A program made the position numbers and the translations under genes. A model generated the notes under the pieces. The model did not search any database. It was not told the DNA's origin and saw nothing but the letters and a program-made list of their open reading frames with translations. A stretch of 64,000 nucleotides of DNA from Candidatus Zixiibacteriota bacterium. GTDB taxonomy: Bacteria > Zixibacteria > MSB-5A5 > GN15 > FEB-12. The first letter of the stretch is position 1. Each line of letters opens with the position of its first letter. The DNA is taken from NCBI GenBank assembly GCA_040753875.1, contig JBFMDV010000034.1, positions 1 to 64,000 of the forward strand. The letters run 5' to 3'. Below, in pieces: positions 1 through 64,000 of the stretch.

Positions 1-64
1 GCACCCAGGCATCGATCACCCGTTGCTCCTCAGAAGACAGCGCGATTGGCTCGGCGATATTCAT
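1..64 (-). CDS. 5' end of an unidentified gene (cut by window edge)
   Basis: Only the first 21 codons are visible, beginning with ATG at 62-64 on the complement and reading MNIAEPIALSSEEQRVIDAW; the frame is open to the edge. This is too short to assign a family. There is no Shine-Dalgarno sequence, but a well-formed promoter at 73-101 ends 8 nt before the ATG. That supports the start and suggests a leaderless or nearly leaderless transcript. The gene is divergent from the MobA-like gene at 284. Confidence 0.5.
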   Translation of the reverse strand, partial: MNIAEPIALSSEEQRVIDAWV

Positions 65-72
65 CGCTGGCC

Positions 73-101
73 AAAATATCAAAGTTCAAATCAAATGTCA
101 A
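73..101 (-). promoter_or_regulatory. sigma70-type promoter of the left-edge gene
   Basis: On the complement, -35 TTGACA (96-101), a 17-nt spacer and -10 TATTTT (73-78). The -10 box ends 8 nt before the ATG, so transcription should start about at the start codon. Confidence 0.6.
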
Positions 102-283
102 TACAATTATGAAACACTACACTAGCTAGCCGGTTCGTGACCACAATGGGTATCGCACTCAATTTCTGAGCAAATCGGTCTTTTTTAGCTTGCTCTCCCA
201 ACCGGTCCGTCGTTTCCTTCAATCCCGGTGTTCACACGGGTCTTTTTCAAAGTCAGGCACGTTCAGGGACGAACCGAGATGGG

Positions 284-841
284 GTGCCATTCATGAAGAA
301 TCGTTTCAAGGAAATTGACTGCTTTATCCTGGCCGGAGGCGAAAGCAATCCACGCGAAGATTTCCAGCCGTACGGGGAGCTCACCCGCCTCGAACAAGGG
401 TATCGCAACTACGCCAGGTTGTTCGAGAAAGTCACGCTGGTGCTAAAGAAAGACCAGGCGCGCGAATGGTATTTGAATTACCCGCATGTGTGCGATGAAT
501 CCCCCGAGTTGGGCCCGGTGCATGGGGTCGAGGCTGCGCTCAACAGCGCCGAATCGGATGTGGTGTTCATTGGTTCCGCCGATATCTACGACTTCCCGGC
601 CGAACTGGTGGCTGAGTTGATCCGCAACTATGACGGCGAACTATTTCTGGGGTATCGTCTCCGAGCTACCAAAGCCAGCAGCGTGCAGCCATTGTTCGGG
701 CTGTACAACAAGAAGCTGGCCGCACGACTCCGCCAGCCGCAGACCGACCATCCGGTCAATCTTGCCGCACTGTTGAAAGCCGAGGGACGCCTGCTGCCAT
801 TACCTGCCTCAATTCCCGCCGAACAGATCGGGCTGCACTGA
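284..841 (+). CDS. MobA-like NTP transferase domain protein
   Basis: Resembles the nucleotidyltransferase family that includes molybdenum cofactor guanylyltransferase (MobA). Visible landmarks are ILAGGES near the N-terminus (LAGG at residues 16-19), LGPVHGVEAAL (the family's GP..G segment), VVFIGSADIYD (equivalent to the metal-binding Asp region) and QPLFGLYNK (equivalent to the EPL.ALY segment). The usual GGxSxRMGxDK loop is poorly kept, since NPREDFQPYG stands in its place, so substrate and activity are uncertain. GTG at 284 and ATG at 293 are both possible starts; the ATG has the better G-rich spacing. No other cofactor gene is nearby. At 185 aa it is about MobA length. Confidence 0.6.
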   Translation: MPFMKNRFKEIDCFILAGGESNPREDFQPYGELTRLEQGYRNYARLFEKVTLVLKKDQAREWYLNYPHVCDESPELGPVHGVEAALNSAESDVVFIGSADIYDFPAELVAELIRNYDGELFLGYRLRATKASSVQPLFGLYNKKLAARLRQPQTDHPVNLAALLKAEGRLLPLPASIPAEQIGLH

Positions 842-950
842 ACGGACATTCTTGTCGCCGTTTTCGGAGATTCCCGTAGAAACGGCCGACAGCGCGATTG
901 CTTTTTCATCACAGCAGCATATATTGTCGCATCGGGGAAACAGTGCACCG

Positions 951-1325
951 ATGGGACGACTCAACGATTTTTTCGATTTTTCACCCGGACAGATCAAGTT
1001 CCTGGCTGTTCTGACAGCTACGGCCGCAGTCATGACCGTGTACCTCTTTGTTCGCCATTACGCCTATCGCCCCGCGCAAGCGGAGCCGCTGCCGGTGTTT
1101 CTGGCGGATGAAGAAAAATTCACCGGGCTTTTCGTGCTTGACCCAAATAGTGCACCGGCCGATTCGCTCGAACTTCTCCCCGGAATCGGCAAGACCCTTG
1201 CCGACCGCATTGTCGAGCGCCGGCAAGTGAAACCGTTCCGCGCTGAGATCGACATCACCGAAGTCCCTGGGATAGGCCCCAAGCTATACGAGCGGATCAA
1301 GCCGTACCTGAAAGTGCGGCGTTAG
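951..1325 (+). CDS. ComEA-like helix-hairpin-helix protein
   Basis: A 124-aa protein with one N-terminal membrane segment (about residues 14-35) and a C-terminal pair of helix-hairpin-helix motifs: DPNSAPADSLELLPGIG and then ITEVPGIGPKLYERI. This is the architecture of ComEA, a membrane-anchored double-stranded DNA receptor in natural transformation; many short ComEA-like proteins are untested. The frame is open further upstream to a TTG at 852, but ATG 951 places the membrane anchor at the normal position. The PilM-like gene follows 2 nt later, so the two are probably co-transcribed. Other uptake genes (ComEC, PilQ) are not in the window. Confidence 0.8.
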   Translation: MGRLNDFFDFSPGQIKFLAVLTATAAVMTVYLFVRHYAYRPAQAEPLPVFLADEEKFTGLFVLDPNSAPADSLELLPGIGKTLADRIVERRQVKPFRAEIDITEVPGIGPKLYERIKPYLKVRR

Positions 1326-1327
1326 CC

Positions 1328-2167
1328 ATGACCCGGCGGATCGGAATCGATTTTGTTGAGAACGGGATGCGTGTCGCAACAGTCGACACGGATGACACCG
1401 GACAAACGACAGCGAAAATCGAGCTCTTCAATGCAGCGTACGAACAGAAACCGGATCTTGTCGAGCGCGATGCTGTCACGGTCGGCGTTCCGGATAACCT
1501 CTGCCAGGTGAAACCGCTTCGACTGAGTGCGCCCACAGAATCGGACCTGCGACTGAGGGTGGAATTCGAGCTGGCGCAGACACAACTGGAACCGCCGGAG
1601 ACGTTTCTTTACGATTTCATCAGCACGGCAAGGGACGATCGCCTGCTTGGCATGGTGTACCGAAGAGCATCACTCGCCGAATGGCAAAACGCACGACCGC
1701 TGCCTAACCCTCTTTCCAGCGGGAGCATTCGATACCGCAGCCGGGCCACAGCGCTGGGTCTCGGTTACCTTCAGTACTGCCGCCCTTTCGCCGGCGATCT
1801 CATTTGCCTGGCCGATTTTGGCCGGTCGGTAACGCCGGTCTGTTTCGTATACGGCAGGCAGGTTGTCGATCTGGCCCGACAGGTGACCGTGCCAGGCAAA
1901 CAGACGGATGAGATCGCACTGCGCCGTCAGGCCATGGATCTCAAGACGATCGTCAATTTTCGCCTGATGGGGCTTGCCGATGCCGGTATCACGGTGCCGC
2001 TTTCACAGCTTGTGGTGGTGGGTGTTTCAGATGCTTTGCACTCGTTACTCGCCGAGTACTTCCCGATCGGCGTATCGTGTCCCGAACTGCTTCCATCGGT
2101 AACCGTCAATGGAGAGGTACAAACAGAGGCTGCCGGACTGGTAGCGCTTGGGCTGACGGTCTATTGA
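1328..2167 (+). CDS. PilM-like actin-fold protein
   Basis: A 279-aa protein with weak resemblance to PilM/EpsL-type actin-like ATPases of type IV pili and type II secretion. Landmarks are N-terminal GIDFVENGMRVATVD, the segment ESDLRLRVEFELAQTQLE followed by FLYDF (compare the amphipathic region of PilM), and LICLADFGRSVTPVCFVYG, which fits the second phosphate-binding strand-turn. It is shorter than PilM (about 350 aa), and no PilN/O/P/Q genes follow. It starts 2 nt after the ComEA-like gene. A role in pilus or competence machinery is inference; a distant actin-fold protein of other function is possible. Confidence 0.55.
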   Translation: MTRRIGIDFVENGMRVATVDTDDTGQTTAKIELFNAAYEQKPDLVERDAVTVGVPDNLCQVKPLRLSAPTESDLRLRVEFELAQTQLEPPETFLYDFISTARDDRLLGMVYRRASLAEWQNARPLPNPLSSGSIRYRSRATALGLGYLQYCRPFAGDLICLADFGRSVTPVCFVYGRQVVDLARQVTVPGKQTDEIALRRQAMDLKTIVNFRLMGLADAGITVPLSQLVVVGVSDALHSLLAEYFPIGVSCPELLPSVTVNGEVQTEAAGLVALGLTVY

Positions 2168-2168
2168 C

Positions 2169-2197
2169 TTGCCTCCAAGTGAGTTGCGATATATGTT
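2169..2197 (+). promoter_or_regulatory. probable promoter of coaD
   Basis: TTGCCT (2169-2174), 17-nt spacer, TATGTT (2192-2197). The predicted start near 2204 would place the 2202-2237 hairpin at the very 5' end of the transcript. Confidence 0.4.
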
Positions 2198-2201
2198 GCG
2201 T

Positions 2202-2237
2202 CCGAACCGACACCGTTGAGCGTGTGTCACGGTTCGG
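2202..2237 (+). promoter_or_regulatory. hairpin in the coaD 5' leader
   Basis: Perfect 8-bp arms CCGAACCG (2202-2209) and CGGTTCGG (2230-2237) enclose a 20-nt loop that can pair further (ACAC with GTGT). It ends 12 nt before the coaD ATG, and no Shine-Dalgarno sequence lies between. It could protect or regulate the mRNA; its function is unknown. Confidence 0.45.
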
Positions 2238-2249
2238 TAACGCACTTGT

Positions 2250-2762
2250 ATGACAAAGCGAGCAACCGTTCGCCGGGCGGTCTATCCTGGCTCCTTCGAT
2301 CCGGTCACAAACGGCCATCTGTCGCTCGTTCAGCGGGCGGCGGCGCTGTTTGATGAGGTTGTGGTGGCGGTATCTTCCAAGCCCAGCAAGGCGCTGCTGT
2401 TTTCGTTCGAGGAACGACTGGCGCTCATGAAGGGAGCAGTGGCTAAACTGCCTGAGAATGGCCGGGTCAAGGTGATCGGGTTCGACGGCCTGCTGGCCAG
2501 TCTGGTCAAACGGATCCGGGCGACCGCCATCATTCGCGGCCTGAGAGCAGTCTCCGATTTTGAATACGAATTCCAGATGGCACTGATGAACCGCAAACTG
2601 GCGCGCGAGGCGGAGACGGTGTTTCTGATGCCGTCGCTGTCGTGGGTCTACCTGTCATCCTCAATCGTTAAAGAGGTGGCTCGAAACGGCGGGGACGTCA
2701 CCGGTCTGGTCCCGCCGGCGGTAAAGAAAGCGCTCGATAAGAAGCTGACCTCCGGCCGATAA
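2250..2762 (+). CDS. coaD: Phosphopantetheine adenylyltransferase
   Basis: CoaD transfers AMP from ATP to 4'-phosphopantetheine, giving dephospho-CoA in the cytoplasmic CoA pathway. The protein has the nucleotidyltransferase signature YPGSFDPVTNGH (catalytic His at residue 23), the internal IIRGLRAVSDFEYEFQMA segment that lines the pantetheine site, and the C-terminal SSSIVKEVA motif matching the ISSTxVRE signature. At 170 aa it is of normal length. ATG 2250 is the only ATG before the signature, but no Shine-Dalgarno sequence precedes it. lysS follows after 47 nt on the same strand. Confidence 0.95.
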   Translation: MTKRATVRRAVYPGSFDPVTNGHLSLVQRAAALFDEVVVAVSSKPSKALLFSFEERLALMKGAVAKLPENGRVKVIGFDGLLASLVKRIRATAIIRGLRAVSDFEYEFQMALMNRKLAREAETVFLMPSLSWVYLSSSIVKEVARNGGDVTGLVPPAVKKALDKKLTSGR

Positions 2763-2809
2763 GCGGTCTGACGCCTGGTACCATTTCCACGCCAATACAG
2801 GAACGAGAT

Positions 2810-4393
2810 ATGAGCGATACACCTCAAGAGGATCGGCACCATCAGGACGTGCCGAGCGATGCGACTATTCAGATACCTCTGGCCGAGTTGATCCGGATCC
2901 GACGCCAGAAGATTGCGGACCTTCGCGGCAAGGGGATCGAGCCATATCCCTATCGCTACGAGCGGTCGCACAGCGTACAGGAACTGTTGGACGACTTTGA
3001 CGCTTTGGCCGCGGCTGAGACAAAAGTGCGCCTGGCAGGCCGGATCATGCTGAAGAGGAAAATGGGGAAATCGATATTCGCCGACCTGCATGACCAGAGC
3101 GCCAAGATTCAAATATATGCCAAACTTGACGTGGTCGGGGTTAAGTCATTCGATCTGTTTGATTCGCTCGATATCGGCGACATTGTGGGATGTCGGGGGA
3201 TGCTGTTCGTGACCCGGACGGGCGAGCGGACGGTGCGTATCGATTCGCTCGAACTTCTTTCCAAGGCGCTTCATCCCCTTCCGGACAAGCACGCCGGCCT
3301 GACCGACATGGAGACACGCTACCGTCGCCGCTATGCCGACCTGATTGTAAATCCCGAGGTGCGGGCTGAGTTTATTCTGCGGACCCGCATCATTCAAATT
3401 CTCAGGGAGTTTCTGAATTCAAAGGGGTTCCTTGAGGTCGAGACGCCGATCCTCCAACCGCTCTATGGCGGCGCGAGCGCGCGACCGTTCAAAACTCATC
3501 ACAATACGCTGGATATCCCGATGTATATGCGGATCGCGGATGAGTTGTATTTGAAACGATTGATTGTCGGCGGCTACGAAAAGGTCTGGGAGCTCTGCAA
3601 GGATTTCCGCAACGAAGGAATGGACCGCAAGCATAATCCTGAGTTCACCATGATCGAGCTCTATTGGGCGTACGCGGACTACCATGACATGGCGGCCCTG
3701 TACGAAGAGATGCTTCGCCACGCCGTACATGCGCTGTACGGCACGTACAAGGTGAAATTCGACCAGCACGAGATCGATTTTGAGCCCAAATTCAGGTGGA
3801 TCACCATGATCGATTCGGTCAGGGAGGCGACCGGTGTCGATTTCACCGAGCTCACCTTCGAACAGGCATTGGCGGAGGCGAAGAATCTCCATATTGACAC
3901 TGCGGAGCTGCTCAATCGCGGCCAAGTGATTGAGGCAGTATGGGAGGCTAAAGTGGAACCGAACCTGATCCAACCGACGTTTATCGCCGATTATCCGGTG
4001 GAGATTTCGCCACTGGCCAAGAAACATCGCACAAAGTCGGGTCTTGTGGAGCGGTTCGAGCTGTTTATCTGTGGCCAGGAGATGGGGAATGCGTTCAGCG
4101 AGTTGAATGATCCGATGGACCAATTGGAGCGATTCCTGCAGCAGGGGAAAGCAATCGCCGCAGGTGACGAAGAAGCGCAGCCGCTGGATGATGATTTCAT
4201 CACGGCGCTCTCGTACGGCATGCCCCCCACAGCAGGGCTGGGGTTTGGGATCGACAGGTTAGTGATGCTCCTGACCAATCAGCAGTCGATCCGTGATGTT
4301 ATCTTCTTCCCGCAGATGAAAGAGCTCAAGGAGGGGGCGGTGCCGGTCTCGACAATTCTCTCTCAGTTAGCGGATGAGGAGAAGGGGAAATAG
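2810..4393 (+). CDS. lysS: Lysyl-tRNA synthetase, class II
   Basis: Charges tRNA-Lys. The 527-aa protein has an N-terminal OB-fold anticodon-binding domain (about residues 75-185, containing LAGRIMLKRKMGKSIFADL) and a class II catalytic core. Core landmarks are the motif 1 region around GFLEVETPILQP, motif 2 ELCKDFRNEGMDRKHNPEFT and C-terminal motif 3 GLGFGIDRLVMLL. GGASARPFKTHHN is the usual lysine/ATP segment. It has an extra polar N-terminus of about 25 residues. The start is preceded by GGAACGAG. It lies between coaD and the acetyltransferase, 30 nt before the latter. Confidence 0.97.
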   Translation: MSDTPQEDRHHQDVPSDATIQIPLAELIRIRRQKIADLRGKGIEPYPYRYERSHSVQELLDDFDALAAAETKVRLAGRIMLKRKMGKSIFADLHDQSAKIQIYAKLDVVGVKSFDLFDSLDIGDIVGCRGMLFVTRTGERTVRIDSLELLSKALHPLPDKHAGLTDMETRYRRRYADLIVNPEVRAEFILRTRIIQILREFLNSKGFLEVETPILQPLYGGASARPFKTHHNTLDIPMYMRIADELYLKRLIVGGYEKVWELCKDFRNEGMDRKHNPEFTMIELYWAYADYHDMAALYEEMLRHAVHALYGTYKVKFDQHEIDFEPKFRWITMIDSVREATGVDFTELTFEQALAEAKNLHIDTAELLNRGQVIEAVWEAKVEPNLIQPTFIADYPVEISPLAKKHRTKSGLVERFELFICGQEMGNAFSELNDPMDQLERFLQQGKAIAAGDEEAQPLDDDFITALSYGMPPTAGLGFGIDRLVMLLTNQQSIRDVIFFPQMKELKEGAVPVSTILSQLADEEKGK

Positions 4394-4423
4394 GGTCGAT
4401 CCGTTACCACCGTTCACGAAACC

Positions 4424-5674
4424 ATGCTGACCATCAAGCCGATCCCGAAAGAACATACCGACCGGTTCGTCGAAATGGCAGCCAATGCCTACCCGGTCAT
4501 GAAGGCGAACACCGAGGAGGAGAAGAAAAAACTCCGCGAGCGGTACGAAAAGCGAAACGCCGACCCACGCATCTCCATGTGGGGAGCATACGACGGCGAC
4601 ACGCTGCTGGGGGGAATGCGCTTTTTCGATTTCACGATGAACCTTCGCGGCGCCAAAATTCTCTGCGGCGGCGGCGGAATGCTGGCTGTTGACCTTGCTC
4701 ATAAGAAAGAGCATGTCGCACGAGATTTGGTGCGGTTCTGGCTGAATCATTATCGGCAGAACGAGGCCCCGATGGCGATGCTCTGGCCGTTCCGTCCGGA
4801 TTTCTACAAGCAGATGGGGTTCGGCTATGGCGCCAAGCTCGATCAGTACCGGGTGAAGCCGGAGCATTTCCCTTCCCACGGTCACAAAAAGCGGGTACGC
4901 CTGCTCGGACGTGCCGATATCCCAGCCCTGTGCGCTTGCTATAACCGATATGCTGACGGCATAACCGGTATGGTTGTAGAATCTGAGCTTGCCTGGCAGG
5001 TGCAGTTCGACATGTTTCCCCAGTGGCGGATGGCCGGCTACGAAGAACAAGGCAGGCTTCTCGGGTATATCATCTTTGAGTTCGAACCGGCGCAGCCGCC
5101 GACTTTCGTGAACAACAACATGCGAGTGCACCGACTGGTGTACGAAACACCAGACGCATTACATGGCCTCATGAGCTTCTTGCACAGTCAGGCTGACCAG
5201 GTCAACCGGGTTCTCATTAGCACCAACGACGAGTATTTCCATTTCCTCCTCGGAGATGTCCGCAACGGCACAGATAATCTTGTCGAAATTTATCACGAGA
5301 GCCACGTCTCCGGGGTGGGGGTGATGTATCGGGTCATCGATCTGCCATCGGTTTTCGTGGCATTACGAGATCACAATTTCAACGATCAAAGCTGCGCGCT
5401 GAAGATCACACTGCGGGACAGTTTCATTCCTGAGAACGAAGGAAACACACTGGTTCGGTTTGCCGGAGGACGTGTGACTGTTGAGCCCAGCGGTGACCCG
5501 GAAGCAGAGATTACTCTGGATGTTGCGGATCTCAGCTCGTTGTTGATCGGCTCCGTTTCTTTCCAGGCGCTCCACCGGCTCGGCCTTGTCCAAATCTCCG
5601 ACGCACAATGTCTGAAGACTGTCCATCGCATCTTTGCCACCGACAGCAAGCCATCCTGTCACACCATGTTCTGA
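4424..5674 (+). CDS. Eis-like GNAT acetyltransferase with SCP2-like C-terminus
   Basis: A 416-aa protein of the Eis-type layout: an N-terminal GNAT domain with GAYDGDTLLGGMRFFDF, the acetyl-CoA segment GGMLAVDLAHKKEHVARDLV and the conserved LWPFRPDFYKQMGFGYG; a second GNAT-like domain; and a C-terminal sterol-carrier-like domain (about residue 310 to the end). Characterised relatives acetylate amines of aminoglycosides or polyamines, but the substrate here is unknown. The HKKE sequence replaces the common RxxGxG loop; as I recall this is usual in one branch of the family. It lies 30 nt after lysS and is followed by a strong hairpin. Confidence 0.85.
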   Translation: MLTIKPIPKEHTDRFVEMAANAYPVMKANTEEEKKKLRERYEKRNADPRISMWGAYDGDTLLGGMRFFDFTMNLRGAKILCGGGGMLAVDLAHKKEHVARDLVRFWLNHYRQNEAPMAMLWPFRPDFYKQMGFGYGAKLDQYRVKPEHFPSHGHKKRVRLLGRADIPALCACYNRYADGITGMVVESELAWQVQFDMFPQWRMAGYEEQGRLLGYIIFEFEPAQPPTFVNNNMRVHRLVYETPDALHGLMSFLHSQADQVNRVLISTNDEYFHFLLGDVRNGTDNLVEIYHESHVSGVGVMYRVIDLPSVFVALRDHNFNDQSCALKITLRDSFIPENEGNTLVRFAGGRVTVEPSGDPEAEITLDVADLSSLLIGSVSFQALHRLGLVQISDAQCLKTVHRIFATDSKPSCHTMF

Positions 5675-5726
5675 AGGAACAGTGGTCGCAAGGCAGTGCC
5701 CTTTGCGGGGCTACCGATTCGAACCT

Positions 5727-5750
5727 GGCGGAACCAGAAGCGGTTCCGCC
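5727..5750 (+). terminator. perfect 9-bp hairpin after the acetyltransferase gene
   Basis: GGCGGAACC (5727-5735) and GGTTCCGCC (5742-5750) pair perfectly around a 6-nt loop, 53 nt after the stop codon. No T-tract follows, so it may act as an mRNA 3' end structure rather than a classic terminator. Confidence 0.45.
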
Positions 5751-5780
5751 CTATGGTTACCGAACGGCCTGCCAAATCGA

Positions 5781-5810
5781 TTGATTTCGCACCCCCTCGT
5801 GGTGTATAAT
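5781..5810 (+). promoter_or_regulatory. sigma70-type promoter of the lol-mcs-clp operon
   Basis: TTGATT (5781-5786), 18-nt spacer and a perfect TATAAT (5805-5810), giving a leader of about 40 nt before the lolC ATG. No CtsR-like operator is evident. Confidence 0.6.
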
Positions 5811-5856
5811 CGTTGCGTGAGCATACCAATCAGGCACGGAAAATCCTCAGGTCCTG

Positions 5857-7083
5857 ATGACCTTTGAGAGTTATATCGCACGCCGCTATTTCCGATCGGG
5901 GCGGTTCTTCACCAATGTCTCCACCTGGATAACGATCATCGGCGTCATGCTCGGCGTGGCGGTCGTCTGCTTTGTCATGTCCATGCACAATGGCTTCGAG
6001 CGGGAAGTGCGCACCCGCCTGCTCGGAACTACCTCGCACATCTCGATCTTTCCCACGCAGGATGCGTTTATCAGCCACTATCGCGAACTGATCGATACGC
6101 TGGAGAAGATTCCCGGCGTGGTTGCGGCCTCCCCGTTCATCTACTACAAAGCGGCCATCTCGTCGGCATCCGAAGGGGACGGAATCATCGTTCGAGGCAT
6201 CGATCCGGCCGCGGAACAGCGGACCGCCAATATCGAACGGGATATCACGTCCGGCGTCTATTCGTTCGCGCCGAAGGTTATCGACGGCGATACGATTGCG
6301 GGCATAATACTCGGCTCAGACCTCGCGGAGCGCCTGGCGGTGGGCCTGGATGACCCGGTAGTGCTGTATTCGCTTCGCGGCGATGAGCTTCGCAGCAACA
6401 GCCGTCCCCGGATCGCCAAGTTCTACCTGGCCGGAACGTTTGAAACCGGCATGTACGAATTCGACAGCCAGCTTGCCTACATATCGCTGGCCTCGGCGCA
6501 GCACTTGTTCAAAACCGGCGACGCCGTCAACACGGTGCATCTCAAACTGCAGGATATCTACCTCGCCAACAAACTCACCGGGGTGATCGATTCCGTGCTG
6601 GGTCGCAGGTACGACGTGGTCCCCTGGAATATTCTGCACAAGAACCTGTTCACCTGGATCGCCATCGAGAAGAAGATCCTGTTTCTGGGGTTTATTCTCA
6701 TCGTCATCGTGGCGGCGTTCTCGATCATATCAACGCTGGTGATGATGACGATGGAGAAACGGACGGAGATCGGCATATTAAAGACGCTCGGCGCCACACC
6801 GTCCGCGGTCCGACGGATCTTCGTGTACAAGGGGTTGTTGATTGCCGCCGGCGGAGTGCTGGGAGGTTGGATTCTGGCGCTTGGTGGAGCCTTCCTGCAG
6901 AACCGCTACAAGCTGGTGTCGCTGCCGGCGGATATTTACTTCATCAGCTATGTCCCGATCGATGCCCACCTGATCGATTTCCTTGTGGCCGGGGCTCTGA
7001 CGGTGTTGATCTGCTACCTGGCCGCGCTCTATCCAGCCTTGCAGGCGGCACGAATCTCAGTGGTCGAGGTACTCCGGTCGTGA
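5857..7083 (+). CDS. lolC: LolC/LolE-type lipoprotein-releasing permease
   Basis: Inner-membrane subunit of the ABC transporter that extracts lipoproteins from the inner membrane and passes them to LolA. The 408-aa protein begins with the family pattern FESYIARRYF, followed by one membrane helix (about residues 22-44), a periplasmic domain, and a C-terminal FtsX-type block of three helices with MTMEKRTEIGILKTLGAT before the second helix. Only one permease gene is present, so the complex may be a homodimer or the partner is elsewhere. lolD follows after about 80 nt. Its presence implies an outer membrane. Confidence 0.92.
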   Translation: MTFESYIARRYFRSGRFFTNVSTWITIIGVMLGVAVVCFVMSMHNGFEREVRTRLLGTTSHISIFPTQDAFISHYRELIDTLEKIPGVVAASPFIYYKAAISSASEGDGIIVRGIDPAAEQRTANIERDITSGVYSFAPKVIDGDTIAGIILGSDLAERLAVGLDDPVVLYSLRGDELRSNSRPRIAKFYLAGTFETGMYEFDSQLAYISLASAQHLFKTGDAVNTVHLKLQDIYLANKLTGVIDSVLGRRYDVVPWNILHKNLFTWIAIEKKILFLGFILIVIVAAFSIISTLVMMTMEKRTEIGILKTLGATPSAVRRIFVYKGLLIAAGGVLGGWILALGGAFLQNRYKLVSLPADIYFISYVPIDAHLIDFLVAGALTVLICYLAALYPALQAARISVVEVLRS

Positions 7084-7165
7084 GCCGCAGATGTCGTATG
7101 GGACTAAACGTTCGCCCGAAAGTGACGAAAATGAACAGTAGTCGGATCTGCTCGCCGAAGGCAGG

Positions 7166-7861
7166 GTGGCAAACGGCATGAATGGGATTCGCCCCATACT
7201 GACCGCTACCGATCTGCACCGGGAATTTCGGACCGCCAATGGCGTACTCCCGGTGTTGAAAGGAATCGACCTGGTGATCGGACCGCATGAGATGGCAGCG
7301 GTGACCGGCGCCTCGGGGGTCGGCAAATCGACCCTCCTGCACATACTTGGCGGCCTGGACCGTCCCACCCAGGGAGAGGTGGCGATCAGCGAGGTGTCGC
7401 TGACGGGTCAGGATGAGGAGTCGCTGGCCCGGTTTCGAAATAAGAAAGTAGGGTTTGTGTTCCAGTTTCACTACCTTCTGGAAGATTTTACCGCGCAGGA
7501 AAACATCATGATTCCCTTAATGTTGGCGGGTGTGAAGCAGTCCGAGGCCGCACCGCGAGCGGAACTCCTTTTGGCGGAGATTGGTTTAATCGATAGGCGA
7601 CATCATCGTCCGCGACAGCTGTCGGGCGGCGAGCAGCAGCGTGTGGCGGTGGCACGGGCGTTGGCGAACAATCCGGATATCGTCCTGGCGGACGAACCGT
7701 CGGGGAATCTGGACACGGCTACCGGGCGCACCCTCCATGAGCTCCTGTTTCGGCTTAATGCCGAGAAGGGAATGACCTTCGTTATTGCGACACATAACCG
7801 TGAATTGGCGGAACGGTGTCACCGCGAGTTGCGCATGGCCGACGGGCGGCTGTGCTCGTAA
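7166..7861 (+). CDS. lolD: LolD lipoprotein-releasing ATPase
   Basis: ATPase partner of the preceding permease. It carries Walker A GASGVGKST, the Q-loop region FVFQFHYLL, the ABC signature LSGGEQQRVAVARAL, Walker B IVLADEPSGNLD and the switch histidine in IATHNRE. At 231 aa it has the standard length of the LolD/MacB-type exporter ATPases. GTG 7166 and ATG 7178 are both plausible starts; the ATG would trim four residues. mcsA begins 21 nt later, so lol and mcs-clp genes appear to be one transcription unit. Confidence 0.92.
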   Translation: MANGMNGIRPILTATDLHREFRTANGVLPVLKGIDLVIGPHEMAAVTGASGVGKSTLLHILGGLDRPTQGEVAISEVSLTGQDEESLARFRNKKVGFVFQFHYLLEDFTAQENIMIPLMLAGVKQSEAAPRAELLLAEIGLIDRRHHRPRQLSGGEQQRVAVARALANNPDIVLADEPSGNLDTATGRTLHELLFRLNAEKGMTFVIATHNRELAERCHRELRMADGRLCS

Positions 7862-7882
7862 GCGCAGATAGGACGGGCGAGT

Positions 7883-8413
7883 ATGATTTGCCAGGATTGC
7901 AAGAAGCGTGAAGCCACCAAGAAGATGACTGTCGTCGAGGGACAAAAGACGACCATCCTGGTATTGTGTGAGGCATGCGCCGCGGCGCGCGGGTTTCATT
8001 CCCCCCTGGCCAACGTGCCGTTCCCGCTGGCCGAGATCCTCAGTTCTTTCGCCAGTTCTCCCAAGCCGCCGTCGAAAGCCGAGCCGATGGCCAAGCTCGT
8101 GTGTCCCACCTGTCACCTTACCTTCGAAGAGTTCACTCGCCAAGGACGATTTGGCTGCGGCGATTGCTACCGGGCATTTCGTCCACACCTTGAAGGGCTG
8201 ATGCGTAAGATCCACGGTAACTCGTTGCACCGTGGGAAGACTCCCGTCGCCGAGGTATCAACTGGCGACACAGGAGCGGTCATTTCGGTCAAAGAGGAAA
8301 AACGTCTTGAATCCGAGTTGAAGAAGGCGATTCAGGCCGAAGATTTCGAGCGGGCCGCCGAAATACGAGACAAGCTTAAATCGCTAAAAGAGCATCTTTC
8401 GGTTAACTCCTGA
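7883..8413 (+). CDS. mcsA: McsA, zinc-binding activator of the arginine kinase McsB
   Basis: The 176-aa protein has four CxxC pairs (CQDC at the N-terminus, CEAC, CPTC, CGDC), forming two zinc sites, and a C-terminal UVR domain, LESELKKAIQAEDFERAAEI. In Bacillus subtilis McsA activates McsB and couples it to ClpC. mcsB begins 15 nt after its stop. In Firmicutes this pair normally follows ctsR, but here it follows lolD and no ctsR is visible. The start at ATG 7883 puts the first CxxC immediately at the N-terminus, as in known McsA. Confidence 0.92.
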   Translation: MICQDCKKREATKKMTVVEGQKTTILVLCEACAAARGFHSPLANVPFPLAEILSSFASSPKPPSKAEPMAKLVCPTCHLTFEEFTRQGRFGCGDCYRAFRPHLEGLMRKIHGNSLHRGKTPVAEVSTGDTGAVISVKEEKRLESELKKAIQAEDFERAAEIRDKLKSLKEHLSVNS

Positions 8414-8428
8414 GATGAGGAATCACAG

Positions 8429-9490
8429 GTGATCACCATGTTCGAGGATATGGCCAAGTCTCCGGCCGCCTGGCTGTCGGGCAAGGGGGATGAAGCGGCG
8501 GTGGTGTTGTCCACCCGGGTGCGACTGGCTCGGAATGTGGCCGGATGCAAGTACCCCACCTCGGCTGATGCCGAGACCTGTATGCGGGTGGTAGGGTATC
8601 TGGACTCCGCCATGGCCCGCTCCAACGTTCTCTCCGAGGGCAGCTACATCAAAGCCTCCGAAATCGACGATATCGACCGTGAATTCCTGGTCGAACGGCA
8701 CCTCATTTCGCCGGTATTTCTCAATGGTGAATTGACCAAGGCGTTGTTTATCGGCCCCGCCGAACGAGTGTCCATAATGGTCAACGAGGAAGACCACCTG
8801 CGGATACAGGCGCTCTCCGGCGGTCTGGCTCCGCGCGAATCTTACGAACTGGCGATCAAATACGAGACAGAAATCGGCCGGCATCTGGAATTCGACTACG
8901 ATCCGGATTTCGGTTACATGACGGCCTGTCCTACCAATGCGGGAACCGGCATGCGCGCATCGGTACTCATTCACCTGCCGGGGCTGGTGCTCACGCGCGA
9001 TATCGACAAGGTTATTTCCAAGATCACACGCAGCGGCCTGCTGGTGCGCGGATTCTACGGTGAGGGGTCCGACGTGCTCGGCAATCTCTTCCAGGTAGCC
9101 AATCAGAATACGCTGGGGATCTCCGAGGAAGAAATCCTTTCCCAGATCAGCCGCGTTACACAGGAGATTATCGAAAGCGAGGCGGCCGCGCGGCAACGGC
9201 TTATGGATGAGGCGGCCGACATGGTTGAAGACAAGATCTGGCGGGCGTTTGGGATACTCAAGTACGCCCGCATGCTGACCTCCGAAGAAGTTATGAATCT
9301 CCTGTCGGCGCTCCGGCTGGGGCAGGCGTTGAAGATTATTGATTTTCTGTCCATCGCTCAGATCAATGAGATGCTGCTGCTGTCGCAACCGGCCCATTTG
9401 CAGAAATACTACGGGCAGCAGATGGATCCAAACCGCCGCGATTTCGTGCGCGCGCAGATGGTGCGGGAGAAGCTGCGGAACTCACATTGA
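8429..9490 (+). CDS. mcsB: McsB protein-arginine kinase
   Basis: Phosphorylates arginine residues on misfolded proteins, marking them for ClpC-ClpP. The 353-aa protein has the guanidino-kinase nucleotide pattern STRVRLARN (about residues 29-37), the loop EEDHLRIQALSGG, CPTNAGTGMRASV typical of phosphagen-kinase folds, and a long C-terminal domain with RLMDEAADMVEDKIWRAFG. GTG 8429 has GAGGA 8 nt upstream; ATG 8438 is an alternative. It lies between mcsA and clpC in one operon. Confidence 0.93.
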   Translation: MITMFEDMAKSPAAWLSGKGDEAAVVLSTRVRLARNVAGCKYPTSADAETCMRVVGYLDSAMARSNVLSEGSYIKASEIDDIDREFLVERHLISPVFLNGELTKALFIGPAERVSIMVNEEDHLRIQALSGGLAPRESYELAIKYETEIGRHLEFDYDPDFGYMTACPTNAGTGMRASVLIHLPGLVLTRDIDKVISKITRSGLLVRGFYGEGSDVLGNLFQVANQNTLGISEEEILSQISRVTQEIIESEAAARQRLMDEAADMVEDKIWRAFGILKYARMLTSEEVMNLLSALRLGQALKIIDFLSIAQINEMLLLSQPAHLQKYYGQQMDPNRRDFVRAQMVREKLRNSH

Positions 9491-9570
9491 AGAATTGCTG
9501 TTGAGGTGATTGTGTCGGCCGGTCTCCGGCCGTATCTTTGGGATGGCAACCAAGAGGAAGGATATAGACC

Positions 9571-12018
9571 ATGAACGAGATGTTTACCGAAGCGGCCCGA
9601 CGGGCTATCGAATATGCGCGTGACGAGGCCGCACGACTCCGGCATGACTACATCGGGACGGAACATCTCCTGTTGGGGCTGATTCGACTGGGCGAGGGAC
9701 GCGCGGTCGACGTGGTGTCCAACCTCGGATTGGATCTGGATGATCTGAAAGCCTCCATCGAGGAAGTGGTGCAGCCGTCGGGCGGCACCATGCAGATGGG
9801 GCAGTTGCCGCTGACCGCCCGCGCCAAGAAGACGCTCGAGGTATCCGGCCAGGAGGCGCGCGCGCTCAAATCCAAGGATATCGACACCGAACATATCCTG
9901 CTCGCTCTGCTCAAGGATGAAGAAGGGGTTGCCGCCCAGGTTCTCTCGACCTATGAGATCGATTACAAAGAGGCGTACGAAGAACTGAAGAACATCCAGA
10001 CCGGCAAGCCGTCATCGTTCAAGAAAAAGCGCAAAAAATCCAAGACGCCGGCACTGGACCATTTCGGCCGCGATCTGACCGAGCTGGCGCGTCGTGGTAA
10101 ACTTGACCCGATCATCGGGCGCGAGATCGAGATCGAGCGGGTATGCCAGGTGCTTTCCCGCCGCAAGAAAAACAACCCGGTGTTGATCGGCGAACCCGGG
10201 GTCGGCAAGACCGCCATCGCCGAGGGGCTGGCACAGCGCATTGTCGAGGGGAACGTCCCGCAGACGCTTGAAAACAAGCGCGTGGTCACGCTCGACATGG
10301 CCTCGCTTGTGGCCGGCACCAAATACCGCGGGCAGTTCGAGGAGCGGCTCAAAGCGGTTATGAACGAGATTATCAACTCGTCCGATGTGATAATCTTCAT
10401 CGATGAGCTCCACACTATCGTGGGGGCCGGCGGCGCCGAAGGTTCGCTGGATGCCTCCAATATTTTCAAGCCGTCCCTCTCGCGCGGGGAACTTCGCTGT
10501 ATCGGCGCCACCACGCTGAATGAATACCGGAAATATATCGAAAAGGATGGCGCCCTGGAACGCCGCTTCCAGACCGTCATGGTTGAGCCGCCATCCGAAG
10601 AAGACACGATCAAGATCCTCAAAGGGCTCCGTCCCAAATATGAGGAACACCATCGCCTGTTAATCTCCGATGAAGCCATCGAAGCGGCGGTGCGGCTTTC
10701 GAACCGTTATGTCTCTGGCAAGTATCAGCCGGACAAGGCGATCGACCTGATCGACGAAGCCGGTTCGCGTGCTCACCTCTCGACGTTCACGCGGCCGGAG
10801 ATATTTGGTCAGATCGAGACTCGCCTGGCTGAGCTGCAGCGCAAGAAGGAAGACGCCGTCAAGAACCAGGCGTTCGAAACTGCCGCCCAGCTCCGCGACG
10901 AAATCAAAGCCGAAAAAGAGAAACTGGCCGAGCACCAGCACAGCTGGGAAGAGACCCGCGAGAAAGAAAAAGTGACTCTCACGGCCGATGATGTCGCGCT
11001 GGTGCTGGCCAAGATGACCGGCATCCCGCTTTTCCGACTGGAAGAAAAAGAATCGCAGCGGCTGTTGCGCATGGAAGACGAGCTCAAGAAGACTATTGTC
11101 GGACAGGAGGAGGCGATAACCACTTTATCGCGCACTCTCCGACGCGCTCGCGCCGGGCTCGGGGACCCGCGTCGCCCCATCGGCACATTCTTGTTCCTCG
11201 GCCCGACCGGAGTCGGCAAGACCGAGCTGGCCCGCTCACTGGCGGCGTTTCTGTTCGATGACCCGGATTCGCTGGTTAGGATCGATATGTCAGAGTACAT
11301 GGAGAAGTTTGCCGTGTCGCGCCTCATCGGCGCTCCGCCCGGATATGTGGGGTATGAGGAGGGAGGTCAGCTCACGGAGAAAGTGCGGCGCAAACCGTAT
11401 TCTGTAGTGCTCCTGGATGAGATCGAGAAAGCGCATCCGGATGTGTTCAATATCCTGCTGCAGCTTATGGATGACGGCAGTCTGACCGATTCGTTCGGTC
11501 GCCGGGTCGATTTCAAAAATACCGTGCTGATCATGACCTCCAATATCGGCACCAGGCAGATTCGGGACGGTAAGACGGTTGGTTTCGACGGCGCCACGGT
11601 GGACATGTCATACGACGGCATGAAGAAGAAAATTCTGGATGAACTGAAGAAGCTGTTCAATCCGGAACTGCTCAACCGTATCGATGAATCGGTCATTTTC
11701 CACCCGCTGGAGCGGTCGCATATCAAGCAGATCATCGATATTCTCGTGACCGATATCGCCAAGCGCCTTGCCGAAAAAGGGATCAGTTTCAAGCTGACCG
11801 AAGAGGCCAAGGAGTTCCTGGTGAACAAGGGGTACGACCCGGCTTACGGCGCTCGCCCGCTTAAGCGCGCACTTCAGAAATATCTGGAGGATCCGCTTGC
11901 CGAAGAGATTCTGCGCGGCCAGTACGCCGGCGATCTGGACTTGGTGATTGGAGCGGCGGAAGACCACCTGACGTTCAACTTCGAGCGGCTCCAGCCGAAA
12001 CCGGAGAAGGTCAGGTAA
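9571..12018 (+). CDS. clpC: ClpC-type AAA+ unfoldase
   Basis: The 815-aa protein has a double Clp-N repeat (about residues 1-145), AAA-1 with Walker [14 protein letters not shown], a middle domain carrying a UVR motif near [20 protein letters not shown], and AAA-2 with [13 protein letters not shown] and [11 protein letters not shown]. The segment KTVGFDG fits the ClpP-docking loop. The UVR middle domain identifies ClpC rather than ClpA or ClpB. It probably receives arginine-phosphorylated substrates from McsB, encoded just upstream; clpP is not in the window. The gene ends with a hairpin terminator. Confidence 0.96.
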
Positions 12019-12041
12019 GAGCCGAATTTTGGAGCGTTTCG

Positions 12042-12071
12042 AAACGGCCGCATCAGTCGATGCGGCCGTTT
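12042..12071 (+). terminator. hairpin terminator after clpC
   Basis: Perfect 12-bp arms, AAACGGCCGCAT (12042-12053) and its complement (12060-12071), with a 6-nt loop, 23 nt after the clpC stop. The arm ends in TTT but there is no long T-tract. Confidence 0.65.
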
Positions 12072-12114
12072 GCGTGTCTGCAACTTACAATCTGACAATA
12101 TCTTACGATTCTTC

Positions 12115-12142
12115 TTGCCATGATGCTGAGTCGCTATATATT
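12115..12142 (+). promoter_or_regulatory. probable rpmA promoter
   Basis: TTGCCA (12115-12120), 16-nt spacer, TATATT (12137-12142). It gives a leader of about 80 nt and lies after the clpC terminator, so rpmA probably has its own transcript. Confidence 0.4.
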
Positions 12143-12231
12143 AGGCGGCTACCTGAACCGCATGGGTTGATTCTCGTGAACAGGTTCGGGGCGAGAACAC
12201 GAAAGAACATTTTCGGTTATAGAGGTTAACT

Positions 12232-12483
12232 ATGGCACACAAGAAGGGCGTAGGCTCATCAAAGAACGGCCGGGATTCCGGCGGGCAGCGCCGCGGCACG
12301 AAGGTGTACAGCGGCGAAGCGGTCACCGCCGGTTCGATTCTGGTGCGCCAGTGCGGCACGCCGATCAAAGCGGGGTATAATGTCGGCGTTGGGCGCGACA
12401 ATACGCTGTTTGCCAAGATCACAGGTGTCGTGAAATACGAGCGTGTCGGCAAGACCGGCAAGCGCGTGTCGGTGTACGAGTAA
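12232..12483 (+). CDS. rpmA: Ribosomal protein bL27
   Basis: The 83-aa protein starts [20 protein letters not shown], the highly conserved L27 N-terminus that reaches the peptidyl-transferase centre, and continues with [18 protein letters not shown] and [11 protein letters not shown]. No N-terminal cleavage extension is present. AGAGG lies 6 nt before the ATG. The usual partner rplU (bL21) is not upstream: clpC and its terminator are. The gene is followed by a strong terminator, so it appears monocistronic. Confidence 0.97.
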
Positions 12484-12533
12484 AATATTCCCGCGGTATC
12501 CCTCCCTCCCTCCCCCAAACCGCGGGATGTAAG

Positions 12534-12573
12534 CGTCGCCTGGGCTCACGCCCCGGCGACGTTTTCTTTTTTT
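12534..12573 (+). terminator. Rho-independent terminator of rpmA
   Basis: CGTCGCC (from 12534) pairs with GGCGACG (12555-12561), extended inward by GGGC/GCCC, and is followed by a T-rich run of 12 nt (TTTTC then seven T). Confidence 0.85.
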
Positions 12574-12643
12574 GCTTTCCCCTGCTTCCCTTGCGTTCTA
12601 CCTTGTTGACACAAGCGTAAACCGACATCACTGGAACAAATCA

Positions 12644-13927
12644 ATGATCAAAACAGTGTTGGCAGTCGCCCTCGTTGCTGGCTTGGCCGTGCCTGTTGGC
12701 GGTCAGGACGCGGCGGCACAAGCATTCGACAGCGCCGGCCCCCAGCCGGACACGACCATCTCACGAACTGATACCGCGCAGGCTGCGGCCAGTGTCTACC
12801 CGCTCTCGCCCGAACGCAAAGAGAAGCTGATCGCCTATTCCCGTTTCACCATGCTCTGGCGGTTTGCTGATTTTGCCATCAGCGTGGGGGTGTTACTTCT
12901 GATCCTGTTCACGGGGTTCTCGGCTCGACTGTGCCAATGGGCGCAGGTCGCACGGAAACGCTTTCTCGTCACATGGCTCTATCTCGTTCTCGTCCTATCC
13001 ACGATCTGGCTGCTCGGGTTCCCGTTCGATTTCTATCGGAATTACGTCGTCGAAAGCCGCTTTGGCTTCATGAACCAGACCTTCACCGGCTGGTTCAGCG
13101 AAAACGTCCTCTCGCTTGCACTCAGTATGCTGCTCGGCATCGTTCCGGCCTGGTTCCTCTATTGGTTGATCGGGAGGTTCCGCAAATGGTGGCTGTCGTT
13201 TTCGATCGGCGCGATCCCGTTCATGGTCTTTTTCATTGTGATCGCACCGGTTGTCATCGCGCCGCTTTTCAACAAATTTGAGCCGCTCAAGGACAAACAA
13301 CTCGAAACTACCATCTTGAACCTGGCCGATAAGGCTGGTATCGAGGGGTCCGATGTGTTCCAGGTGAATGCCTCCAAGCAGTCCACCAAGGTGAACGCGT
13401 ATGTCACCGGGCTGTTCGGGACCAAGCGGATCGTTCTCTACGACAATCTGATCAACAACTTCACCACCGATGAGATCCGGTTCGTGATGGGGCACGAAAT
13501 GGGGCACTATGTCATGCATCATGTCTGGTGGGGGCTGCTGCTGGCGATCGTGCTTCTTCTGGTCATTCTGTGGCTCACCAATCTGTCCATACACGGAATA
13601 ATCAGCAGGTTTCACCGCCGCTGGGGATTTGACCGGCTCTCGGATATTGCCTCGCTGCCGTTAGTGCTCCTCTATCTGACCGTCATTTCGTTTTTGCTCC
13701 AGCCGGTAATGAATGGCGTCAGCCGGCATTTTGAGCACCGGTCGGACGTCTACGGCATGGATATCACCAGTGTTTCCGGCGAGACCGCAGCGATTGCGTT
13801 CGACAAACTCTCGGCGCTCAACCTATCCGATCCGGATCCAAACCCAATCATCGAATTCTGGTTTTACAGCCACCCCGCCCTGCAAAAGCGGATGGCGTTC
13901 GTGCGGGCATATCGTCCTGTCGGCTGA
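12644..13927 (+). CDS. Ste24-type M48 membrane metalloprotease
   Basis: A 427-aa integral membrane zinc protease like the CAAX-prenyl protease Ste24. HEMGH is at residues 284-288, with the third ligand in FEHRSDVYG (Glu 364). Other family marks are VNASKQSTKVNAYVTGLFGTKRIVLYD before the active site, ESRFGFMNQT near residue 130 and several hydrophobic helices. An N-terminal signal-like segment (MIKTVLAVALVAGLAV) precedes a polar stretch, which is an addition to the normal Ste24 start. The start at ATG 12644 is inferred from this segment; only weak GGAAC precedes it. Bacterial Ste24 relatives act in membrane protein quality control; the substrate here is unknown. The M1 peptidase gene follows after 41 nt. 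Confidence 0.88.
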   Translation: MIKTVLAVALVAGLAVPVGGQDAAAQAFDSAGPQPDTTISRTDTAQAAASVYPLSPERKEKLIAYSRFTMLWRFADFAISVGVLLLILFTGFSARLCQWAQVARKRFLVTWLYLVLVLSTIWLLGFPFDFYRNYVVESRFGFMNQTFTGWFSENVLSLALSMLLGIVPAWFLYWLIGRFRKWWLSFSIGAIPFMVFFIVIAPVVIAPLFNKFEPLKDKQLETTILNLADKAGIEGSDVFQVNASKQSTKVNAYVTGLFGTKRIVLYDNLINNFTTDEIRFVMGHEMGHYVMHHVWWGLLLAIVLLLVILWLTNLSIHGIISRFHRRWGFDRLSDIASLPLVLLYLTVISFLLQPVMNGVSRHFEHRSDVYGMDITSVSGETAAIAFDKLSALNLSDPDPNPIIEFWFYSHPALQKRMAFVRAYRPVG

Positions 13928-13968
13928 GTGCCCGACATGAGTAGAAAGGGCGGTGCGCAATCGCAATA

Positions 13969-16296
13969 ATGACGCTTGCTCGAACCCTGATGGGATGCCT
14001 GCTCCTCGGTATTTCGGGTTACACGCCGGACCTTCGGGCCACTGATGATACCGCACTTCTGACGGCGTTCCAGGAGTTGCGGACGCCGTTGCTCGACAGC
14101 AGCACCGCCAGGATAGTTGCCAATGTCATCATCGAGCATAAAGATTTCAGGCTCCTGTTGGATTCCGGAACACTCGTGTTCTTCGCGCCGCTGGTGATCG
14201 ACGGCGACTCGCGTCGGTACGGCGGCATCTTCGAGGGAACCGGCCGGTTGCAGTTTGCGCCGCTGATTCCCATGGAGAAAGACCAGCTGCGACGGTTCTT
14301 TAAGTCCGATTCGATCGACCGTTCGTTTGAACGCGTGCAGTTCTGGTGCAACGGGGCGATCATGCAGAGACTCCTCGATTCCGTGCCGGGCACGCCCGTG
14401 CCGACTGAAAGGGGAACCATCAAGTGGGCGCGCTCCTTTATGAAGTTTCTTACCGACGACGAAAAGCTGATTCATGTCTACAGTGCTCTTCAGAACCTCG
14501 TACATCCTCGTCGCCAGCCGTACCTGCTGGTGAACACCTACTTGTCGCAAAAGCATCAGGTGGTGTACGAATACGACCCCTACGGTCGCGAAGAGGTGAG
14601 TTTTCTCAAGCATTACGATCAGTTTGGTTATGGCCGATGGCTCGAACCAATATGTGTCTATTCGGCCTTCGCCGACGGCTCCCTCGAAAAAATGAACGGT
14701 ATCGCCAAGGATCAGATCGCCACGAGGCACTACGACATCACTGCCACGATCAGCCGCAACGGCGAGATGAATGCCGATGTCGCCATGAGCTTCGAAGTTA
14801 ACATGACGCCGGTCCAGATCATTTACTTGTACCTCCTGGAGGATTTGCAGGTGGACAGCGTCCTGGATTCCACCGGCAGGCATCTTACATTTGTCCGCTA
14901 CAAGAAGGAAAGCCACAAGTCCGGCGAACTGGTATTGCTCATGCCGCGGGTGTTGGATATGGGAGAGAAACTCACCCTCCGTTTCTTTTACCGGGGAGAC
15001 GTGGCGGAAAAGAACATGGGAGAATTTTTTGTCGGCACCGGCGCCGAATGGTACCCGCGGTACGGCTACGGTCAGCGGGCCACCTATGACATGAAGTTTT
15101 CCACCCCGGCCGATTATGGGTTTGTCGCGACGGGCACGCTGGTGGAAAGCCGCAAGGAAAAGCACGTACTGCGCACTCGGTACAAGCAGGACAACCCGGC
15201 CAAGAATGTGGCCTTCAATATCGGCACATTCAAGCAGTACGATTTCGAGGAAGAGGGGCAGCCGCCGGTGCAGATACACTTCTCGGAGAGTATGCACAAC
15301 GAACTGAGCAGGGCGCTGGCCTATGAGATGGTTGGTACCGGCTCCCACATGGAGCGGCAGGTCAGCGGCGATGTCAGAAACAGCCTGAAGCTATATTCGA
15401 CTTTCTTCGGCGCCTATCCGCATGACCGGATGGTTGTATCAGAGATTCTGGCCGCGCACAGCGAGGCATTCCCAGCCTTTCTTCATCTCGGAGTCGCTAC
15501 ATGGATTAGCACTGACCCCTGGGGGTTCAGTCGTCTCCACCGATCACACGAAGTTGCCCACCAGTGGTGGGGGGGTGGGGTTGGATACGAGACCTACCAC
15601 GACCAATGGCTCTCCGAGGGATTCTCCGAGTACAGCGCGTTTATGTACCTGCAGGCTACATCCGGCAACGACAAATTCCTGGACCGCCTGAACGACAACC
15701 GCAAGGAGATACTCTCGGCGCACCACTATATCTTCGGCGAGGATACCGAATCCGGACCGATCGCGCTGGGGTACCGCACGGCCTCGACAAAGACACTCGA
15801 GGATTATGATCTGATCATATACAAGAAAGGGGCGTTCATCCTGCACATGCTTCGGCAATTGCTCCTGGATCTCGAGACCATGAAAGAGGACCGATTCCTC
15901 ACCATGATGCAGGATTTCTTCGTGGCCTATGTGGGACGGAATGCCTCAACTCTCGATTTCAAACGACTGGTAGAGCGCCACACGGGGGTCGACATGACCT
16001 GGTTTTTCGATCAGTGGGTCCTGCAGAGTGCCATTCCAACGTACAACTTCAGCTATCAGGTAGCACCAAAGAGCGAGGGCGGGGTTGATCTGGTCATGCA
16101 TGTCGAGCAGAAGAACGTGGCGCCCGATTTCAAGATGTACGTGCCGGTTGAGGTCGAGTTGGAAAGCGGCGCCAAATCGTATCTCAGGCTGCTCATTGAC
16201 GAACCGGTGAAGGAGTTCAGGATACCTACGCAGCAGAAACCACGGAAGGTGAAGTTCAACCCGTTTTATTCCGCGCTCGCGGATGTGAATCAGTAA
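13969..16296 (+). CDS. M1-family (gluzincin) metallopeptidase, predicted active
   Basis: A 775-aa exported protein. The active site is complete: HEVAH at residues 527-531, then exactly 18 residues to the third zinc ligand Glu 550 in WLSEGFSEY, the M1 spacing. A signal-like hydrophobic N-terminus follows TLARTLMGCLLLG. The N-terminal 250 residues are family-specific; the middle (about 260-430) resembles the M1 beta-sheet domain. The usual GxMEN substrate motif is not obvious. The last stretch, VKFNPFYSALADV, is matched by the end of the paralogue at 36348-38552, which has lost the zinc site. It lies 41 nt after the M48 gene, possibly in one operon. The substrate is unknown; aminopeptidase activity is family inference. 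Confidence 0.85.
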   Translation: MTLARTLMGCLLLGISGYTPDLRATDDTALLTAFQELRTPLLDSSTARIVANVIIEHKDFRLLLDSGTLVFFAPLVIDGDSRRYGGIFEGTGRLQFAPLIPMEKDQLRRFFKSDSIDRSFERVQFWCNGAIMQRLLDSVPGTPVPTERGTIKWARSFMKFLTDDEKLIHVYSALQNLVHPRRQPYLLVNTYLSQKHQVVYEYDPYGREEVSFLKHYDQFGYGRWLEPICVYSAFADGSLEKMNGIAKDQIATRHYDITATISRNGEMNADVAMSFEVNMTPVQIIYLYLLEDLQVDSVLDSTGRHLTFVRYKKESHKSGELVLLMPRVLDMGEKLTLRFFYRGDVAEKNMGEFFVGTGAEWYPRYGYGQRATYDMKFSTPADYGFVATGTLVESRKEKHVLRTRYKQDNPAKNVAFNIGTFKQYDFEEEGQPPVQIHFSESMHNELSRALAYEMVGTGSHMERQVSGDVRNSLKLYSTFFGAYPHDRMVVSEILAAHSEAFPAFLHLGVATWISTDPWGFSRLHRSHEVAHQWWGGGVGYETYHDQWLSEGFSEYSAFMYLQATSGNDKFLDRLNDNRKEILSAHHYIFGEDTESGPIALGYRTASTKTLEDYDLIIYKKGAFILHMLRQLLLDLETMKEDRFLTMMQDFFVAYVGRNASTLDFKRLVERHTGVDMTWFFDQWVLQSAIPTYNFSYQVAPKSEGGVDLVMHVEQKNVAPDFKMYVPVEVELESGAKSYLRLLIDEPVKEFRIPTQQKPRKVKFNPFYSALADVNQ

Positions 16297-16378
16297 ACAT
16301 GCCCTCATCCGGCCAAACGACTACACTCGGGACAGGGACTTCTGGCACCTTCTCCTGTATGGTGAAGGATTCAAAGGT

Positions 16379-16404
16379 GCCGTCAGGCGTCCCTGCCTGA
16401 CGGC
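16379..16404 (+). terminator. perfect 10-bp hairpin after the M1 peptidase
   Basis: GCCGTCAGGC (16379-16388) pairs with GCCTGACGGC (16395-16404) around a 6-nt loop, about 80 nt after the stop. Without a T-tract it could equally be another member of the local palindromic repeats. Confidence 0.4.
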
Positions 16405-16452
16405 TTATGATACTACGAGGTGACGGCGGGGACGCCCGACACCACAGTCTGG

Positions 16453-16596
16453 TTCGCGTCTCGACTTCGCTCGACGCGACGAAGCGACTTCTCGGCAACG
16501 AATGACTCATGGTCGTCGGTTCGAGCGCAGTCGAGAACAGAGCGCTGGGTGCTTTCCTCCCTCCGATTGAGGTTGTCACGAAGTGACAGGTGAGGG
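16453..16596. repeat. 142-bp intergenic repeat, copy 1 (with 28-bp palindrome)
   Basis: Positions 16455-16596 match 16733-16874 nearly base for base and without gaps. The first 28 nt (16453-16480) form a palindrome whose arms are CGCGTC and GACGCG; a second inner palindrome is TGTCACGAAGTGACA near the end. The 673-nt gap between the M1 peptidase and fumC holds this pair of copies and no gene I can support. Confidence 0.85.
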
Positions 16597-16730
16597 AATG
16601 CAGGCCAACGTGTACAGGACCCACATCCGGCCTCTCGGCCACCTTCTGCCCGTCGGGGAGAAGGGATTGAACATGACGCCCGCATTGTGGGGCAGAATCG
16701 CCATAGTTTCTGTCACCTATGTTGTGTTTT

Positions 16731-16874
16731 GTCGCGTCTCGTCCGCGCTCGACGCGACGAAGCGACTTCTCGGCAACGAATGACTCATAGTCGTCGGTTT
16801 GAGCGCAGTCGAGAACAGAGCGCTGGGTACTTTCCTCCCTCCGGTTGAGGTTGTCGCGAAGTGACAGGTGAGGG
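16731..16874. repeat. 142-bp intergenic repeat, copy 2
   Basis: Second direct copy (16733-16874), same length as copy 1 and differing at a handful of positions, mostly in the palindrome loop. It begins with the 28-nt palindrome (16731-16758) and ends with the AGTGACAGGTGAGGG segment. It ends just before the fumC promoter region. Confidence 0.85.
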
Positions 16875-16900
16875 CTTCTAACTCCCGACTCCCCTCCCCC

Positions 16901-16928
16901 TTGTGTCTTCAGGCCAAACCCGTATATT
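16901..16928 (+). promoter_or_regulatory. possible fumC promoter
   Basis: TTGTGT (16901-16906), 16-nt spacer, TATATT (16923-16928). The -35 box is poor. A good Shine-Dalgarno, GGAGGAT, lies before the ATG at 16970. Confidence 0.35.
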
Positions 16929-16969
16929 CTTCTCGATTATTGTGAATTTCGTAACATGCCGGAGGATAT

Positions 16970-18370
16970 ATGGAGTATCGCACTGAAACCGATTCGATGG
17001 GGGAAATAAAGGTCCGCGCCGACCGTTACTGGGGAGCTCAAACCGAGCGCTCGCTGTTTCATTTCAAGATCGGGGGCGAACGGATGCCGCGTGAGTTGAT
17101 CCGCGCAATGGGGATTCTCAAAAAGGCGTCGGCCGTTATCAACATGGAACTTGGTCTGCTCCCGAAAGACAAAGGGGAGTTGATTCTGAAAGCAGCCGAT
17201 GAAGTGATCGCCGGCAAACTGGATGAGCATTTCCCACTCGTGATCTGGCAGACCGGCTCCGGCACCCAGACCAATATGAACGTGAATGAAGTGATCTCCA
17301 ATCGCGCGATCGAGATGGCTGGCGGCGTCATTGGGTCCAAGAAGCCGGTGCACCCGAACGACGATGTCAATAAGGCGCAGTCCTCCAACGACACGTTTCC
17401 GACCGCCATGCATATCGCGGCAGTGGAGGAGATTCATCGGCGCCTGATCCCAATGGTGACACAGCTTCGCGACACGCTGCAAAAGAAATCGAACGAGTAC
17501 AACGACATTATCAAGATTGGCCGCACACATCTAATGGATGCTGTTCCGCTGACGCTGGGGCAGGAGTTCTCAGGTTATGCCGCACAGTTAACATTCGGCC
17601 TGGAGCGGATCAACGACAATATGAAGCGGCTCTATTTCCTGGCGCTGGGCGGGACAGCGGTCGGGACCGGGCTGAACACGCATCCGGATTTCGCCGTCAA
17701 GAGCGCCGCAGAGATCGCCAGGATCACCGGCAAGCCGTTCAAGACGGCGCCCAACAAGTATGAGGCGCTCGCCACGCATGACGCCCTGGTGGAGTTCCAT
17801 GGCGCGCTGAAGACCCTCGCTTGCTCGCTTATGAAAATCGCCAACGACATCCGCTGGATGGGGTCCGGTCCGCGTGCGGGTTTGGCGGAACTGGCGCTTC
17901 CGGAAAACGAGCCCGGTTCCTCGATCATGCCCGGCAAAGTGAACCCGACCCAGTGCGAGGCGCTCACCATGGTCTGCGCGCAGGTGCTCGGCAACGATGT
18001 TGCGGTCAACGTCGGCGGTGCGATGGGGAACTTTGAGCTGAACGTGTTCAAGCCGGTGATCATCCACAATGTCCTGCAGTCGATCCGGTTGCTGTCGGAT
18101 TCCTGCGAGATGTTCAACGAGCATTGTGCCGTTGGGATTGAACCGTTGAAAGAGAACCTGCGCAGGCATATGCAGAACTCGCTGATGCTGGTGACGGCAC
18201 TGAACCCACATATCGGGTACGACAACGCGGCGAAAGTGGCCAAAAAGGCGCATAAAGAGGGGACGACGCTGAAGGAAGCGGCCATTGCGCTCGGTTTGTT
18301 GAGCGCGGAGGATTTTGAGAACAAAGTCCGCCCTGCGGAAATGATCGGGCCGAATTTGAAGGGGAAGTAG
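16970..18370 (+). CDS. fumC: Fumarate hydratase, class II
   Basis: Converts fumarate and malate in the TCA cycle without an iron-sulfur cluster. The 466-aa protein has the class II features: [26 protein letters not shown] at the N-terminus (given in part), [18 protein letters not shown], the histidine segment [20 protein letters not shown] and the superfamily signature [11 protein letters not shown]. It has normal length, with GGAGGAT 4-6 nt before ATG 16970. It is flanked on both sides by repeat-rich spacers, so it is probably monocistronic. The distinction from aspartate ammonia-lyase rests on overall similarity to FumC. Confidence 0.95.
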
Positions 18371-18389
18371 CAGCGCACGCAGTACTGGT

Positions 18390-18413
18390 GGCCCACTCGC
18401 TTGCGGGTGGGCC
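18390..18413 (+). terminator. hairpin after fumC
   Basis: GGCCCAC (18390-18396) pairs with GTGGGCC (18407-18413), extendable inward with one wobble pair. It begins 20 nt after the fumC stop and is followed by AAGGGACTTTTC. Confidence 0.55.
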
Positions 18414-18432
18414 AAGGGACTTTTCACTTCAC

Positions 18433-18455
18433 CCCTCACCTGTCACTTCGTGACA
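18433..18455. repeat. inverted fragment of the 142-bp repeat
   Basis: These 23 nt are the exact reverse complement of 16574-16596, the last part of repeat copy 1 including TGTCACGAAGTGACA. The rest of the spacer 18371-18698 holds other hairpins of the type found around CTCCCC/GGGGAG runs, and no gene. Confidence 0.75.
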
Positions 18456-18602
18456 TCCTCTCCCCAAGGGGGAGAGAAATTCGTTTGGTACTCCGCGCCA
18501 GAGAGACACCGATATACTTTCAGGACAACAGAACTGTCACCATCCCTTCTCCCCTCTGGGGAGAAGGTGCCCGTAAGGGCGGATGAGCAACTGTGTTGAG
18601 TG

Positions 18603-18651
18603 TCAAGACCCCTGCCCACGCTTAAACCCTCGATGGGGTCTTGACCTACAC
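18603..18651. repeat. dispersed inverted repeat, copy A
   Basis: TCAAGACCCC (18603-18612) and GGGGTCTTGA (18635-18644) form the arms, followed by CCTACAC. The same arms, the same trailing CCTACAC and nearly the same spacing recur at 56200-56247, 37 kb away. Confidence 0.75.
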
Positions 18652-18670
18652 GAGCCTTTCGGTGTATCTT
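18641..18670 (+). promoter_or_regulatory. possible promoter of the Cys-rich protein gene
   Basis: TTGACC (18641-18646), 18-nt spacer, TATCTT (18665-18670). The -35 box is the right arm of the dispersed inverted repeat, so the repeat may have brought the promoter element. Confidence 0.4.
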
Positions 18671-18698
18671 GCCTTCACTTTCCTAAGGAGGTCAATGT

Positions 18699-19016
18699 AT
18701 GGCCAATCCCACCGGCGGCTTGCTCTGCTGGAACTGTGGCCGCCCAACCGGTATCGAACACAAAGTGACCCGCAACGACAGTTGCCCCCACTGCCTGGCG
18801 GACCTTCGCTGCTGCCGCGGGTGCCGTCATTTCGACCCCACCCGACGTTATCAATGCCGGGAGACGGTGGATCAGAATATCGTCAACAAGGAGAAGTCCA
18901 ACTTCTGCGATCTGTTCCAGATGCGGGATGTGTTCAAGCGCCCGGGCGGCATCTCCACCAGAACCGACACCAAGGACACCCGGAAGAAGAATTTCGACGA
19001 TCTGTTTAAGGATTAG
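18699..19016 (+). CDS. Cys-rich putative zinc-ribbon protein of unknown function
   Basis: A 105-aa protein with ten cysteines. The N-terminal half carries LLCWNCG, SCPHC and CCRGCRHFD, which fit one or two zinc ribbons, then YQCRE and NFCDLF. The second half is polar and ends in NFDDLFKD. The start is secure, with a near-perfect AAGGAGG at 18685-18691. I do not recognise a named family. The CxxC pairs suggest metal binding, possibly protein or nucleic-acid contact. It sits alone between repeat-rich spacers. Confidence 0.75.
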   Translation: MANPTGGLLCWNCGRPTGIEHKVTRNDSCPHCLADLRCCRGCRHFDPTRRYQCRETVDQNIVNKEKSNFCDLFQMRDVFKRPGGISTRTDTKDTRKKNFDDLFKD

Positions 19017-19031
19017 CCGATCGAGAACACT

Positions 19032-19059
19032 GTCGCGTCTCGACTCCGCTCGACGCGAC
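19032..19059. repeat. 28-bp palindromic repeat, copy 3
   Basis: Same palindrome as at 16453 and 16731, with arms GTCGCGTC and GACGCGAC around a 12-nt centre, without the rest of the 142-bp unit. It lies 16 nt after the stop of the Cys-rich protein gene. Confidence 0.8.
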
Positions 19060-19194
19060 CATCTGTCTCTGACATAAATCGACCATACGAACGAGTCAAT
19101 TCATCGCGAACGTGACAGATTCCTCGCACTCGCCGCCTTCGGCGACGGCTCGGAATGACTGGTCTCTTTGATCTGCCTCCCGAGCCACGGGAAA

Positions 19195-19222
19195 GTCGCA
19201 TTTCGACTCCGCTTGACGCGAC
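19195..19222. repeat. 28-bp palindromic repeat, copy 4 (degenerate)
   Basis: Same unit with two or three changes in the left arm (GTCGCATT). It lies between the Cys-rich gene and the 3' end of bfr; the rest of 19017-19242 has no supportable gene. Confidence 0.7.
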
Positions 19223-19242
19223 GATACGTTGCGGAAATCGAC

Positions 19243-19710
19243 CTACCCTATCTGCTGCGCCAAGTAGTTCTCGATGCCGACCTGCTTGATCTGGTCGAGT
19301 TGTGCCTCCAGCCAGTCCACATGCTCTTCCTCGTCTTTTAGGATCGACTCCAGAAGCTCCCGTGTGGCGTTATCGGCGGCCTCGGTAGCCTGTTTGACCG
19401 CTTTATTATACAGCTTGGAGGCGGTGTGCTCCCCTTTCAGGTCGTTCTTGAGCTGCGCTTCGACATCCTGACCAATCTGGATTTTGTTGAGCTTGCTCAC
19501 TTCGGGCGCCCCCTCCAGAAACAGAATCCGCGCAATCAGTTTCTCAGCGTGGTGCATCTCCTGAATCGCGCGTTTTTCGATCTTCTCGTGCAGTTTGCCA
19601 TACCCCCAGTTGTCGCACATCTCCGAGTGCACCATGTACTGATTGATAGCAGTCAACTCTTCGGCCAGCAGGCCGTTGAGCGTGGCGATCAGCTTGTCAT
19701 TTCCCTTCAC
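19243..19710 (-). CDS. bfr: Bacterioferritin
   Basis: Iron-storage ferritin cage subunit with ferroxidase activity. The 155-aa protein has the four-helix pattern: LLAEELTAINQYMVHSEMC (ferroxidase Glu), IQEMHHAEKLIARILFLEG (Glu-x-x-His pair and the Met that corresponds to the haem-ligand Met of E. coli Bfr), IGQDVEAQLKNDLKGE and DEEEHVDWLEAQL. The frame is open further upstream, but GTG at 19708-19710 has GAGGAGG 7-8 nt before it and gives the normal length. It is divergent from rrf2-mrp across about 190 bp. Confidence 0.93.
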   Translation of the reverse strand: MKGNDKLIATLNGLLAEELTAINQYMVHSEMCDNWGYGKLHEKIEKRAIQEMHHAEKLIARILFLEGAPEVSKLNKIQIGQDVEAQLKNDLKGEHTASKLYNKAVKQATEAADNATRELLESILKDEEEHVDWLEAQLDQIKQVGIENYLAQQIG

Positions 19711-19760
19711 CGTGCGCCTCCTCTCAGGCAGTTTGTCAGCAAACCTAATGTTCTGATTGA

Positions 19761-19790
19761 AATATATTGTCCATGATATCACATTGTCAA
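19761..19790 (-). promoter_or_regulatory. bfr promoter
   Basis: On the complement, TTGACA (19785-19790), 18-nt spacer, TATATT (19761-19766). Leader about 45 nt. The Rrf2 regulator is encoded divergently and could act here (inference). Confidence 0.55.
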
Positions 19791-19868
19791 GGCGTCGGCG
19801 CGGTCGGGACAAAATCGGCCTACATTGTCCCGCTGGCTCAGCTTTGCCTCCGACTTCGGGCATTTTTC

Positions 19869-19898
19869 TTGTCCGCCAAGCACTCCATTGCGTATATT
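19869..19898 (+). promoter_or_regulatory. rrf2-mrp promoter (leaderless arrangement)
   Basis: TTGTCC (19869-19874), 18-nt spacer, TATATT (19893-19898). The -10 box ends 6 nt before the GTG start at 19905, so the transcript would begin at or next to the start codon. There is no Shine-Dalgarno. Confidence 0.45.
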
Positions 19899-19904
19899 CC
19901 CCAC

Positions 19905-20327
19905 GTGATTACCAAAAAGACCGAGTACGCTATCCGGGCCATGAGCGAACTGGCGGCCGATCCGGAACATCTGGCCACCGCCAATCAGATCGCACAGCGC
20001 CAAGCGATTCCGCCCAAGTATCTGCCGCAGATTGTCTCGGAACTGACCCGGGCGGGGCTGCTCATGTCCGTGCGCGGGTACGGTGGTGGCGTCCGGCTCA
20101 GCCGTCCGGCATCGGAGATCAATATCCTGAGCATTATCGAGGCGATGCAGGGAGCACTCACGATGTTTGAATGCCAGGTCGGCGAAACGGACTGTGTCCA
20201 TCATCCCGACTGCCGCCTGCTGCAGGTGTACTGCCAGGCGCAGGCCGAACTGGAACGGACATTTGCGGAAACCAAACTGTCCGATATACCGTTACATCGA
20301 CAAACACGAGGTTCGCATGCTAAGTAA
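19905..20327 (+). CDS. Rrf2-family transcriptional regulator, probably Fe-S type
   Basis: A 140-aa winged-helix regulator beginning VITKKTEYAIRAMSELA, followed by the helix-turn-helix region ANQIAQRQAIPPKYLPQIVSEL and the wing VRGYGGGVRLSRP. Cysteines at FECQ, DCVHHPDC and VYC lie in the region where IscR/NsrR-type members hold a cluster; three are expected as ligands and four are present. GTG 19905 gives the family's normal N-terminus; an upstream extension in the same frame lacks similarity. It overlaps mrp by 11 nt, so the two are translationally coupled, fitting a role in Fe-S homeostasis or redox sensing. Confidence 0.88.
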   Translation: MITKKTEYAIRAMSELAADPEHLATANQIAQRQAIPPKYLPQIVSELTRAGLLMSVRGYGGGVRLSRPASEINILSIIEAMQGALTMFECQVGETDCVHHPDCRLLQVYCQAQAELERTFAETKLSDIPLHRQTRGSHAK

Positions 20328-21375
20328 GGAAGCTGTTCTCCATATCCTGTCCGGGATCGAGGATCCCGAACTCAAGCGACCGCTGACCGAGTTGGATATG
20401 GTGAAGTTTGTCGATATCCAGGGGGGGAATGTGACGGTCGGGATCACTCTCACGGTCCCGGGCTGCCCGCTCAAAGAGAAAATCAACGCCGATGTGACCA
20501 AAGGGCTGGGACTGATTCCAGGGGTGGAGTCGGTCAACGTGAAATTTGATGTCATGACCGATGAGCAGCGCGAGAAACTCAAAGAAAAACTGGGGTTTGC
20601 ACGCGGCCCGCAGCGCGAGCCGGTTTCAATAGTCAATTTTGCCAAACGGTTTATCGCGGTATCATCGGGCAAGGGGGGCGTGGGCAAATCGACGATCACC
20701 ACCAATCTGGCGGCTGCGCTGGCGCGATTGGGACACAAAGTGGGACTGCTTGACGCCGATGTGTACGGCTTTTCAGTGCCCCGCATGCTCGGCGTCCAGG
20801 GGCAGCCGACCATCATAGACGACAAGATTGTGCCGCTTCGCAAAGGGGATAACCTTCAAGTGGTCTCGATGGGGTTTTTCGTCAATGAGGATGATCCGGT
20901 CATCTGGCGCGGCCCGCTTCTGCACAAGGCGATCAACCAGTTCTTGAGCGATGTCGCCTGGGATGATCTGGATTTTCTGTTTTTGGACCTTCCGCCCGGC
21001 ACCGGCGATGTGACCCTGACAATCGCGCAGGCAATCCCGGCGGCCGAACTGCTCGTAGTAACCACCCCGCAGGCAACCGCCACGCACGTGGCCGGACGAG
21101 TGGCTAAGCTGGCCGAACGCACCAAGTTGCGTGTGATTGGCGTGATCGAGAACATGGCGTATTTTGAAACCGACGGTCGCCGCGAGTACGTATTTGGCCG
21201 GGACGGCGGCAAGATGCTCGCCGAGCGGCTGGAAGTGCCGTTTCTTGGCGAGATTCCGCTGAATACATCGATTCGGGAAGGGGCCGACACCGGTCGTCCG
21301 GTCGCACTCGACGGGACGCCGTTGCAGATTGCAACGTTCGAAGCAATCGCGCGCACAATAGAGAGGATGCAGTAA
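20317..21375 (+). CDS. mrp: Mrp/ApbC-type Fe-S carrier ATPase
   Basis: A 352-aa P-loop protein with an N-terminal MIP18/DUF59 domain (residues 1-90, including VGITLTVPGCPLKEKI) and a ParA-like domain with GKGGVGKS at 118-125, LLDADVYGFSVPRMLG and LDLPPGTGDVTLT. Known relatives transfer Fe-S clusters to client proteins. The typical C-terminal CxxC is not evident in the last residues, so cluster binding may differ. ATG 20317 overlaps the rrf2 stop; a longer frame upstream only reads through rrf2. It is the last gene before the dnaA promoter region. Confidence 0.92.
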   Translation: MLSKEAVLHILSGIEDPELKRPLTELDMVKFVDIQGGNVTVGITLTVPGCPLKEKINADVTKGLGLIPGVESVNVKFDVMTDEQREKLKEKLGFARGPQREPVSIVNFAKRFIAVSSGKGGVGKSTITTNLAAALARLGHKVGLLDADVYGFSVPRMLGVQGQPTIIDDKIVPLRKGDNLQVVSMGFFVNEDDPVIWRGPLLHKAINQFLSDVAWDDLDFLFLDLPPGTGDVTLTIAQAIPAAELLVVTTPQATATHVAGRVAKLAERTKLRVIGVIENMAYFETDGRREYVFGRDGGKMLAERLEVPFLGEIPLNTSIREGADTGRPVALDGTPLQIATFEAIARTIERMQ

Positions 21376-21418
21376 CGATAACCTTTTGGTGACATTACTG
21401 TTTGCCGCTCACGAAAAT

Positions 21419-21681
21419 TTATCCACAGGCGATTTGCCGCGGGGACTCCAGTCGATTCCAAAGATATCCACACCTAATACGCTATCGGGCAAAGCGTTCA
21501 GGATCGACACTCTTTTTTGATTCGGAGCGCTTGACGTTTGTGCGACGATGTCATACTTATACTCGTGAATTGTATCGAGTCGCAAATTGTTGGCAGCGTG
21601 TGGATAAATTCCGGGGGTATCTCGGAACTCCCGAAACGCAATCACGTTAGAAAATCATTTCACCACTGATCGTGTGAATAA
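21419..21681. other. oriC: oriC candidate, upstream DnaA-box cluster
   Basis: Perfect DnaA boxes TTATCCACA at 21419-21427 (+) and 21599-21607 (complement), TTATTCACA at 21673-21681 (complement) and a one-mismatch ATATCCACA at 21464-21472, all in the spacer between mrp and dnaA. The 414-nt spacer holds no gene. A second group of weaker boxes and an AT-rich stretch lies after dnaA. Confidence 0.7.
21531..21559 (+). promoter_or_regulatory. probable dnaA promoter
   Basis: TTGACG (21531-21536), 17-nt spacer, TACTTA (21554-21559). A DnaA box lies about 40 nt downstream (21599-21607), which would suit autoregulation by DnaA. Confidence 0.5.
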
Positions 21682-21789
21682 AATTGTGGGGAACGTGCTC
21701 ACAAGCCGTGGTGACGTATCGCAATTTGCGGCCCGGAAAGGAATTAGGACAAACCTCACATGTTAATAAACGACCGAGGGGGTTCGTAC

Positions 21790-23148
21790 ATGTCGGAAAA
21801 CGTGTCTAACTCGTCACAGTGGAATGACTGTCTCAAGTACATGGCGGTACGAGTCAAGGAACAGTCATTCAACATCTGGTTGAAACACACGAAAGGAGAA
21901 CCGAACGGAAGCGGGGAGTTCAAGGTAACGGTCCCCAACCAGTTCGTCGCCGACTGGATTGACGACCATTTCCGCGAGTTGATCGATGAAGCGTTCGTCG
22001 AGGTGCTGGGGAAACCGTACGAGGTGGTCTATATCGTCACCGGGCAGAGCGACGGTACCGACCAGACAAGTCTCAATTTTGAAGCGGCCATGGGAATGCC
22101 CGTGGCGTTGCCGGCCATCAATTACCACCACAACCTCAACAGCAAGTACACGTTCGAGTCATTGGTGGTTGGTGACTTCAATCAGTTCGCCTGTGCTGCG
22201 GCCAAGGCAGTTGCCGAGGGGCCAGGCATGACGCGGTATAACCCGCTGTTTATCTATGGCGGCACCGGGCTCGGGAAAACGCACATTGTGCAGGCAATCG
22301 GCAACTACATTTTCGAGCAGTTTCCCACCAAGCGGATAGTCTATGCCACCTCAGAGAAATTCACTTCCGATTTCATTTCGGCGATCTCCGACCGGAGCAT
22401 TTCGGATTTTCACAAGGTTTATCGCGATGTCGACGTGTTGATCATCGATGACATCCAGTTCTTCACCGGCAAAGAGTCGACCCAGGAGCAGTTCTTCCAT
22501 ACGTTCAACACGCTGTATCATGCCGGCAAACAGATCATTCTCACATGTGACCGTCCTCCCAGGGAAATCAAAGGGCTCGAAGAACGCTTGTTGTCCCGTT
22601 TCTCCTGGGGTCTGGTGACCGATCTTCAGGCACCGGATCTGGAGAACCGAACCGCTATCCTTCAGAAGAAGCTGGTTGATGAAGGTGCGAGTGTAGCCGA
22701 CGCTGTGATCACTCATATTGCCGAGCAGGTCCGGACCAACATTCGGGAACTGGAGGGTGCGTTGACGCGAGTGCTGGCGTATGCAGCGCTCCGGGGGGTA
22801 CCGGTCGACCTTGAACTGGCAGCTAAGATCTTGTCCGATACGCATGCCGACCACAAGAAGGAAGTGACAATCGAGGCAATTCAGCGGAAGACGGCGGATA
22901 CGTTTCGTATCGAGTCCGGGATGATGACAGCCAAGAAAAAGACCGCCAAGATCGCACTCGCACGGCAGGTAGCCATGTATCTGTCGCGGTCACTGACCGA
23001 TAACTCCCTTAAAACCATCGGTGCGGCATTCGGTGGTCGGGACCACTCGACGGTTATCCACGCCTGCGATCTTATCTCCAAGCGGATGGCCACTGACCAT
23101 TCTTTTCGGGATAAAATTGACAAACTTACAGCAGCTCTGCTATATTGA
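21790..23148 (+). CDS. dnaA: Chromosomal replication initiator DnaA
   Basis: The 452-aa protein has an N-terminal domain I (LKYMAVRVKEQSFNIWLKHT), a linker, the AAA+ core starting at NSKYTFESLVVGDFN with Walker A GGTGLGKT (Lys 163) and Walker B VLIIDDIQFF, and the DNA-binding domain ending with the signature GGRDHSTVIHAC. The start is set by GAGGGGG at 21776-21782, 7 nt before ATG 21790; an ATG at 21760 in the same frame lacks a ribosome site. It lies beside DnaA boxes and ahead of dnaN and recF, the classic origin order. Confidence 0.97.
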   Translation: MSENVSNSSQWNDCLKYMAVRVKEQSFNIWLKHTKGEPNGSGEFKVTVPNQFVADWIDDHFRELIDEAFVEVLGKPYEVVYIVTGQSDGTDQTSLNFEAAMGMPVALPAINYHHNLNSKYTFESLVVGDFNQFACAAAKAVAEGPGMTRYNPLFIYGGTGLGKTHIVQAIGNYIFEQFPTKRIVYATSEKFTSDFISAISDRSISDFHKVYRDVDVLIIDDIQFFTGKESTQEQFFHTFNTLYHAGKQIILTCDRPPREIKGLEERLLSRFSWGLVTDLQAPDLENRTAILQKKLVDEGASVADAVITHIAEQVRTNIRELEGALTRVLAYAALRGVPVDLELAAKILSDTHADHKKEVTIEAIQRKTADTFRIESGMMTAKKKTAKIALARQVAMYLSRSLTDNSLKTIGAAFGGRDHSTVIHACDLISKRMATDHSFRDKIDKLTAALLY

Positions 23149-23159
23149 TATTGACAATC

Positions 23160-23404
23160 TGTGGGTAACCGTGTGAATGTAACTGGGCAAGTTCACGCCG
23201 GGACGCTATTGTGAGTAACACGAAGAGTTGCAGAGTATCTGTCAACAGGGATATGGATAGTCGTTCCGGCCATGTTCAGTGCAATAATGATATGCATCTA
23301 TGGAGGATGTGAGAGTACAAGCGGCTTTGCGGTTGGGCTTGTTCACATCTCCACAGATATTATTATCATCAGTATATAGAGATATAACCGGGTAACAATA
23401 TTAT
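23160..23404. other. oriC: oriC candidate, dnaA-dnaN spacer with AT-rich stretch
   Basis: The spacer has a one-mismatch DnaA box (23160-23168, complement TTACCCACA), two-mismatch boxes at 23252-23260 and 23347-23355, and directly after the last a strongly AT-rich run (about 23357-23404, with ATTATTATCATC and TATATAGAGATATAA). That is the order expected for boxes beside a duplex-unwinding element. No gene fits in the spacer. Confidence 0.6.
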
Positions 23405-23440
23405 TTGCGTGTGTATGATTTCGAGCAGGAGAGTCCGACA

Positions 23441-24553
23441 ATGAAGTTCTCTTTGTCAAAGACGAAACTCAGTAATTGCCTGCAGTCAGTCCTTCAGGTA
23501 GTACCATCCAAGTCAACCTTACCGATTCTGACCAATGTGCTGATTGAGGCGTTGGAGAACAAGTTGAAGATCTCCGCTACGGATCTTGATATCTCGATCA
23601 CCGCCAGCGTAGAATGTACGGTTGCTAAGAAGGGCTCGGTAGCTTTGCCGGCGAGGATACTTTTTGAGATTATTCGCGAACTGCCCGAGTCGGAGATTAC
23701 GTTTGAGGCGGCTAATCAGCGTGTTGAAATTCGAATACCCAACGGTTCATACAAGATCGCCAGTGTTTCGCCTGAGGATTTCCCAAAACTTCCTGCCGTT
23801 AACACAAAGCGTGAGATCAAAATAGACAGTAGCGATCTGGTTAAGATGATTCGTAAAACAACCTTTGCCTGCTCCACAGATGAAACGCGCCCGGCGCTCA
23901 ACGGGGTACTCTGGCAGACGAAGGGGGACCGGATGCAGATGGTGGCCACTGACGGACATCGTCTGGCCAAAGTGTCCATGGAAAACAGCCGTCTCAAGGG
24001 AATGGCGGAGGATATTATTATCCCGCCGAAAGTCCTCAACCTGATCCCCAAATTCACCGATGGTGAACAAAAGGAGGTTGGTATTATTTTTGGTGAGAAC
24101 AACATCATCTTCAATCTCAACGATACAATTCTTACATCGCGCCTGATCGAGGGTCCATATCCGAATTTTGAGCAGGTCATTCCAACCAGTAGTGACAAGA
24201 AGCTGACTGTATCCAAGGATGAACTGTCAGGCGCCGTGCGGCGAGTTTCTATTCTCTCTAACGCCCTTACTCATCAGGTGAAGTTTGCCATCAAGAAGGG
24301 CTCACTCACACTGTCCACCAGCAACGCCGATGTGGGCGGCGAAGGGAAAGAGACACTGGATTGCGACTACCAAGGGGAGCAGGTGGAGATAGGCTATAAC
24401 GCCACCTATATTAACGATATACTGACCCGCATGGATGGCGGTGAGGTACTATTCGAGCTCTCCACACCGATTGCAGCCGGTGTCGTGTACAGTCCCGGTA
24501 CACCCAAAGAAGAGTTTCTGTGTCTGGTCATGCCGCTTCGCTTGGCCGAGTGA
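23441..24553 (+). CDS. dnaN: DNA polymerase III sliding clamp, beta subunit
   Basis: The 370-aa protein has three clamp domains. It begins MKFSLSKTKLSNCLQSVLQVVPSK (in part), with LPILTNVLIEA, later TDETRPALNGVLWQ and TDGHRLAKVSM at the domain 2 pocket, and ends in the conserved VMPLRLAE, the usual MPMRL end. The start ATG 23441 follows CAGGAGAG; an upstream in-frame extension has no similarity. recF follows after 67 nt. Confidence 0.97.
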   Translation: MKFSLSKTKLSNCLQSVLQVVPSKSTLPILTNVLIEALENKLKISATDLDISITASVECTVAKKGSVALPARILFEIIRELPESEITFEAANQRVEIRIPNGSYKIASVSPEDFPKLPAVNTKREIKIDSSDLVKMIRKTTFACSTDETRPALNGVLWQTKGDRMQMVATDGHRLAKVSMENSRLKGMAEDIIIPPKVLNLIPKFTDGEQKEVGIIFGENNIIFNLNDTILTSRLIEGPYPNFEQVIPTSSDKKLTVSKDELSGAVRRVSILSNALTHQVKFAIKKGSLTLSTSNADVGGEGKETLDCDYQGEQVEIGYNATYINDILTRMDGGEVLFELSTPIAAGVVYSPGTPKEEFLCLVMPLRLAE

Positions 24554-24620
24554 GACTGACGGCAAGGGATGATCGGGTGGGAGATGTCAGCATCTGCCAT
24601 TTCCATTGTTGGAAGTTGAC

Positions 24621-25709
24621 ATGATTGTCTCGGCACTGACCCTGACGCATTTCCGGAATTTCGAGTCGTTGACAGTCCCGTTTTCGCCAAAACTCAATGT
24701 CTTGTACGGTGACAACGGTTCCGGCAAGACAAATCTCCTTGAAGGCATTTTCGTGCTTTGCTTGGGCCGTTCTCAGCGCGGCGCTGCCGACAGCGTGTTG
24801 TTGCAAACTGGCCAGGAGGTGTATCGTCTCGAGGGAGTGGTGTGCCACGACGGTCAGGAGCACACGTTGGCGGTGGCATACCAGCGAGCCGGGCGACGCC
24901 GCATTACCATCGACCAGTCACCGGTTCGCCAAAGCGAGCTGTACGACCGCTTTTGCGTAGTCTCCGCCGGGCCCGAAGACAGCGAGATCATATCCGGACC
25001 ACCGTCCATGAGGCGTCTGTTTCTCGACATTTACCTCTCGCAGTTCTCCCGGAGATATCTGGTGGACCTGACCGACTATCAGCGCGCTCTGGCACAGAAG
25101 AATGCTGCTCTCAAGGCAGAAATGGACCCATCGCCGTTTGAGAGTATCCTGATCAGTACCGGCGCGCGGCTCATACAGGCCCGCGTGCAGTTCACCACTG
25201 AGCTCTCACAATCGGCGGCCGAAAGTTACCGGGCTATTGCTCAGGGGGAGGGGTTGGAACTCCGGTATGAACCGTCGGTCCCGTGCGGAGCTGAAAGCAT
25301 GGACATTCCGGCTATAGAGCAGTCGTTTGAGATCCGGCTCGCCAGTCTGGCGGAGCGGGAGCGGGCAGCGCACACGTCTCTCGTGGGACCGCATCGCGAC
25401 GACCTGGCCATCGAGATCAAAGGGATGCCGGCACGCACCTTCGGCTCGCAGGGGCAATGGCGGACCACGGCCATCGCTTTGAAACTGGCCGTCTATGACC
25501 TGTTGAAACGGAAGCGGGAGACCACACCGATCCTGTTGCTCGACGAAATATTCGCGGAACTCGATCGCGGAAGGTCCCAGGCACTGGTCGAAGCGTTTGC
25601 CGGCTACGAGCAGCTATTTCTGACCACAGCCGGAGAGCCGCCGGTCGGTCTTGCCGCCGAAAGCCGGAAATTCCGGATCGCGTCCGGCGCGATCGAGGAG
25701 ATACACTGA
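24621..25709 (+). CDS. recF: Recombination mediator RecF
   Basis: SMC-like ATPase that loads RecA at gaps. The 362-aa protein begins MIVSALTLTHFRNFESL, with Walker A GDNGSGKTNLLEGI, the RecF segment GPPSMRRLFLDIYLSQFS, the signature region SQGQWRTTAIALKLA and Walker B ILLLDEIFAELD. GGAAG precedes ATG 24621 by 5 nt. The order dnaA-dnaN-recF is the classic one; gyrB does not follow, and an ABC ATPase starts 1 nt after the stop instead. Confidence 0.96.
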   Translation: MIVSALTLTHFRNFESLTVPFSPKLNVLYGDNGSGKTNLLEGIFVLCLGRSQRGAADSVLLQTGQEVYRLEGVVCHDGQEHTLAVAYQRAGRRRITIDQSPVRQSELYDRFCVVSAGPEDSEIISGPPSMRRLFLDIYLSQFSRRYLVDLTDYQRALAQKNAALKAEMDPSPFESILISTGARLIQARVQFTTELSQSAAESYRAIAQGEGLELRYEPSVPCGAESMDIPAIEQSFEIRLASLAERERAAHTSLVGPHRDDLAIEIKGMPARTFGSQGQWRTTAIALKLAVYDLLKRKRETTPILLLDEIFAELDRGRSQALVEAFAGYEQLFLTTAGEPPVGLAAESRKFRIASGAIEEIH

Positions 25710-25710
25710 C

Positions 25711-26763
25711 ATGCCGGGACTCTCAGTGAACAATGTCTCCAAAACCTTCGCTGATTCCAGAGTGCTTGACAACATCTCACTCGAACTGACAGGGGGTGAA
25801 CTGCTCGTGTTGCTTGGGTCGTCAGGATGCGGTAAATCGACTCTCCTGAGAATAATTGCCGGGCTCGAACAGGCTGACAGCGGACAGATATTCATCGATG
25901 GCCGCCGTGTCGATGAACTTCGCCCGCGAGATCGGAATATTGCGCTGGTATTCCAGAACTATTCGCTGTACCCGCACATGAGTGTCGAGAAGAATCTGGC
26001 GTTCCCGCTGAAGGTGAGCGGTGTAAAAAAAGACGAGATTAGACAGCGGGTCTCGCAGACGGCCCAACTGTTGGGACTGGCGGACAGGTTGAAAGACAAG
26101 CCGGGGCAACTTTCCGGTGGCCAGCGCCAGCGGGTGGCGCTCGGGCGGGCGATCATCAGGCAACCCTCGCTGTTTCTTCTGGATGAGCCGCTATCCAATC
26201 TCGATGCCGATCTTCGTGTCCGCATGCGCCAGGAGATCGTGAGGCTCCAGAAGGAACTCAACTGCACCATGGTGCATGTCACGCACGATCAGGCCGAAGC
26301 ACTCACCATGGCGGACCGAATCGCTTTGCTTCACTGCGGGCGTATCGAACAGATCGGCACGCCCGAAGAGCTGTACCAATCCCCCGTGAGCGAATACGTG
26401 GCGAATTTTATCGGGCAGCCCAAAATCAACATGATCGACGGCTCGCTTGAGGGGACGAAATTGATGCCGTTCGGGCTGGAGTTCGCGGGGAATCTCGACA
26501 AGCTTGATCGGACACGGGTCCGATTCGGCATCCGACCGGAGGCTATAGCAATCCACCCGGAAGGGGATTTCACCGGGCACGTGGTATCAGCCGAGTACAT
26601 GGGGGACCACTATGTCATGGTGTTGTCGTATCGGGAGCTTGCGTTGACAGTTATGACAGTCGCCACGCCACCGGAACCGACCTTGCCGGTAAGGTTTACG
26701 ATCTACCCGCGCGACCTGCTTTTCTTCGACTCCGAGAGCGGCAAGAGACTTGAATTACTCTGA
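25711..26763 (+). CDS. MalK/UgpC-type ABC importer ATPase, orphan
   Basis: A 350-aa ATPase with Walker A GSSGCGKST, Q-loop LVFQNYSLYPHMSVEKN, signature LSGGQRQRVALGRA, Walker B LFLLDEPLSNLD, the MalK-type HVTHDQAEALTMADRIALL and a C-terminal TOBE/regulatory domain (about residues 235-350, with VRFGIRPEAI). Relatives power uptake of sugars or glycerol phosphate and may be shared by several permeases. No permease or binding-protein gene is near. It starts 1 nt after the recF stop, with GAGGAG inside the end of recF. The substrate is unknown. Confidence 0.9.
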   Translation: MPGLSVNNVSKTFADSRVLDNISLELTGGELLVLLGSSGCGKSTLLRIIAGLEQADSGQIFIDGRRVDELRPRDRNIALVFQNYSLYPHMSVEKNLAFPLKVSGVKKDEIRQRVSQTAQLLGLADRLKDKPGQLSGGQRQRVALGRAIIRQPSLFLLDEPLSNLDADLRVRMRQEIVRLQKELNCTMVHVTHDQAEALTMADRIALLHCGRIEQIGTPEELYQSPVSEYVANFIGQPKINMIDGSLEGTKLMPFGLEFAGNLDKLDRTRVRFGIRPEAIAIHPEGDFTGHVVSAEYMGDHYVMVLSYRELALTVMTVATPPEPTLPVRFTIYPRDLLFFDSESGKRLELL

Positions 26764-26781
26764 GCAGTGCCTGACAGCAAT

Positions 26782-27639
26782 CTATCGGCGCGGCAACCGC
26801 TGACATTTTGGACAGAAGTGTGCCGATCGCGAGCCGATCTTCTCCCTCTCAATGAGATGCCCGCAGCGGCCGCATTTCTCCCCTTCCCGGCTGTATACGC
26901 GAAGATATTTCTGGAATGACCCCGGTTGCCCGTCCACTCCGCGGTAGCTGTCGACCGAGGTCCCCATCAGGCGGATCGCCCGCTGCAATAGGCTGCGAAT
27001 ATGACCGTGGAGGTCCTTCAGTTTCTCTCTGGAGACTGACGTCGTGATTCGGCGCGGGTGGATGCGTGCGTGATACAGTGATTCATCGGCATAGATATTC
27101 CCCAGCCCGGCTAGAAAGCTCTGGTCCAGAAGCGCCGGCTTGAACATGCGGGGCCGTCGATAACACAATTCGACAAACTGAGCGGCCGATATCTGGAGCG
27201 GTTCCGGACCAAGATCACGCAGTCCCTTCTGTTGCCAGAGCTCTGAATCACTATACAGACGCAGCCTGCCGAAGCGGCGGTAGTCGGAGAAGCGAAGCTG
27301 CATATCATCGGCAACTCTACTGTCCTGTTCAAAGTCGAAGATGACAAGATCGTGCTTTTGCCGGGGGGTCGAGCGAGGCACATAGAAGAAATGGCCGGTC
27401 ATCTTAAGGTGAACCCAGAGTGTGACATTACCTGAAAGTGATATCAGAATATTCTTGCCGCGACGCGTTATATCCCTGATGGCGCGACCACGGAGCGACT
27501 CCGCGAAACCAGACCCAACAGCAGGGCTGACCACGATCGAGGACTTTGGGGCGTGCAGCTCGACCCGCGCTACCATACGCCCCGACAGGGTGTCGCGTAG
27601 ACCGCGGACAACCGTTTCAACTTCCGGTAGTTCAGGCAC
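26782..27639 (-). CDS. mutM: Formamidopyrimidine-DNA glycosylase
   Basis: Removes oxidised purines such as 8-oxoguanine and cuts the strand. The 285-aa protein starts with PELPEVETVVRGL after the initiator, with catalytic Pro 2 and Glu 3, and has the lysine loop WVHLKMTGHF, the H2TH segment LAGLGNIYADESLYHA and a C-terminal zinc finger (CGRCG then FCPKC). The start codon is GTG, fixed by the need for Pro 2. It is convergent with the orphan ATPase gene, 18 nt apart. Confidence 0.96.
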   Translation of the reverse strand: MPELPEVETVVRGLRDTLSGRMVARVELHAPKSSIVVSPAVGSGFAESLRGRAIRDITRRGKNILISLSGNVTLWVHLKMTGHFFYVPRSTPRQKHDLVIFDFEQDSRVADDMQLRFSDYRRFGRLRLYSDSELWQQKGLRDLGPEPLQISAAQFVELCYRRPRMFKPALLDQSFLAGLGNIYADESLYHARIHPRRITTSVSREKLKDLHGHIRSLLQRAIRLMGTSVDSYRGVDGQPGSFQKYLRVYSREGEKCGRCGHLIEREKIGSRSAHFCPKCQRLPRR

Positions 27640-27869
27640 ATACAGAAGGTAAAGGAAACCTCCAGTTTCCGCAACGGTAACACCTTAAGGACGTGTTTCT
27701 CCGGTGCAAATAGTCCACTAGCGATGCGGACATGACATCACATCTCGCGACAGATTGAAATGTGATATTGTGGGCCGCTATTAGCGCAACTACCTCTCTG
27801 GACCATCCGTATACAGTTGCCTACACGTGGCCGAAGCGGTTTTTGGCTATGGCAGTAGGGAGATCATAC

Positions 27870-29579
27870 ATGATGGGAGCGAACATGTTCAGCAACAGAG
27901 ATCGTCGTGGAAAAGCGGGGCGGTTTCTGGCTGTACTCTTGATGACAGCAACGGCGTGTGTCTTTGCGTTACCGTTATCCGGCCAGACCATTGAGCAAAA
28001 GCTTGACGAATATCTGAAAGCGGCGCAACGAATTCAGCATTTCCAGGGGGCTGTGCTGGTGGCCAAGGACGGCGACATCCTGCTGTCCAAGGGGTACGGT
28101 TATGCGGATGCTCAGTCGCTGACGAAGAATTTCGACTACACGGAATTCCTGATCGGCTCAGTGACCAAGCAGTTCACGGCTGTTGCGATCCTGCAACTGG
28201 CCGAGAAGGGAAAACTGAACCTCGATGCCCCGATCGGCAAGTATTTGCCGGATTACCCGGGTGAGACAGCTCAGAAAGTGACGATCCATCATTTGCTCAC
28301 CCACACCTCCGGTATACCGAATTACACGGAGCTTGCCGATGTTGTGGGACGGCGCCATGATCCGATCACGGTTTCGGATCTCTTACACACCTTTGACACC
28401 CTGCCGCTGCAATTCGAGCCGGGTTCGGCGTTTCGCTACAGCAACTCCGGTTACGAAGTTCTGGGTGCGATAATCGAGAAGGTGTCCGGCCAGAGCTATG
28501 AGGGCTACATTCGCCAACACATACTCAAACCGGCCGGTATGAGTAGTTCCGGGGTCGCCGGCGATCCGAAGAGGGAGATAGCGATGGCCAGCGGCTATGC
28601 GCCGGATGAGACAGGCGGACTGGTCTCCGCCCGGTATGTCCACGGCTCGTTCTCGTATGCTGCGGGGGCGCTGTTTTCGACGGTACAGGACATGTATCGA
28701 TGGGATCAGGCGCTTCGCGGCGAGAGAATGCTGCATAACGATTCCAGGGCCCTGATGTTCACGCCCTTCAAGGAGAAATATGGCTACGGCTGGGTGATTG
28801 ATACGCTGTACGGGCACCTGGTGGTGACGCACGACGGGGGGATCGACGGCTTTGTCAGCAGTTTCATTCGCTTCGTCGACGTGCCGTTCTGTGCTATCGT
28901 TCTCGCCAACAGCGAGCAGGCCAGGGTTAACCCGATCACGTCGGCACTGGCGGCTATCGCCTATGAGCAACCGTACGACATGCCGGTCGAGAAGACGTCG
29001 ATAGCGATCGAACCGAGTGCATTGGACCAGTATGTGGGAGCCTATGAGATCGGCCCCGAGCAGTACCGGCTGGTGCTCCGCGACGGCGACAAGCTGTTTG
29101 CCCGTCGTAGCGGGGGCGGGACAAGCCAGCTGCTCCCCGAAAGCAGGGATAAATTCTACTACGAGTCCGACAACTCGATAACAATGACATTTGTCCGTGA
29201 CGCCTCCGGCGGCATCGTGGGCCATGTCCTGCACCAACGAGGGGCGGATGTGATGGCGAAACGGGTGGACGGCGACAAGGCGGCGCAACTTCTGGCCTCG
29301 ACAACAGTAGCGCAGGTCGATCCTTCCGTGTACGACCAGTATGTCGGGGAATACGAACTTTCACCGGGATTCGTGTTGACCGTCAGGCGTGACGGCAGCC
29401 GTATCCTCACGCAGGCGACCGGACAACAGGAAGTGGAGATATTCCCCAGGAGTGAAACGCAGTTCTTTCTCAAGGTAGTGGACGCGCAGATCACTTTCGT
29501 GCGGGACCACGCCGGACTGGTCAGCAGCCTGGTGCTTCACCAGGGGGGCCGAGACATGCCGGCCAAGAAGATGAAGTAA
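27870..29579 (+). CDS. Exported beta-lactamase-family serine hydrolase
   Basis: A signal peptide (RFLAVLLMTATACVFAL) precedes a class C-like beta-lactamase/DD-peptidase fold with the SxxK nucleophile in GSVTKQFTA, the YxN motif in RYSNSGYEVLG and the third motif HDGGIDGF. The last 200 residues hold two copies of a small domain (DQYVGAYEIGPEQYRLVLRDG and DQYVGEYELSPGFVLTVRRDG), a common tail of such hydrolases. Real substrates are varied (peptidases, esterases), and antibiotic resistance should not be assumed. Starts at 27870, 27873 and 27885 are close; 27870 has GGGAG 7 nt upstream. It stands alone and is followed by a terminator. Confidence 0.87.
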   Translation: MMGANMFSNRDRRGKAGRFLAVLLMTATACVFALPLSGQTIEQKLDEYLKAAQRIQHFQGAVLVAKDGDILLSKGYGYADAQSLTKNFDYTEFLIGSVTKQFTAVAILQLAEKGKLNLDAPIGKYLPDYPGETAQKVTIHHLLTHTSGIPNYTELADVVGRRHDPITVSDLLHTFDTLPLQFEPGSAFRYSNSGYEVLGAIIEKVSGQSYEGYIRQHILKPAGMSSSGVAGDPKREIAMASGYAPDETGGLVSARYVHGSFSYAAGALFSTVQDMYRWDQALRGERMLHNDSRALMFTPFKEKYGYGWVIDTLYGHLVVTHDGGIDGFVSSFIRFVDVPFCAIVLANSEQARVNPITSALAAIAYEQPYDMPVEKTSIAIEPSALDQYVGAYEIGPEQYRLVLRDGDKLFARRSGGGTSQLLPESRDKFYYESDNSITMTFVRDASGGIVGHVLHQRGADVMAKRVDGDKAAQLLASTTVAQVDPSVYDQYVGEYELSPGFVLTVRRDGSRILTQATGQQEVEIFPRSETQFFLKVVDAQITFVRDHAGLVSSLVLHQGGRDMPAKKMK

Positions 29580-29598
29580 GCCAAGTCGAGATGCATGG

Positions 29599-29626
29599 GG
29601 CCGCTGACCCTCCAAGGTCGGCGGCC
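29599..29626. terminator. terminator between convergent genes
   Basis: GGCCGCTGACC (29599-29609) pairs with GGTCGGCGGCC (29616-29626) with one wobble, followed by TTTCTCATTCCTTT. It ends the hydrolase gene on the + strand and lies just past the stop of the opposing membrane protein gene. Confidence 0.75.
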
Positions 29627-29630
29627 TTTC

Positions 29631-31097
29631 TCATTCCTTTCGAACAAGCAAATATCGCTGGCGTGCGGTCAGGCCTAACAACGGGGAATACCGGCGGAAT
29701 GAATCCGGAATCTGTTCCGGCACCAGGTGTAGTTTGGCCAATCGCAGTGAATCCAGAATGATATACTGTACACCCGTCCTTGAAGCATACTCCTCGACCG
29801 AAGCAGGTGTGGGCAGTTCATGGGCTGCCCGCTCGCAGCCCCACCAGCTCTGCACCACATATTGATTGGACCCGTTGAAGACGAAATCGAACGGTGCCAT
29901 GACGATTGAGCCCGGTTCTATCTGCGCTGACAACCATTGGTTAGTGTCGCGCTGAACGCTCCAGTTACATAGGGCGGCCGACCCCAGCGCGAATATGCCA
30001 TAGGCAAAGAAGAGAACCAGCCAACCGACCAGAATTTTCCGGACCATGCGCCCAATCCGTTCATTCTCAGACGGCTCAGCCCACGCCCGCGCGATGGCGA
30101 GCACAAAAAACGGCGTCAACGGCAGCATGTAGCGGGTGATTTTCGGAAGCGGCGCCATCCCCCCTGCGACTATCAGCGTGAGCAGGAATACCCAGAAAAA
30201 TCGCTGCTGCCGCCACTGCGATTTGGTGGTGAGCGCCAATGCCAGGACGAATGCGACCGATAGGCCGATAACCTCTGGTTTGCGAAACAGGCGGGTATGC
30301 TCGCTCAGGAGATTGGTGATCGGCTGCCACCAGGCGAGCGACAATCTGGCATCCGTAAACGCGTTCACGAACAACTGCTTTCCGAACAGATCCGGGTCAG
30401 TTATCAGACCGGACAGATACGGCGAGAAAGTCAGCGCGGCGCATATCACGAACAGCCCCGCTGCCTTGAATTGTCGTTCGATGCCGAGCGCGATTACCCC
30501 TGCCACCACAAACGCGAGACCGGCGGCATGTGACAGGCCGGCCAACCCTGTCAGTGCACCTGCCGCTGCGACGGCGCTGAGGCGGCGTGACACGGTGGCG
30601 CGTTCCAGCACGAGATAACCGGCAAACCCGCACACAAGCAGCAGCATCTCCGGGCGGAACATCCGCATGTAATCCCAAAACAGCGGCGTGAACGCCAGAA
30701 TGCTTGCAGCCAGAAAGCGCACGCGGCGCGTACTGTCGGCAATCGGACGGAACAACAGCAACAATAGAACGCCAAGGCCGGCCAGAGCCGGGATAAGGCG
30801 GAGTTGCAGGATTCCCCATCCGGCGATTCGTGAGATTGCCGCTCCGCACCAGATGAGTAGTTTATGGTACACGACAATGTGGCCATCAAGTGGCGGGACA
30901 TCACGGAAAAGAGCGGAAGCCACCTCCCCCGTGTTGACCAGCGCCAGTACCTGCTGCCCCAGCCAGGCCTCATCGGTCTGGATGTCGCCGTGAATGAGGG
31001 CGAGAGGGAATAAGAAAACGAAGAGAGCGACCAGCCCAATGCAACTGCGGCGCTCCCACCGTGCCGTATGTGCGGTTTGCCCCGGTCGATCCGACAT
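29631..31097 (-). CDS. GT-C-type (PMT/ArnT-like) multispanning glycosyltransferase candidate
   Basis: A 488-aa membrane protein with about ten hydrophobic helices. After the first helix comes the acidic periplasmic loop GDIQTDEAWLGQQVLALV with DVPPLDGHIVVYHKLL, the pattern of GT-C glycosyltransferases that use lipid-linked sugars (DE as metal-binding acidic pair). The C-terminal soluble tail contains GSNQYVVQSWWGCERA and ends in RQRYLLVRKE. Donor and acceptor are unknown. It is not in an operon: the hydrolase gene faces it and pepF runs away from it. Confidence 0.7.
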   Translation of the reverse strand: MSDRPGQTAHTARWERRSCIGLVALFVFLFPLALIHGDIQTDEAWLGQQVLALVNTGEVASALFRDVPPLDGHIVVYHKLLIWCGAAISRIAGWGILQLRLIPALAGLGVLLLLLFRPIADSTRRVRFLAASILAFTPLFWDYMRMFRPEMLLLVCGFAGYLVLERATVSRRLSAVAAAGALTGLAGLSHAAGLAFVVAGVIALGIERQFKAAGLFVICAALTFSPYLSGLITDPDLFGKQLFVNAFTDARLSLAWWQPITNLLSEHTRLFRKPEVIGLSVAFVLALALTTKSQWRQQRFFWVFLLTLIVAGGMAPLPKITRYMLPLTPFFVLAIARAWAEPSENERIGRMVRKILVGWLVLFFAYGIFALGSAALCNWSVQRDTNQWLSAQIEPGSIVMAPFDFVFNGSNQYVVQSWWGCERAAHELPTPASVEEYASRTGVQYIILDSLRLAKLHLVPEQIPDSFRRYSPLLGLTARQRYLLVRKE

Positions 31098-31255
31098 GAA
31101 GTGATAGATTCCTCGTTGATCGTTTTAGCGGAAAGCTATGTCCGACGCCGGTAAAGTCAAGCCGCGGCTGACGCCAACGCCACTTGCCGACGGTCGCACT
31201 TTTCCGGATATTGGTCACGGTACGTATTGCAACCCCCTGCCGAAAAGGACCACGT

Positions 31256-33067
31256 ATGCCCGTACACGCGAAACCAGCTGCGCAACCAAAGCGCGATGAG
31301 ATAGACCAACAGTACACCTGGAATCTGGCGGATATTTATGCCAGCGAGAGTTCCTGGGAGGCGGATTTCAAACGCGCCAGGCAGATGGTCGACAACGCCA
31401 AGTTGTTTGCCGGTCGCCTTCGGGAGTCGCCGTCCGTTCTATACGATTGTCTTGAAATCCGCAGCGAGCTTGGTATGTTGCTCTTCAACCTGTATCAGTA
31501 TGCGTTTCTCAACAAGGATCTCGACAACCGGGTCTCCAAGTACCAGGCCATGACCGAGCGAGCCGCCATGCTCTCGGCGGAGGCGTCCACCGCCCTCGCT
31601 TTCGTTGAACCGGAACTGCTTCAGATACCGGAGGCGGAACTGCTGCGGATGGCGGCGCAGTTTTCCAAAACCGATGTCTACGATTTCTATATCGCCGAAC
31701 TGATCCGGTCCAAGGCGCATGTTCGCTCGCACGAGGTGGAGGAGCTCCTGGCGATGGCCAGCACGGTCTCACGTGGGCCGGATACGATCTTCAGCATGCT
31801 CGATGATGCCGACCTCACCTACCCGGTGATTACCGACGAGCACGGCAACGAGGTTCAACTCACCAAGCAGCGGTTTGCAAAACTACTTGAATCATCAGAT
31901 CAGCGAGTCCGGCGTGATACCAGCGACGGCTTCTATTCTTCGTACAAGGCGCACCTGAACACCATTGCCGCCACGCTGGCGGCCAGCGTAAACAAAGATG
32001 TATTCGTAACACGCGCGCGCCGATACGACAGCTGCCTTCACCGGGCGCTCGACGGTGACAATATCCCGGCGTCGGTGTATCATTCGCTCCTCGACAGCAC
32101 CGAGGCGAATCTGGCCGCCCTGCACGACTACGTGACGCTCCGAAAGCGGATACTGAGGCTCGACACGATCCGGCCGTACGACATGTTCTGTCCGCTGTTT
32201 CCGGAATATGACTACGAGGTGCCCTACGACGATGCGGTTCGCCAGGTGCTCGAGGCGGTGAAACCGCTCGGGACGGAGTATCAGCAGGCGATGTCGCATG
32301 CCTTTACGACTCGCTGGGTGGACGTGTTCGAGACCGAGGGAAAAGGGAGCGGCGCCTACAACTACGGCAACTACAGCGTGCATCCATTCGTGCTGATGAA
32401 CTACAACGATACGGTCGACAACATGTTTACGCTGGCGCACGAAATGGGGCACGCCATGCACAGCCATTTGTCCAACCGAACACAGCCGTACGCCAAATCA
32501 CAATACTCCATCTTTGTGGCCGAGGTCGCCTCGACCCTCAACGAGGGACTTCTGTTGCATTATCTGCTGGAGAAGACGACCGACAAGCGGGCCAGGCTCT
32601 ATTTGTTGAACCGGCATCTCGACAACACGCTCGGCACGTTCTTTCACCAGGTGATGTACGCGCGTTTCGAGCTCGTGATTCACGAACAAGTTGAAAGCGG
32701 CAACGCCCTCTCCCCCGAATATCTGAATCAGGTATGGGGTAAGCTGACGGAGCAGTACTACGGTCCGATCATGGAACTGGACGAGCATTCGAAACTCAAA
32801 TGGTCCCGTGTCCCGCATTTCTACAACATGTATTACGTGTATCAATACGCGACATCGTATGCCGCCTCGCAGGCGATCATGGCGATGTTCCTCACGGGGG
32901 AAGCGGGAATTATCAAACGCTACCTCGAACTATTGTCCTCCGGCGGCAAAGATCATCCCATCGAGCTGCTCAAGAAATGCGGTGTCGACATGAGTTCACC
33001 CAAGCCAGTGCTGGCCACGATCGATCTGTTCCGGGATCAGGTGAAACAGATGGATAGTCTGGTGTAA
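31256..33067 (+). CDS. pepF: Oligoendopeptidase F, M3 family
   Basis: A cytoplasmic zinc peptidase that cleaves short peptides. The 603-aa protein starts with the typical YTWNLADIYASESSWEADF, has the Gly/Tyr-rich segment GSGAYNYGNY before the active site, HEMGH at residues 395-399 in FTLAHEMGHAMHS, and the third ligand in SIFVAEVASTLNEGLL. ATG 31256 follows GAAAAGGAC and gives the normal length; an upstream extension in frame lacks similarity. The flavoprotein gene follows 19 nt after the stop, so a short operon is likely. Confidence 0.94.
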   Translation: MPVHAKPAAQPKRDEIDQQYTWNLADIYASESSWEADFKRARQMVDNAKLFAGRLRESPSVLYDCLEIRSELGMLLFNLYQYAFLNKDLDNRVSKYQAMTERAAMLSAEASTALAFVEPELLQIPEAELLRMAAQFSKTDVYDFYIAELIRSKAHVRSHEVEELLAMASTVSRGPDTIFSMLDDADLTYPVITDEHGNEVQLTKQRFAKLLESSDQRVRRDTSDGFYSSYKAHLNTIAATLAASVNKDVFVTRARRYDSCLHRALDGDNIPASVYHSLLDSTEANLAALHDYVTLRKRILRLDTIRPYDMFCPLFPEYDYEVPYDDAVRQVLEAVKPLGTEYQQAMSHAFTTRWVDVFETEGKGSGAYNYGNYSVHPFVLMNYNDTVDNMFTLAHEMGHAMHSHLSNRTQPYAKSQYSIFVAEVASTLNEGLLLHYLLEKTTDKRARLYLLNRHLDNTLGTFFHQVMYARFELVIHEQVESGNALSPEYLNQVWGKLTEQYYGPIMELDEHSKLKWSRVPHFYNMYYVYQYATSYAASQAIMAMFLTGEAGIIKRYLELLSSGGKDHPIELLKKCGVDMSSPKPVLATIDLFRDQVKQMDSLV

Positions 33068-33086
33068 CGAGCAGCGAGACTCCTGC

Positions 33087-33551
33087 ATGCGGCGCAAAGA
33101 CAAAGAAATCACCGACCGCGGTCTGATCGAGACCATTCTGAGAGAGGCGCTTGTATGCCATCTCGCCTTTGTTGACAGCGATCGGCCGTATGTTGTGGCG
33201 ATGAATTTCGGCTATCAGGACAACCGCCTTTATATGCATTCCGCTCCAGAGGGGCGTAAGATTGAGTGTATCAGGCGAAATCCGCTCGTCTGCTTCCAGA
33301 TGGAGGCGCGCGCGGAACTGGTGACATCGGTCAAAGCGTGCAGCTTCAGTATGCGGTATCTGAGTGTCGTAGGGTATGGCAACGCATCCCTGGTCGAGAG
33401 TCCGGTCGAGAAGCGCCAGGCGCTCGACGTGATCATGCGGAAATACACCGGTCGTGACGGTTTCGTCTATGCCGATGCCTCGGTGGAGGAGATCGCGGTG
33501 ATCAGGATCGACGTCACTGAAATGACCGGCAAGAAATCGAAACTCGAATAA
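33087..33551 (+). CDS. NimA-like pyridoxamine 5'-phosphate oxidase-fold flavoprotein
   Basis: A 154-aa split-barrel protein: CHLAFVDSDRPYVVAMNFGYQDNRLYMHSA (in part), GRKIECIRRNPLVCFQ and RYLSVVGYGNASLVE are the family's FMN-binding strands. Relatives include NimA nitroimidazole reductases and other small FMN or F420 binders. The exact substrate cannot be told. It probably shares a transcript with pepF and with the small unknown gene 30 nt downstream. Confidence 0.82.
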   Translation: MRRKDKEITDRGLIETILREALVCHLAFVDSDRPYVVAMNFGYQDNRLYMHSAPEGRKIECIRRNPLVCFQMEARAELVTSVKACSFSMRYLSVVGYGNASLVESPVEKRQALDVIMRKYTGRDGFVYADASVEEIAVIRIDVTEMTGKKSKLE

Positions 33552-33581
33552 ACATGTTACTGTGCAGTGGAGGTTAGGTAC

Positions 33582-33872
33582 ATGGCAGGGTATTATGGTG
33601 GTGCGGAAGGGGGCGCGGCGGCGGCCGCGATAGCCAACGCGATCAAAGCAGCAGGCGGCATTGTGCGACTCGAACCCGGTGAGTTCGCCAAGATCCTTGT
33701 GCGCACGGATGCGCCCCTCGTGGTCACGGGATTCGGTGGTGTATTCACCAGGAAGAATCAATATCTGGCCAACTACAAGGGGATATTTTTCTTCACAGAA
33801 TCCAGGCAGCCGTTGCAGTTACCCTACAAGGCGGAACAGGTGGAGGCCAAAAATATCTGGATGCCGCGTTAG
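33582..33872 (+). CDS. Small conserved-looking protein of unknown function
   Basis: A 96-aa protein with a Gly/Ala-rich start (GYYGGAEGGAAAAAIANAIKAAGG), then a compact beta-rich sequence (IVRLEPGEFAKILVRTD, LVVTGFGGVFTRKNQYLANYKGIFFF) with many aromatic residues. No family is recognised. GGAGG at 33569-33573 lies 8 nt before ATG 33582, so the start is well supported; a GTG at 33567 is in frame but contains the ribosome site. Its stop overlaps the stop of the opposing Nudix gene by 4 nt. Confidence 0.65.
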   Translation: MAGYYGGAEGGAAAAAIANAIKAAGGIVRLEPGEFAKILVRTDAPLVVTGFGGVFTRKNQYLANYKGIFFFTESRQPLQLPYKAEQVEAKNIWMPR

Positions 33873-34453
33873 GTGGCAGATTCTGCTTCAAGCAGTTCGG
33901 CTACCGCCTCATGAAGTTCGGCGCGGTACCAGAGTCCCCCCATGCCCATCGTGCGCATCACCTTGCCGAACGACGCAAACTCTGACCAGTCGACCAGACG
34001 GACCTCGCGAATCTCGCGGTGATCCGTATAGTTGAAATCCCCACGCAGGTAGGTAGTCAGGAAGACGAACGAACGCCAGCGTACTTCAGATGACGTCACG
34101 GAGCTGTCTCCGACGAAGAAACGCACACTGGTCTTGAGGAGGAACCGGTCGATCGATACTTCGCAGCCGGTTTCTTCGCTCACCTCACGCGCGATGCCGG
34201 TCTCGAAATCCTCGCCGGGATGAAGACCTCCTGATGGGGAACGGTACAGCCCCGGCGGGTAGGCATGCTTGGCGATCACCACCCATTTGGTTCCTTTGCG
34301 GATGTACAGGGTAACATCGTGATCCCGCTGCCCACGCTGCGACGATCGGATCCGGTCCAGTTCTTGTTGTGTGCAAGGAATATCGAAGCGCCGCCCGGCT
34401 GGGACACCGTACCGCGTCTCCATGCCGCGAATCATGGCCTCGGTGACGAACAT
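33869..34453 (-). CDS. Nudix hydrolase
   Basis: A 194-aa protein with a complete Nudix box, GGLHPGEDFETGIAREVSEE followed by TGC, matching Gx5Ex7REUxEExGU. Family members hydrolyse nucleoside diphosphates linked to another group; the N-terminus (PCTQQELDRIRSSQRGQRDH) and the polar C-terminus do not reveal the substrate. It begins 1 nt after the stop of the M24 peptidase gene, so the two are co-transcribed and probably coupled. Confidence 0.9.
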   Translation of the reverse strand: MFVTEAMIRGMETRYGVPAGRRFDIPCTQQELDRIRSSQRGQRDHDVTLYIRKGTKWVVIAKHAYPPGLYRSPSGGLHPGEDFETGIAREVSEETGCEVSIDRFLLKTSVRFFVGDSSVTSSEVRWRSFVFLTTYLRGDFNYTDHREIREVRLVDWSEFASFGKVMRTMGMGGLWYRAELHEAVAELLEAESAT

Positions 34454-34454
34454 G

Positions 34455-35627
34455 CTATAAGAGCGGAGTGATCTGCATTTGCAACGGGAGCGTGGTCACT
34501 TCGACCCCATCGTGACCGATCAGCACGTTTATCTCAGTGCGGAAGCCGCAGTCTTTCTGGTAAATACCCGGTTCGATCGAGAACAAGTGCCCTTTTTGGA
34601 GTCTTCGACGGTCCTCGGTCTCCAGGTTATCGATGTTCGGCCCGGTGCCGTGCTCGGACGACGTAATGGAGTGCCCGGTGCGATGGGTAAAGAACTCGCC
34701 GAATCCGGCGGAGCGCACCACGGCACGGCAGGCATCGTCGACTTCGTAGCCATGGACCGGCCGTTTCTCGATGTTTTCGCGCAGGAACGATACCGCCTTG
34801 TCCCGCGCACTCACCAGCACGCCGAACATCTGCGTATATCTGGCCGGGATCTGCTCGGTCGTCCCGGCGAACGCCATCCATGTGATATCGCCGAACACAC
34901 CGTGTGGGACCTTCATTTTTGCCCAGAGATCCAAAAGAACGAGTTGGCCCTTCTTGATGACCGCTGAGCGGTGTTCGTCGGGCTCATAATGGGGGTCGCC
35001 GGCGTTGGCATCGACCGAGCAATTGGGGCCGCTTTCGGTGGTCATGTCGTACGCCTCAAACTGCTCTTTGATGAAGCGACAGACATCGAACTCAGTGATA
35101 GAGCGGCCATCCTTAAGAGCGGCGGTGACATAGGCAAACGCTTTGTCCTTTATCTCGATGCAGTTGCGCGCAGCGATGCGGTGCGCGGCCATCTGCTCGA
35201 CGGAAAGACATGCTTGAAACGACGCCACCAAATCAGCCGATGAGACCACTTCGATTCCAAAGTCGCGCACCAGTTCAATGGTGCCGGCATCGACCAATCC
35301 GATGTACGGCAACCGGCCCATTGGCGAGTACTCCATGGCTACCCGTTTGCTGTGACTGAGCAACTCTTTGAGCTCTTGTTCGAGCAGGCTGTAGCTGGAA
35401 AAGGTGATCAGGCGCCCCTGGACTGCGGTAAACTTGGCTTTTTCGATAGCGTGCACCAGGGCCGTTGGTTCGCCGGCTGCCGGAATGAAATAGAACGAGC
35501 GGCGGGTCACGATACCACTCAGCCCCAGTATGGCAACGGCAATGGTGTTGCGGGCGTGAAAATCCGCCATCAGCCAGCCATCAAGCTCATGTTCCGCCAA
35601 ATAGGCTTGGATTTTTTGTATGTCCAT
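34455..35627 (-). CDS. M24-family Xaa-Pro peptidase
   Basis: A 390-aa protein with a creatinase-like N-terminal domain (MDIQKIQAYLAEHELDGWLM) and a pita-bread catalytic domain. All five metal ligands can be placed: Asp in LVLLDLWAK, Asp in GVFGDITWM, His in THRTGHSI, Glu in LFSIEPGIY and Glu in FRTEINVLI. It is likely a proline dipeptidase or aminopeptidase P-like enzyme acting in the cytoplasm. A TTG at 35669 would extend the N-terminus; ATG 35627 matches the family start. The gene is divergent from the P-loop ATPase gene. Confidence 0.9.
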   Translation of the reverse strand: MDIQKIQAYLAEHELDGWLMADFHARNTIAVAILGLSGIVTRRSFYFIPAAGEPTALVHAIEKAKFTAVQGRLITFSSYSLLEQELKELLSHSKRVAMEYSPMGRLPYIGLVDAGTIELVRDFGIEVVSSADLVASFQACLSVEQMAAHRIAARNCIEIKDKAFAYVTAALKDGRSITEFDVCRFIKEQFEAYDMTTESGPNCSVDANAGDPHYEPDEHRSAVIKKGQLVLLDLWAKMKVPHGVFGDITWMAFAGTTEQIPARYTQMFGVLVSARDKAVSFLRENIEKRPVHGYEVDDACRAVVRSAGFGEFFTHRTGHSITSSEHGTGPNIDNLETEDRRRLQKGHLFSIEPGIYQKDCGFRTEINVLIGHDGVEVTTLPLQMQITPLL

Positions 35628-35692
35628 AACGTCTCTTGTGATAATACGAATTTCCGTTGGAGCTATCAACTGCTATTGCGACGGATGATGGC

Positions 35693-35721
35693 TTGACAGC
35701 CACGGAATGTCAAGGTAGATT
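35693..35721 (+). promoter_or_regulatory. sigma70-type promoter of the P-loop ATPase gene
   Basis: TTGACA (35693-35698), 17-nt spacer, TAGATT (35716-35721). Predicted leader only about 15 nt, without a clear Shine-Dalgarno. Confidence 0.6.
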
Positions 35722-35743
35722 GGCCGACAAACGGACAAACCAC

Positions 35744-36319
35744 ATGAATCACCGCATCGTCATAACCGGCGCTCCGGGGTCCGGTAAGACGGATTTTCTC
35801 CTGCGATTGTCGACCCATTCGACGTTTTCGCGTTTCACCTTTTTCGATGAGCTGGCCAGGCAACTGTTGATAGAGGATCCCTCGATTCGGCAGGACAAGA
35901 GGCGCTTTCACGGTGAAATCTATCGCCGCCAGACTTCGCGCGAACGGGCGGTCGATGGCCCGTTCATTACGGATCGTGGGACGGTAGATGCTTTCGCCTT
36001 TCACCCGGAAACACTCATCGATGTGGCGACCTCGCTGTCGCGTGAGTACAAGAGATACAGCGCCGCTATCCAGCTTGGTTCGGCGGCGCGACTGGGTGAC
36101 AATTTCTATCGGTGCGACGCCGTACGGAATGAAACCATTGAGGATGCGTTGATTATCGAAGAGGCGCTCCGCCGTGTCTGGCAGGGGCATCCCGGTTACC
36201 ATTTCGTTTCGGCGCAGCCGGATTACGAGGCCAAATACCAGGAGTTCCTCTCGCTGCTGAACCGTATCACCGATCGGTCCGGGGCGGACACCCGGCAGCC
36301 ACAACACGAAAAACACTGA
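35744..36319 (+). CDS. Small AAA_28-type P-loop ATPase/kinase-like protein
   Basis: A 191-aa protein starting MNHRIVITGAPGSGKTDFL, with a Walker A at the very N-terminus, then FTFFDELARQLL and PFITDRGTVDAFAF, where the Asp resembles the Walker B/lid region of small nucleotide kinases of the AAA_28 type. Function is unknown; relatives are annotated as ATPases or kinases near NAD metabolism without firm evidence. ATG 35744 is chosen because it leads into the P-loop; an extension upstream crosses the promoter. The degenerate M1-like gene follows after 28 nt. Confidence 0.7.
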   Translation: MNHRIVITGAPGSGKTDFLLRLSTHSTFSRFTFFDELARQLLIEDPSIRQDKRRFHGEIYRRQTSRERAVDGPFITDRGTVDAFAFHPETLIDVATSLSREYKRYSAAIQLGSAARLGDNFYRCDAVRNETIEDALIIEEALRRVWQGHPGYHFVSAQPDYEAKYQEFLSLLNRITDRSGADTRQPQHEKH

Positions 36320-36347
36320 ACCACCAATTCCGGGGATAGAGATACGT

Positions 36348-38552
36348 ATGAAACTACGGTACCTGTTGATGCTGATGCTGACGGCGGTTGTCGGGACGGC
36401 GGCCGCTCAGTCGGATTTCTACAAGAAGTTCAAGTCAGATTACGCCTCCCTTGATCTGGACCTGCTGAACAACCCGTGCGAGCTGGGGATCGTGAAGGAC
36501 TTTGTGTATCAGAAAGACATCGCGACATTCACGTTCCATGACGGCAAGATGTACCTGCTGCGCCCGATCGACGGACGTCCCACCACGGCCATCTTCATTG
36601 GGCGGGGGAGCGCCGCCATTGACATACCCGCACATGTCGAACGGCAGTGCCTCTGGTACGCCTCGGGAGACAGCGGTGTGGCGCAGGATTTCGTGGTCTG
36701 TTTCATCCGCATGGCCGACGATCTTGACCTTCGCCTGAAGGAGAAGTTCACGTTTGCCACACAGCAACTCGACTGGAAAGATTTCAACCTGGCCAAGAAG
36801 GCACAGGGGGAATTTTTCTTCAAGCCGGTCATCCAGCATGAGTACGACAATTATTTCCAGCTCCTTCGTTCTGCGTACGAAAGGTCGGCCGACGGTTATT
36901 TTTGGATCGATTTCAATCGCTACGTCTTTTCCTTTGACCCCAATCGAGCCGAGCAGACCGTTGTTGCCTACGAGAAGGAGGGGGGCGCGGTGACGGTCAC
37001 TGATGGGGCTGTGTTGCAGCGCAAAGAGCGGGGCATCACTGATGACCTCAAAATGTCTGACATTTTCTATCCTACCACAATCATCGACCGGCGGGCCAAC
37101 CTGGTGATGCAGGGCATGGAAGGGCGTCAGATCGATTCCGGTGACATACTAGCGCGGCTGGTTGTCAACACCGACAGCACACGGTTCCAGTCGCTGTTTC
37201 TCCACTACAATCTCAAGCTGGATTCCATGGCGGTCGACGGTGTGCCGGTCGAATTTCACCGCCGTCGCGATTTTAATTTCATAGGTGTCATGCTTCCGGC
37301 GTACCGCCACAAGGGGGACACACTCGATGTCCGGCTCTGGCTGCACGGCAAAGATTTCGTCTCGGCCATGCCGTACGTCGAGAATCCGGCGGTTTCGCCT
37401 CACCACCTGACCATCAGTTCGCGTCCTGAATTCAATTACCTGCTGCCGGGGGTCGAGAAGATGGAACAAGGGACCGGCGACGTCACGACTATCACCGTCG
37501 AACCAACTCAGCAATTCCGCGATTTCCAATTTCAGGGATATGCGCCAAAGTTCGATACCATTCCGAAAACGACCGAGACGGGCGTGACGGTCAATTTTCT
37601 CAAATCCCGCGCCATCACCAAGAAACAGTTCGAGTGTTTTGTTCCTGACGAGACCTATCAAAGCGCCACGCTTGGGGCGTTTAATTACTTCGCCGGAACG
37701 CTCGGGAATCCGGCCGGCCTGTTCGGGTTTTCGGTGTTCCCCGAAGGGAGCATGTCCATGCCGGGCATTCTGGAGATTCGCCAGGTGCACTGTATCATCG
37801 ACGGTACCGGCGGCTTCCACCTGCTGCCCGGTGTCGAGATGGGGAGACAGTATTTTGGAGCGCTCATGCGACCGGCGTCGAGTCGCGAGCAATGGTTGGT
37901 CGACGCCGCACCTGAGTATCTCGGTCTGATGTATGTGCAGGAGGCACTGGGGGCCGGTCCGTTCTACACGGAACTGGTCGGTCGTAAGAACGTGGTGACG
38001 ACGTTAGTCGAGCGAAGCCGGGACCTGCCGTTGGGCACAGGGTACCGTGTCCCCGATTCACTGCGCGTGTGCAAAGGGGCTTGGGTGTTGCACATGCTTC
38101 GGTTTATGATGCTGGACCTCGAGAAGCAATCCGATGCGACGTTCCTGAAGTTCCTCCGCGAGCTGTCGAATCTCTGCAACAGCCGGACCTTCACCAATGC
38201 TGATATTGTCGCGCTGGCGGAAAAAAGCTACGGCCAACCACTGGAGTGGTTTTTCCGGCATTGGTTGTTCGAGCGAAATATCCCGGAGTACTCGGTGGAA
38301 TATACCATCGTGGAGAAGGAAAATGGCTGGGGGGTCGATGGTCAGGTGCGCACCAACGGCGTTGGATCGGATTTTCAGATGCCGGTGGTGATGCGGGTGG
38401 AAACGACCAACGGCGAATCCAGCTTCATGCGGCAGATGATCACAGGGAACCAGGATCACTTTACTCTGGGGCCGTTCGCGGTGCAACCGAAGCAGCTCTA
38501 TTTCAACGAGTTTTACAGCGTCCTGTCCAAGGACAACGTGAAGAAGAAATAG
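36348..38552 (+). CDS. M1-peptidase-like exported protein lacking the zinc site
   Basis: A 734-aa protein with a clear signal peptide (MKLRYLLMLMLTAVVGTAAA, cut near AQS). It is a paralogue of the peptidase at 13969-16296: similar order, a similar C-terminal end (LYFNEFYSVLSKDNV) and matching segments such as KGAWVLHMLRFMMLDLE and PLEWFFRHWLFERNIPEYSV. At the active site, HExxH is replaced by VEMGR (residues 496-500) and the third ligand, 19 positions on, is Asp 519 instead of Glu. Both histidines are therefore missing and metal-dependent peptidase activity is not expected. A binding or chaperone-like role is inference. The frame is intact over its full length, so it is not a decaying pseudogene. 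Confidence 0.8.
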   Translation: MKLRYLLMLMLTAVVGTAAAQSDFYKKFKSDYASLDLDLLNNPCELGIVKDFVYQKDIATFTFHDGKMYLLRPIDGRPTTAIFIGRGSAAIDIPAHVERQCLWYASGDSGVAQDFVVCFIRMADDLDLRLKEKFTFATQQLDWKDFNLAKKAQGEFFFKPVIQHEYDNYFQLLRSAYERSADGYFWIDFNRYVFSFDPNRAEQTVVAYEKEGGAVTVTDGAVLQRKERGITDDLKMSDIFYPTTIIDRRANLVMQGMEGRQIDSGDILARLVVNTDSTRFQSLFLHYNLKLDSMAVDGVPVEFHRRRDFNFIGVMLPAYRHKGDTLDVRLWLHGKDFVSAMPYVENPAVSPHHLTISSRPEFNYLLPGVEKMEQGTGDVTTITVEPTQQFRDFQFQGYAPKFDTIPKTTETGVTVNFLKSRAITKKQFECFVPDETYQSATLGAFNYFAGTLGNPAGLFGFSVFPEGSMSMPGILEIRQVHCIIDGTGGFHLLPGVEMGRQYFGALMRPASSREQWLVDAAPEYLGLMYVQEALGAGPFYTELVGRKNVVTTLVERSRDLPLGTGYRVPDSLRVCKGAWVLHMLRFMMLDLEKQSDATFLKFLRELSNLCNSRTFTNADIVALAEKSYGQPLEWFFRHWLFERNIPEYSVEYTIVEKENGWGVDGQVRTNGVGSDFQMPVVMRVETTNGESSFMRQMITGNQDHFTLGPFAVQPKQLYFNEFYSVLSKDNVKKK

Positions 38553-38630
38553 CCGCATCACTGCCCTATACCTGTTGAGAGGATTCGTCGCCGCGCGCTT
38601 TTGGCCACCCGAACGACGGATTAGTTAACC

Positions 38631-40679
38631 ATGCCTCCACGCTCATCACGCCGCCCGAAGACTCCCTTTCGGGCAGTCTATTTTCTCGTGCTGCTATTAT
38701 TCGGAGCAGCGGCGCTGGCTCCGGAGTTACGGCTCTGGGGGTTTGGGGGTTGGGCGTTTCTGCCGCCGATACTCACGCTGGCCCTGTTGGCAGCGGGTGT
38801 GGCGGCGGGGCTGGGCGCAAATCGATTATACGCTCTTGTGGTGAAGCAACCGGTGCCGGCCGACGAGAGTCCAGGTGCGGATCGCAAATTCCTGCTGATC
38901 GCCGCGATCGTCACAATCATCACTACGGCGACGTTCTGGCTCTTCCGTGGACAGACACATTTTCTTGGCGACGGCTACCAACTGCTCTCGCGACTCACCG
39001 GTGGAAGCATGATGATCAAGCAATGGGACATAGGGGCATCGTTCCTTATGGACTCAGTCTATGATCTGCTGGGCGGTCCTCCTTCGGACCGGGCCCTGGC
39101 TGCGTATCGGATTGTGTCGATTGTTTCCGGTTCGCTGTTTATGATTACCGTTTGTCTGGCGGCCCGTGCGCTGTTCATTCGGAACCTCCACAGGTACCTG
39201 TTTTTTTTCGGTCTTGGCACCGGCGGATACATGCTCTTGTATTTCGGCTACGTGGAGAACTACGCCACGTTTATTTTCGCGCTCGTGCTCTTCTGCCTGA
39301 CCGGATTGCTGGCGGCCAGGGGCCGTATCTCAAAATGGTGGGTCGTGCTGCCGTTTGTCGCAGCGTGTGGCCTGCATATCTTCGGAGCACTATTCCTGCC
39401 GAGCCTGATCTATCTGCTGGCGCGCGATACGGCGATAGGCAGGTCGGTCGGCAAAATGTCCGCCCGCGCCAGACTCCTGAGTGGAATAGGGCTCGTGCTG
39501 GCCGGGTCGGTCATCTATTACTATCTCTACACCCATTACTATTTCTTCACCTTTGCTTTGTTGCCGCTCTTGCCGGACCGGTTCACCGTGGAAGGGGATT
39601 ACCTCGTTTCATTGAAGCATCTCGCCGATACGGTCAACCTCCTGGTCTTGCTCGTGCCGGGGCTGCCGTTGTTCATTGCTCTGGCAGGCAGTGCGCAGAA
39701 CAGACCAATCCTTCGGACGCCGGAGAGCCAATTCCTGATAATCGCAGTACTCTGCTCGCTTATTGGCGTTTACGTGTTCAATCCAGGGATCGGGATGCCT
39801 CGAAACTGGGATCTGTTTGCAGTTGTCGGCGTACCGATAGCTGTGCTCTGTTACAGCCTTGCGCTCGGTGACGGCGTTCGCGGCCGGGAGCCGGTCATGG
39901 CGGCGCTTCTTGCGATCGTGCTGGGAGTTCTGTCACTCACTACTCGAGTTGTCGGTCAGGCCGTGCCGGAGATCGGTATCGCGACATTCAAGAACTACAT
40001 GACGCTCGATAAGATTCGCAATCGCAATGCCCGGAGCTTGTTGGTCAGCTACTACCGTGAGACCGGTGATTCTGCGCGGGCCAATGTGGAGCAGGCCGCC
40101 GTCGAGGCCGATTTTCCGGAAAGCCTGTTAAACAAGCGCGCCAAATCGCTCATCGCTCAAAGGCAGTTCCGCGAAGCGGAGCGGCTGTTGAGACAATCTA
40201 TTGAGATCAACCCATTGTATGTCGACGGCTACGGCAACCTGGGAGTCTGTTTGCTCGAACAGGGGAAGGTCGACTCAGCACAACTGCTGTTTGAGCTGGC
40301 TGACGGGATCAACCCGTACAATGTCAACACCATCAACAACATCGGCACCGCCATGCTTCGCCGCAAGGAGTATGTCGAGGCGGAAGGTATGTTCCATCGC
40401 GCCCTGGCGATTGATTCGACCTTGGTGTCGTCGATGGCCGGGTTAGCATCCGTCTATGTCGGACTCGACCAACTTGATAGTTCCATCGCGTATGTAGACC
40501 GGCTGGCGCATGTCGATGGGGTCCCCTCCGATTATTTCAAGCAGGCGGGGGATGCGTTCGTGGCCAGGTCCGCTTACCCGCAGGCGGCGCGGGCGTTCAC
40601 ATATGCTCTCGAAAGAGGGCTGGACAGTTCGTACGTCAGAGTTCTTCAGACAAAACACCCACAGTTGATTTTCCGGTGA
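38631..40679 (+). CDS. Multispanning membrane protein with C-terminal TPR domain
   Basis: A 682-aa protein with about a dozen hydrophobic helices in residues 15-450 and tetratricopeptide repeats in roughly 470-680 (SLIAQRQFREAERLLRQSIE, NLGVCLLEQGKVDSAQLLFE, NIGTAMLRRKEYVEAEGMFH). After the third helix comes RGQTHFLGDGYQLLSRL, an acidic loop like that of GT-C glycosyltransferases; VFNPGIGMPRNWDLFA lies between later helices. The TPR part would lie on one side of the membrane. A glycosyltransferase role is plausible but unproven. It begins about 80 nt after the M1-like gene. Confidence 0.65.
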   Translation: MPPRSSRRPKTPFRAVYFLVLLLFGAAALAPELRLWGFGGWAFLPPILTLALLAAGVAAGLGANRLYALVVKQPVPADESPGADRKFLLIAAIVTIITTATFWLFRGQTHFLGDGYQLLSRLTGGSMMIKQWDIGASFLMDSVYDLLGGPPSDRALAAYRIVSIVSGSLFMITVCLAARALFIRNLHRYLFFFGLGTGGYMLLYFGYVENYATFIFALVLFCLTGLLAARGRISKWWVVLPFVAACGLHIFGALFLPSLIYLLARDTAIGRSVGKMSARARLLSGIGLVLAGSVIYYYLYTHYYFFTFALLPLLPDRFTVEGDYLVSLKHLADTVNLLVLLVPGLPLFIALAGSAQNRPILRTPESQFLIIAVLCSLIGVYVFNPGIGMPRNWDLFAVVGVPIAVLCYSLALGDGVRGREPVMAALLAIVLGVLSLTTRVVGQAVPEIGIATFKNYMTLDKIRNRNARSLLVSYYRETGDSARANVEQAAVEADFPESLLNKRAKSLIAQRQFREAERLLRQSIEINPLYVDGYGNLGVCLLEQGKVDSAQLLFELADGINPYNVNTINNIGTAMLRRKEYVEAEGMFHRALAIDSTLVSSMAGLASVYVGLDQLDSSIAYVDRLAHVDGVPSDYFKQAGDAFVARSAYPQAARAFTYALERGLDSSYVRVLQTKHPQLIFR

Positions 40680-40704
40680 TCCATTCCCGCAAACGGTGAA
40701 AAAA

Positions 40705-40743
40705 AAAGACCGGCCGCGTGGGAAAGGGGGAGCGCCGGTCTTT
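40705..40743. terminator. bidirectional terminator between TPR protein and divIVA genes
   Basis: AAAGACCGGC (40705-40714) and GCCGGTCTTT (40734-40743) are perfect arms around a 19-nt loop. A run of nine A ending at 40707 gives a T-tract for divIVA transcripts on the complement; on the + strand the arm itself ends in TTT. Confidence 0.8.
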
Positions 40744-40767
40744 GCCGAATCAGGTGGGTATGATTTT

Positions 40768-41817
40768 CTAACTCTTGGCTGCCTTGTCCATTTCCTCTTC
40801 GAACTTGTGCACGACGTTGTCGAGCACGTCGGCCAGATCACCCCCGTGTCCGGGAGAGGTCGGAGTGCCGTCCAGTTTGGCCCGGGTTGTCTCCGGCGTG
40901 GTTTGCTGCGACGTCCTGACCTTGTCGGTCGTCTCACTGACGTCTTCGCCCTTGATCTGCTGCGACAGGAGCTCGGGCGTGACAGTGGCGCCATTGCTGG
41001 TGACGAATTTGGGGGCCGGTCGGAGAATCGGGCCAGTGCTGCTCGGGTCCGCTTTGGCTCTGGCCTCGGCCAGACGCTTGTAGTTTTCCAGGGCGGCGGC
41101 CAGTTCCGGGTCAACGGACGGTTGCGCCTGTGGCTGGTCCTGGATAGCGCTCTTGAGTGCCGCCACGTCCTCGATCCCCGAGTCCGGCGTCACTGAGACG
41201 ATCCGCTGTGCCGCATTGGCGTCCTCGGTGTGGATCCGCTGGGATTGCGACGGCTGCGTGGCAATGGTCTCGCGGCGGCGGGCATTGATCTCGGAGGTCT
41301 GGGTGATCTCAATGTCGTCCTCCGGAGACGAATGCACCCGTGACGGCGCCGGGCTGGTTGTGCCAACCTCGGTTTTCGCCAGTTCATCGACCCATTCCAG
41401 ATGCGCGGTTATCAGGGCGCGCAGCTTGGAGAGATAGGAGCGGCGCGTCAGTTCGATCCTGGAGATCTCTGCCTCCAGCTCGTCCCGGCGCTGCGTCCGA
41501 TTGGCCAGTACCTGGCTGGCTTCGGACGCCACTTTGTTGAGCAGCAGTTCGGCTTCTTTCCTGGCATTGGCCATGGTGATATCTGCATTACGGCGGGCAT
41601 CGATTGCCGCGTTCTTGATGGCATCTTCGAACTGTTTCAGGCCGGCCAACTGCACTTTCAGAGACTCTGTCTCCATGGTGAGCTTCAAGTTCTCCTGCTT
41701 GAGCATCTCCAGTGACAGCGCCACCTGCTCCTTGAAGCTGTCTACTGCTTCCTTGTCATAGCCGCGCATCTGAGAGCCAAACTCAAAATTGCGGATGTCG
41801 TTGGGGGACAGTTCCAT
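40768..41817 (-). CDS. DivIVA-domain coiled-coil protein
   Basis: A 349-aa protein whose first 50 residues match DivIVA: LSPNDIRNFEFGSQMRGYDKEAVDSF, where the FxxxxRGYDxxxVD pattern is the membrane-curvature-binding crossed loop. A coiled coil follows to about residue 150 (LEMLKQENLKLTMETESLK and on), then a long low-complexity tail rich in Ser, Thr, Gln and Pro. In Gram-positives DivIVA marks poles and septa; in diderms its role is less known. The tail is longer than in typical DivIVA. yggS and a nitrilase lie upstream on the same strand. Confidence 0.87.
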   Translation of the reverse strand: MELSPNDIRNFEFGSQMRGYDKEAVDSFKEQVALSLEMLKQENLKLTMETESLKVQLAGLKQFEDAIKNAAIDARRNADITMANARKEAELLLNKVASEASQVLANRTQRRDELEAEISRIELTRRSYLSKLRALITAHLEWVDELAKTEVGTTSPAPSRVHSSPEDDIEITQTSEINARRRETIATQPSQSQRIHTEDANAAQRIVSVTPDSGIEDVAALKSAIQDQPQAQPSVDPELAAALENYKRLAEARAKADPSSTGPILRPAPKFVTSNGATVTPELLSQQIKGEDVSETTDKVRTSQQTTPETTRAKLDGTPTSPGHGGDLADVLDNVVHKFEEEMDKAAKS

Positions 41818-42030
41818 GATCGTTCTCTCTATCTTCTGGACTTACTTTTCAGCCGTTGACTTCTGCCGCTCGTACCCTCTCAGGTCCAAGCGTTTCAAAA
41901 CGATACACCTCTTTCTATTATCGAACTTTGGCGCGGGAAATTAACCGGAAACGGCCAAAAATATACCGGTATTGAAGGCTGCCGGCGGATGTACCAAAGA
42001 TGAGCCGAGGCCGGGAAGCTGGCTTTGCGG

Positions 42031-42720
42031 CTACAGCTGACGCGGGCCGAATAGACCGGTCCCGATCCGGAGCATCGTGGACCCCTCTTCAATGGCGATA
42101 CGGTAGTCGTCACTCATCCCCATAGATAGAATCCCGAATTGATCGCCTGCTGTTCCTCTTGCCTGACCGAAAAGATCGCGGCAGGTCCGAAATGCGATAC
42201 GGATATCATTCTCGTCGGAGGTGAGCGGCCCGACAGTCATGAAACCGCACAGTTTTATGTGGGACAAGGAAATGAGGCTCTCGACGAGTCCCAGTGCATG
42301 GTCGGGGTTGACGCCGTACTTCTGGGTCTCGCCGGAGCTGTTGATCTCGATACAGCAGTCAAGTGTTCGGCCAACCTCTCCTGCCCGTCGGCTGATCTCT
42401 TCGGCCAGTCGTAACGAATCGACCGACTGAATGACATCAAATAGCTGCACTGCTTTTTTCACCTTGTTTGTCTGGAGATGCCCCACCAGATGGTATCGGG
42501 CAATCGGCCCCAGCTCGAGCAGTTTTGCCTCCGCCTCCTGAACTCGGCTTTCCCCGATCTCCGAAAGACCAAGCGAGACAGCCTGTCTGATGGTCTCGGT
42601 CGGATGAGTTTTGGTGACGGCCAGGATTGTGATTTCGGTGGGGTCACGTCCGCAGCGATTGCACGCCTCGGCGATGCCGATGCGCAGATCATGGAGGTTT
42701 GCCGCGATCAGGTCATTCAT
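42031..42720 (-). CDS. yggS: YggS/PROSC-type PLP homeostasis protein
   Basis: A 229-aa fold-type III PLP-binding protein: ITILAVTKTHPTETI (PLP lysine in AVTK), EIGESRVQEAEAK, YHLVGHLQTNKVKKAV, CCIEINSSGETQKYGVNPD and LSMGMSDDYRIAIEEGSTMLRIGTGLFG (in part). It balances free PLP in the cytoplasm. ATG at 42718-42720 overlaps the end of the nitrilase gene by 8 nt, so the two are coupled. Neighbourhood with divIVA is common in bacteria, as part of the yggS-divIVA-ileS-lspA string. Confidence 0.95.
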   Translation of the reverse strand: MNDLIAANLHDLRIGIAEACNRCGRDPTEITILAVTKTHPTETIRQAVSLGLSEIGESRVQEAEAKLLELGPIARYHLVGHLQTNKVKKAVQLFDVIQSVDSLRLAEEISRRAGEVGRTLDCCIEINSSGETQKYGVNPDHALGLVESLISLSHIKLCGFMTVGPLTSDENDIRIAFRTCRDLFGQARGTAGDQFGILSMGMSDDYRIAIEEGSTMLRIGTGLFGPRQL

Positions 42721-43507
42721 CGCACAGGGCACGGTACTGGTTTGGCCGGCGGTCCGCAAACAGGTGATTCCGTGGTGTGATCTGTTTGTCGCGGGCTAAA
42801 GAAACATCGACGTCGACACTCCCTACCCACGTCTGGTCTGGTGGTGCCTCCAGCAGGAGGTCGCCGGAGGGAGCGGCTACAAGTGACCGCCCGGTGTATG
42901 TCAGGTCCCCTTCGGAACCGATGCGGTTGGCGGTGATGACATATACGCGGTTCACCATGGCGTGCACCGGTATCGCCCGTTGTGCCCGTCCCGGAATCAC
43001 GAGATTCGAAGGATGGCAGATGATATCCGCTCCTTTCAGGGCAAGGGCACGCCAGACCTCGGGGAAATTCCAGTCGAAGCAGATCAGCAGGCCGACCTTG
43101 CAGCCGTCTACATCAAACAGAGGCAGGCCGCCATCTCCCGGTTGGAAGAAATCCTTTTCGTTTAAGAACAGGTGCAGCTTGCGATATTTGCCAATGACTC
43201 CATTCGGTCCTATCAGCACCGCTGTGTTGTATAGCTTGTCGCCGTCGCGTTCGTTCAAGCCGGACACGATACGCATCCGGTGCCTTGCGCTCAGCTCGGT
43301 CAAAAATCGGATAAACCGGCTGTCGGCGATCTGTTCGGCAGTCTCCGCGGCCTGTCGCTCTGAGACAAAATTGTATCCCGAATTACAGAGCTCCGGGAGC
43401 ACGAGCAGCTCTGCCCCGGCAAACTGCGGGCTGAGCGATTCCAGGCGATGGATCGTAGCGTCCAGATCGGCAAGCGCTGGCGCAAACTGTACGAAACCGA
43501 TTTTCAT
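42713..43507 (-). CDS. Carbon-nitrogen hydrolase (nitrilase superfamily)
   Basis: A 264-aa amidase-fold enzyme with the Glu-Lys-Cys triad: Glu in LLVLPELCNSGYNF, Lys in IGKYRKLHLF and Cys in VGLLICFDWNFPEVWRAL. Family members hydrolyse or transfer amides and nitriles (beta-ureidopropionase, N-carbamoylputrescine amidase and others); the substrate is not deducible. It is the first gene of a three-gene unit with yggS and probably divIVA. Confidence 0.9.
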   Translation of the reverse strand: MKIGFVQFAPALADLDATIHRLESLSPQFAGAELLVLPELCNSGYNFVSERQAAETAEQIADSRFIRFLTELSARHRMRIVSGLNERDGDKLYNTAVLIGPNGVIGKYRKLHLFLNEKDFFQPGDGGLPLFDVDGCKVGLLICFDWNFPEVWRALALKGADIICHPSNLVIPGRAQRAIPVHAMVNRVYVITANRIGSEGDLTYTGRSLVAAPSGDLLLEAPPDQTWVGSVDVDVSLARDKQITPRNHLFADRRPNQYRALCDE

Positions 43508-43621
43508 GTGTCACCTTTGGTGCAAGATAACGCCAGTTTACACCGTATTGTCAAGAAGCCACTGCGAGAGGTTTGTATGGCCGTATCCACACTCTCACAC
43601 GAGGGTCGCGCGAGAGAAACG

Positions 43622-43650
43622 TTGACAAAACCGGGCGAAATTTGTATGTT
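43622..43650 (+). promoter_or_regulatory. sigma70-type promoter of the BNR/VPS10-like gene
   Basis: TTGACA (43622-43627), 17-nt spacer, TATGTT (43645-43650), followed by a leader of about 80 nt. GAGAAGGAG precedes the ATG at 43736. Confidence 0.65.
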
Positions 43651-43735
43651 CTGTTGTAGTATCCCAACCGCCTTTTGATACTGTCAGAAAACATCAGTTG
43701 CACGTATATCGGGGCAATCGGAGAAGGAGTGACGC

Positions 43736-46700
43736 ATGAGACGAGCTGTGTGGACGCTGGTCGTTGTTGGCTGCCTTGCGGGAGCGTTCTGGCTCTGGCA
43801 AAGTAGCGACATGGGGGATGGTCAGGGCGCATTCAGTACGGGCGAGAATTCCCGCCAGGCCGAGACCGGCTACTACCACATGAAAGGGCACGGCAAGATG
43901 CCGCGGCGTTTGGAGGCGAGACCGAACGAGTGGTTCTTGTTCCAGCGCGCCTATCCGTTTGATACGGTACCGAATGACAAGTACCGTGCGGCGGTGACTT
44001 ACACCGAGGATCTACTCGCCAGCGCCTCGTTCAAGCGGACCCCATTCGCAGCCTCGGTCTGGTCGGAGGCCGGACCAAGCAACATCCCGGGCCGGATCAC
44101 AGATATTGAAGCCCTTGTCTCCGATCCCGCGAAAGTTTACGCTGCGAGCGCTGCGGGTGGCGTCTTCTATTCCACCAACTACGGACAGAACTGGACGCCG
44201 GTCTTTGATAACGCCGGCAGCTTCTCGATAGGCGACATCGCCATCAATCCAAGTAACTCTGACACGATTTTCATTGGCACCGGCGAGGCTAACCCCGCTT
44301 TCGACACCTACGAAGGAAACGGCCTCTGGCGTTCGACCAACGGCGGCACTGTCTGGACCCAGGTCGGACTACCGAGCAGCTATCGCATTGGTCGGATCAT
44401 TATCGATCCCACCGATACGCGCCGCATCTGGGTGGCGGCCGGCGGCAAGGTGTTCGGTGGCGGGAATCCGGAGCGCGGCATCTATCGCTCTACTGATGGC
44501 GGCAACAACTGGTCGCAGGTGTTGTACGTATCGGACACAACCGGCGGCATAGATCTGGCCTACAACGCGACCGGCAACGTGCTGTTTGCCGCCATGTGGG
44601 AGAGAGTGCGTATTGTCAACCTTCCTCGCCGGCTCGGTGGCATCACCAGTGGGCTCTATCGCTCGCTCGACAAGGGGGACACCTGGACCCTGCTTGGTGC
44701 CGGCAACGGGCTGCCGGGTCCATCGGCGGATATGGGCCGGATCGGGGTCACACTCGACCCCGGAAGCAACACCGTGTACGCAGCCTATGCGGATCGTTTC
44801 GGTGTCTTTACCGGCCTCTATAAGAGCACGAATCTGGGAGTATCGTGGACAGAGGTAAACGATGCTGCGCTGTTCAGCGCGCCTCTCTATGCCTCCTGGC
44901 AGGGAGGTTGGTATTTCGGTCAGGTCCGAACGGCTCCCAATAATCCAAACGATGTCTACGCTCTCGGGCTGGATATATGGAAGAGCTCTGATGGCGGTGG
45001 TTCATGGAACTGGTACTCCTCCGGTGTCCATGTCGACCAGCACGCTCTGTGGATCAACCCTAACAACTCTAATGAAATGTACGCGGGCTGTGATGGCGGC
45101 GTCAACTACTCCAGCAACGGTGGCGCTTCGTGGACTGTCCGCGACATGCACAATACGCAGTTTTACGCCATCACGATAGACCGCAACAATCCACAGCGTC
45201 TGTATGGCGGCGCGCAGGATAACGGCACCATGCGCACCCTCACCGGCGCTCTGAATGACTACCAGCCGATCTGGGGAGGGGATGGCTTCTACGTTCTGGT
45301 CGACCCAGCCGATCCGAATATCATATATGCCGAATCACAGAACGGCAATCTGGTAAAGTCTATCGATGGTGCCGCCACGTTTTCGGGCGCTACCTCGGGA
45401 ATCGATTTCAGCGTGGAGCGTCATGCCTGGAATACCCCGGTTGTCATGGACCCGAGCAACCGTAACATTCTGTATTACGGCACCAACTATTTGTACAAAA
45501 CCACCAACGGTGCCAATTTATGGACGAAGATCAGTCCGGACCTGACGAACGGCCCCCACCCATACTCCGCGTTTGGTTGCGTGACCACCATCGCAGTGGC
45601 CAACACCGACGGTAATGTCGTGTATGTGGGAACCGATGACGGCAATGTCTGGGTAACGCAGAACGGCGGCACTGGGTGGACGGCGATATCGGGCACGCTG
45701 CCCGACCGCTGGGTGACCCGCGTGGCAGTCGACCCAACCAGCGCCGGAACCGCCTATGTCACGCTGTCGGGTTACTTCGAAGGCTCCTCCACTCCACACA
45801 TCTACCGGACCACGAATTTCGGAACATCCTGGACCGGTATCAGCGGCAATCTACCGAACGTGCCGGTCAACGATGTTATTGTCGACCCAGCCAACACCAG
45901 CCAGTTGTTTGTTGGCACCGATGTTGGCGTATATATCACGACCAACCTTGGCACCACCTGGTCGCCGCTCGGTACCGGCCTGCCGATCCTGCCGATTCAC
46001 GACATCGCCTTTGACCAGCGCTCCCGCAAGCTGGTGGCCGGGACGCATGGGCGCTCCATGTATTCGACCACGGTGGACTGTCCGGGGATTACGGATTCCG
46101 ACCTTGACGGCAAACCGGATCTCTGTGACAACTGTCCCTCGGTCTCGAATCCCGATCAGGCAGACCTTGACTACGATAACATAGGTGATGCCTGCGACAA
46201 CTGTGTCGACCCGGATAAAGACGGCTTCGGCAATCCCGGCTATCCGGGGACCACGTGCGGCATCGACAACTGCCCCACGGTCTACAATCCCGGCCAGGAA
46301 GATTCGGATATGAACGGCATCGGTGACGCCTGCGAGGTGAGCCAGAGTTTTGTCGAGGATACGATCGCCACCACCTGTCTGCAACTGGCGGTCAACGACG
46401 GCGGGCGGTTTGGTATCTCCCGCGCCGGCGCTTCCATGGACTATCTATTCCAGGGAGACTGCGAGGCGGTGTACATGTACGACGGTTCCCCGGTGATCGC
46501 CTGGACCTCAGGCGGCAACTACTTCGCGAAATACTACATGTTCAGTCAGAATCTGTTTGTCAAACCGCTCAGCGGCGACCCCACCATTCCATCGGTCGAT
46601 TCCGGCGCTTTTGAGTTCTATCGGACCGGTACATTTATGTCCGATGATCAGACTATTGGTCTGCAGAAGACTTGGTGGGCGCCTCGTCAGGCCGACACGT

Positions 46701-47476
46701 GTACGTTTGTCATCCAGTGTCTCAAGCTCTATTCGTATGATGGCGGCACGCACAGCGGTCTGTCGGTGGGCGAAGTGATCGACTGGGATGTTCCGGCGTC
46801 ATCGAGCTCGCAGAATACCGGGGGTTCCGACGCCGGTCGGAAGCTTATCTATCTCCGCGGTACCGGCACCGGCTGCCAAGCCAACACCAATCGCTGGGCC
46901 GGCCAGGCGCTGCTTGGCACACGCATTAACGGCGGTTGTATAGACACCAGTGCCACACCATACAGTGCATACACCGCCAGCAACGTAACCTATGTCTATC
47001 CGACCAACGGATTCGTGGCTTCGGAGATATACGGTCTCATGCAGAATGCAGGTTACCACCCCAGTCTGTCCTCGGTGGACCAGCACGCCAACCTGGTCAC
47101 GTTCGGTTCGTTGACAATCGGTCCGAATGACACGGTTGAGATATACACGGTCATCACGACCGTCCGCAACAGTGCCAGTAACGGTCAGCTTCTGACGCAG
47201 GTTGACCAGGCCCGCAAGTGGTTTGCAGTCCATGTGCCGCAATGTACCGGCGGCGGATGCTGCACTGGGACAACCGGCAATCTCGACGGGGATCCAAGTG
47301 ACCTGATCGACATATCCGACCTATCAGCCATGGTGGATTATCTCTTCTTTGGCGGTTCAATCTCCAGTTGTTTTGAGGAGAATGATATCGATGGGTCACT
47401 AAGCGTGGATATCGCCGACCTGTCATTGCTGGTGGATTATTTGTTCTTCGGTGGGACTCTGCCGAACTGCCCGTGA
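43736..47476 (+). CDS. Secreted BNR/VPS10-like beta-propeller protein with TSP3 repeats and dockerin-like C-terminus
   Basis: A 1246-aa protein with an N-terminal signal/anchor helix (WTLVVVGCLAGAFWLW). Residues about 105-780 contain twelve Asp-box motifs of the S/T-x-D/N-x-G-x-x-W kind (STNYGQNW, STDGGNNW, SLDKGDTW, TTNLGTTW and others), as in sortilin/VPS10-type propellers. Then come thrombospondin type 3 calcium repeats (DSDLDGKPDLCDNCPSVSNP, DSDMNGIGDACE), a roughly 300-residue beta-rich region, and a dockerin-like end of two EF-hand units (LIDISDLSAMVDYLFFGG and VDIADLSLLVDYLFFGG). No cohesin gene is in the window. Catalysis is not evident; adhesion or polymer binding at the surface is inference. 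A terminator follows. Confidence 0.82.
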   Translation: MRRAVWTLVVVGCLAGAFWLWQSSDMGDGQGAFSTGENSRQAETGYYHMKGHGKMPRRLEARPNEWFLFQRAYPFDTVPNDKYRAAVTYTEDLLASASFKRTPFAASVWSEAGPSNIPGRITDIEALVSDPAKVYAASAAGGVFYSTNYGQNWTPVFDNAGSFSIGDIAINPSNSDTIFIGTGEANPAFDTYEGNGLWRSTNGGTVWTQVGLPSSYRIGRIIIDPTDTRRIWVAAGGKVFGGGNPERGIYRSTDGGNNWSQVLYVSDTTGGIDLAYNATGNVLFAAMWERVRIVNLPRRLGGITSGLYRSLDKGDTWTLLGAGNGLPGPSADMGRIGVTLDPGSNTVYAAYADRFGVFTGLYKSTNLGVSWTEVNDAALFSAPLYASWQGGWYFGQVRTAPNNPNDVYALGLDIWKSSDGGGSWNWYSSGVHVDQHALWINPNNSNEMYAGCDGGVNYSSNGGASWTVRDMHNTQFYAITIDRNNPQRLYGGAQDNGTMRTLTGALNDYQPIWGGDGFYVLVDPADPNIIYAESQNGNLVKSIDGAATFSGATSGIDFSVERHAWNTPVVMDPSNRNILYYGTNYLYKTTNGANLWTKISPDLTNGPHPYSAFGCVTTIAVANTDGNVVYVGTDDGNVWVTQNGGTGWTAISGTLPDRWVTRVAVDPTSAGTAYVTLSGYFEGSSTPHIYRTTNFGTSWTGISGNLPNVPVNDVIVDPANTSQLFVGTDVGVYITTNLGTTWSPLGTGLPILPIHDIAFDQRSRKLVAGTHGRSMYSTTVDCPGITDSDLDGKPDLCDNCPSVSNPDQADLDYDNIGDACDNCVDPDKDGFGNPGYPGTTCGIDNCPTVYNPGQEDSDMNGIGDACEVSQSFVEDTIATTCLQLAVNDGGRFGISRAGASMDYLFQGDCEAVYMYDGSPVIAWTSGGNYFAKYYMFSQNLFVKPLSGDPTIPSVDSGAFEFYRTGTFMSDDQTIGLQKTWWAPRQADTCTFVIQCLKLYSYDGGTHSGLSVGEVIDWDVPASSSSQNTGGSDAGRKLIYLRGTGTGCQANTNRWAGQALLGTRINGGCIDTSATPYSAYTASNVTYVYPTNGFVASEIYGLMQNAGYHPSLSSVDQHANLVTFGSLTIGPNDTVEIYTVITTVRNSASNGQLLTQVDQARKWFAVHVPQCTGGGCCTGTTGNLDGDPSDLIDISDLSAMVDYLFFGGSISSCFEENDIDGSLSVDIADLSLLVDYLFFGGTLPNCP

Positions 47477-47505
47477 GGCATATTTGATTTCTTACTATTG
47501 AAAGG

Positions 47506-47532
47506 AAGCTGGGCACCCCAGGTGCCCGGCTT
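47506..47532 (+). terminator. terminator of the BNR/VPS10-like gene
   Basis: AAGCTGGGCACC (47506-47517) pairs with GGTGCCCGGCTT (47521-47532) with one wobble and a 3-nt loop, followed by CTTTGTCT. It starts 30 nt after the stop. Confidence 0.75.
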
Positions 47533-47733
47533 CTTTGTCTGCAACAGGTCGTCGAGGATAATACTTCCGAGCATGGATAGCAAGAGAGACCTTCGCCTCG
47601 CCCCCGGTGCACGGCTATCGGCGCTTACCGATCATCGCCCCACGACATCTCTTGCATTGAGGGACCGAATGTGCTACCATATCATCAAGCACTGGGGCTT
47701 CCCATAACGTGCGCCGGCCGGAGGGCCCGCCCA

Positions 47734-50145
47734 ATGGACCAGAATCACAATACCGACGATCAAACCGATTCATTCGCCATGTGGTGTGCGGGTGCGACAG
47801 TCGCCCACTACAAAATCATCCAGCGCATCGGCGCCGGAGGTATGGGGGAACTGTTTTTGGCCCAGGACACCCGCCTCGACCGACTGGTGGCGCTCAAAAC
47901 ACTCGCCCCGAAACTGGCAGCCGATAACAAAGCACGCAACCGTCTTCTGACCGAGGCGCGCGCGGCCGCCCGGTTGTCACACCCGAACATCTGCGCCATC
48001 TACGCTATCGAAGAGACCTCCGATGCCCACTTTATCGCCATGGAATATGTGCAGGGGAAAACGCTCCGTGAAATGGCTGATTGCGCCCCCGTGGAACTGG
48101 CCGCGCTTATCGACGTGGCCATGCAATGCTGTCTCGGTTTGAGCGTGGCCCATGCCGGGGGTGTGATCCACCGCGATATCAAACCCTCCAACATCATGAT
48201 CGACCGTCGCGGCTGTGTCAAACTCATGGATTTTGGACTGGCGACTTCCATTTCTCCGGAGTCAGAGGACACGACGGTACGCGGGACTGTCCCCTACATG
48301 TCGCCGGAGCAGGTGACCGGCAAGGCCGTTGACACCCGCAGCGACATTTTCTCCCTGGGGGTGGTGTTGTACGAGCTGACCACCGGACAACGTCCTTTCA
48401 GCGGCGATTTTGGCGCGTCGGTCGCCTATGCCATCGTGTATGAGGAGCCTCTACCCTTGGTCGCGCTTCGGCCGGAGATTCCCGGCGTCTGGCGGAGTAT
48501 CGTCCAACGCGCCATGCAAAAGGATGTCGAGCGACGATATCAAAGCGCCGAAGATATGCTGACCGACCTCAGATCGATACAAACCGTCTCAAGTCGCGTA
48601 CACACGCCGCCGTGTGAACCGGTCTCGGTCGCGGTCTATCCGTTTCGCAACATGAGCGATGACCCGCATATCGATTATGTCGCCGACGGCCTTTGCGATG
48701 ACATCATCACGCTTCTCACCAAAATTCGCAGGTTGAATCTCCCTTCGCGCACGGCCGTCTTCCGACTGCGGGAGCGACAGCGCGACGCTGTCCAGACGGC
48801 TCGCGAACTGATGGCGACCAATGTCCTGGAAGGGAGCATTCGGCAACACGGCGAAATCATGCGCATTCACGTGCGGATGGTTCGCGCGCAGGACAGCTTC
48901 GTTGTCTGGTCGGAGACGTATGACCGCGCCATGACTGACCTGCTGCAACTGCAGGCGGATATCGCGCATCGGGTGGTGGCGGCGCTTGACTTTGAATTGA
49001 CCGGCGACCAGGAGCGCCTCATCACGCGCAAGACCAGAGTGAATCCGGATGCGTACGACCGGTATCTGCGCGGCAAACATTGCCTGCGTAAGAGAACCTC
49101 AACCTCCGTGCTGGAGGCGATTGACCTTCTTGAGAAAGCCACCAAGCTTGACCCTACTTTCGCAGCCGCGCACGCCGAACTGGCGGTGGCGTATGGTCTG
49201 TACCATACCTACGGCTTTGGTCAGGGTGCTGAACTGCCTCAACAGGCTTTCGCAGCCGCTACCCGGGCTGTGGAGCTTGATCCGGCGTCGTCGGAAGCAC
49301 ACATGTCGATGGTGTTTGCTCTCCGAAATGTGAGTATCAAAAGAACGGAGGCCGAATTGCGCACGGCCATCGCCCTTGATCCCAACAACTCCGAGGCGCA
49401 TCACTACCTGGCGCACGCGCTCGTTCTGAGAGGTTACTATCGAGCCGCGGAATCCGCCGAACAAATAGCGATCCGGCTGGACCCATTGAACGAAATTTCA
49501 CGCGCTCATTTGGCGCGCATTTGTTTTTTCCATGGCGACCTGGCAAAAGCGATGGAACAAGCTGACAATCTGCTCGAGTACGCGACTGGCTCGCACCTGG
49601 CCCATTTTACGAAAGGCTGGTTGTACTGGAGCACCCGCAGATGGTCCGATGCGGTTAACTGTTTCGAGCTTGCATTGAGCGCTGGTGCAGATGACCACTA
49701 TTTGGCAGACTACTTGAGTGACTGTTATCGCCGTCTTAAGTCATACGATAAAGCAATCGCTTGTTTAGAACGTGGACTGCAGAAGAACCCAGCGCAACAC
49801 CTGCTTGAGGCCCGCCTCGGTCAGGTGTTAGCTGAGTTGGGTGAAAAGGAACGCGCTGCGAGCCACTTCGACCAAGCGCGTCTACTGCTTCAGAGAGAGA
49901 GCCAGGCAGGACTACAGCCAGCGTCAGCTCTCTTCCAGTACGACCGAGCGTGGCTCTACGCCCTTCAGAACAATGCAGAAGAGTCAATTCACCAGTTGCA
50001 CCTTGCTGTCGAAAACGACCTCGGCCATTACGCCGATCTACGGACCCGACCGGACTGGGATTCTCTGCGATTACACGGCCAATTCACCAGACTGGTCGAC
50101 GATCTGGAATCACGGAAACGGAACGAAGATCGATCTGTGTCCTGA
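47734..50145 (+). CDS. Ser/Thr protein kinase with TolB-like domain and TPR repeats
   Basis: An 803-aa protein. Residues about 28-295 are a PknB-type kinase: GAGGMGELF, Lys 55 in VALKTL, HRDIKPSN at 146-153, DFGLATS and SPEQVTGKAVDTRSDIFSLG (all catalytic residues present). Residues about 312-440 resemble the TolB-like domain often joined to kinases and adenylate cyclases (VAVYPFRNMSDDPHIDYVADGL). From about 460 to the end are TPRs. No transmembrane helix is apparent, so it is probably cytoplasmic. GGAGGG lies before ATG 47734. Substrates are unknown; the flanking secreted proteins give no clear link. Confidence 0.88.
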   Translation: MDQNHNTDDQTDSFAMWCAGATVAHYKIIQRIGAGGMGELFLAQDTRLDRLVALKTLAPKLAADNKARNRLLTEARAAARLSHPNICAIYAIEETSDAHFIAMEYVQGKTLREMADCAPVELAALIDVAMQCCLGLSVAHAGGVIHRDIKPSNIMIDRRGCVKLMDFGLATSISPESEDTTVRGTVPYMSPEQVTGKAVDTRSDIFSLGVVLYELTTGQRPFSGDFGASVAYAIVYEEPLPLVALRPEIPGVWRSIVQRAMQKDVERRYQSAEDMLTDLRSIQTVSSRVHTPPCEPVSVAVYPFRNMSDDPHIDYVADGLCDDIITLLTKIRRLNLPSRTAVFRLRERQRDAVQTARELMATNVLEGSIRQHGEIMRIHVRMVRAQDSFVVWSETYDRAMTDLLQLQADIAHRVVAALDFELTGDQERLITRKTRVNPDAYDRYLRGKHCLRKRTSTSVLEAIDLLEKATKLDPTFAAAHAELAVAYGLYHTYGFGQGAELPQQAFAAATRAVELDPASSEAHMSMVFALRNVSIKRTEAELRTAIALDPNNSEAHHYLAHALVLRGYYRAAESAEQIAIRLDPLNEISRAHLARICFFHGDLAKAMEQADNLLEYATGSHLAHFTKGWLYWSTRRWSDAVNCFELALSAGADDHYLADYLSDCYRRLKSYDKAIACLERGLQKNPAQHLLEARLGQVLAELGEKERAASHFDQARLLLQRESQAGLQPASALFQYDRAWLYALQNNAEESIHQLHLAVENDLGHYADLRTRPDWDSLRLHGQFTRLVDDLESRKRNEDRSVS

Positions 50146-50183
50146 TCGTGCGAACCTCCGTGACGGCGTCATCGATCCTGAAG

Positions 50184-50765
50184 CTATCTCCCTTCGCGAA
50201 GTTGTTGCAGCAACTTCCTAAGCGAGTCCAACTGCCTGCTCATCGCGCGGTTCTCAACAGTATACGCCTTCATCATAGTCTTCTGAGAAGCGAACTCCTG
50301 TGCATAATGAAGGGTATCGCCGAGCGTATCGATGGCAACCGCGGTCGCCAGGCTGTTTGATGGAATGTAGCCTTCGATTGCCCTCACTATTTGTACCCGT
50401 GGCAGGATCGGATCGGACCACGAGGGTTGTACCTCAAGATACCTCATCGGCATCACCGAGTCGCCGGTCACTGTGCCATACAACACGGCGTTGCTGATTG
50501 GTCCGAGTGAGACCCAGATAACACCGGCCGCTGACGCCTCTACCAGGCGGGTGTCTTCCCAGAGCGGCTCGCCGCCGGTCGGCTGGTCGAAAATTCTGAA
50601 AGTCACGTCGTACTGCCCAGCCCCAACCGGATTGCCGGAGGTGCCGAGCAAGACTCCTTGATAGATGACCAGGCTTCCGGCCGGGACGACAGATGTGCCG
50701 GTTGTGATCACGCTGGCAAGCAGAACCAGTCCGAGTCCTAAGATCGTGCAGATGATCAGTCTCAT
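50184..50765 (-). CDS. Secreted protein with tail-fibre-like N-domain and coiled-coil end
   Basis: A 193-aa protein with a signal peptide (MRLIICTILGLGLVLLASVI). LVIYQGVLLGTSGNPVGAGQ, YDVTFRIFDQPTGGEPLWED and VIWVSLGPISNAVLYGT follow the pattern 'YQG.L.d..GnPv..G.Y.vtF.iyd...GG..lW', seen at the start of many secreted or tail-fibre-like proteins. The end (ENRAMSRQLDSLRKLLQQLREG) is a likely coiled coil for oligomerisation. AAAGGAGG precedes the ATG by 6 nt. It is convergent with the kinase gene. Function unknown. Confidence 0.7.
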   Translation of the reverse strand: MRLIICTILGLGLVLLASVITTGTSVVPAGSLVIYQGVLLGTSGNPVGAGQYDVTFRIFDQPTGGEPLWEDTRLVEASAAGVIWVSLGPISNAVLYGTVTGDSVMPMRYLEVQPSWSDPILPRVQIVRAIEGYIPSNSLATAVAIDTLGDTLHYAQEFASQKTMMKAYTVENRAMSRQLDSLRKLLQQLREGR

Positions 50766-51019
50766 GATAACCCTCCTTTGTTGGGTATATGATATTTTGG
50801 TGCGGAGTTTGTATTAGCCCTCTGTACAGTCGCTTCCGGCCACTTAATCGCCGACCCGGCAATGGCGCTTAGGTTAGTTCTGGAAACTCACAGGTGCACG
50901 ATTGGCCCGAACCGACCGGATGACAATAGTATAGACCCATGAACACCACAAGTCAAGCGGGATTTCACCCTGCGAATCGGAACCAAACGTGACGTGTTCA
51001 GATCTGCATACTGTACAAG

Positions 51020-51736
51020 TCAATGGAGACAGGTGGCGAAACCCGGATCGGCTCTGAAGCCATTCGGGAAGAAACTGGCGTAATCTTGGAGTATTTGTCT
51101 TACCTCATCGTACACGTGCCACATGCGGATCTCGGGTGCCAACGGAATAGAGTAGTATACATACAGCCACTCGTTGGTATCGGGAAAGATCACACGCATC
51201 CTCCGAGGAGCGGCCGACTGATGTATGACATCGCCAACTCTATCCTGGAGGAATTGCAGGTAAGCTCGTTCCACTAACTCCCCCAGCGAATCGTCAGGAT
51301 TTCTGTAAGGAAAAACTGCCAGAAGAGTGTCCGCAAACACCCACTGCCACCAGACGTCTACGTCGAATACAATATCATGCGTTACTCGGACTTCTTGTAC
51401 CGTGTCCGGATAAGTGAAGTCAGTCTCGACAATCAACGAGTAGAGACCTGATGGGAGTTGGATCTCGAACCACGACGAGTCGTCCGTGAGACATGAGTCG
51501 CTTTTCCCCGAACTGTCAACAAACGTGAGCAAAGCACGCCTTTCCGTTAGGGAGGCATAGGGGTATCCACCGGGCGGGTTATTTACGGGATCACGAAGCT
51601 CACACCTCCATGCAACAACCTGCCCAGTCACGCTATTTAGGACCTCAGGTTTGATCGGTTGGTCGTCATCGGAGCATGACCAGCACAGAAAGCCAAGCAC
51701 CAGCGCGGCCATCCAAACGAAAAGTTTGTTTCTCAT
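51020..51736 (-). CDS. Putative lipoprotein of unknown function
   Basis: A 238-aa protein starting MRNKLFVWMAALVLGFLCWSCSDDD: a short signal with a Cys followed by acidic residues, as in many lipoproteins, although the residues just before Cys (CWS) do not fit the strict lipobox. The next part (VTGQVVAWRCELRDP, then FEIQLPSGLYSLIVETDF) resembles a small carboxypeptidase-regulatory-like beta domain. The remainder has many aromatic residues and no known family. GGGAGG lies 5 nt before ATG 51736; a longer in-frame extension has no support. It is divergent from ileS. Function unknown. Confidence 0.65.
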   Translation of the reverse strand: MRNKLFVWMAALVLGFLCWSCSDDDQPIKPEVLNSVTGQVVAWRCELRDPVNNPPGGYPYASLTERRALLTFVDSSGKSDSCLTDDSSWFEIQLPSGLYSLIVETDFTYPDTVQEVRVTHDIVFDVDVWWQWVFADTLLAVFPYRNPDDSLGELVERAYLQFLQDRVGDVIHQSAAPRRMRVIFPDTNEWLYVYYSIPLAPEIRMWHVYDEVRQILQDYASFFPNGFRADPGFATCLH

Positions 51737-51954
51737 AAGAACCTCCCTGGCTCTGTGAGCCGTGTAAATCTCCAATCCTAATAATATACCAGATTGTCCA
51801 GACTCCGTACACAATATCCCTCTCTTGTGAGACGTTTCAGGAGCCAGACTGTGCATCAATAGTAGGGGCAGGCGAGCCCCGTCGGCCCCCCATTTTTCCT
51901 TTGGCAAATCAACCTCAAGGCCCTACCTTTGCCGATTGCCGAGGAATGAAAACA

Positions 51955-54900
51955 ATGCGATTCGACCCGTTCAAAGACCAGTTCAGTCTCCCTGCCGCCG
52001 AGGAGAAAATCCTCGCCTTCTGGCAGGATCAGGAGGTGTTCCACAAGGCCCACGATGCGTCTTTGGATAGGCCGGAATTCGTCTTTTACGAGGGTCCCCC
52101 GACGGCCAACGGCCGCCCCGGCATTCACCATGTTATCTCGCGTGCTGTCAAGGACTTAGTGTGTCGTTACAAAGCCATGAAGGGGTTCCGGGTGGACCGG
52201 AAAGCGGGCTGGGATACCCACGGCCTTCCGGTCGAAATCGAAGTCGAAAAAGCGCTCAAGCTGGACTCCAAGGCCAAAGTGCTTGAATACGGTATAGCCG
52301 CGTTCAACCAGAAATGCCAGGAGTCAGTTTTCAAATACCTCAAGGACTGGGACGAGATTACGCGCCGGATCGGCTACTGGCTGGACCTCGACGATGCCTA
52401 TGTCACACTCAAAAACGAATACATCGAGTCGGTCTGGTGGATTCTGAAAAACTTCTTCGACCGGGACCTGCTGTACCAGGGATACAAGACTGTCCCGTTC
52501 TGTCCGCGCTGCGGCACCGGCTTGTCCAGCCATGAGGTCGCCCAGGGGTACGATCTGGTCAAAGACCCATCGCTGTTCGTCAAGGTGAAAGCGGCCGACG
52601 GCGATTTCAGCTATCTCGTCTGGACCACCACGCCCTGGACCCTTCCCTCCAATGCTGCCCTCTGCATGAAACCGGATGCCGACTATGTGTTGGTCGAGCA
52701 CGAAGGCGAAAAACTCGTCCTGGCCGAGGCTCTCGTGCATCGCGTTCTCGGTGAAGACAAGACCGCGCTCAAGCGTTTCAAAGGGTCCGATTTTCTCAAG
52801 CGCCGCTATATCCCGCTGTTCGACATATTCAAAGACAAATCGGATAAAGCATTCTATGTCATCAACGGAGACTTCGTCACACTCGAGGACGGTACCGGTA
52901 TCGTGCACATCGCTCCCGGTTACGGCGCCGATGACTACGAAATAGGCAAGGCGTACGGTCTACCGGTTCTTCAGGCTGTCGAGGCGAACGGCTACTTTGT
53001 CAAGCACGCAAAGCCATACAACGGCATGTATATCAAAGATGCCGACAAGGTCATCACCAAAGACCTGAAAACGGCTGGGCGCCTGTTCAAGATTGAGCAG
53101 TACGAGCACAACTATCCGTTCTGCTGGCGCTGCGATTCGCCGCTGATCTACATCGCTCGACAGTCGTGGTATATCAAGACCACGCAGTTCAAAGAGCAGT
53201 TGATCGCCAATAACAACGCAATTAACTGGGTCCCCGATGAGATTCGCACCGGCCGGATGCTGAACTGGCTGGAGAACAACGTCGACTGGGCCCTCTCTCG
53301 TGAGCGGTTTTGGGGCACGCCGCTGCCGATTTGGGTATGCGACAAGCAGGGCTGTTCCAAGCTGCGCGCGGTCAGCTCCGTGGAACAATTGCGAAAAGAA
53401 GGCATCAGTGTTCCCACCGACCTGGATTTGCACAAACCGATGATCGACACAATCAAGCTCAAATGCGAGTGCGGCTCGACTATGACGCGCGTACCGGAGC
53501 TTATCGATGTCTGGTTCGATTCCGGCGCTATGCCGTACGCCCAGTGGCATTATCCGTTCGAGAACAAAGAGCTGTTTGAACGAAAATACCCGGCCGATTT
53601 CATCTCCGAGGCGGTCGACCAGACCCGCGGATGGTTCTATTCGCTGCTGGCGATTTCCACCATGCTGTTCGACAAGCCGCCGTTCAAGAATGTGGTGGTG
53701 CTCGAATTCATACTCGACAAAGAGGGGAAGAAGATGTCCAAGCACAAAGGGAATGTGGTGGACCCCTTTGTAACTGTCGCCAAATACGGCGCCGACCCGG
53801 TGCGGTGGTATCTTCTCTCGACCTCAAACCCCTGGATGCCGACACGCTTCGACGAAGATGGCTTGGCCGAGGTGGTCCGCAAATATTTCGACACCCTTCG
53901 CAACACGTACACGTTCTTTGCCATCTACGCCAATATCGATGATGTCGTAAGCAAGGCGAATGCGGCAGATACGACGATTGAGCAATATCTCGAACGGAAA
54001 GCCGGCCCGCCGGAGCGGTTCGATCTCTGGGTCATGTCGCGCTATCACTCGCTGGTGAAAGATGTCACCGACTGTTTCGACCGTTATGAAATCACCCGGC
54101 CGGTCCGCGCCATGCAGAACTTCGTCATCGACGATCTCTCCAACTGGTATGTGCGGCTCAACCGCCGTCGCTACTGGGCCAAAGCAGATGATCCTTCCAA
54201 GATGCGCGCCTATCTGACCCTCTACCGTATCCTCGAGGGGGTCTGCCGCCTGAGCGCGCCGGTGTCGCCGTTTATCTCGGAGCTGCTCTGGAAAGAACTG
54301 ACTGGCGAAACACGCCAGCGCCACAACCTGCCGCTTTCGGTTCACATGATGCCATTCCCCGAAGTCGATTCGGCCCTGGTGAACGCCGAACTTGAGGACT
54401 CCATGGAGTTGGTGCGGACAGTCGTGTCGCTGGGGCGGGCGGCCCGGTCGCGCAAGAACCTCAAAGTGCGCCAGCCACTGGCGCGCCTTCTGGTCAATAT
54501 CGCCGGAGCAAATCAGTTTGAAAAATTGACCGAAGATATCGATATTATCCGGGACGAGTTGAATATAAAGGAAGTGATTGCTGCGGTCGATTTAGACCAG
54601 TACATCACCTACGCCGCCAAGCTCAATTTCAAGAGTGCCGGTCCCAAGCTGGGCGGCCATGTCAAAGCGGCGCAGGCGCATGTTGGCAAAATGGACTCTG
54701 TTGCGGTCAAGCAGTTCAGCCAGAGCGGCGAACTGTCGTTCGATGACAACGGCACCAAAGTCACCCTGATCGCCGATCTGGTCGAGGTGCAGAGAATCGA
54801 GCGGGATGGCTTCGCGGTCGAATCCGATGGTCCGGTGACGGTCGCCCTGTCGGTCAAGTTGACCCCGGAGTTGATCGACGAAGGGTTCGCTCGTGAAATG

Positions 54901-55134
54901 GTGAACAAAATCCAGAACATGCGCAAAAGTTCCGGGTTTGAAGTCACCGATCATATTATGGTAAGGATCGGCTGCGCCGGGAGATTGAAAGCGGCGACCA
55001 GCAAACACGAAGAGTTCATCCGCCGGGAAACTCTGGCCCGACGAATCGAGTTTATAGAGGCAGGTGCCGTTGATGGCGCTACGGAGTGGAATATCAACGG
55101 GGAAAAGGCCGCTATCGCGGTGGCCAAACTGTAG
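51955..55134 (+). CDS. ileS: Isoleucyl-tRNA synthetase
   Basis: A 1059-aa class I synthetase. The HIGH-type signature lies in GPPTANGRPGIHHVISRA, the KMSKS loop in KKMSKHKGNVVDPF, and the editing (CP1) domain carries LVWTTTPWTLPSNAALC. WDTHGLPVEIEVEKAL and FWGTPLPIWVCDKQGC are further marks. The signature and length fit the eukaryote-like IleS type, often linked to mupirocin tolerance; that is family knowledge, not shown here. ATG 51955 (GAGG 10 nt upstream) is preferred over ATG 51946 and TTG 51901. traR/dksA follows 15 nt later. Confidence 0.95.
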   Translation: MRFDPFKDQFSLPAAEEKILAFWQDQEVFHKAHDASLDRPEFVFYEGPPTANGRPGIHHVISRAVKDLVCRYKAMKGFRVDRKAGWDTHGLPVEIEVEKALKLDSKAKVLEYGIAAFNQKCQESVFKYLKDWDEITRRIGYWLDLDDAYVTLKNEYIESVWWILKNFFDRDLLYQGYKTVPFCPRCGTGLSSHEVAQGYDLVKDPSLFVKVKAADGDFSYLVWTTTPWTLPSNAALCMKPDADYVLVEHEGEKLVLAEALVHRVLGEDKTALKRFKGSDFLKRRYIPLFDIFKDKSDKAFYVINGDFVTLEDGTGIVHIAPGYGADDYEIGKAYGLPVLQAVEANGYFVKHAKPYNGMYIKDADKVITKDLKTAGRLFKIEQYEHNYPFCWRCDSPLIYIARQSWYIKTTQFKEQLIANNNAINWVPDEIRTGRMLNWLENNVDWALSRERFWGTPLPIWVCDKQGCSKLRAVSSVEQLRKEGISVPTDLDLHKPMIDTIKLKCECGSTMTRVPELIDVWFDSGAMPYAQWHYPFENKELFERKYPADFISEAVDQTRGWFYSLLAISTMLFDKPPFKNVVVLEFILDKEGKKMSKHKGNVVDPFVTVAKYGADPVRWYLLSTSNPWMPTRFDEDGLAEVVRKYFDTLRNTYTFFAIYANIDDVVSKANAADTTIEQYLERKAGPPERFDLWVMSRYHSLVKDVTDCFDRYEITRPVRAMQNFVIDDLSNWYVRLNRRRYWAKADDPSKMRAYLTLYRILEGVCRLSAPVSPFISELLWKELTGETRQRHNLPLSVHMMPFPEVDSALVNAELEDSMELVRTVVSLGRAARSRKNLKVRQPLARLLVNIAGANQFEKLTEDIDIIRDELNIKEVIAAVDLDQYITYAAKLNFKSAGPKLGGHVKAAQAHVGKMDSVAVKQFSQSGELSFDDNGTKVTLIADLVEVQRIERDGFAVESDGPVTVALSVKLTPELIDEGFAREMVNKIQNMRKSSGFEVTDHIMVRIGCAGRLKAATSKHEEFIRRETLARRIEFIEAGAVDGATEWNINGEKAAIAVAKL

Positions 55135-55149
55135 CATGCGGAGCACACG

Positions 55150-55518
55150 ATGAAAAAGGCCGATTTGAAAAAGTACGAGACACTCCTTCTGGCCAAGAAG
55201 AAGGAGCTGCTCGATGAAATGGGTGTCATCGGCACCACCATGAAAGAGTCCTCCGGCGACCTGTCGTCTTACTCATATCACATGGCCGACCAGGGGACCG
55301 ACACCATGGAGCGCGAAATGCAGTTTATGTTCGCTTCCAAATCCGGGCGGCTGGTGTACCATATTGATGAAGCACTGCGCCGTATCCAGGATGGTTCCTA
55401 TGGCACCTGCCAGACCTGTAGCAAGCCGATAAGCCAGGCCCGTCTGGAAGCCGTGCCACACGCGCGCTTGTGCATCGACTGCAAGTCCAAGGAAGAGGAG
55501 AAGAAATCTGGCCGCTGA
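55150..55518 (+). CDS. TraR/DksA-type zinc-finger protein
   Basis: A 122-aa protein with an N-terminal coiled coil (LKKYETLLLAKKKELLDEMG) and a C-terminal four-Cys zinc finger (CQTCSKPISQARLEAVPHAR, then CIDC). DksA-type proteins bind RNA polymerase in its secondary channel and act with ppGpp. The acidic pair at the coiled-coil tip is not clearly kept (ADQGTDTMERE lies there), so RNA polymerase regulation is likely but not certain. Its end contains the ribosome site and start of lspA. The order ileS-traR/dksA-lspA is recurrent in several phyla. Confidence 0.9.
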   Translation: MKKADLKKYETLLLAKKKELLDEMGVIGTTMKESSGDLSSYSYHMADQGTDTMEREMQFMFASKSGRLVYHIDEALRRIQDGSYGTCQTCSKPISQARLEAVPHARLCIDCKSKEEEKKSGR

Positions 55519-56056
55519 CTCGCGCAATCTCCGCTGGCCGGCCGTCATTGTCTTTCTCGTCGTTCTTCTGGACCAGCTCACAAAACTCTGGGCGGTCTCC
55601 GCACTCACCGGCCAACCCTCGCAGCCCTTCCTCGGGCGCTTTTTCATGTTTACGCTCATCTACAACGAGGGGGGCGCCATGGGAACCAGCTTCGGGTCCT
55701 CGACTTTCTATCTCATCGTCTCGCTCGTGGTCACGCCGATTCTCACCTACTTCATATACACGCATCGCGAACAGCCGATTCTCGCCTTGCCAATGTCCTT
55801 TATCGTTGGGGGTGCGATCGGCAACATCATTGACCGAATCCGGTTCGGCCAAGTTGTCGATTTCATCGATATCGACATTCCGGATATCAACCTCCTCTGG
55901 ATACAGATCGATCGATGGTGGACATTCAACATCGCTGATGCCTCGATAAGCTGTTCGCTCGCGTTTCTGATAGTCTATCTGACTTTCTTCAAACACAAAC
56001 ATTCCGCGCCGCTATCCACCGACACACCGCAGTCCCGACCCGTCGACACGCACTGA
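55508..56056 (+). CDS. lspA: Lipoprotein signal peptidase II, CTG start
   Basis: Cleaves signal peptides of diacylated lipoproteins at the inner membrane. Four membrane helices are visible; the first holds the conserved LLDQLTKLW motif, and the catalytic aspartates lie in NIIDRIRFGQVVDFIDI and FNIADASI. The frame is open from 55433 (stop TAA at 55430-55432), but no ATG, GTG or TTG occurs before helix 1; the first ATG (55646) would remove helix 1. CTG at 55508 has GAGGAG (55495-55500) with ideal 7-nt spacing, so it is the likely start, overlapping the previous gene by 11 nt. An indel in the assembly is the alternative. Length 182 aa. Confidence 0.88.
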   Translation: MAADSRNLRWPAVIVFLVVLLDQLTKLWAVSALTGQPSQPFLGRFFMFTLIYNEGGAMGTSFGSSTFYLIVSLVVTPILTYFIYTHREQPILALPMSFIVGGAIGNIIDRIRFGQVVDFIDIDIPDINLLWIQIDRWWTFNIADASISCSLAFLIVYLTFFKHKHSAPLSTDTPQSRPVDTH

Positions 56057-56135
56057 CGCCCACGCACCGCGCTACTATTGTCATTCCCGCGAAACTTGTC
56101 CCGGACTTGATCCGGGAGCGGAAATCGAGTTCTTT

Positions 56136-56182
56136 GTAGGTCAAAACCCCCACGTTGCAAATCTGTCGGACGGGGTTTTAAC
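56136..56182. repeat. dispersed inverted repeat, copy C (degenerate)
   Basis: GTAGGTCAAAACCCC (56136-56150) and GGGGTTTTAAC (56172-56182). The left arm is a close reverse complement of the right end of copies A and B. It lies 18 nt before copy B, so the 327-nt lspA-katG spacer holds two such hairpins and no gene. Confidence 0.6.
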
Positions 56183-56199
56183 AATTGATGCCTTCTACG

Positions 56200-56247
56200 T
56201 CAAGACCCCTCGCAACCTTGAGCCTCAAGAGGGGTCTTGACCTACAC
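56200..56247. repeat. dispersed inverted repeat, copy B
   Basis: TCAAGACCCC (56200-56209) and GGGGTCTTGA (56231-56240), followed by CCTACAC. Same arms and tail as copy A at 18603-18651, with a different loop. Confidence 0.75.
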
Positions 56248-56383
56248 ATACTTAGAGAACAATATGTTCAGAAGCTATCGTTGTTCGTACGGGAACTGGT
56301 TCAGGCAGACATCGTTCACCGTTGACTGAGCGCCGGGAGGTCGATGTCATCGACCCCCCGGTTGTCAGTGCTTTTCGCTAGGA

Positions 56384-58594
<2,211 letters not shown>

Positions 58595-58600
58595 TTACAC

Positions 58601-58630
58601 TATATAATTGGTCGTTAATCTCTTCGTCAA
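58601..58630 (-). promoter_or_regulatory. katG promoter
   Basis: On the complement, TTGACG (58625-58630), 18-nt spacer, TATATA (58601-58606), with AAGGAG just before the katG ATG. Upstream lies a tandem 10-bp repeat (CAGAAATAGT twice, 58664-58683). Confidence 0.6.
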
Positions 58631-58688
58631 CATCGGTGTGGCATCCACCATCGACCTTGACAACAGAAATAGTCAGAAATAGTCTATG

Positions 58689-58700
58689 TTTAGACAGTGT
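58689..58700. promoter_or_regulatory. candidate PerR operator upstream of katG
   Basis: TTTAGACAGTGT, part of the short inverted repeat GTCTA-TGTT-TAGAC. Closely similar 12-mers occur twice at the perR promoter (59126-59137 TTTAGATTATGT and 59143-59154 ATTAGACAATGT). It does not match the Bacillus PerR box well. Confidence 0.4.
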
Positions 58701-58723
58701 ATCGCCACAAGGCAAAAAAAGAG

Positions 58724-59122
58724 TCATTGCCTCCTCCGCCTGCCTCGCATTATCACTTGAAACTCAAGGACCTCGAAATCCTTGAGTTTCTTCTTTTCTT
58801 TAACCTCCAACTGATCCCAGGGAATGTCATATATATCGCCAGTATCTTCATCAATGAAGTGATGGTGCTTCTGAACATTGGGATCGAAAACAACGGCACC
58901 TTCCTTAAGCGTCTGCATTCCAATGAGGCCTTTCTCGACGAGAAGGTTCAGCGTGTTGTAAACGGTGGCACGAGAAACGGTCGGGCACTTCCGTCGAGCG
59001 GAGATGAGGACATCATCCGCAGTCGGGTGGGCTTTGGTGTACAGCACACATTCAACAACGGCAATTCTCTGAGGCGTCGGCTGAATATCATACAGTCGCA
59101 AGATCGAGATGGCATCCTTCAT
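58724..59122 (-). CDS. perR: Fur-family regulator, PerR type
   Basis: A 132-aa regulator: winged helix with PTPQRIAVVECVLYTKAHPT and VSRATVYNTLNLLVEKGLI, then the metal-binding HHHFIDEDTGDIYDI. The C-terminal CxxC zinc site of most Fur/PerR proteins is absent; the end is basic (RGRRRRQ). Its place directly upstream of katG suggests peroxide sensing, though an Fe-only Fur role cannot be excluded. ATG 59122 gives the normal N-terminus; the -10 box lies 6 nt from it and there is no Shine-Dalgarno. Confidence 0.88.
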   Translation of the reverse strand: MKDAISILRLYDIQPTPQRIAVVECVLYTKAHPTADDVLISARRKCPTVSRATVYNTLNLLVEKGLIGMQTLKEGAVVFDPNVQKHHHFIDEDTGDIYDIPWDQLEVKEKKKLKDFEVLEFQVIMRGRRRRQ

Positions 59123-59128
59123 GAGTTT

Positions 59129-59157
59129 AGATTATGTAACAAATTAGACAATGTCAA
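59129..59157 (-). promoter_or_regulatory. perR promoter (leaderless arrangement)
   Basis: On the complement, TTGACA (59152-59157), 17-nt spacer, TAATCT (59129-59134), then only 6 nt to the ATG. The two TTAGA-type 12-mers (59126-59137 and 59143-59154) overlap both promoter boxes, fitting self-repression. Confidence 0.6.
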
Positions 59158-59283
59158 GGACAAAATTAGCAGAATGTATGTCGTCAGGAAATTTGGACAC
59201 ACATGCTGCGGCAGGTCGGTCGCAACCCGGCTGCATCTACACCGCTTCCGGGACAGCCATGAAGTGTAGACTAAGAACCGTAA

Positions 59284-59301
59284 CACACCAATTCTGGTGT
59301 G
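59284..59301. repeat. short hairpin CACACCA/TGGTGTG
   Basis: 7-bp arms and a 4-nt loop in the 660-nt spacer 59123-59782. That spacer has no supportable gene; it contains four hairpins with the core ACC/GGT (here, 59542, 59635 and 59701) and the recA terminator. Confidence 0.5.
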
Positions 59302-59541
59302 AGATTTCATCTTAACACCCCAAATACCGAATCCCATACACCTTTTGTCCGAGCACTCATTCCCGCCGTCCGCCAAATTCACTACCGATCTTCCACTATT
59401 CGCTTATCCGCACCACTTACCGACATCGAGCCGACACAAAATCTCCCTCGGAGAAGAACAAAAAGACACAAAATGACAAAACGAACCCAAATTCGTCAAG
59501 GAGATGGCAAAACTCCAATGGTGGCGGGAATGTCAGTATTG

Positions 59542-59564
59542 GCACCTGTTAGGTGCGGCACAAA
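59542..59564. repeat. direct repeat with GCACCT/AGGTGC hairpin, copy 1
   Basis: 23 nt identical to 59701-59723. The first 15 nt, GCACCT-GTT-AGGTGC, form a perfect hairpin; GGCACAAA follows. A variant (CACACCTGAAAGGTGTG) lies between the copies at 59635-59651. Confidence 0.75.
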
Positions 59565-59700
59565 TAGGGTATGGGCCGGAGACATCCGTGACAGAACAAT
59601 CCGGGGACATGGTTTACAGGTTGAAAATCTGTGCCACACCTGAAAGGTGTGAATTGTTCGTTATGCACTGTGCACCATCGGACAAGTCCTCCGAAAGGTC

Positions 59701-59723
59701 GCACCTGTTAGGTGCGGCACAAA
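59701..59723. repeat. direct repeat with GCACCT/AGGTGC hairpin, copy 2
   Basis: Exact second copy of 59542-59564, ending 4 nt before the recA terminator hairpin. Confidence 0.75.
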
Positions 59724-59727
59724 GAGA

Positions 59728-59755
59728 AAACGGCACACGTCCACGTGTGCCGTTT
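59728..59755 (-). terminator. Rho-independent terminator of recA
   Basis: Perfect 12-bp arms (59728-59739 and 59744-59755, AAACGGCACACG on the + strand) with a 4-nt loop, 27 nt after the recA stop. On the complement the hairpin ends in TTTTCTCTTT. Confidence 0.8.
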
Positions 59756-59782
59756 ACAGTTGGCTCGGAAATGAGAACGGGC

Positions 59783-60826
59783 TCAGTCGGCAGTCTCTGC
59801 AGCGGCGCGGCCCCTGGGAGCGGGGGCGGTACCGAGTTGCTCTTTCACGCGCGCCAGGATCTCGTCGGCGACTTTGGTGTTCTCTTCGATAAACCGTCGC
59901 GCGTTCTCGCGTCCCTGGCCCAGACGGTCGGAGTTGTAGCTGAACCAGGAGCCAGACTTTTCGATGATGTTGTAGTTCACCGCCATGTCCAGAAGTTCAC
60001 CCGACCGGCTGATCCCCTTGCCGTAGATGATATCGAACTCCGCCTCGCGGAACGGCGGCGCAACTTTGTTTTTCACCACGCGAACGCGCGTGCGGGAGCC
60101 AACCACTTCTTCGCCTTCCTTGATCGAGGCGATGCGGCGGATATCCAACCGGGTGGTGGCATAGAATTTCAGAGCGTTGCCACCGGTGGTAGTCTCGGGA
60201 TTGCCAAACATTACCCCGATCTTCATACGAATCTGGTTGATGAAGATTATTGCGGTGTGCGATTTGGCGGTGATGGCGGTCAGTTTACGGAGCGCCTGCG
60301 ACATGAGACGCGCCTGGAGCCCCATGTGGCTGTCCCCCATTTCTCCCTCGATCTCCGACTTCGGTGTCAGCGCGGCCACCGAGTCGATCACGACAATGTC
60401 AACTGCGCTGGAACGAACGAGCGTTTCGGTGATTTCGAGCGCCTGTTCGCCGTTGTCCGGCTGGGAGATCAACAAGTTGGTGAGATCGACCCCAAGCGCT
60501 TTGGCGTAGTTGGCATCGAGTGCATGCTCGGCATCGATGAACGCCGCCACGCCGCCCGCTTTCTGCGCCTCGGCGATGACGTGGAGTGTCAGCGTGGTTT
60601 TTCCAGATGCCTCCGGTCCGAATATCTCGGTCACCCGTCCGCGCGGAATGCCCCCCACACCGAGCGCGTGGTCCAGCCCGAGCGAACCGCTGGGAATTAC
60701 TTCGATTTCCATGACCGTACCGTCGCCGAGCCGCATGATCGAGCCCTTGCCGAACGACCGTTCGATCTGCGTCAGCGCCGCATCGAGCGCCTTCTTCCTG
60801 TCAGGCAGGGTGCTGGTGGTAGCCAT
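59783..60826 (-). CDS. recA: Recombinase RecA
   Basis: Homologous recombination and SOS co-protease. The 347-aa protein has [12 protein letters not shown], Walker [13 protein letters not shown], the MAW-type Glu in FIDAEHALD, Walker [15 protein letters not shown], loop L1 region [20 protein letters not shown] and loop L2 region [19 protein letters not shown] 60826 has GGAAGG 5-6 nt upstream and gives the usual start; ATG 60868 would add 14 basic residues. It is separated from thpR-cinA-pgpA by the PEP-CTERM gene on the other strand. An upstream palindrome (60937-60955) may be its operator. Confidence 0.97.
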
Positions 60827-60896
60827 CTCCGCCTTCCCTTTCTTTATCTCTATCTTCTTGCTTTCCATGATCGCAATCTATCCTCACAACCATCCA

Positions 60897-60955
60897 AATA
60901 TATCACATTTCCGTCGGGCTTAACATAGTTTCCCCCACTGACAGGGTCTGTCAGT
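60897..60955 (-). promoter_or_regulatory. recA upstream region: -10 box and 19-bp palindrome
   Basis: ACTGACAG-GGT-CTGTCAGT (60937-60955) is a perfect palindrome with 8-bp arms. On the complement a TATATT -10 box (60897-60902) follows, without a good -35 box. The palindrome could be a LexA-type operator or an activator site; it does not match the E. coli or Bacillus SOS boxes exactly. Confidence 0.4.
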
Positions 60956-61238
60956 CAAAAGCGATGGATTGGGGGCAATCGCAAAAAATAGCCCGCAGCC
61001 GCCACCGGCCCAGAATCTGGCGGTGATAAGGCTTGGGCGGAATCTGGCGTGCGGTTCGCCCAGCCCCCAAGTCACCTGTTTCGACAAAAAGGCGGACGTT
61101 TCGCCAAACTGTGCAAGGGGTTACAACTTTGGAACTCCGACCATTAACCTCCACGATTCGCAGCGTTTTTGGTACTGGTAACACATTGACCGACAATACG
61201 ATATATCGTATGCTCCTAACGGAAACCGGTAGCACAAA

Positions 61239-61254
61239 TGGCATGGCAATTGCT
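61239..61254 (+). promoter_or_regulatory. sigma-54 (RpoN) promoter of the PEP-CTERM gene
   Basis: TGGCATGGCAATTGCT matches the -24/-12 consensus TGGCAYRN4TTGCW at every defined position, with GG and GC 10 bp apart. It lies 57 nt before the ATG. Expected start near 61265. Confidence 0.75.
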
Positions 61255-61311
61255 CCGCAAGCGGTGACTTGGTAACTACTCGAAACAGGGTTAGCTTTTA
61301 ATAGAGGTCCC

Positions 61312-61992
61312 ATGAAGAAGACTCTGCTCCTCACATTCATTGTCGCGGTTTTAATGGTGCCATCGGCGTTTGCCGTGCCGCGCCTTCAACTTTATATCCC
61401 CGGAGCTACGTACGATAATGCCAGTGATACGTGGGTTACTCCGGACCAGGATTTTGAGCTCTGGGTGGTGGCGGCCAAGCTGAACCGCGGCGAGCTCTTT
61501 AACGTCAATCTGGTGGCTTCGCTGGCGTCCGGCCAGGCGGCGGTTGATGGCGGCCTGCAGATCACTAATGCCGCCAATGTCACCACGACCTTTGATGCCG
61601 CAGATTTCCTCTATGGCACGCCGCCGTCCACTGGGGACGATGCCGGTGTCATGCCTCCGCACGGAATTTTCCCAACCAACTACACTGAGATGCTGGTGAC
61701 CAGCCAGACTAGTTCGCCGTACGTTGGCGTGTATGATTATGTCGATCCGGATGACCCGGACACGGGATTTGACAATTTCGGCAACATCTATCGGTTCAAC
61801 ATCCACACCTCTTACAGCTACTTGCACTTCGACGCTTACGGGTTTTACCGTGATGTCGATGGGCGCTTCATCAAGGCCCCGTTCTCGCACGATGCCGAGT
61901 CCGGCAAGACACCGGTTCCCGAACCTGCGACCATGCTCCTAATGGGTCTTGGTCTGGCCGGCGCCGGCGTGGTGAGGAAGTTCAAGAAGTAA
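61312..61992 (+). CDS. PEP-CTERM protein, choice-of-anchor N-like
   Basis: A 226-aa exported protein: signal peptide (KKTLLLTFIVAVLMVPSAFA), a beta-rich body starting LQLYIPGATYDNASDTWV and FELWVVAAKL, which resembles the choice-of-anchor N proteins as I recall them, and a textbook PEP-CTERM sorting tail (VPEPATMLLMGLGLAGAG then RKFKK). Exosortase cuts such tails and the proteins are exported with exopolysaccharide. No exosortase or PrsK/PrsR gene is in the window. Its sigma-54 promoter fits the known regulation of this class. It sits between recA and thpR on the opposite strand. Confidence 0.9.
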   Translation: MKKTLLLTFIVAVLMVPSAFAVPRLQLYIPGATYDNASDTWVTPDQDFELWVVAAKLNRGELFNVNLVASLASGQAAVDGGLQITNAANVTTTFDAADFLYGTPPSTGDDAGVMPPHGIFPTNYTEMLVTSQTSSPYVGVYDYVDPDDPDTGFDNFGNIYRFNIHTSYSYLHFDAYGFYRDVDGRFIKAPFSHDAESGKTPVPEPATMLLMGLGLAGAGVVRKFKK

Positions 61993-62020
61993 ACCCCCGC
62001 TTTAGTAATACCCTTCCAGG

Positions 62021-62048
62021 GGCGGTTCCGCAAGGGACCGCCTTATTT
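62021..62048 (+). terminator. terminator of the PEP-CTERM gene
   Basis: GGCGGTTCC (62021-62029) pairs with GGGACCGCC (62034-62042) with one wobble, followed by TTATTTTTT. Confidence 0.85.
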
Positions 62049-62081
62049 TTTGCCTAAAGACCGCTTCGATGAGATGCGTCG

Positions 62082-62648
62082 TCAGGGTAGAGGTTGCAGT
62101 TGGGCCTGATGAAGCGACTGGTAGATCGGCCCTTGCGGCGTCAGGGTGGAACGGAACAATATCACTCGGTCGAAATCGACGGCGACAGGTGTAATGCGAT
62201 ACGACTGCAAATAGTCGGTTAGCGGTGTCAGGTTATGCTGGTCTTTCACGCGACCCAGCGTCAGATGCACCTTGAACATTTTGTTGTCCGGTTCGAATCC
62301 AAACTCACGCACTGACTTTTCGATGTCGACGTTCATCTCGGCGAGCAGGTCCGCATTCCGGTGCAGTCCCACCCAGATCACATTTGGTCGTTTGATATTG
62401 GGAAACACGCCAAGCCGATCGATGTTGGAGCGGACAATCAAATGGTGTGCGGCGAGATCATCGATCGCCCTCTGGAGTTTCGGCACCAGCGCTTCTTCGG
62501 TATCGCCGAGGAACCGCAGCGTGAGATGGATCAGGTGTGCATCCACCCACTTGACCGAGCCCCCTTTGGCGCGAAGGTCCGCGATGAGTTTCGCAAGGTA
62601 CTCCTCGACCGACTTCGGAAGCGGCAAGGCAATGAACAACCGCATCAT
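62082..62648 (-). CDS. thpR: RNA 2',3'-cyclic phosphodiesterase (2'-5' RNA ligase family)
   Basis: A 188-aa 2H-phosphoesterase with both catalytic motifs: HLTLRFLG and HLTLGRVK. It begins MMRLFIALPLP, the family start. The enzyme opens 2',3'-cyclic phosphates on RNA ends; its physiological role is unclear. Its ATG overlaps the cinA stop by 4 nt, so the two are coupled. Confidence 0.93.
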   Translation of the reverse strand: MMRLFIALPLPKSVEEYLAKLIADLRAKGGSVKWVDAHLIHLTLRFLGDTEEALVPKLQRAIDDLAAHHLIVRSNIDRLGVFPNIKRPNVIWVGLHRNADLLAEMNVDIEKSVREFGFEPDNKMFKVHLTLGRVKDQHNLTPLTDYLQSYRITPVAVDFDRVILFRSTLTPQGPIYQSLHQAQLQPLP

Positions 62649-63886
62649 GTGATATCGAGAATCTCCCGCCGAAGCATGTCAAGTGCGGCGAACACCGCCC
62701 GTGAGCGATTGTACTCCCGGTTAGAACCGAACTGGAATGTCTGAGCATATGATCCATGCGCCGAGGCCAGTCCGATCCAAACCAGTCCGACCGGCTTGTC
62801 ATCGGTGCCGCCGTCGGGGCCAGCGATACCGGTGATTGAGAGCGCATAATCGGCATGCAGTCGTTTCCGGCATCCGGCCGCCATGGCCATCGCGCACTGT
62901 TCGGAGACCGCGCCGTGTTCGATAAGGATTTTCTCGTCGACATCGAGCAACTCGGTCTTCGCTTCGTTGGCGTAGGCCAGAACGCCGCCAAGGAAATAGC
63001 GCGACGCGCCTGGTATGGCGGTGATGGTCATGCCGAGTTCACCGGCAGTGCATGATTCCGCGACCGCCAGCGTTCTGTCGTTGTCGAGGAGAAGCTGCCC
63101 TACTGCGCTTTCGAGCGTGTCATCGTCACGGCCGTAGATAAACTTGCCGCACACCGAATCCAGATACCGGGTGAGATTCTGGGCCTTCTCTGCGGCCTGG
63201 GATTCGTCGTCGGCCTGGGCGATGATGCGGAGGTCCACGCCGCGTGGTGACGGCAGATAGGCCAGCCGCACTCCCGGCTCCAGTTTAAGATTGGGGATGA
63301 TCATTTCTGCCAGCCGTGATTCGATCAAGCCGAATGTCCGGAGCTTGACAACTTTCAACGGTTTGCCGGTTTTCAGCGCTTTTAGGTATGGCAATACCTC
63401 ATCGGTGATTATCTGACGCATTTCCGACGGAACGCCCGGCAGCGAGATGAAGATCTTGCCGTCCTCGGCAATGTTTATACCAACAGCAGAACCGTGCTTG
63501 TTCGGGAAAATACGAGCCCCTTGCGGGAGCAGCGCCTGATTCTGGTTGATGGCCGGCATCTCCAGCCCCCGCCGCGCATATCGCTTCTTGATATCTTCGA
63601 GAATCTCCTCTTGAAACACGAGATTCCGTTTGAACACCTTGACGATCGCGCGCTTGGTGAGGTCGTCGTCGGTGGGGCCGAGACCGCCCGTGGTGATGAC
63701 GATCTGGCAGCGCTTGAGCGCAAGCCGGAACGCCTCTTCCATTGCTTCGACATTGTCGCCGACCGAGGTCTTGAATTTTACCGCCAACCCGATGTCCATC
63801 AGCCGGGAGGCGATAAACGATGCGTTGGTGTCGATCGTGTGGCCGGTGATGATCTCGTCACCGATCGTGATTATTTCAACATCCAT
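62645..63886 (-). CDS. cinA: CinA, competence/damage-inducible protein with NMN amidase domain
   Basis: A 413-aa two-domain protein. The N-terminal MoaB/CinA-like domain has ITIGDEIITGHTIDTNA and TTGGLGPTDDDLT and hydrolyses ADP-ribose-type pyrophosphates in relatives. The C-terminal CinA amidase domain (from about residue 255) has LAVAESCTAGELGMTITAIP, FLGGVLAYANEAKTELLDV and SITGIAGPDGGTDDKPVG. It recycles nicotinamide mononucleotide. It lies between pgpA and thpR, the common order before recA. Confidence 0.95.
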   Translation of the reverse strand: MDVEIITIGDEIITGHTIDTNASFIASRLMDIGLAVKFKTSVGDNVEAMEEAFRLALKRCQIVITTGGLGPTDDDLTKRAIVKVFKRNLVFQEEILEDIKKRYARRGLEMPAINQNQALLPQGARIFPNKHGSAVGINIAEDGKIFISLPGVPSEMRQIITDEVLPYLKALKTGKPLKVVKLRTFGLIESRLAEMIIPNLKLEPGVRLAYLPSPRGVDLRIIAQADDESQAAEKAQNLTRYLDSVCGKFIYGRDDDTLESAVGQLLLDNDRTLAVAESCTAGELGMTITAIPGASRYFLGGVLAYANEAKTELLDVDEKILIEHGAVSEQCAMAMAAGCRKRLHADYALSITGIAGPDGGTDDKPVGLVWIGLASAHGSYAQTFQFGSNREYNRSRAVFAALDMLRREILDIT

Positions 63887-63913
63887 ATCGATCTCCGCGC
63901 CTAAAGTACCGGT

Positions 63914-64000
63914 CAGAAACGGTCCAGCGCAAAGAGAATTATCTGTGTCAGGATATTGGCCTGGACTCCAGCCACGACATCATCCATGGTCACCCCCCAT
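63914..64000 (-). CDS. pgpA: Phosphatidylglycerophosphatase A, C-terminal fragment
   Basis: The last 28 codons are visible, reading GVTMDDVVAGVQANILTQII then LFALDRF and a stop at 63914-63916. The segment MDDVxAGVxAN near the end is characteristic of PgpA. The gene runs off the right edge. cinA starts 27 nt after its stop, so pgpA-cinA-thpR form one unit. In its pathway PgpA makes phosphatidylglycerol by removing phosphate from phosphatidylglycerophosphate. Confidence 0.8.

Follow-up and report, generated by a model that had tools for sequence, protein, structure and literature searches.

Pseudopeptidases of the M1 fold are best known from eukaryotes, the example being TAF2, whose M1 domain is non-catalytic. 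In peptidase family M16, active and inactive subunits pair with each other. The aminopeptidase domain of TAF2 has been described to contact promoter DNA and other TAFs within TFIID (PMC6220335), and a mutated puromycin-sensitive aminopeptidase has been presented as an inactive binding protein, according to the title of Thompson et al. 2003 as cited in PMC6857582. Searches of the open-access literature for inactive bacterial M1 peptidases and for Zixibacteria peptidases listed no paper on the protein family described below, and none on a comparable bacterial clade was found there.

Our analysis concerned a window of 64,000 nucleotides (positions 1 to 64,000 of contig JBFMDV010000034.1, Candidatus Zixiibacteriota bacterium), which carries a pseudopeptidase gene, hereafter Q, and an intact M1 gene, hereafter P, that was used as comparator. 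The open reading frame of Q was confirmed at the position and on the strand given in a preliminary description of this DNA, and the retention of its frame and signal peptide, likewise claimed there, agrees with the open frame of 734 aa and with a signal peptide recognized by eye. The following features are referred to throughout:

36348-38552, plus strand: Q, M1-fold pseudopeptidase gene, ATG start, 734 aa
36348-36407, plus strand: putative Sec signal peptide of Q, MKLRYLLMLMLTAVVGTAAA followed by QSDF, read by eye
36480-36992, plus strand: N-terminal extension of Q, residues 45-215, where conservation is highest in the clade and lowest in active homologues
37065-37622, plus strand: region of Q matching M1 domain I, residues 240-425, from profile-profile alignment, with strands in a low-confidence model
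37635-38282, plus strand: degenerate catalytic region of Q, residues 430-645, from alignment to M1
37635-37637, plus strand: Cys430 of Q, one half of a putative clade-specific disulfide
37791-37793, plus strand: Cys482 of Q, second half of the putative disulfide
37833-37847, plus strand: VEMGR of Q, residues 496-500, replacing HExxH
37902-37904, plus strand: Asp519 of Q, replacing the third zinc ligand Glu
38067-38072, plus strand: Val574-Cys575 of Q, at the catalytic Tyr position of active homologues
13969-16296, plus strand: P, intact M1 peptidase with HEVAH-18-E and Tyr618 (Pfam Peptidase_M1, E 3.8e-17)

Sec signal peptides were also seen by eye in the Q orthologues with a complete start. 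The sequence of Q matched no family of Pfam, no match was obtained with NCBIfam or PADLOC, and viral contigs scanned with two profiles yielded no relative. The AlphaFold model of Q, built on an alignment of only four rows (Q and three relatives), reached a mean pLDDT of 43, and prediction of the N-terminal extension by itself a mean of 32, both of them poor models. Several metallopeptidase genes lie close together in the window between 12572 and 35669, namely M48 (12572-13927), M1 (13969-16296), M3 (31184-33067) and M24 (34455-35669, minus strand).

Descent of Q from the M1 family was evident at several levels of comparison. BLASTP aligned Q with P at 29% identity over 284 aa (2e-30), hhalign of the Q and P families extended over 662 columns (probability 100%, E 7.8e-64), PF01433 was reached at E <= 0.01 by eight of 35 Q orthologues, and the PDB profile matches of the Q clade were nearly all to TAF2 and M1 enzymes. 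BLASTP and the profile-profile alignment agree in placing V496-E497-x-x-R500, 18 residues and D519 of Q without a gap opposite H527-E528-x-x-H531, 18 residues and E550 of P, which is the exactly spaced replacement of HEVAH + 18 + E by VEMGR + 18 + D that had been reported earlier. The Tyr that follows the zinc helices, a catalytic residue of M1 enzymes, is gone as well (RVCKGAW in Q against IYKKGAF in P); in this column 33 of 34 active homologues have Y, and most of the Q clade has S, T, A or V. At the position of the G-x-M-E-N motif, intact relatives have G(E/Q)(A/S)FPG or similar, of which the Q clade retains only the (S/T)MPG end, and the Glu of the G-E-(A/S)-F-P-G strand of active homologues is missing from it. 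Judged by these alignments, Q is an M1 homologue by descent in which the defining catalytic features of the family, the zinc ligands and the Tyr, are absent.

The same is true of its orthologues: none of the 40 aligned Q orthologues long enough to be compared at the site has a complete HExxH-18-E set. The Glu of HExxH is present in the Q of the window, yet in only six of the 40; the third-position Glu is left in eight and a His in three. A second HExxH-E set elsewhere in the fold, named in the preliminary description as possible counter-evidence, was not found in Q, and the one off-site HExxH among the 40 orthologues (L016, in the N-terminal domain) looks like a chance occurrence.

Conservation of VEMGR in relatives, which had been suggested as a check, was not observed, and the idea of a conserved motif with a meaning of its own was rejected, VEMGR being private to this Q and the ligand columns drifting. 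Twelve different residues occupy the first-His column of the clade (95th percentile of variability), the Glu and third-ligand columns stand at the 71st and 73rd percentile, and the second-His column at the 52nd, with a bias to Arg (26/40) and Lys (5/40). Near-fixed around the old ligands are Q501, W502, F503, G504, R513, E514, W516, A520 and Y524, as would be expected of helices that still pack but have no catalytic task to serve. These columns could also be read as those of a protein that binds peptides uncut in the old substrate cleft, for example in order to sense or sequester them. Still present are the PG of the (S/A)(M/F)PG edge strand, QWFG, REhWL and KGxW..HMLR; the Arg or Lys at the second His in 31 of 40 orthologues could place a positive charge at the zinc position, and the mutated puromycin-sensitive aminopeptidase, to go by the title cited above, would be a precedent. 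However, few large parts of the protein are less conserved in this clade than the cleft region, its ligand columns drift, the retained residues look like packing residues and the strand Glu is lost, so that we regard binding in the cleft as quite improbable.

The Q clade proved to be old and restricted to one family. When 61 relatives were searched, Q orthologues turned up in most genomes of the same Zixibacteria family, mostly full length and at 43-56% identity. A profile built from 35 orthologues matched at 1e-60 or better in 52 of the 54 genomes of the source genome's family, the two genomes without a match being 69% and 85% complete. Among the 132 genomes of the phylum searched, no Q orthologue was detected in the remaining 26 of the order or in any of the 78 outside the family; the remaining matches in the phylum scored far lower and were P-type or other M1 proteins where examined. 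In the tree, the 40 Q orthologues clustered as a single group (SH-aLRT 100), and no active sequence fell among them. Its stem is long (1.7 changes per column), so its point of attachment among the active M1 groups is unsure; it falls outside the close relatives of P, and the earlier designation of Q as a paralogue of P thus applies in a deep sense only, the Q clade not being nested among those relatives. Since the zinc site is lost in all 40 orthologues, the loss is ancestral, and one loss of catalysis before the family diversified would be the simplest history. A second, diverged Q copy occurs in one genome (G027; L039:4857-7154, plus strand) at 39% identity to the Q of the window, and it has neither the zinc site nor the cysteine pair described below.

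Reading frames of Q are open in nearly all assemblies (about 40 separate ones, full length), an alignment of 35 sequences has 37 invariant columns, and for the four pairs whose dS is unsaturated (below 0.5) the NG86 dN/dS was 0.108, 0.113, 0.135 and 0.139. The free drift of the ligand columns might be attributed to pseudogene decay or to faulty assembly, but this reading is already refuted by full-length open frames in about 40 assemblies at mostly 43-56% identity, and the dN/dS of 0.11-0.14 and the 37 invariant columns likewise speak against it; its probability is negligible. Loss of the catalytic residues and protein-wide purifying selection across orthologues, the combination by which a pseudoenzyme is recognized, thus both appear in the Q sequences. 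The proposal of a selected pseudoenzyme made in the preliminary description is accordingly upheld by the loss common to 40 of 40 orthologues, the open frames and the dN/dS values; as the ligand columns drift freely, the evidence for it lies in selection and shared loss and not in the site.

Comparison of Q with P revealed where the constraint on Q has gone. When both genes were taken from the same eight genomes (28 pairs), whole-protein identity was similar (Q 50%, P 47%). In residues 45-215, the extension that precedes the M1 domains, Q pairs were 61% identical versus 33% for P pairs, Q being higher in all 28 comparisons, and in residues 430-645, the catalytic region, the values were 47% and 62%, Q being higher in none of the 28. 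The same genomes recur in these comparisons, which are thus not independent; the evidence is how large and how consistent the effect is. In 98.8% of 780 Q pairs, and in 0% of 231 pairs of active homologues, conservation was higher in the N-terminal extension than in the catalytic region. Because profile-profile alignment finds the extension in both the Q and P families, the same domain has changed in importance. Ten polar residues in it (K56, D57, R77, D124, D127, Q153, D167, S175, R179 and R191) are invariant in 40 of 40 Q orthologues, at columns that are mostly variable in active homologues. As the constraint has moved from the catalytic region to the extension, the working part of Q would most likely be the N-terminal extension and not the old cleft.

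Invariant polar residues at such columns, with high constraint on the extension and low constraint on the catalytic region, would also fit a gain of a different enzymatic activity in the extension, with the M1 body as an attached remnant. Against this, active M1 homologues have the same domain, which is hence not an acquired enzyme, the extension gave no match in Pfam, NCBIfam or solved structures, and a binding site would explain the invariant polar residues equally well. We consider a new enzyme unlikely, and in our reading Q is most likely a non-enzymatic binding or scaffold protein. Of the functions suggested in the preliminary description, binder or scaffold remains, and the results favour the N-terminal domain over the old cleft as the working part.

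A further feature of the Q clade is a pair of cysteines. C430 and C482 are both present in 37 of the 40 orthologues, both absent in three and never found singly, and the pair was not found in the active, P-type homologues. This pattern suggests a new, clade-specific disulfide between C430 and C482, for which, in an exported protein, it is strong but indirect evidence. C482 lies 14 residues ahead of the old first His, and the bridge would therefore hold the region that was once held by zinc.

The third function proposed in the preliminary description, a regulator of the active paralogue, did not survive the comparison of genomes. That Q might regulate P or form an obligate pair with it finds some encouragement in other peptidase families (M16), where an active subunit is paired with an inactive one, and in the position of both genes within the window, 20 kb apart. 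However, a full-length P-type match beyond Q itself was present in only about 25 of the 54 family genomes, compared with 52 of 54 for Q, and P is missing where Q is present in several genomes that are 97-100% complete (G007, G008, G009, G012, G017 and G034). The absence of P from about half of the Q genomes refutes this as a general role; moreover, the two genes are not adjacent, and the constant neighbour of Q is a different gene. A partnership with P is consequently very improbable.

The constant neighbour is an NTPase gene, which together with a candidate promoter precedes Q:

35693-35721, plus strand: promoter-like site TTGACA-17-TAGATT, 5' of the NTPase gene, consensus match only
35744-36319, plus strand: P-loop NTPase, AAA_28-like, clade-restricted, 28 bp upstream of Q

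The open reading frame listed for the NTPase starts at 35657, upstream of the likely ATG at 35744. The protein has a Walker A motif GAPxSGKT and a conserved TDRGTxDAFAFHPE; only weak P-loop matches were obtained with NCBIfam and PADLOC, and the sequence search returned no solved relative. A phylum search recovered the NTPase from 45 of the 54 genomes of the family and from none of the 78 outside it. Coordinate comparison showed that it adjoins Q in 43 of the 45; of the other two, one has the NTPase on another contig and in one a contig end hides the arrangement. In the 21 loci compared it is usually the gene directly upstream of Q, with a gap of 6-72 bp, and a consensus scan detected no promoter-like site between the two genes. 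One genome (G035) has only a remnant of the NTPase beside Q, and most members of genus g20 carry Q without it. The downstream TPR membrane protein (38631-40679) was rejected as a conserved neighbour, being present in two of the 21 loci. This arrangement makes a two-gene operon of NTPase and Q likely and a functional link between them plausible. As the NTPase is presumably cytoplasmic and Q exported, the link would probably run through shared regulation or a shared process and not through direct contact.

Taken as a whole, the explanation that we consider probable is that of an exported M1-fold pseudopeptidase, which lost catalysis once and was kept as a non-enzymatic binder working through its N-terminal domain on a disulfide-braced scaffold, co-transcribed with the NTPase. 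The ancestor of Q would have lost catalysis a single time, before its Zixibacteria family diversified, and the protein would have been kept as an exported, non-enzymatic one, export being read from the signal peptide recognized by eye. The old peptidase body may then serve as a rigid scaffold, braced by the C430-C482 disulfide in place of zinc, and the N-terminal extension may be the binding face for a ligand or a partner protein, either in the periplasm or on the outside of the cell, with Q putatively co-transcribed with the upstream P-loop NTPase. More tentatively, we suggest that a bacterial M1 peptidase became, in a single early conversion, an exported binder in which a former accessory N-terminal domain does the work, a disulfide brace replaces zinc and a P-loop NTPase completes a family-specific two-gene unit.

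Q thus represents a bacterial M1 pseudopeptidase of old origin, carried by nearly every member of one family and not detected elsewhere in the phylum, in which selection has moved to another domain after the loss of catalysis. Because there are genomes that hold an active as well as a dead relative, the direction of selection after such a loss can be measured directly. Q also provides a defined, testable protein for a lineage without a cultured model, with about 50 orthologues for structure work, and genes of this kind would be missed by genome annotation or wrongly labelled as peptidases.

Other unusual M1 genes were encountered in Zixibacteria. A lone M1 homologue in family f18 (G123; L101:1013-3349, plus strand), on a very long branch, has C-G-V-A-C + 18 + D, two Cys replacing the two His. 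A tandem M1 copy (G014; L049:1680-4331, minus strand) has an intact HExxH-E and Asp in place of the catalytic Tyr, and one genome (G111; L118:1162-12827, minus strand) carries five M1 peptidase genes in a row. A second dead M1 lineage occurs in genus g29 of the same family as Q (L048:2313-4895, L112:2086-4668 and L111:1836-3728, all minus strand), with N-(L/M)-x-x-R at the site; two of the three are 861 aa long and stand in tandem with an active copy. It resembles Q in the loss of both His and in the Arg at the second His position. However, its loss arose separately, within the P group, it retains the third-ligand Glu as well as the Tyr, has its active copy adjacent and shows no reversal of constraint.

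Compared with intact bacterial M1 peptidases (P, PF01433), Q has the same domain order, with an N-terminal extension and a C-terminal strand region, and 662 columns align; in contrast to Q, the P types keep HExxH-18-E and the Tyr, are most strongly constrained in the catalytic region and have no C430/C482 pair. The best solved match of the Q profile was TAF2 of TFIID (6hqa, E 7e-10), ahead of every active M1, followed by puromycin-sensitive aminopeptidase and tricorn-interacting factor F3 (9o5k, 8sw0 and 3q7j; 5e-7 to 4e-6), which differ from Q in being active zinc enzymes. TAF2 is eukaryotic, nuclear and much larger, whereas Q is bacterial and putatively exported, and the match spans only the catalytic region of Q (profile 444-663), the conserved N-terminal extension of Q being unmatched in TAF2. 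Q is probably not a TAF2 orthologue, and the two losses of catalysis were probably independent. The likeness lies in the M1-fold body, which is kept as a structural or binding module in TAF2 and is proposed to be so kept in Q, and as we read it, Q would by analogy work like TAF2, with the M1 body retained for binding.
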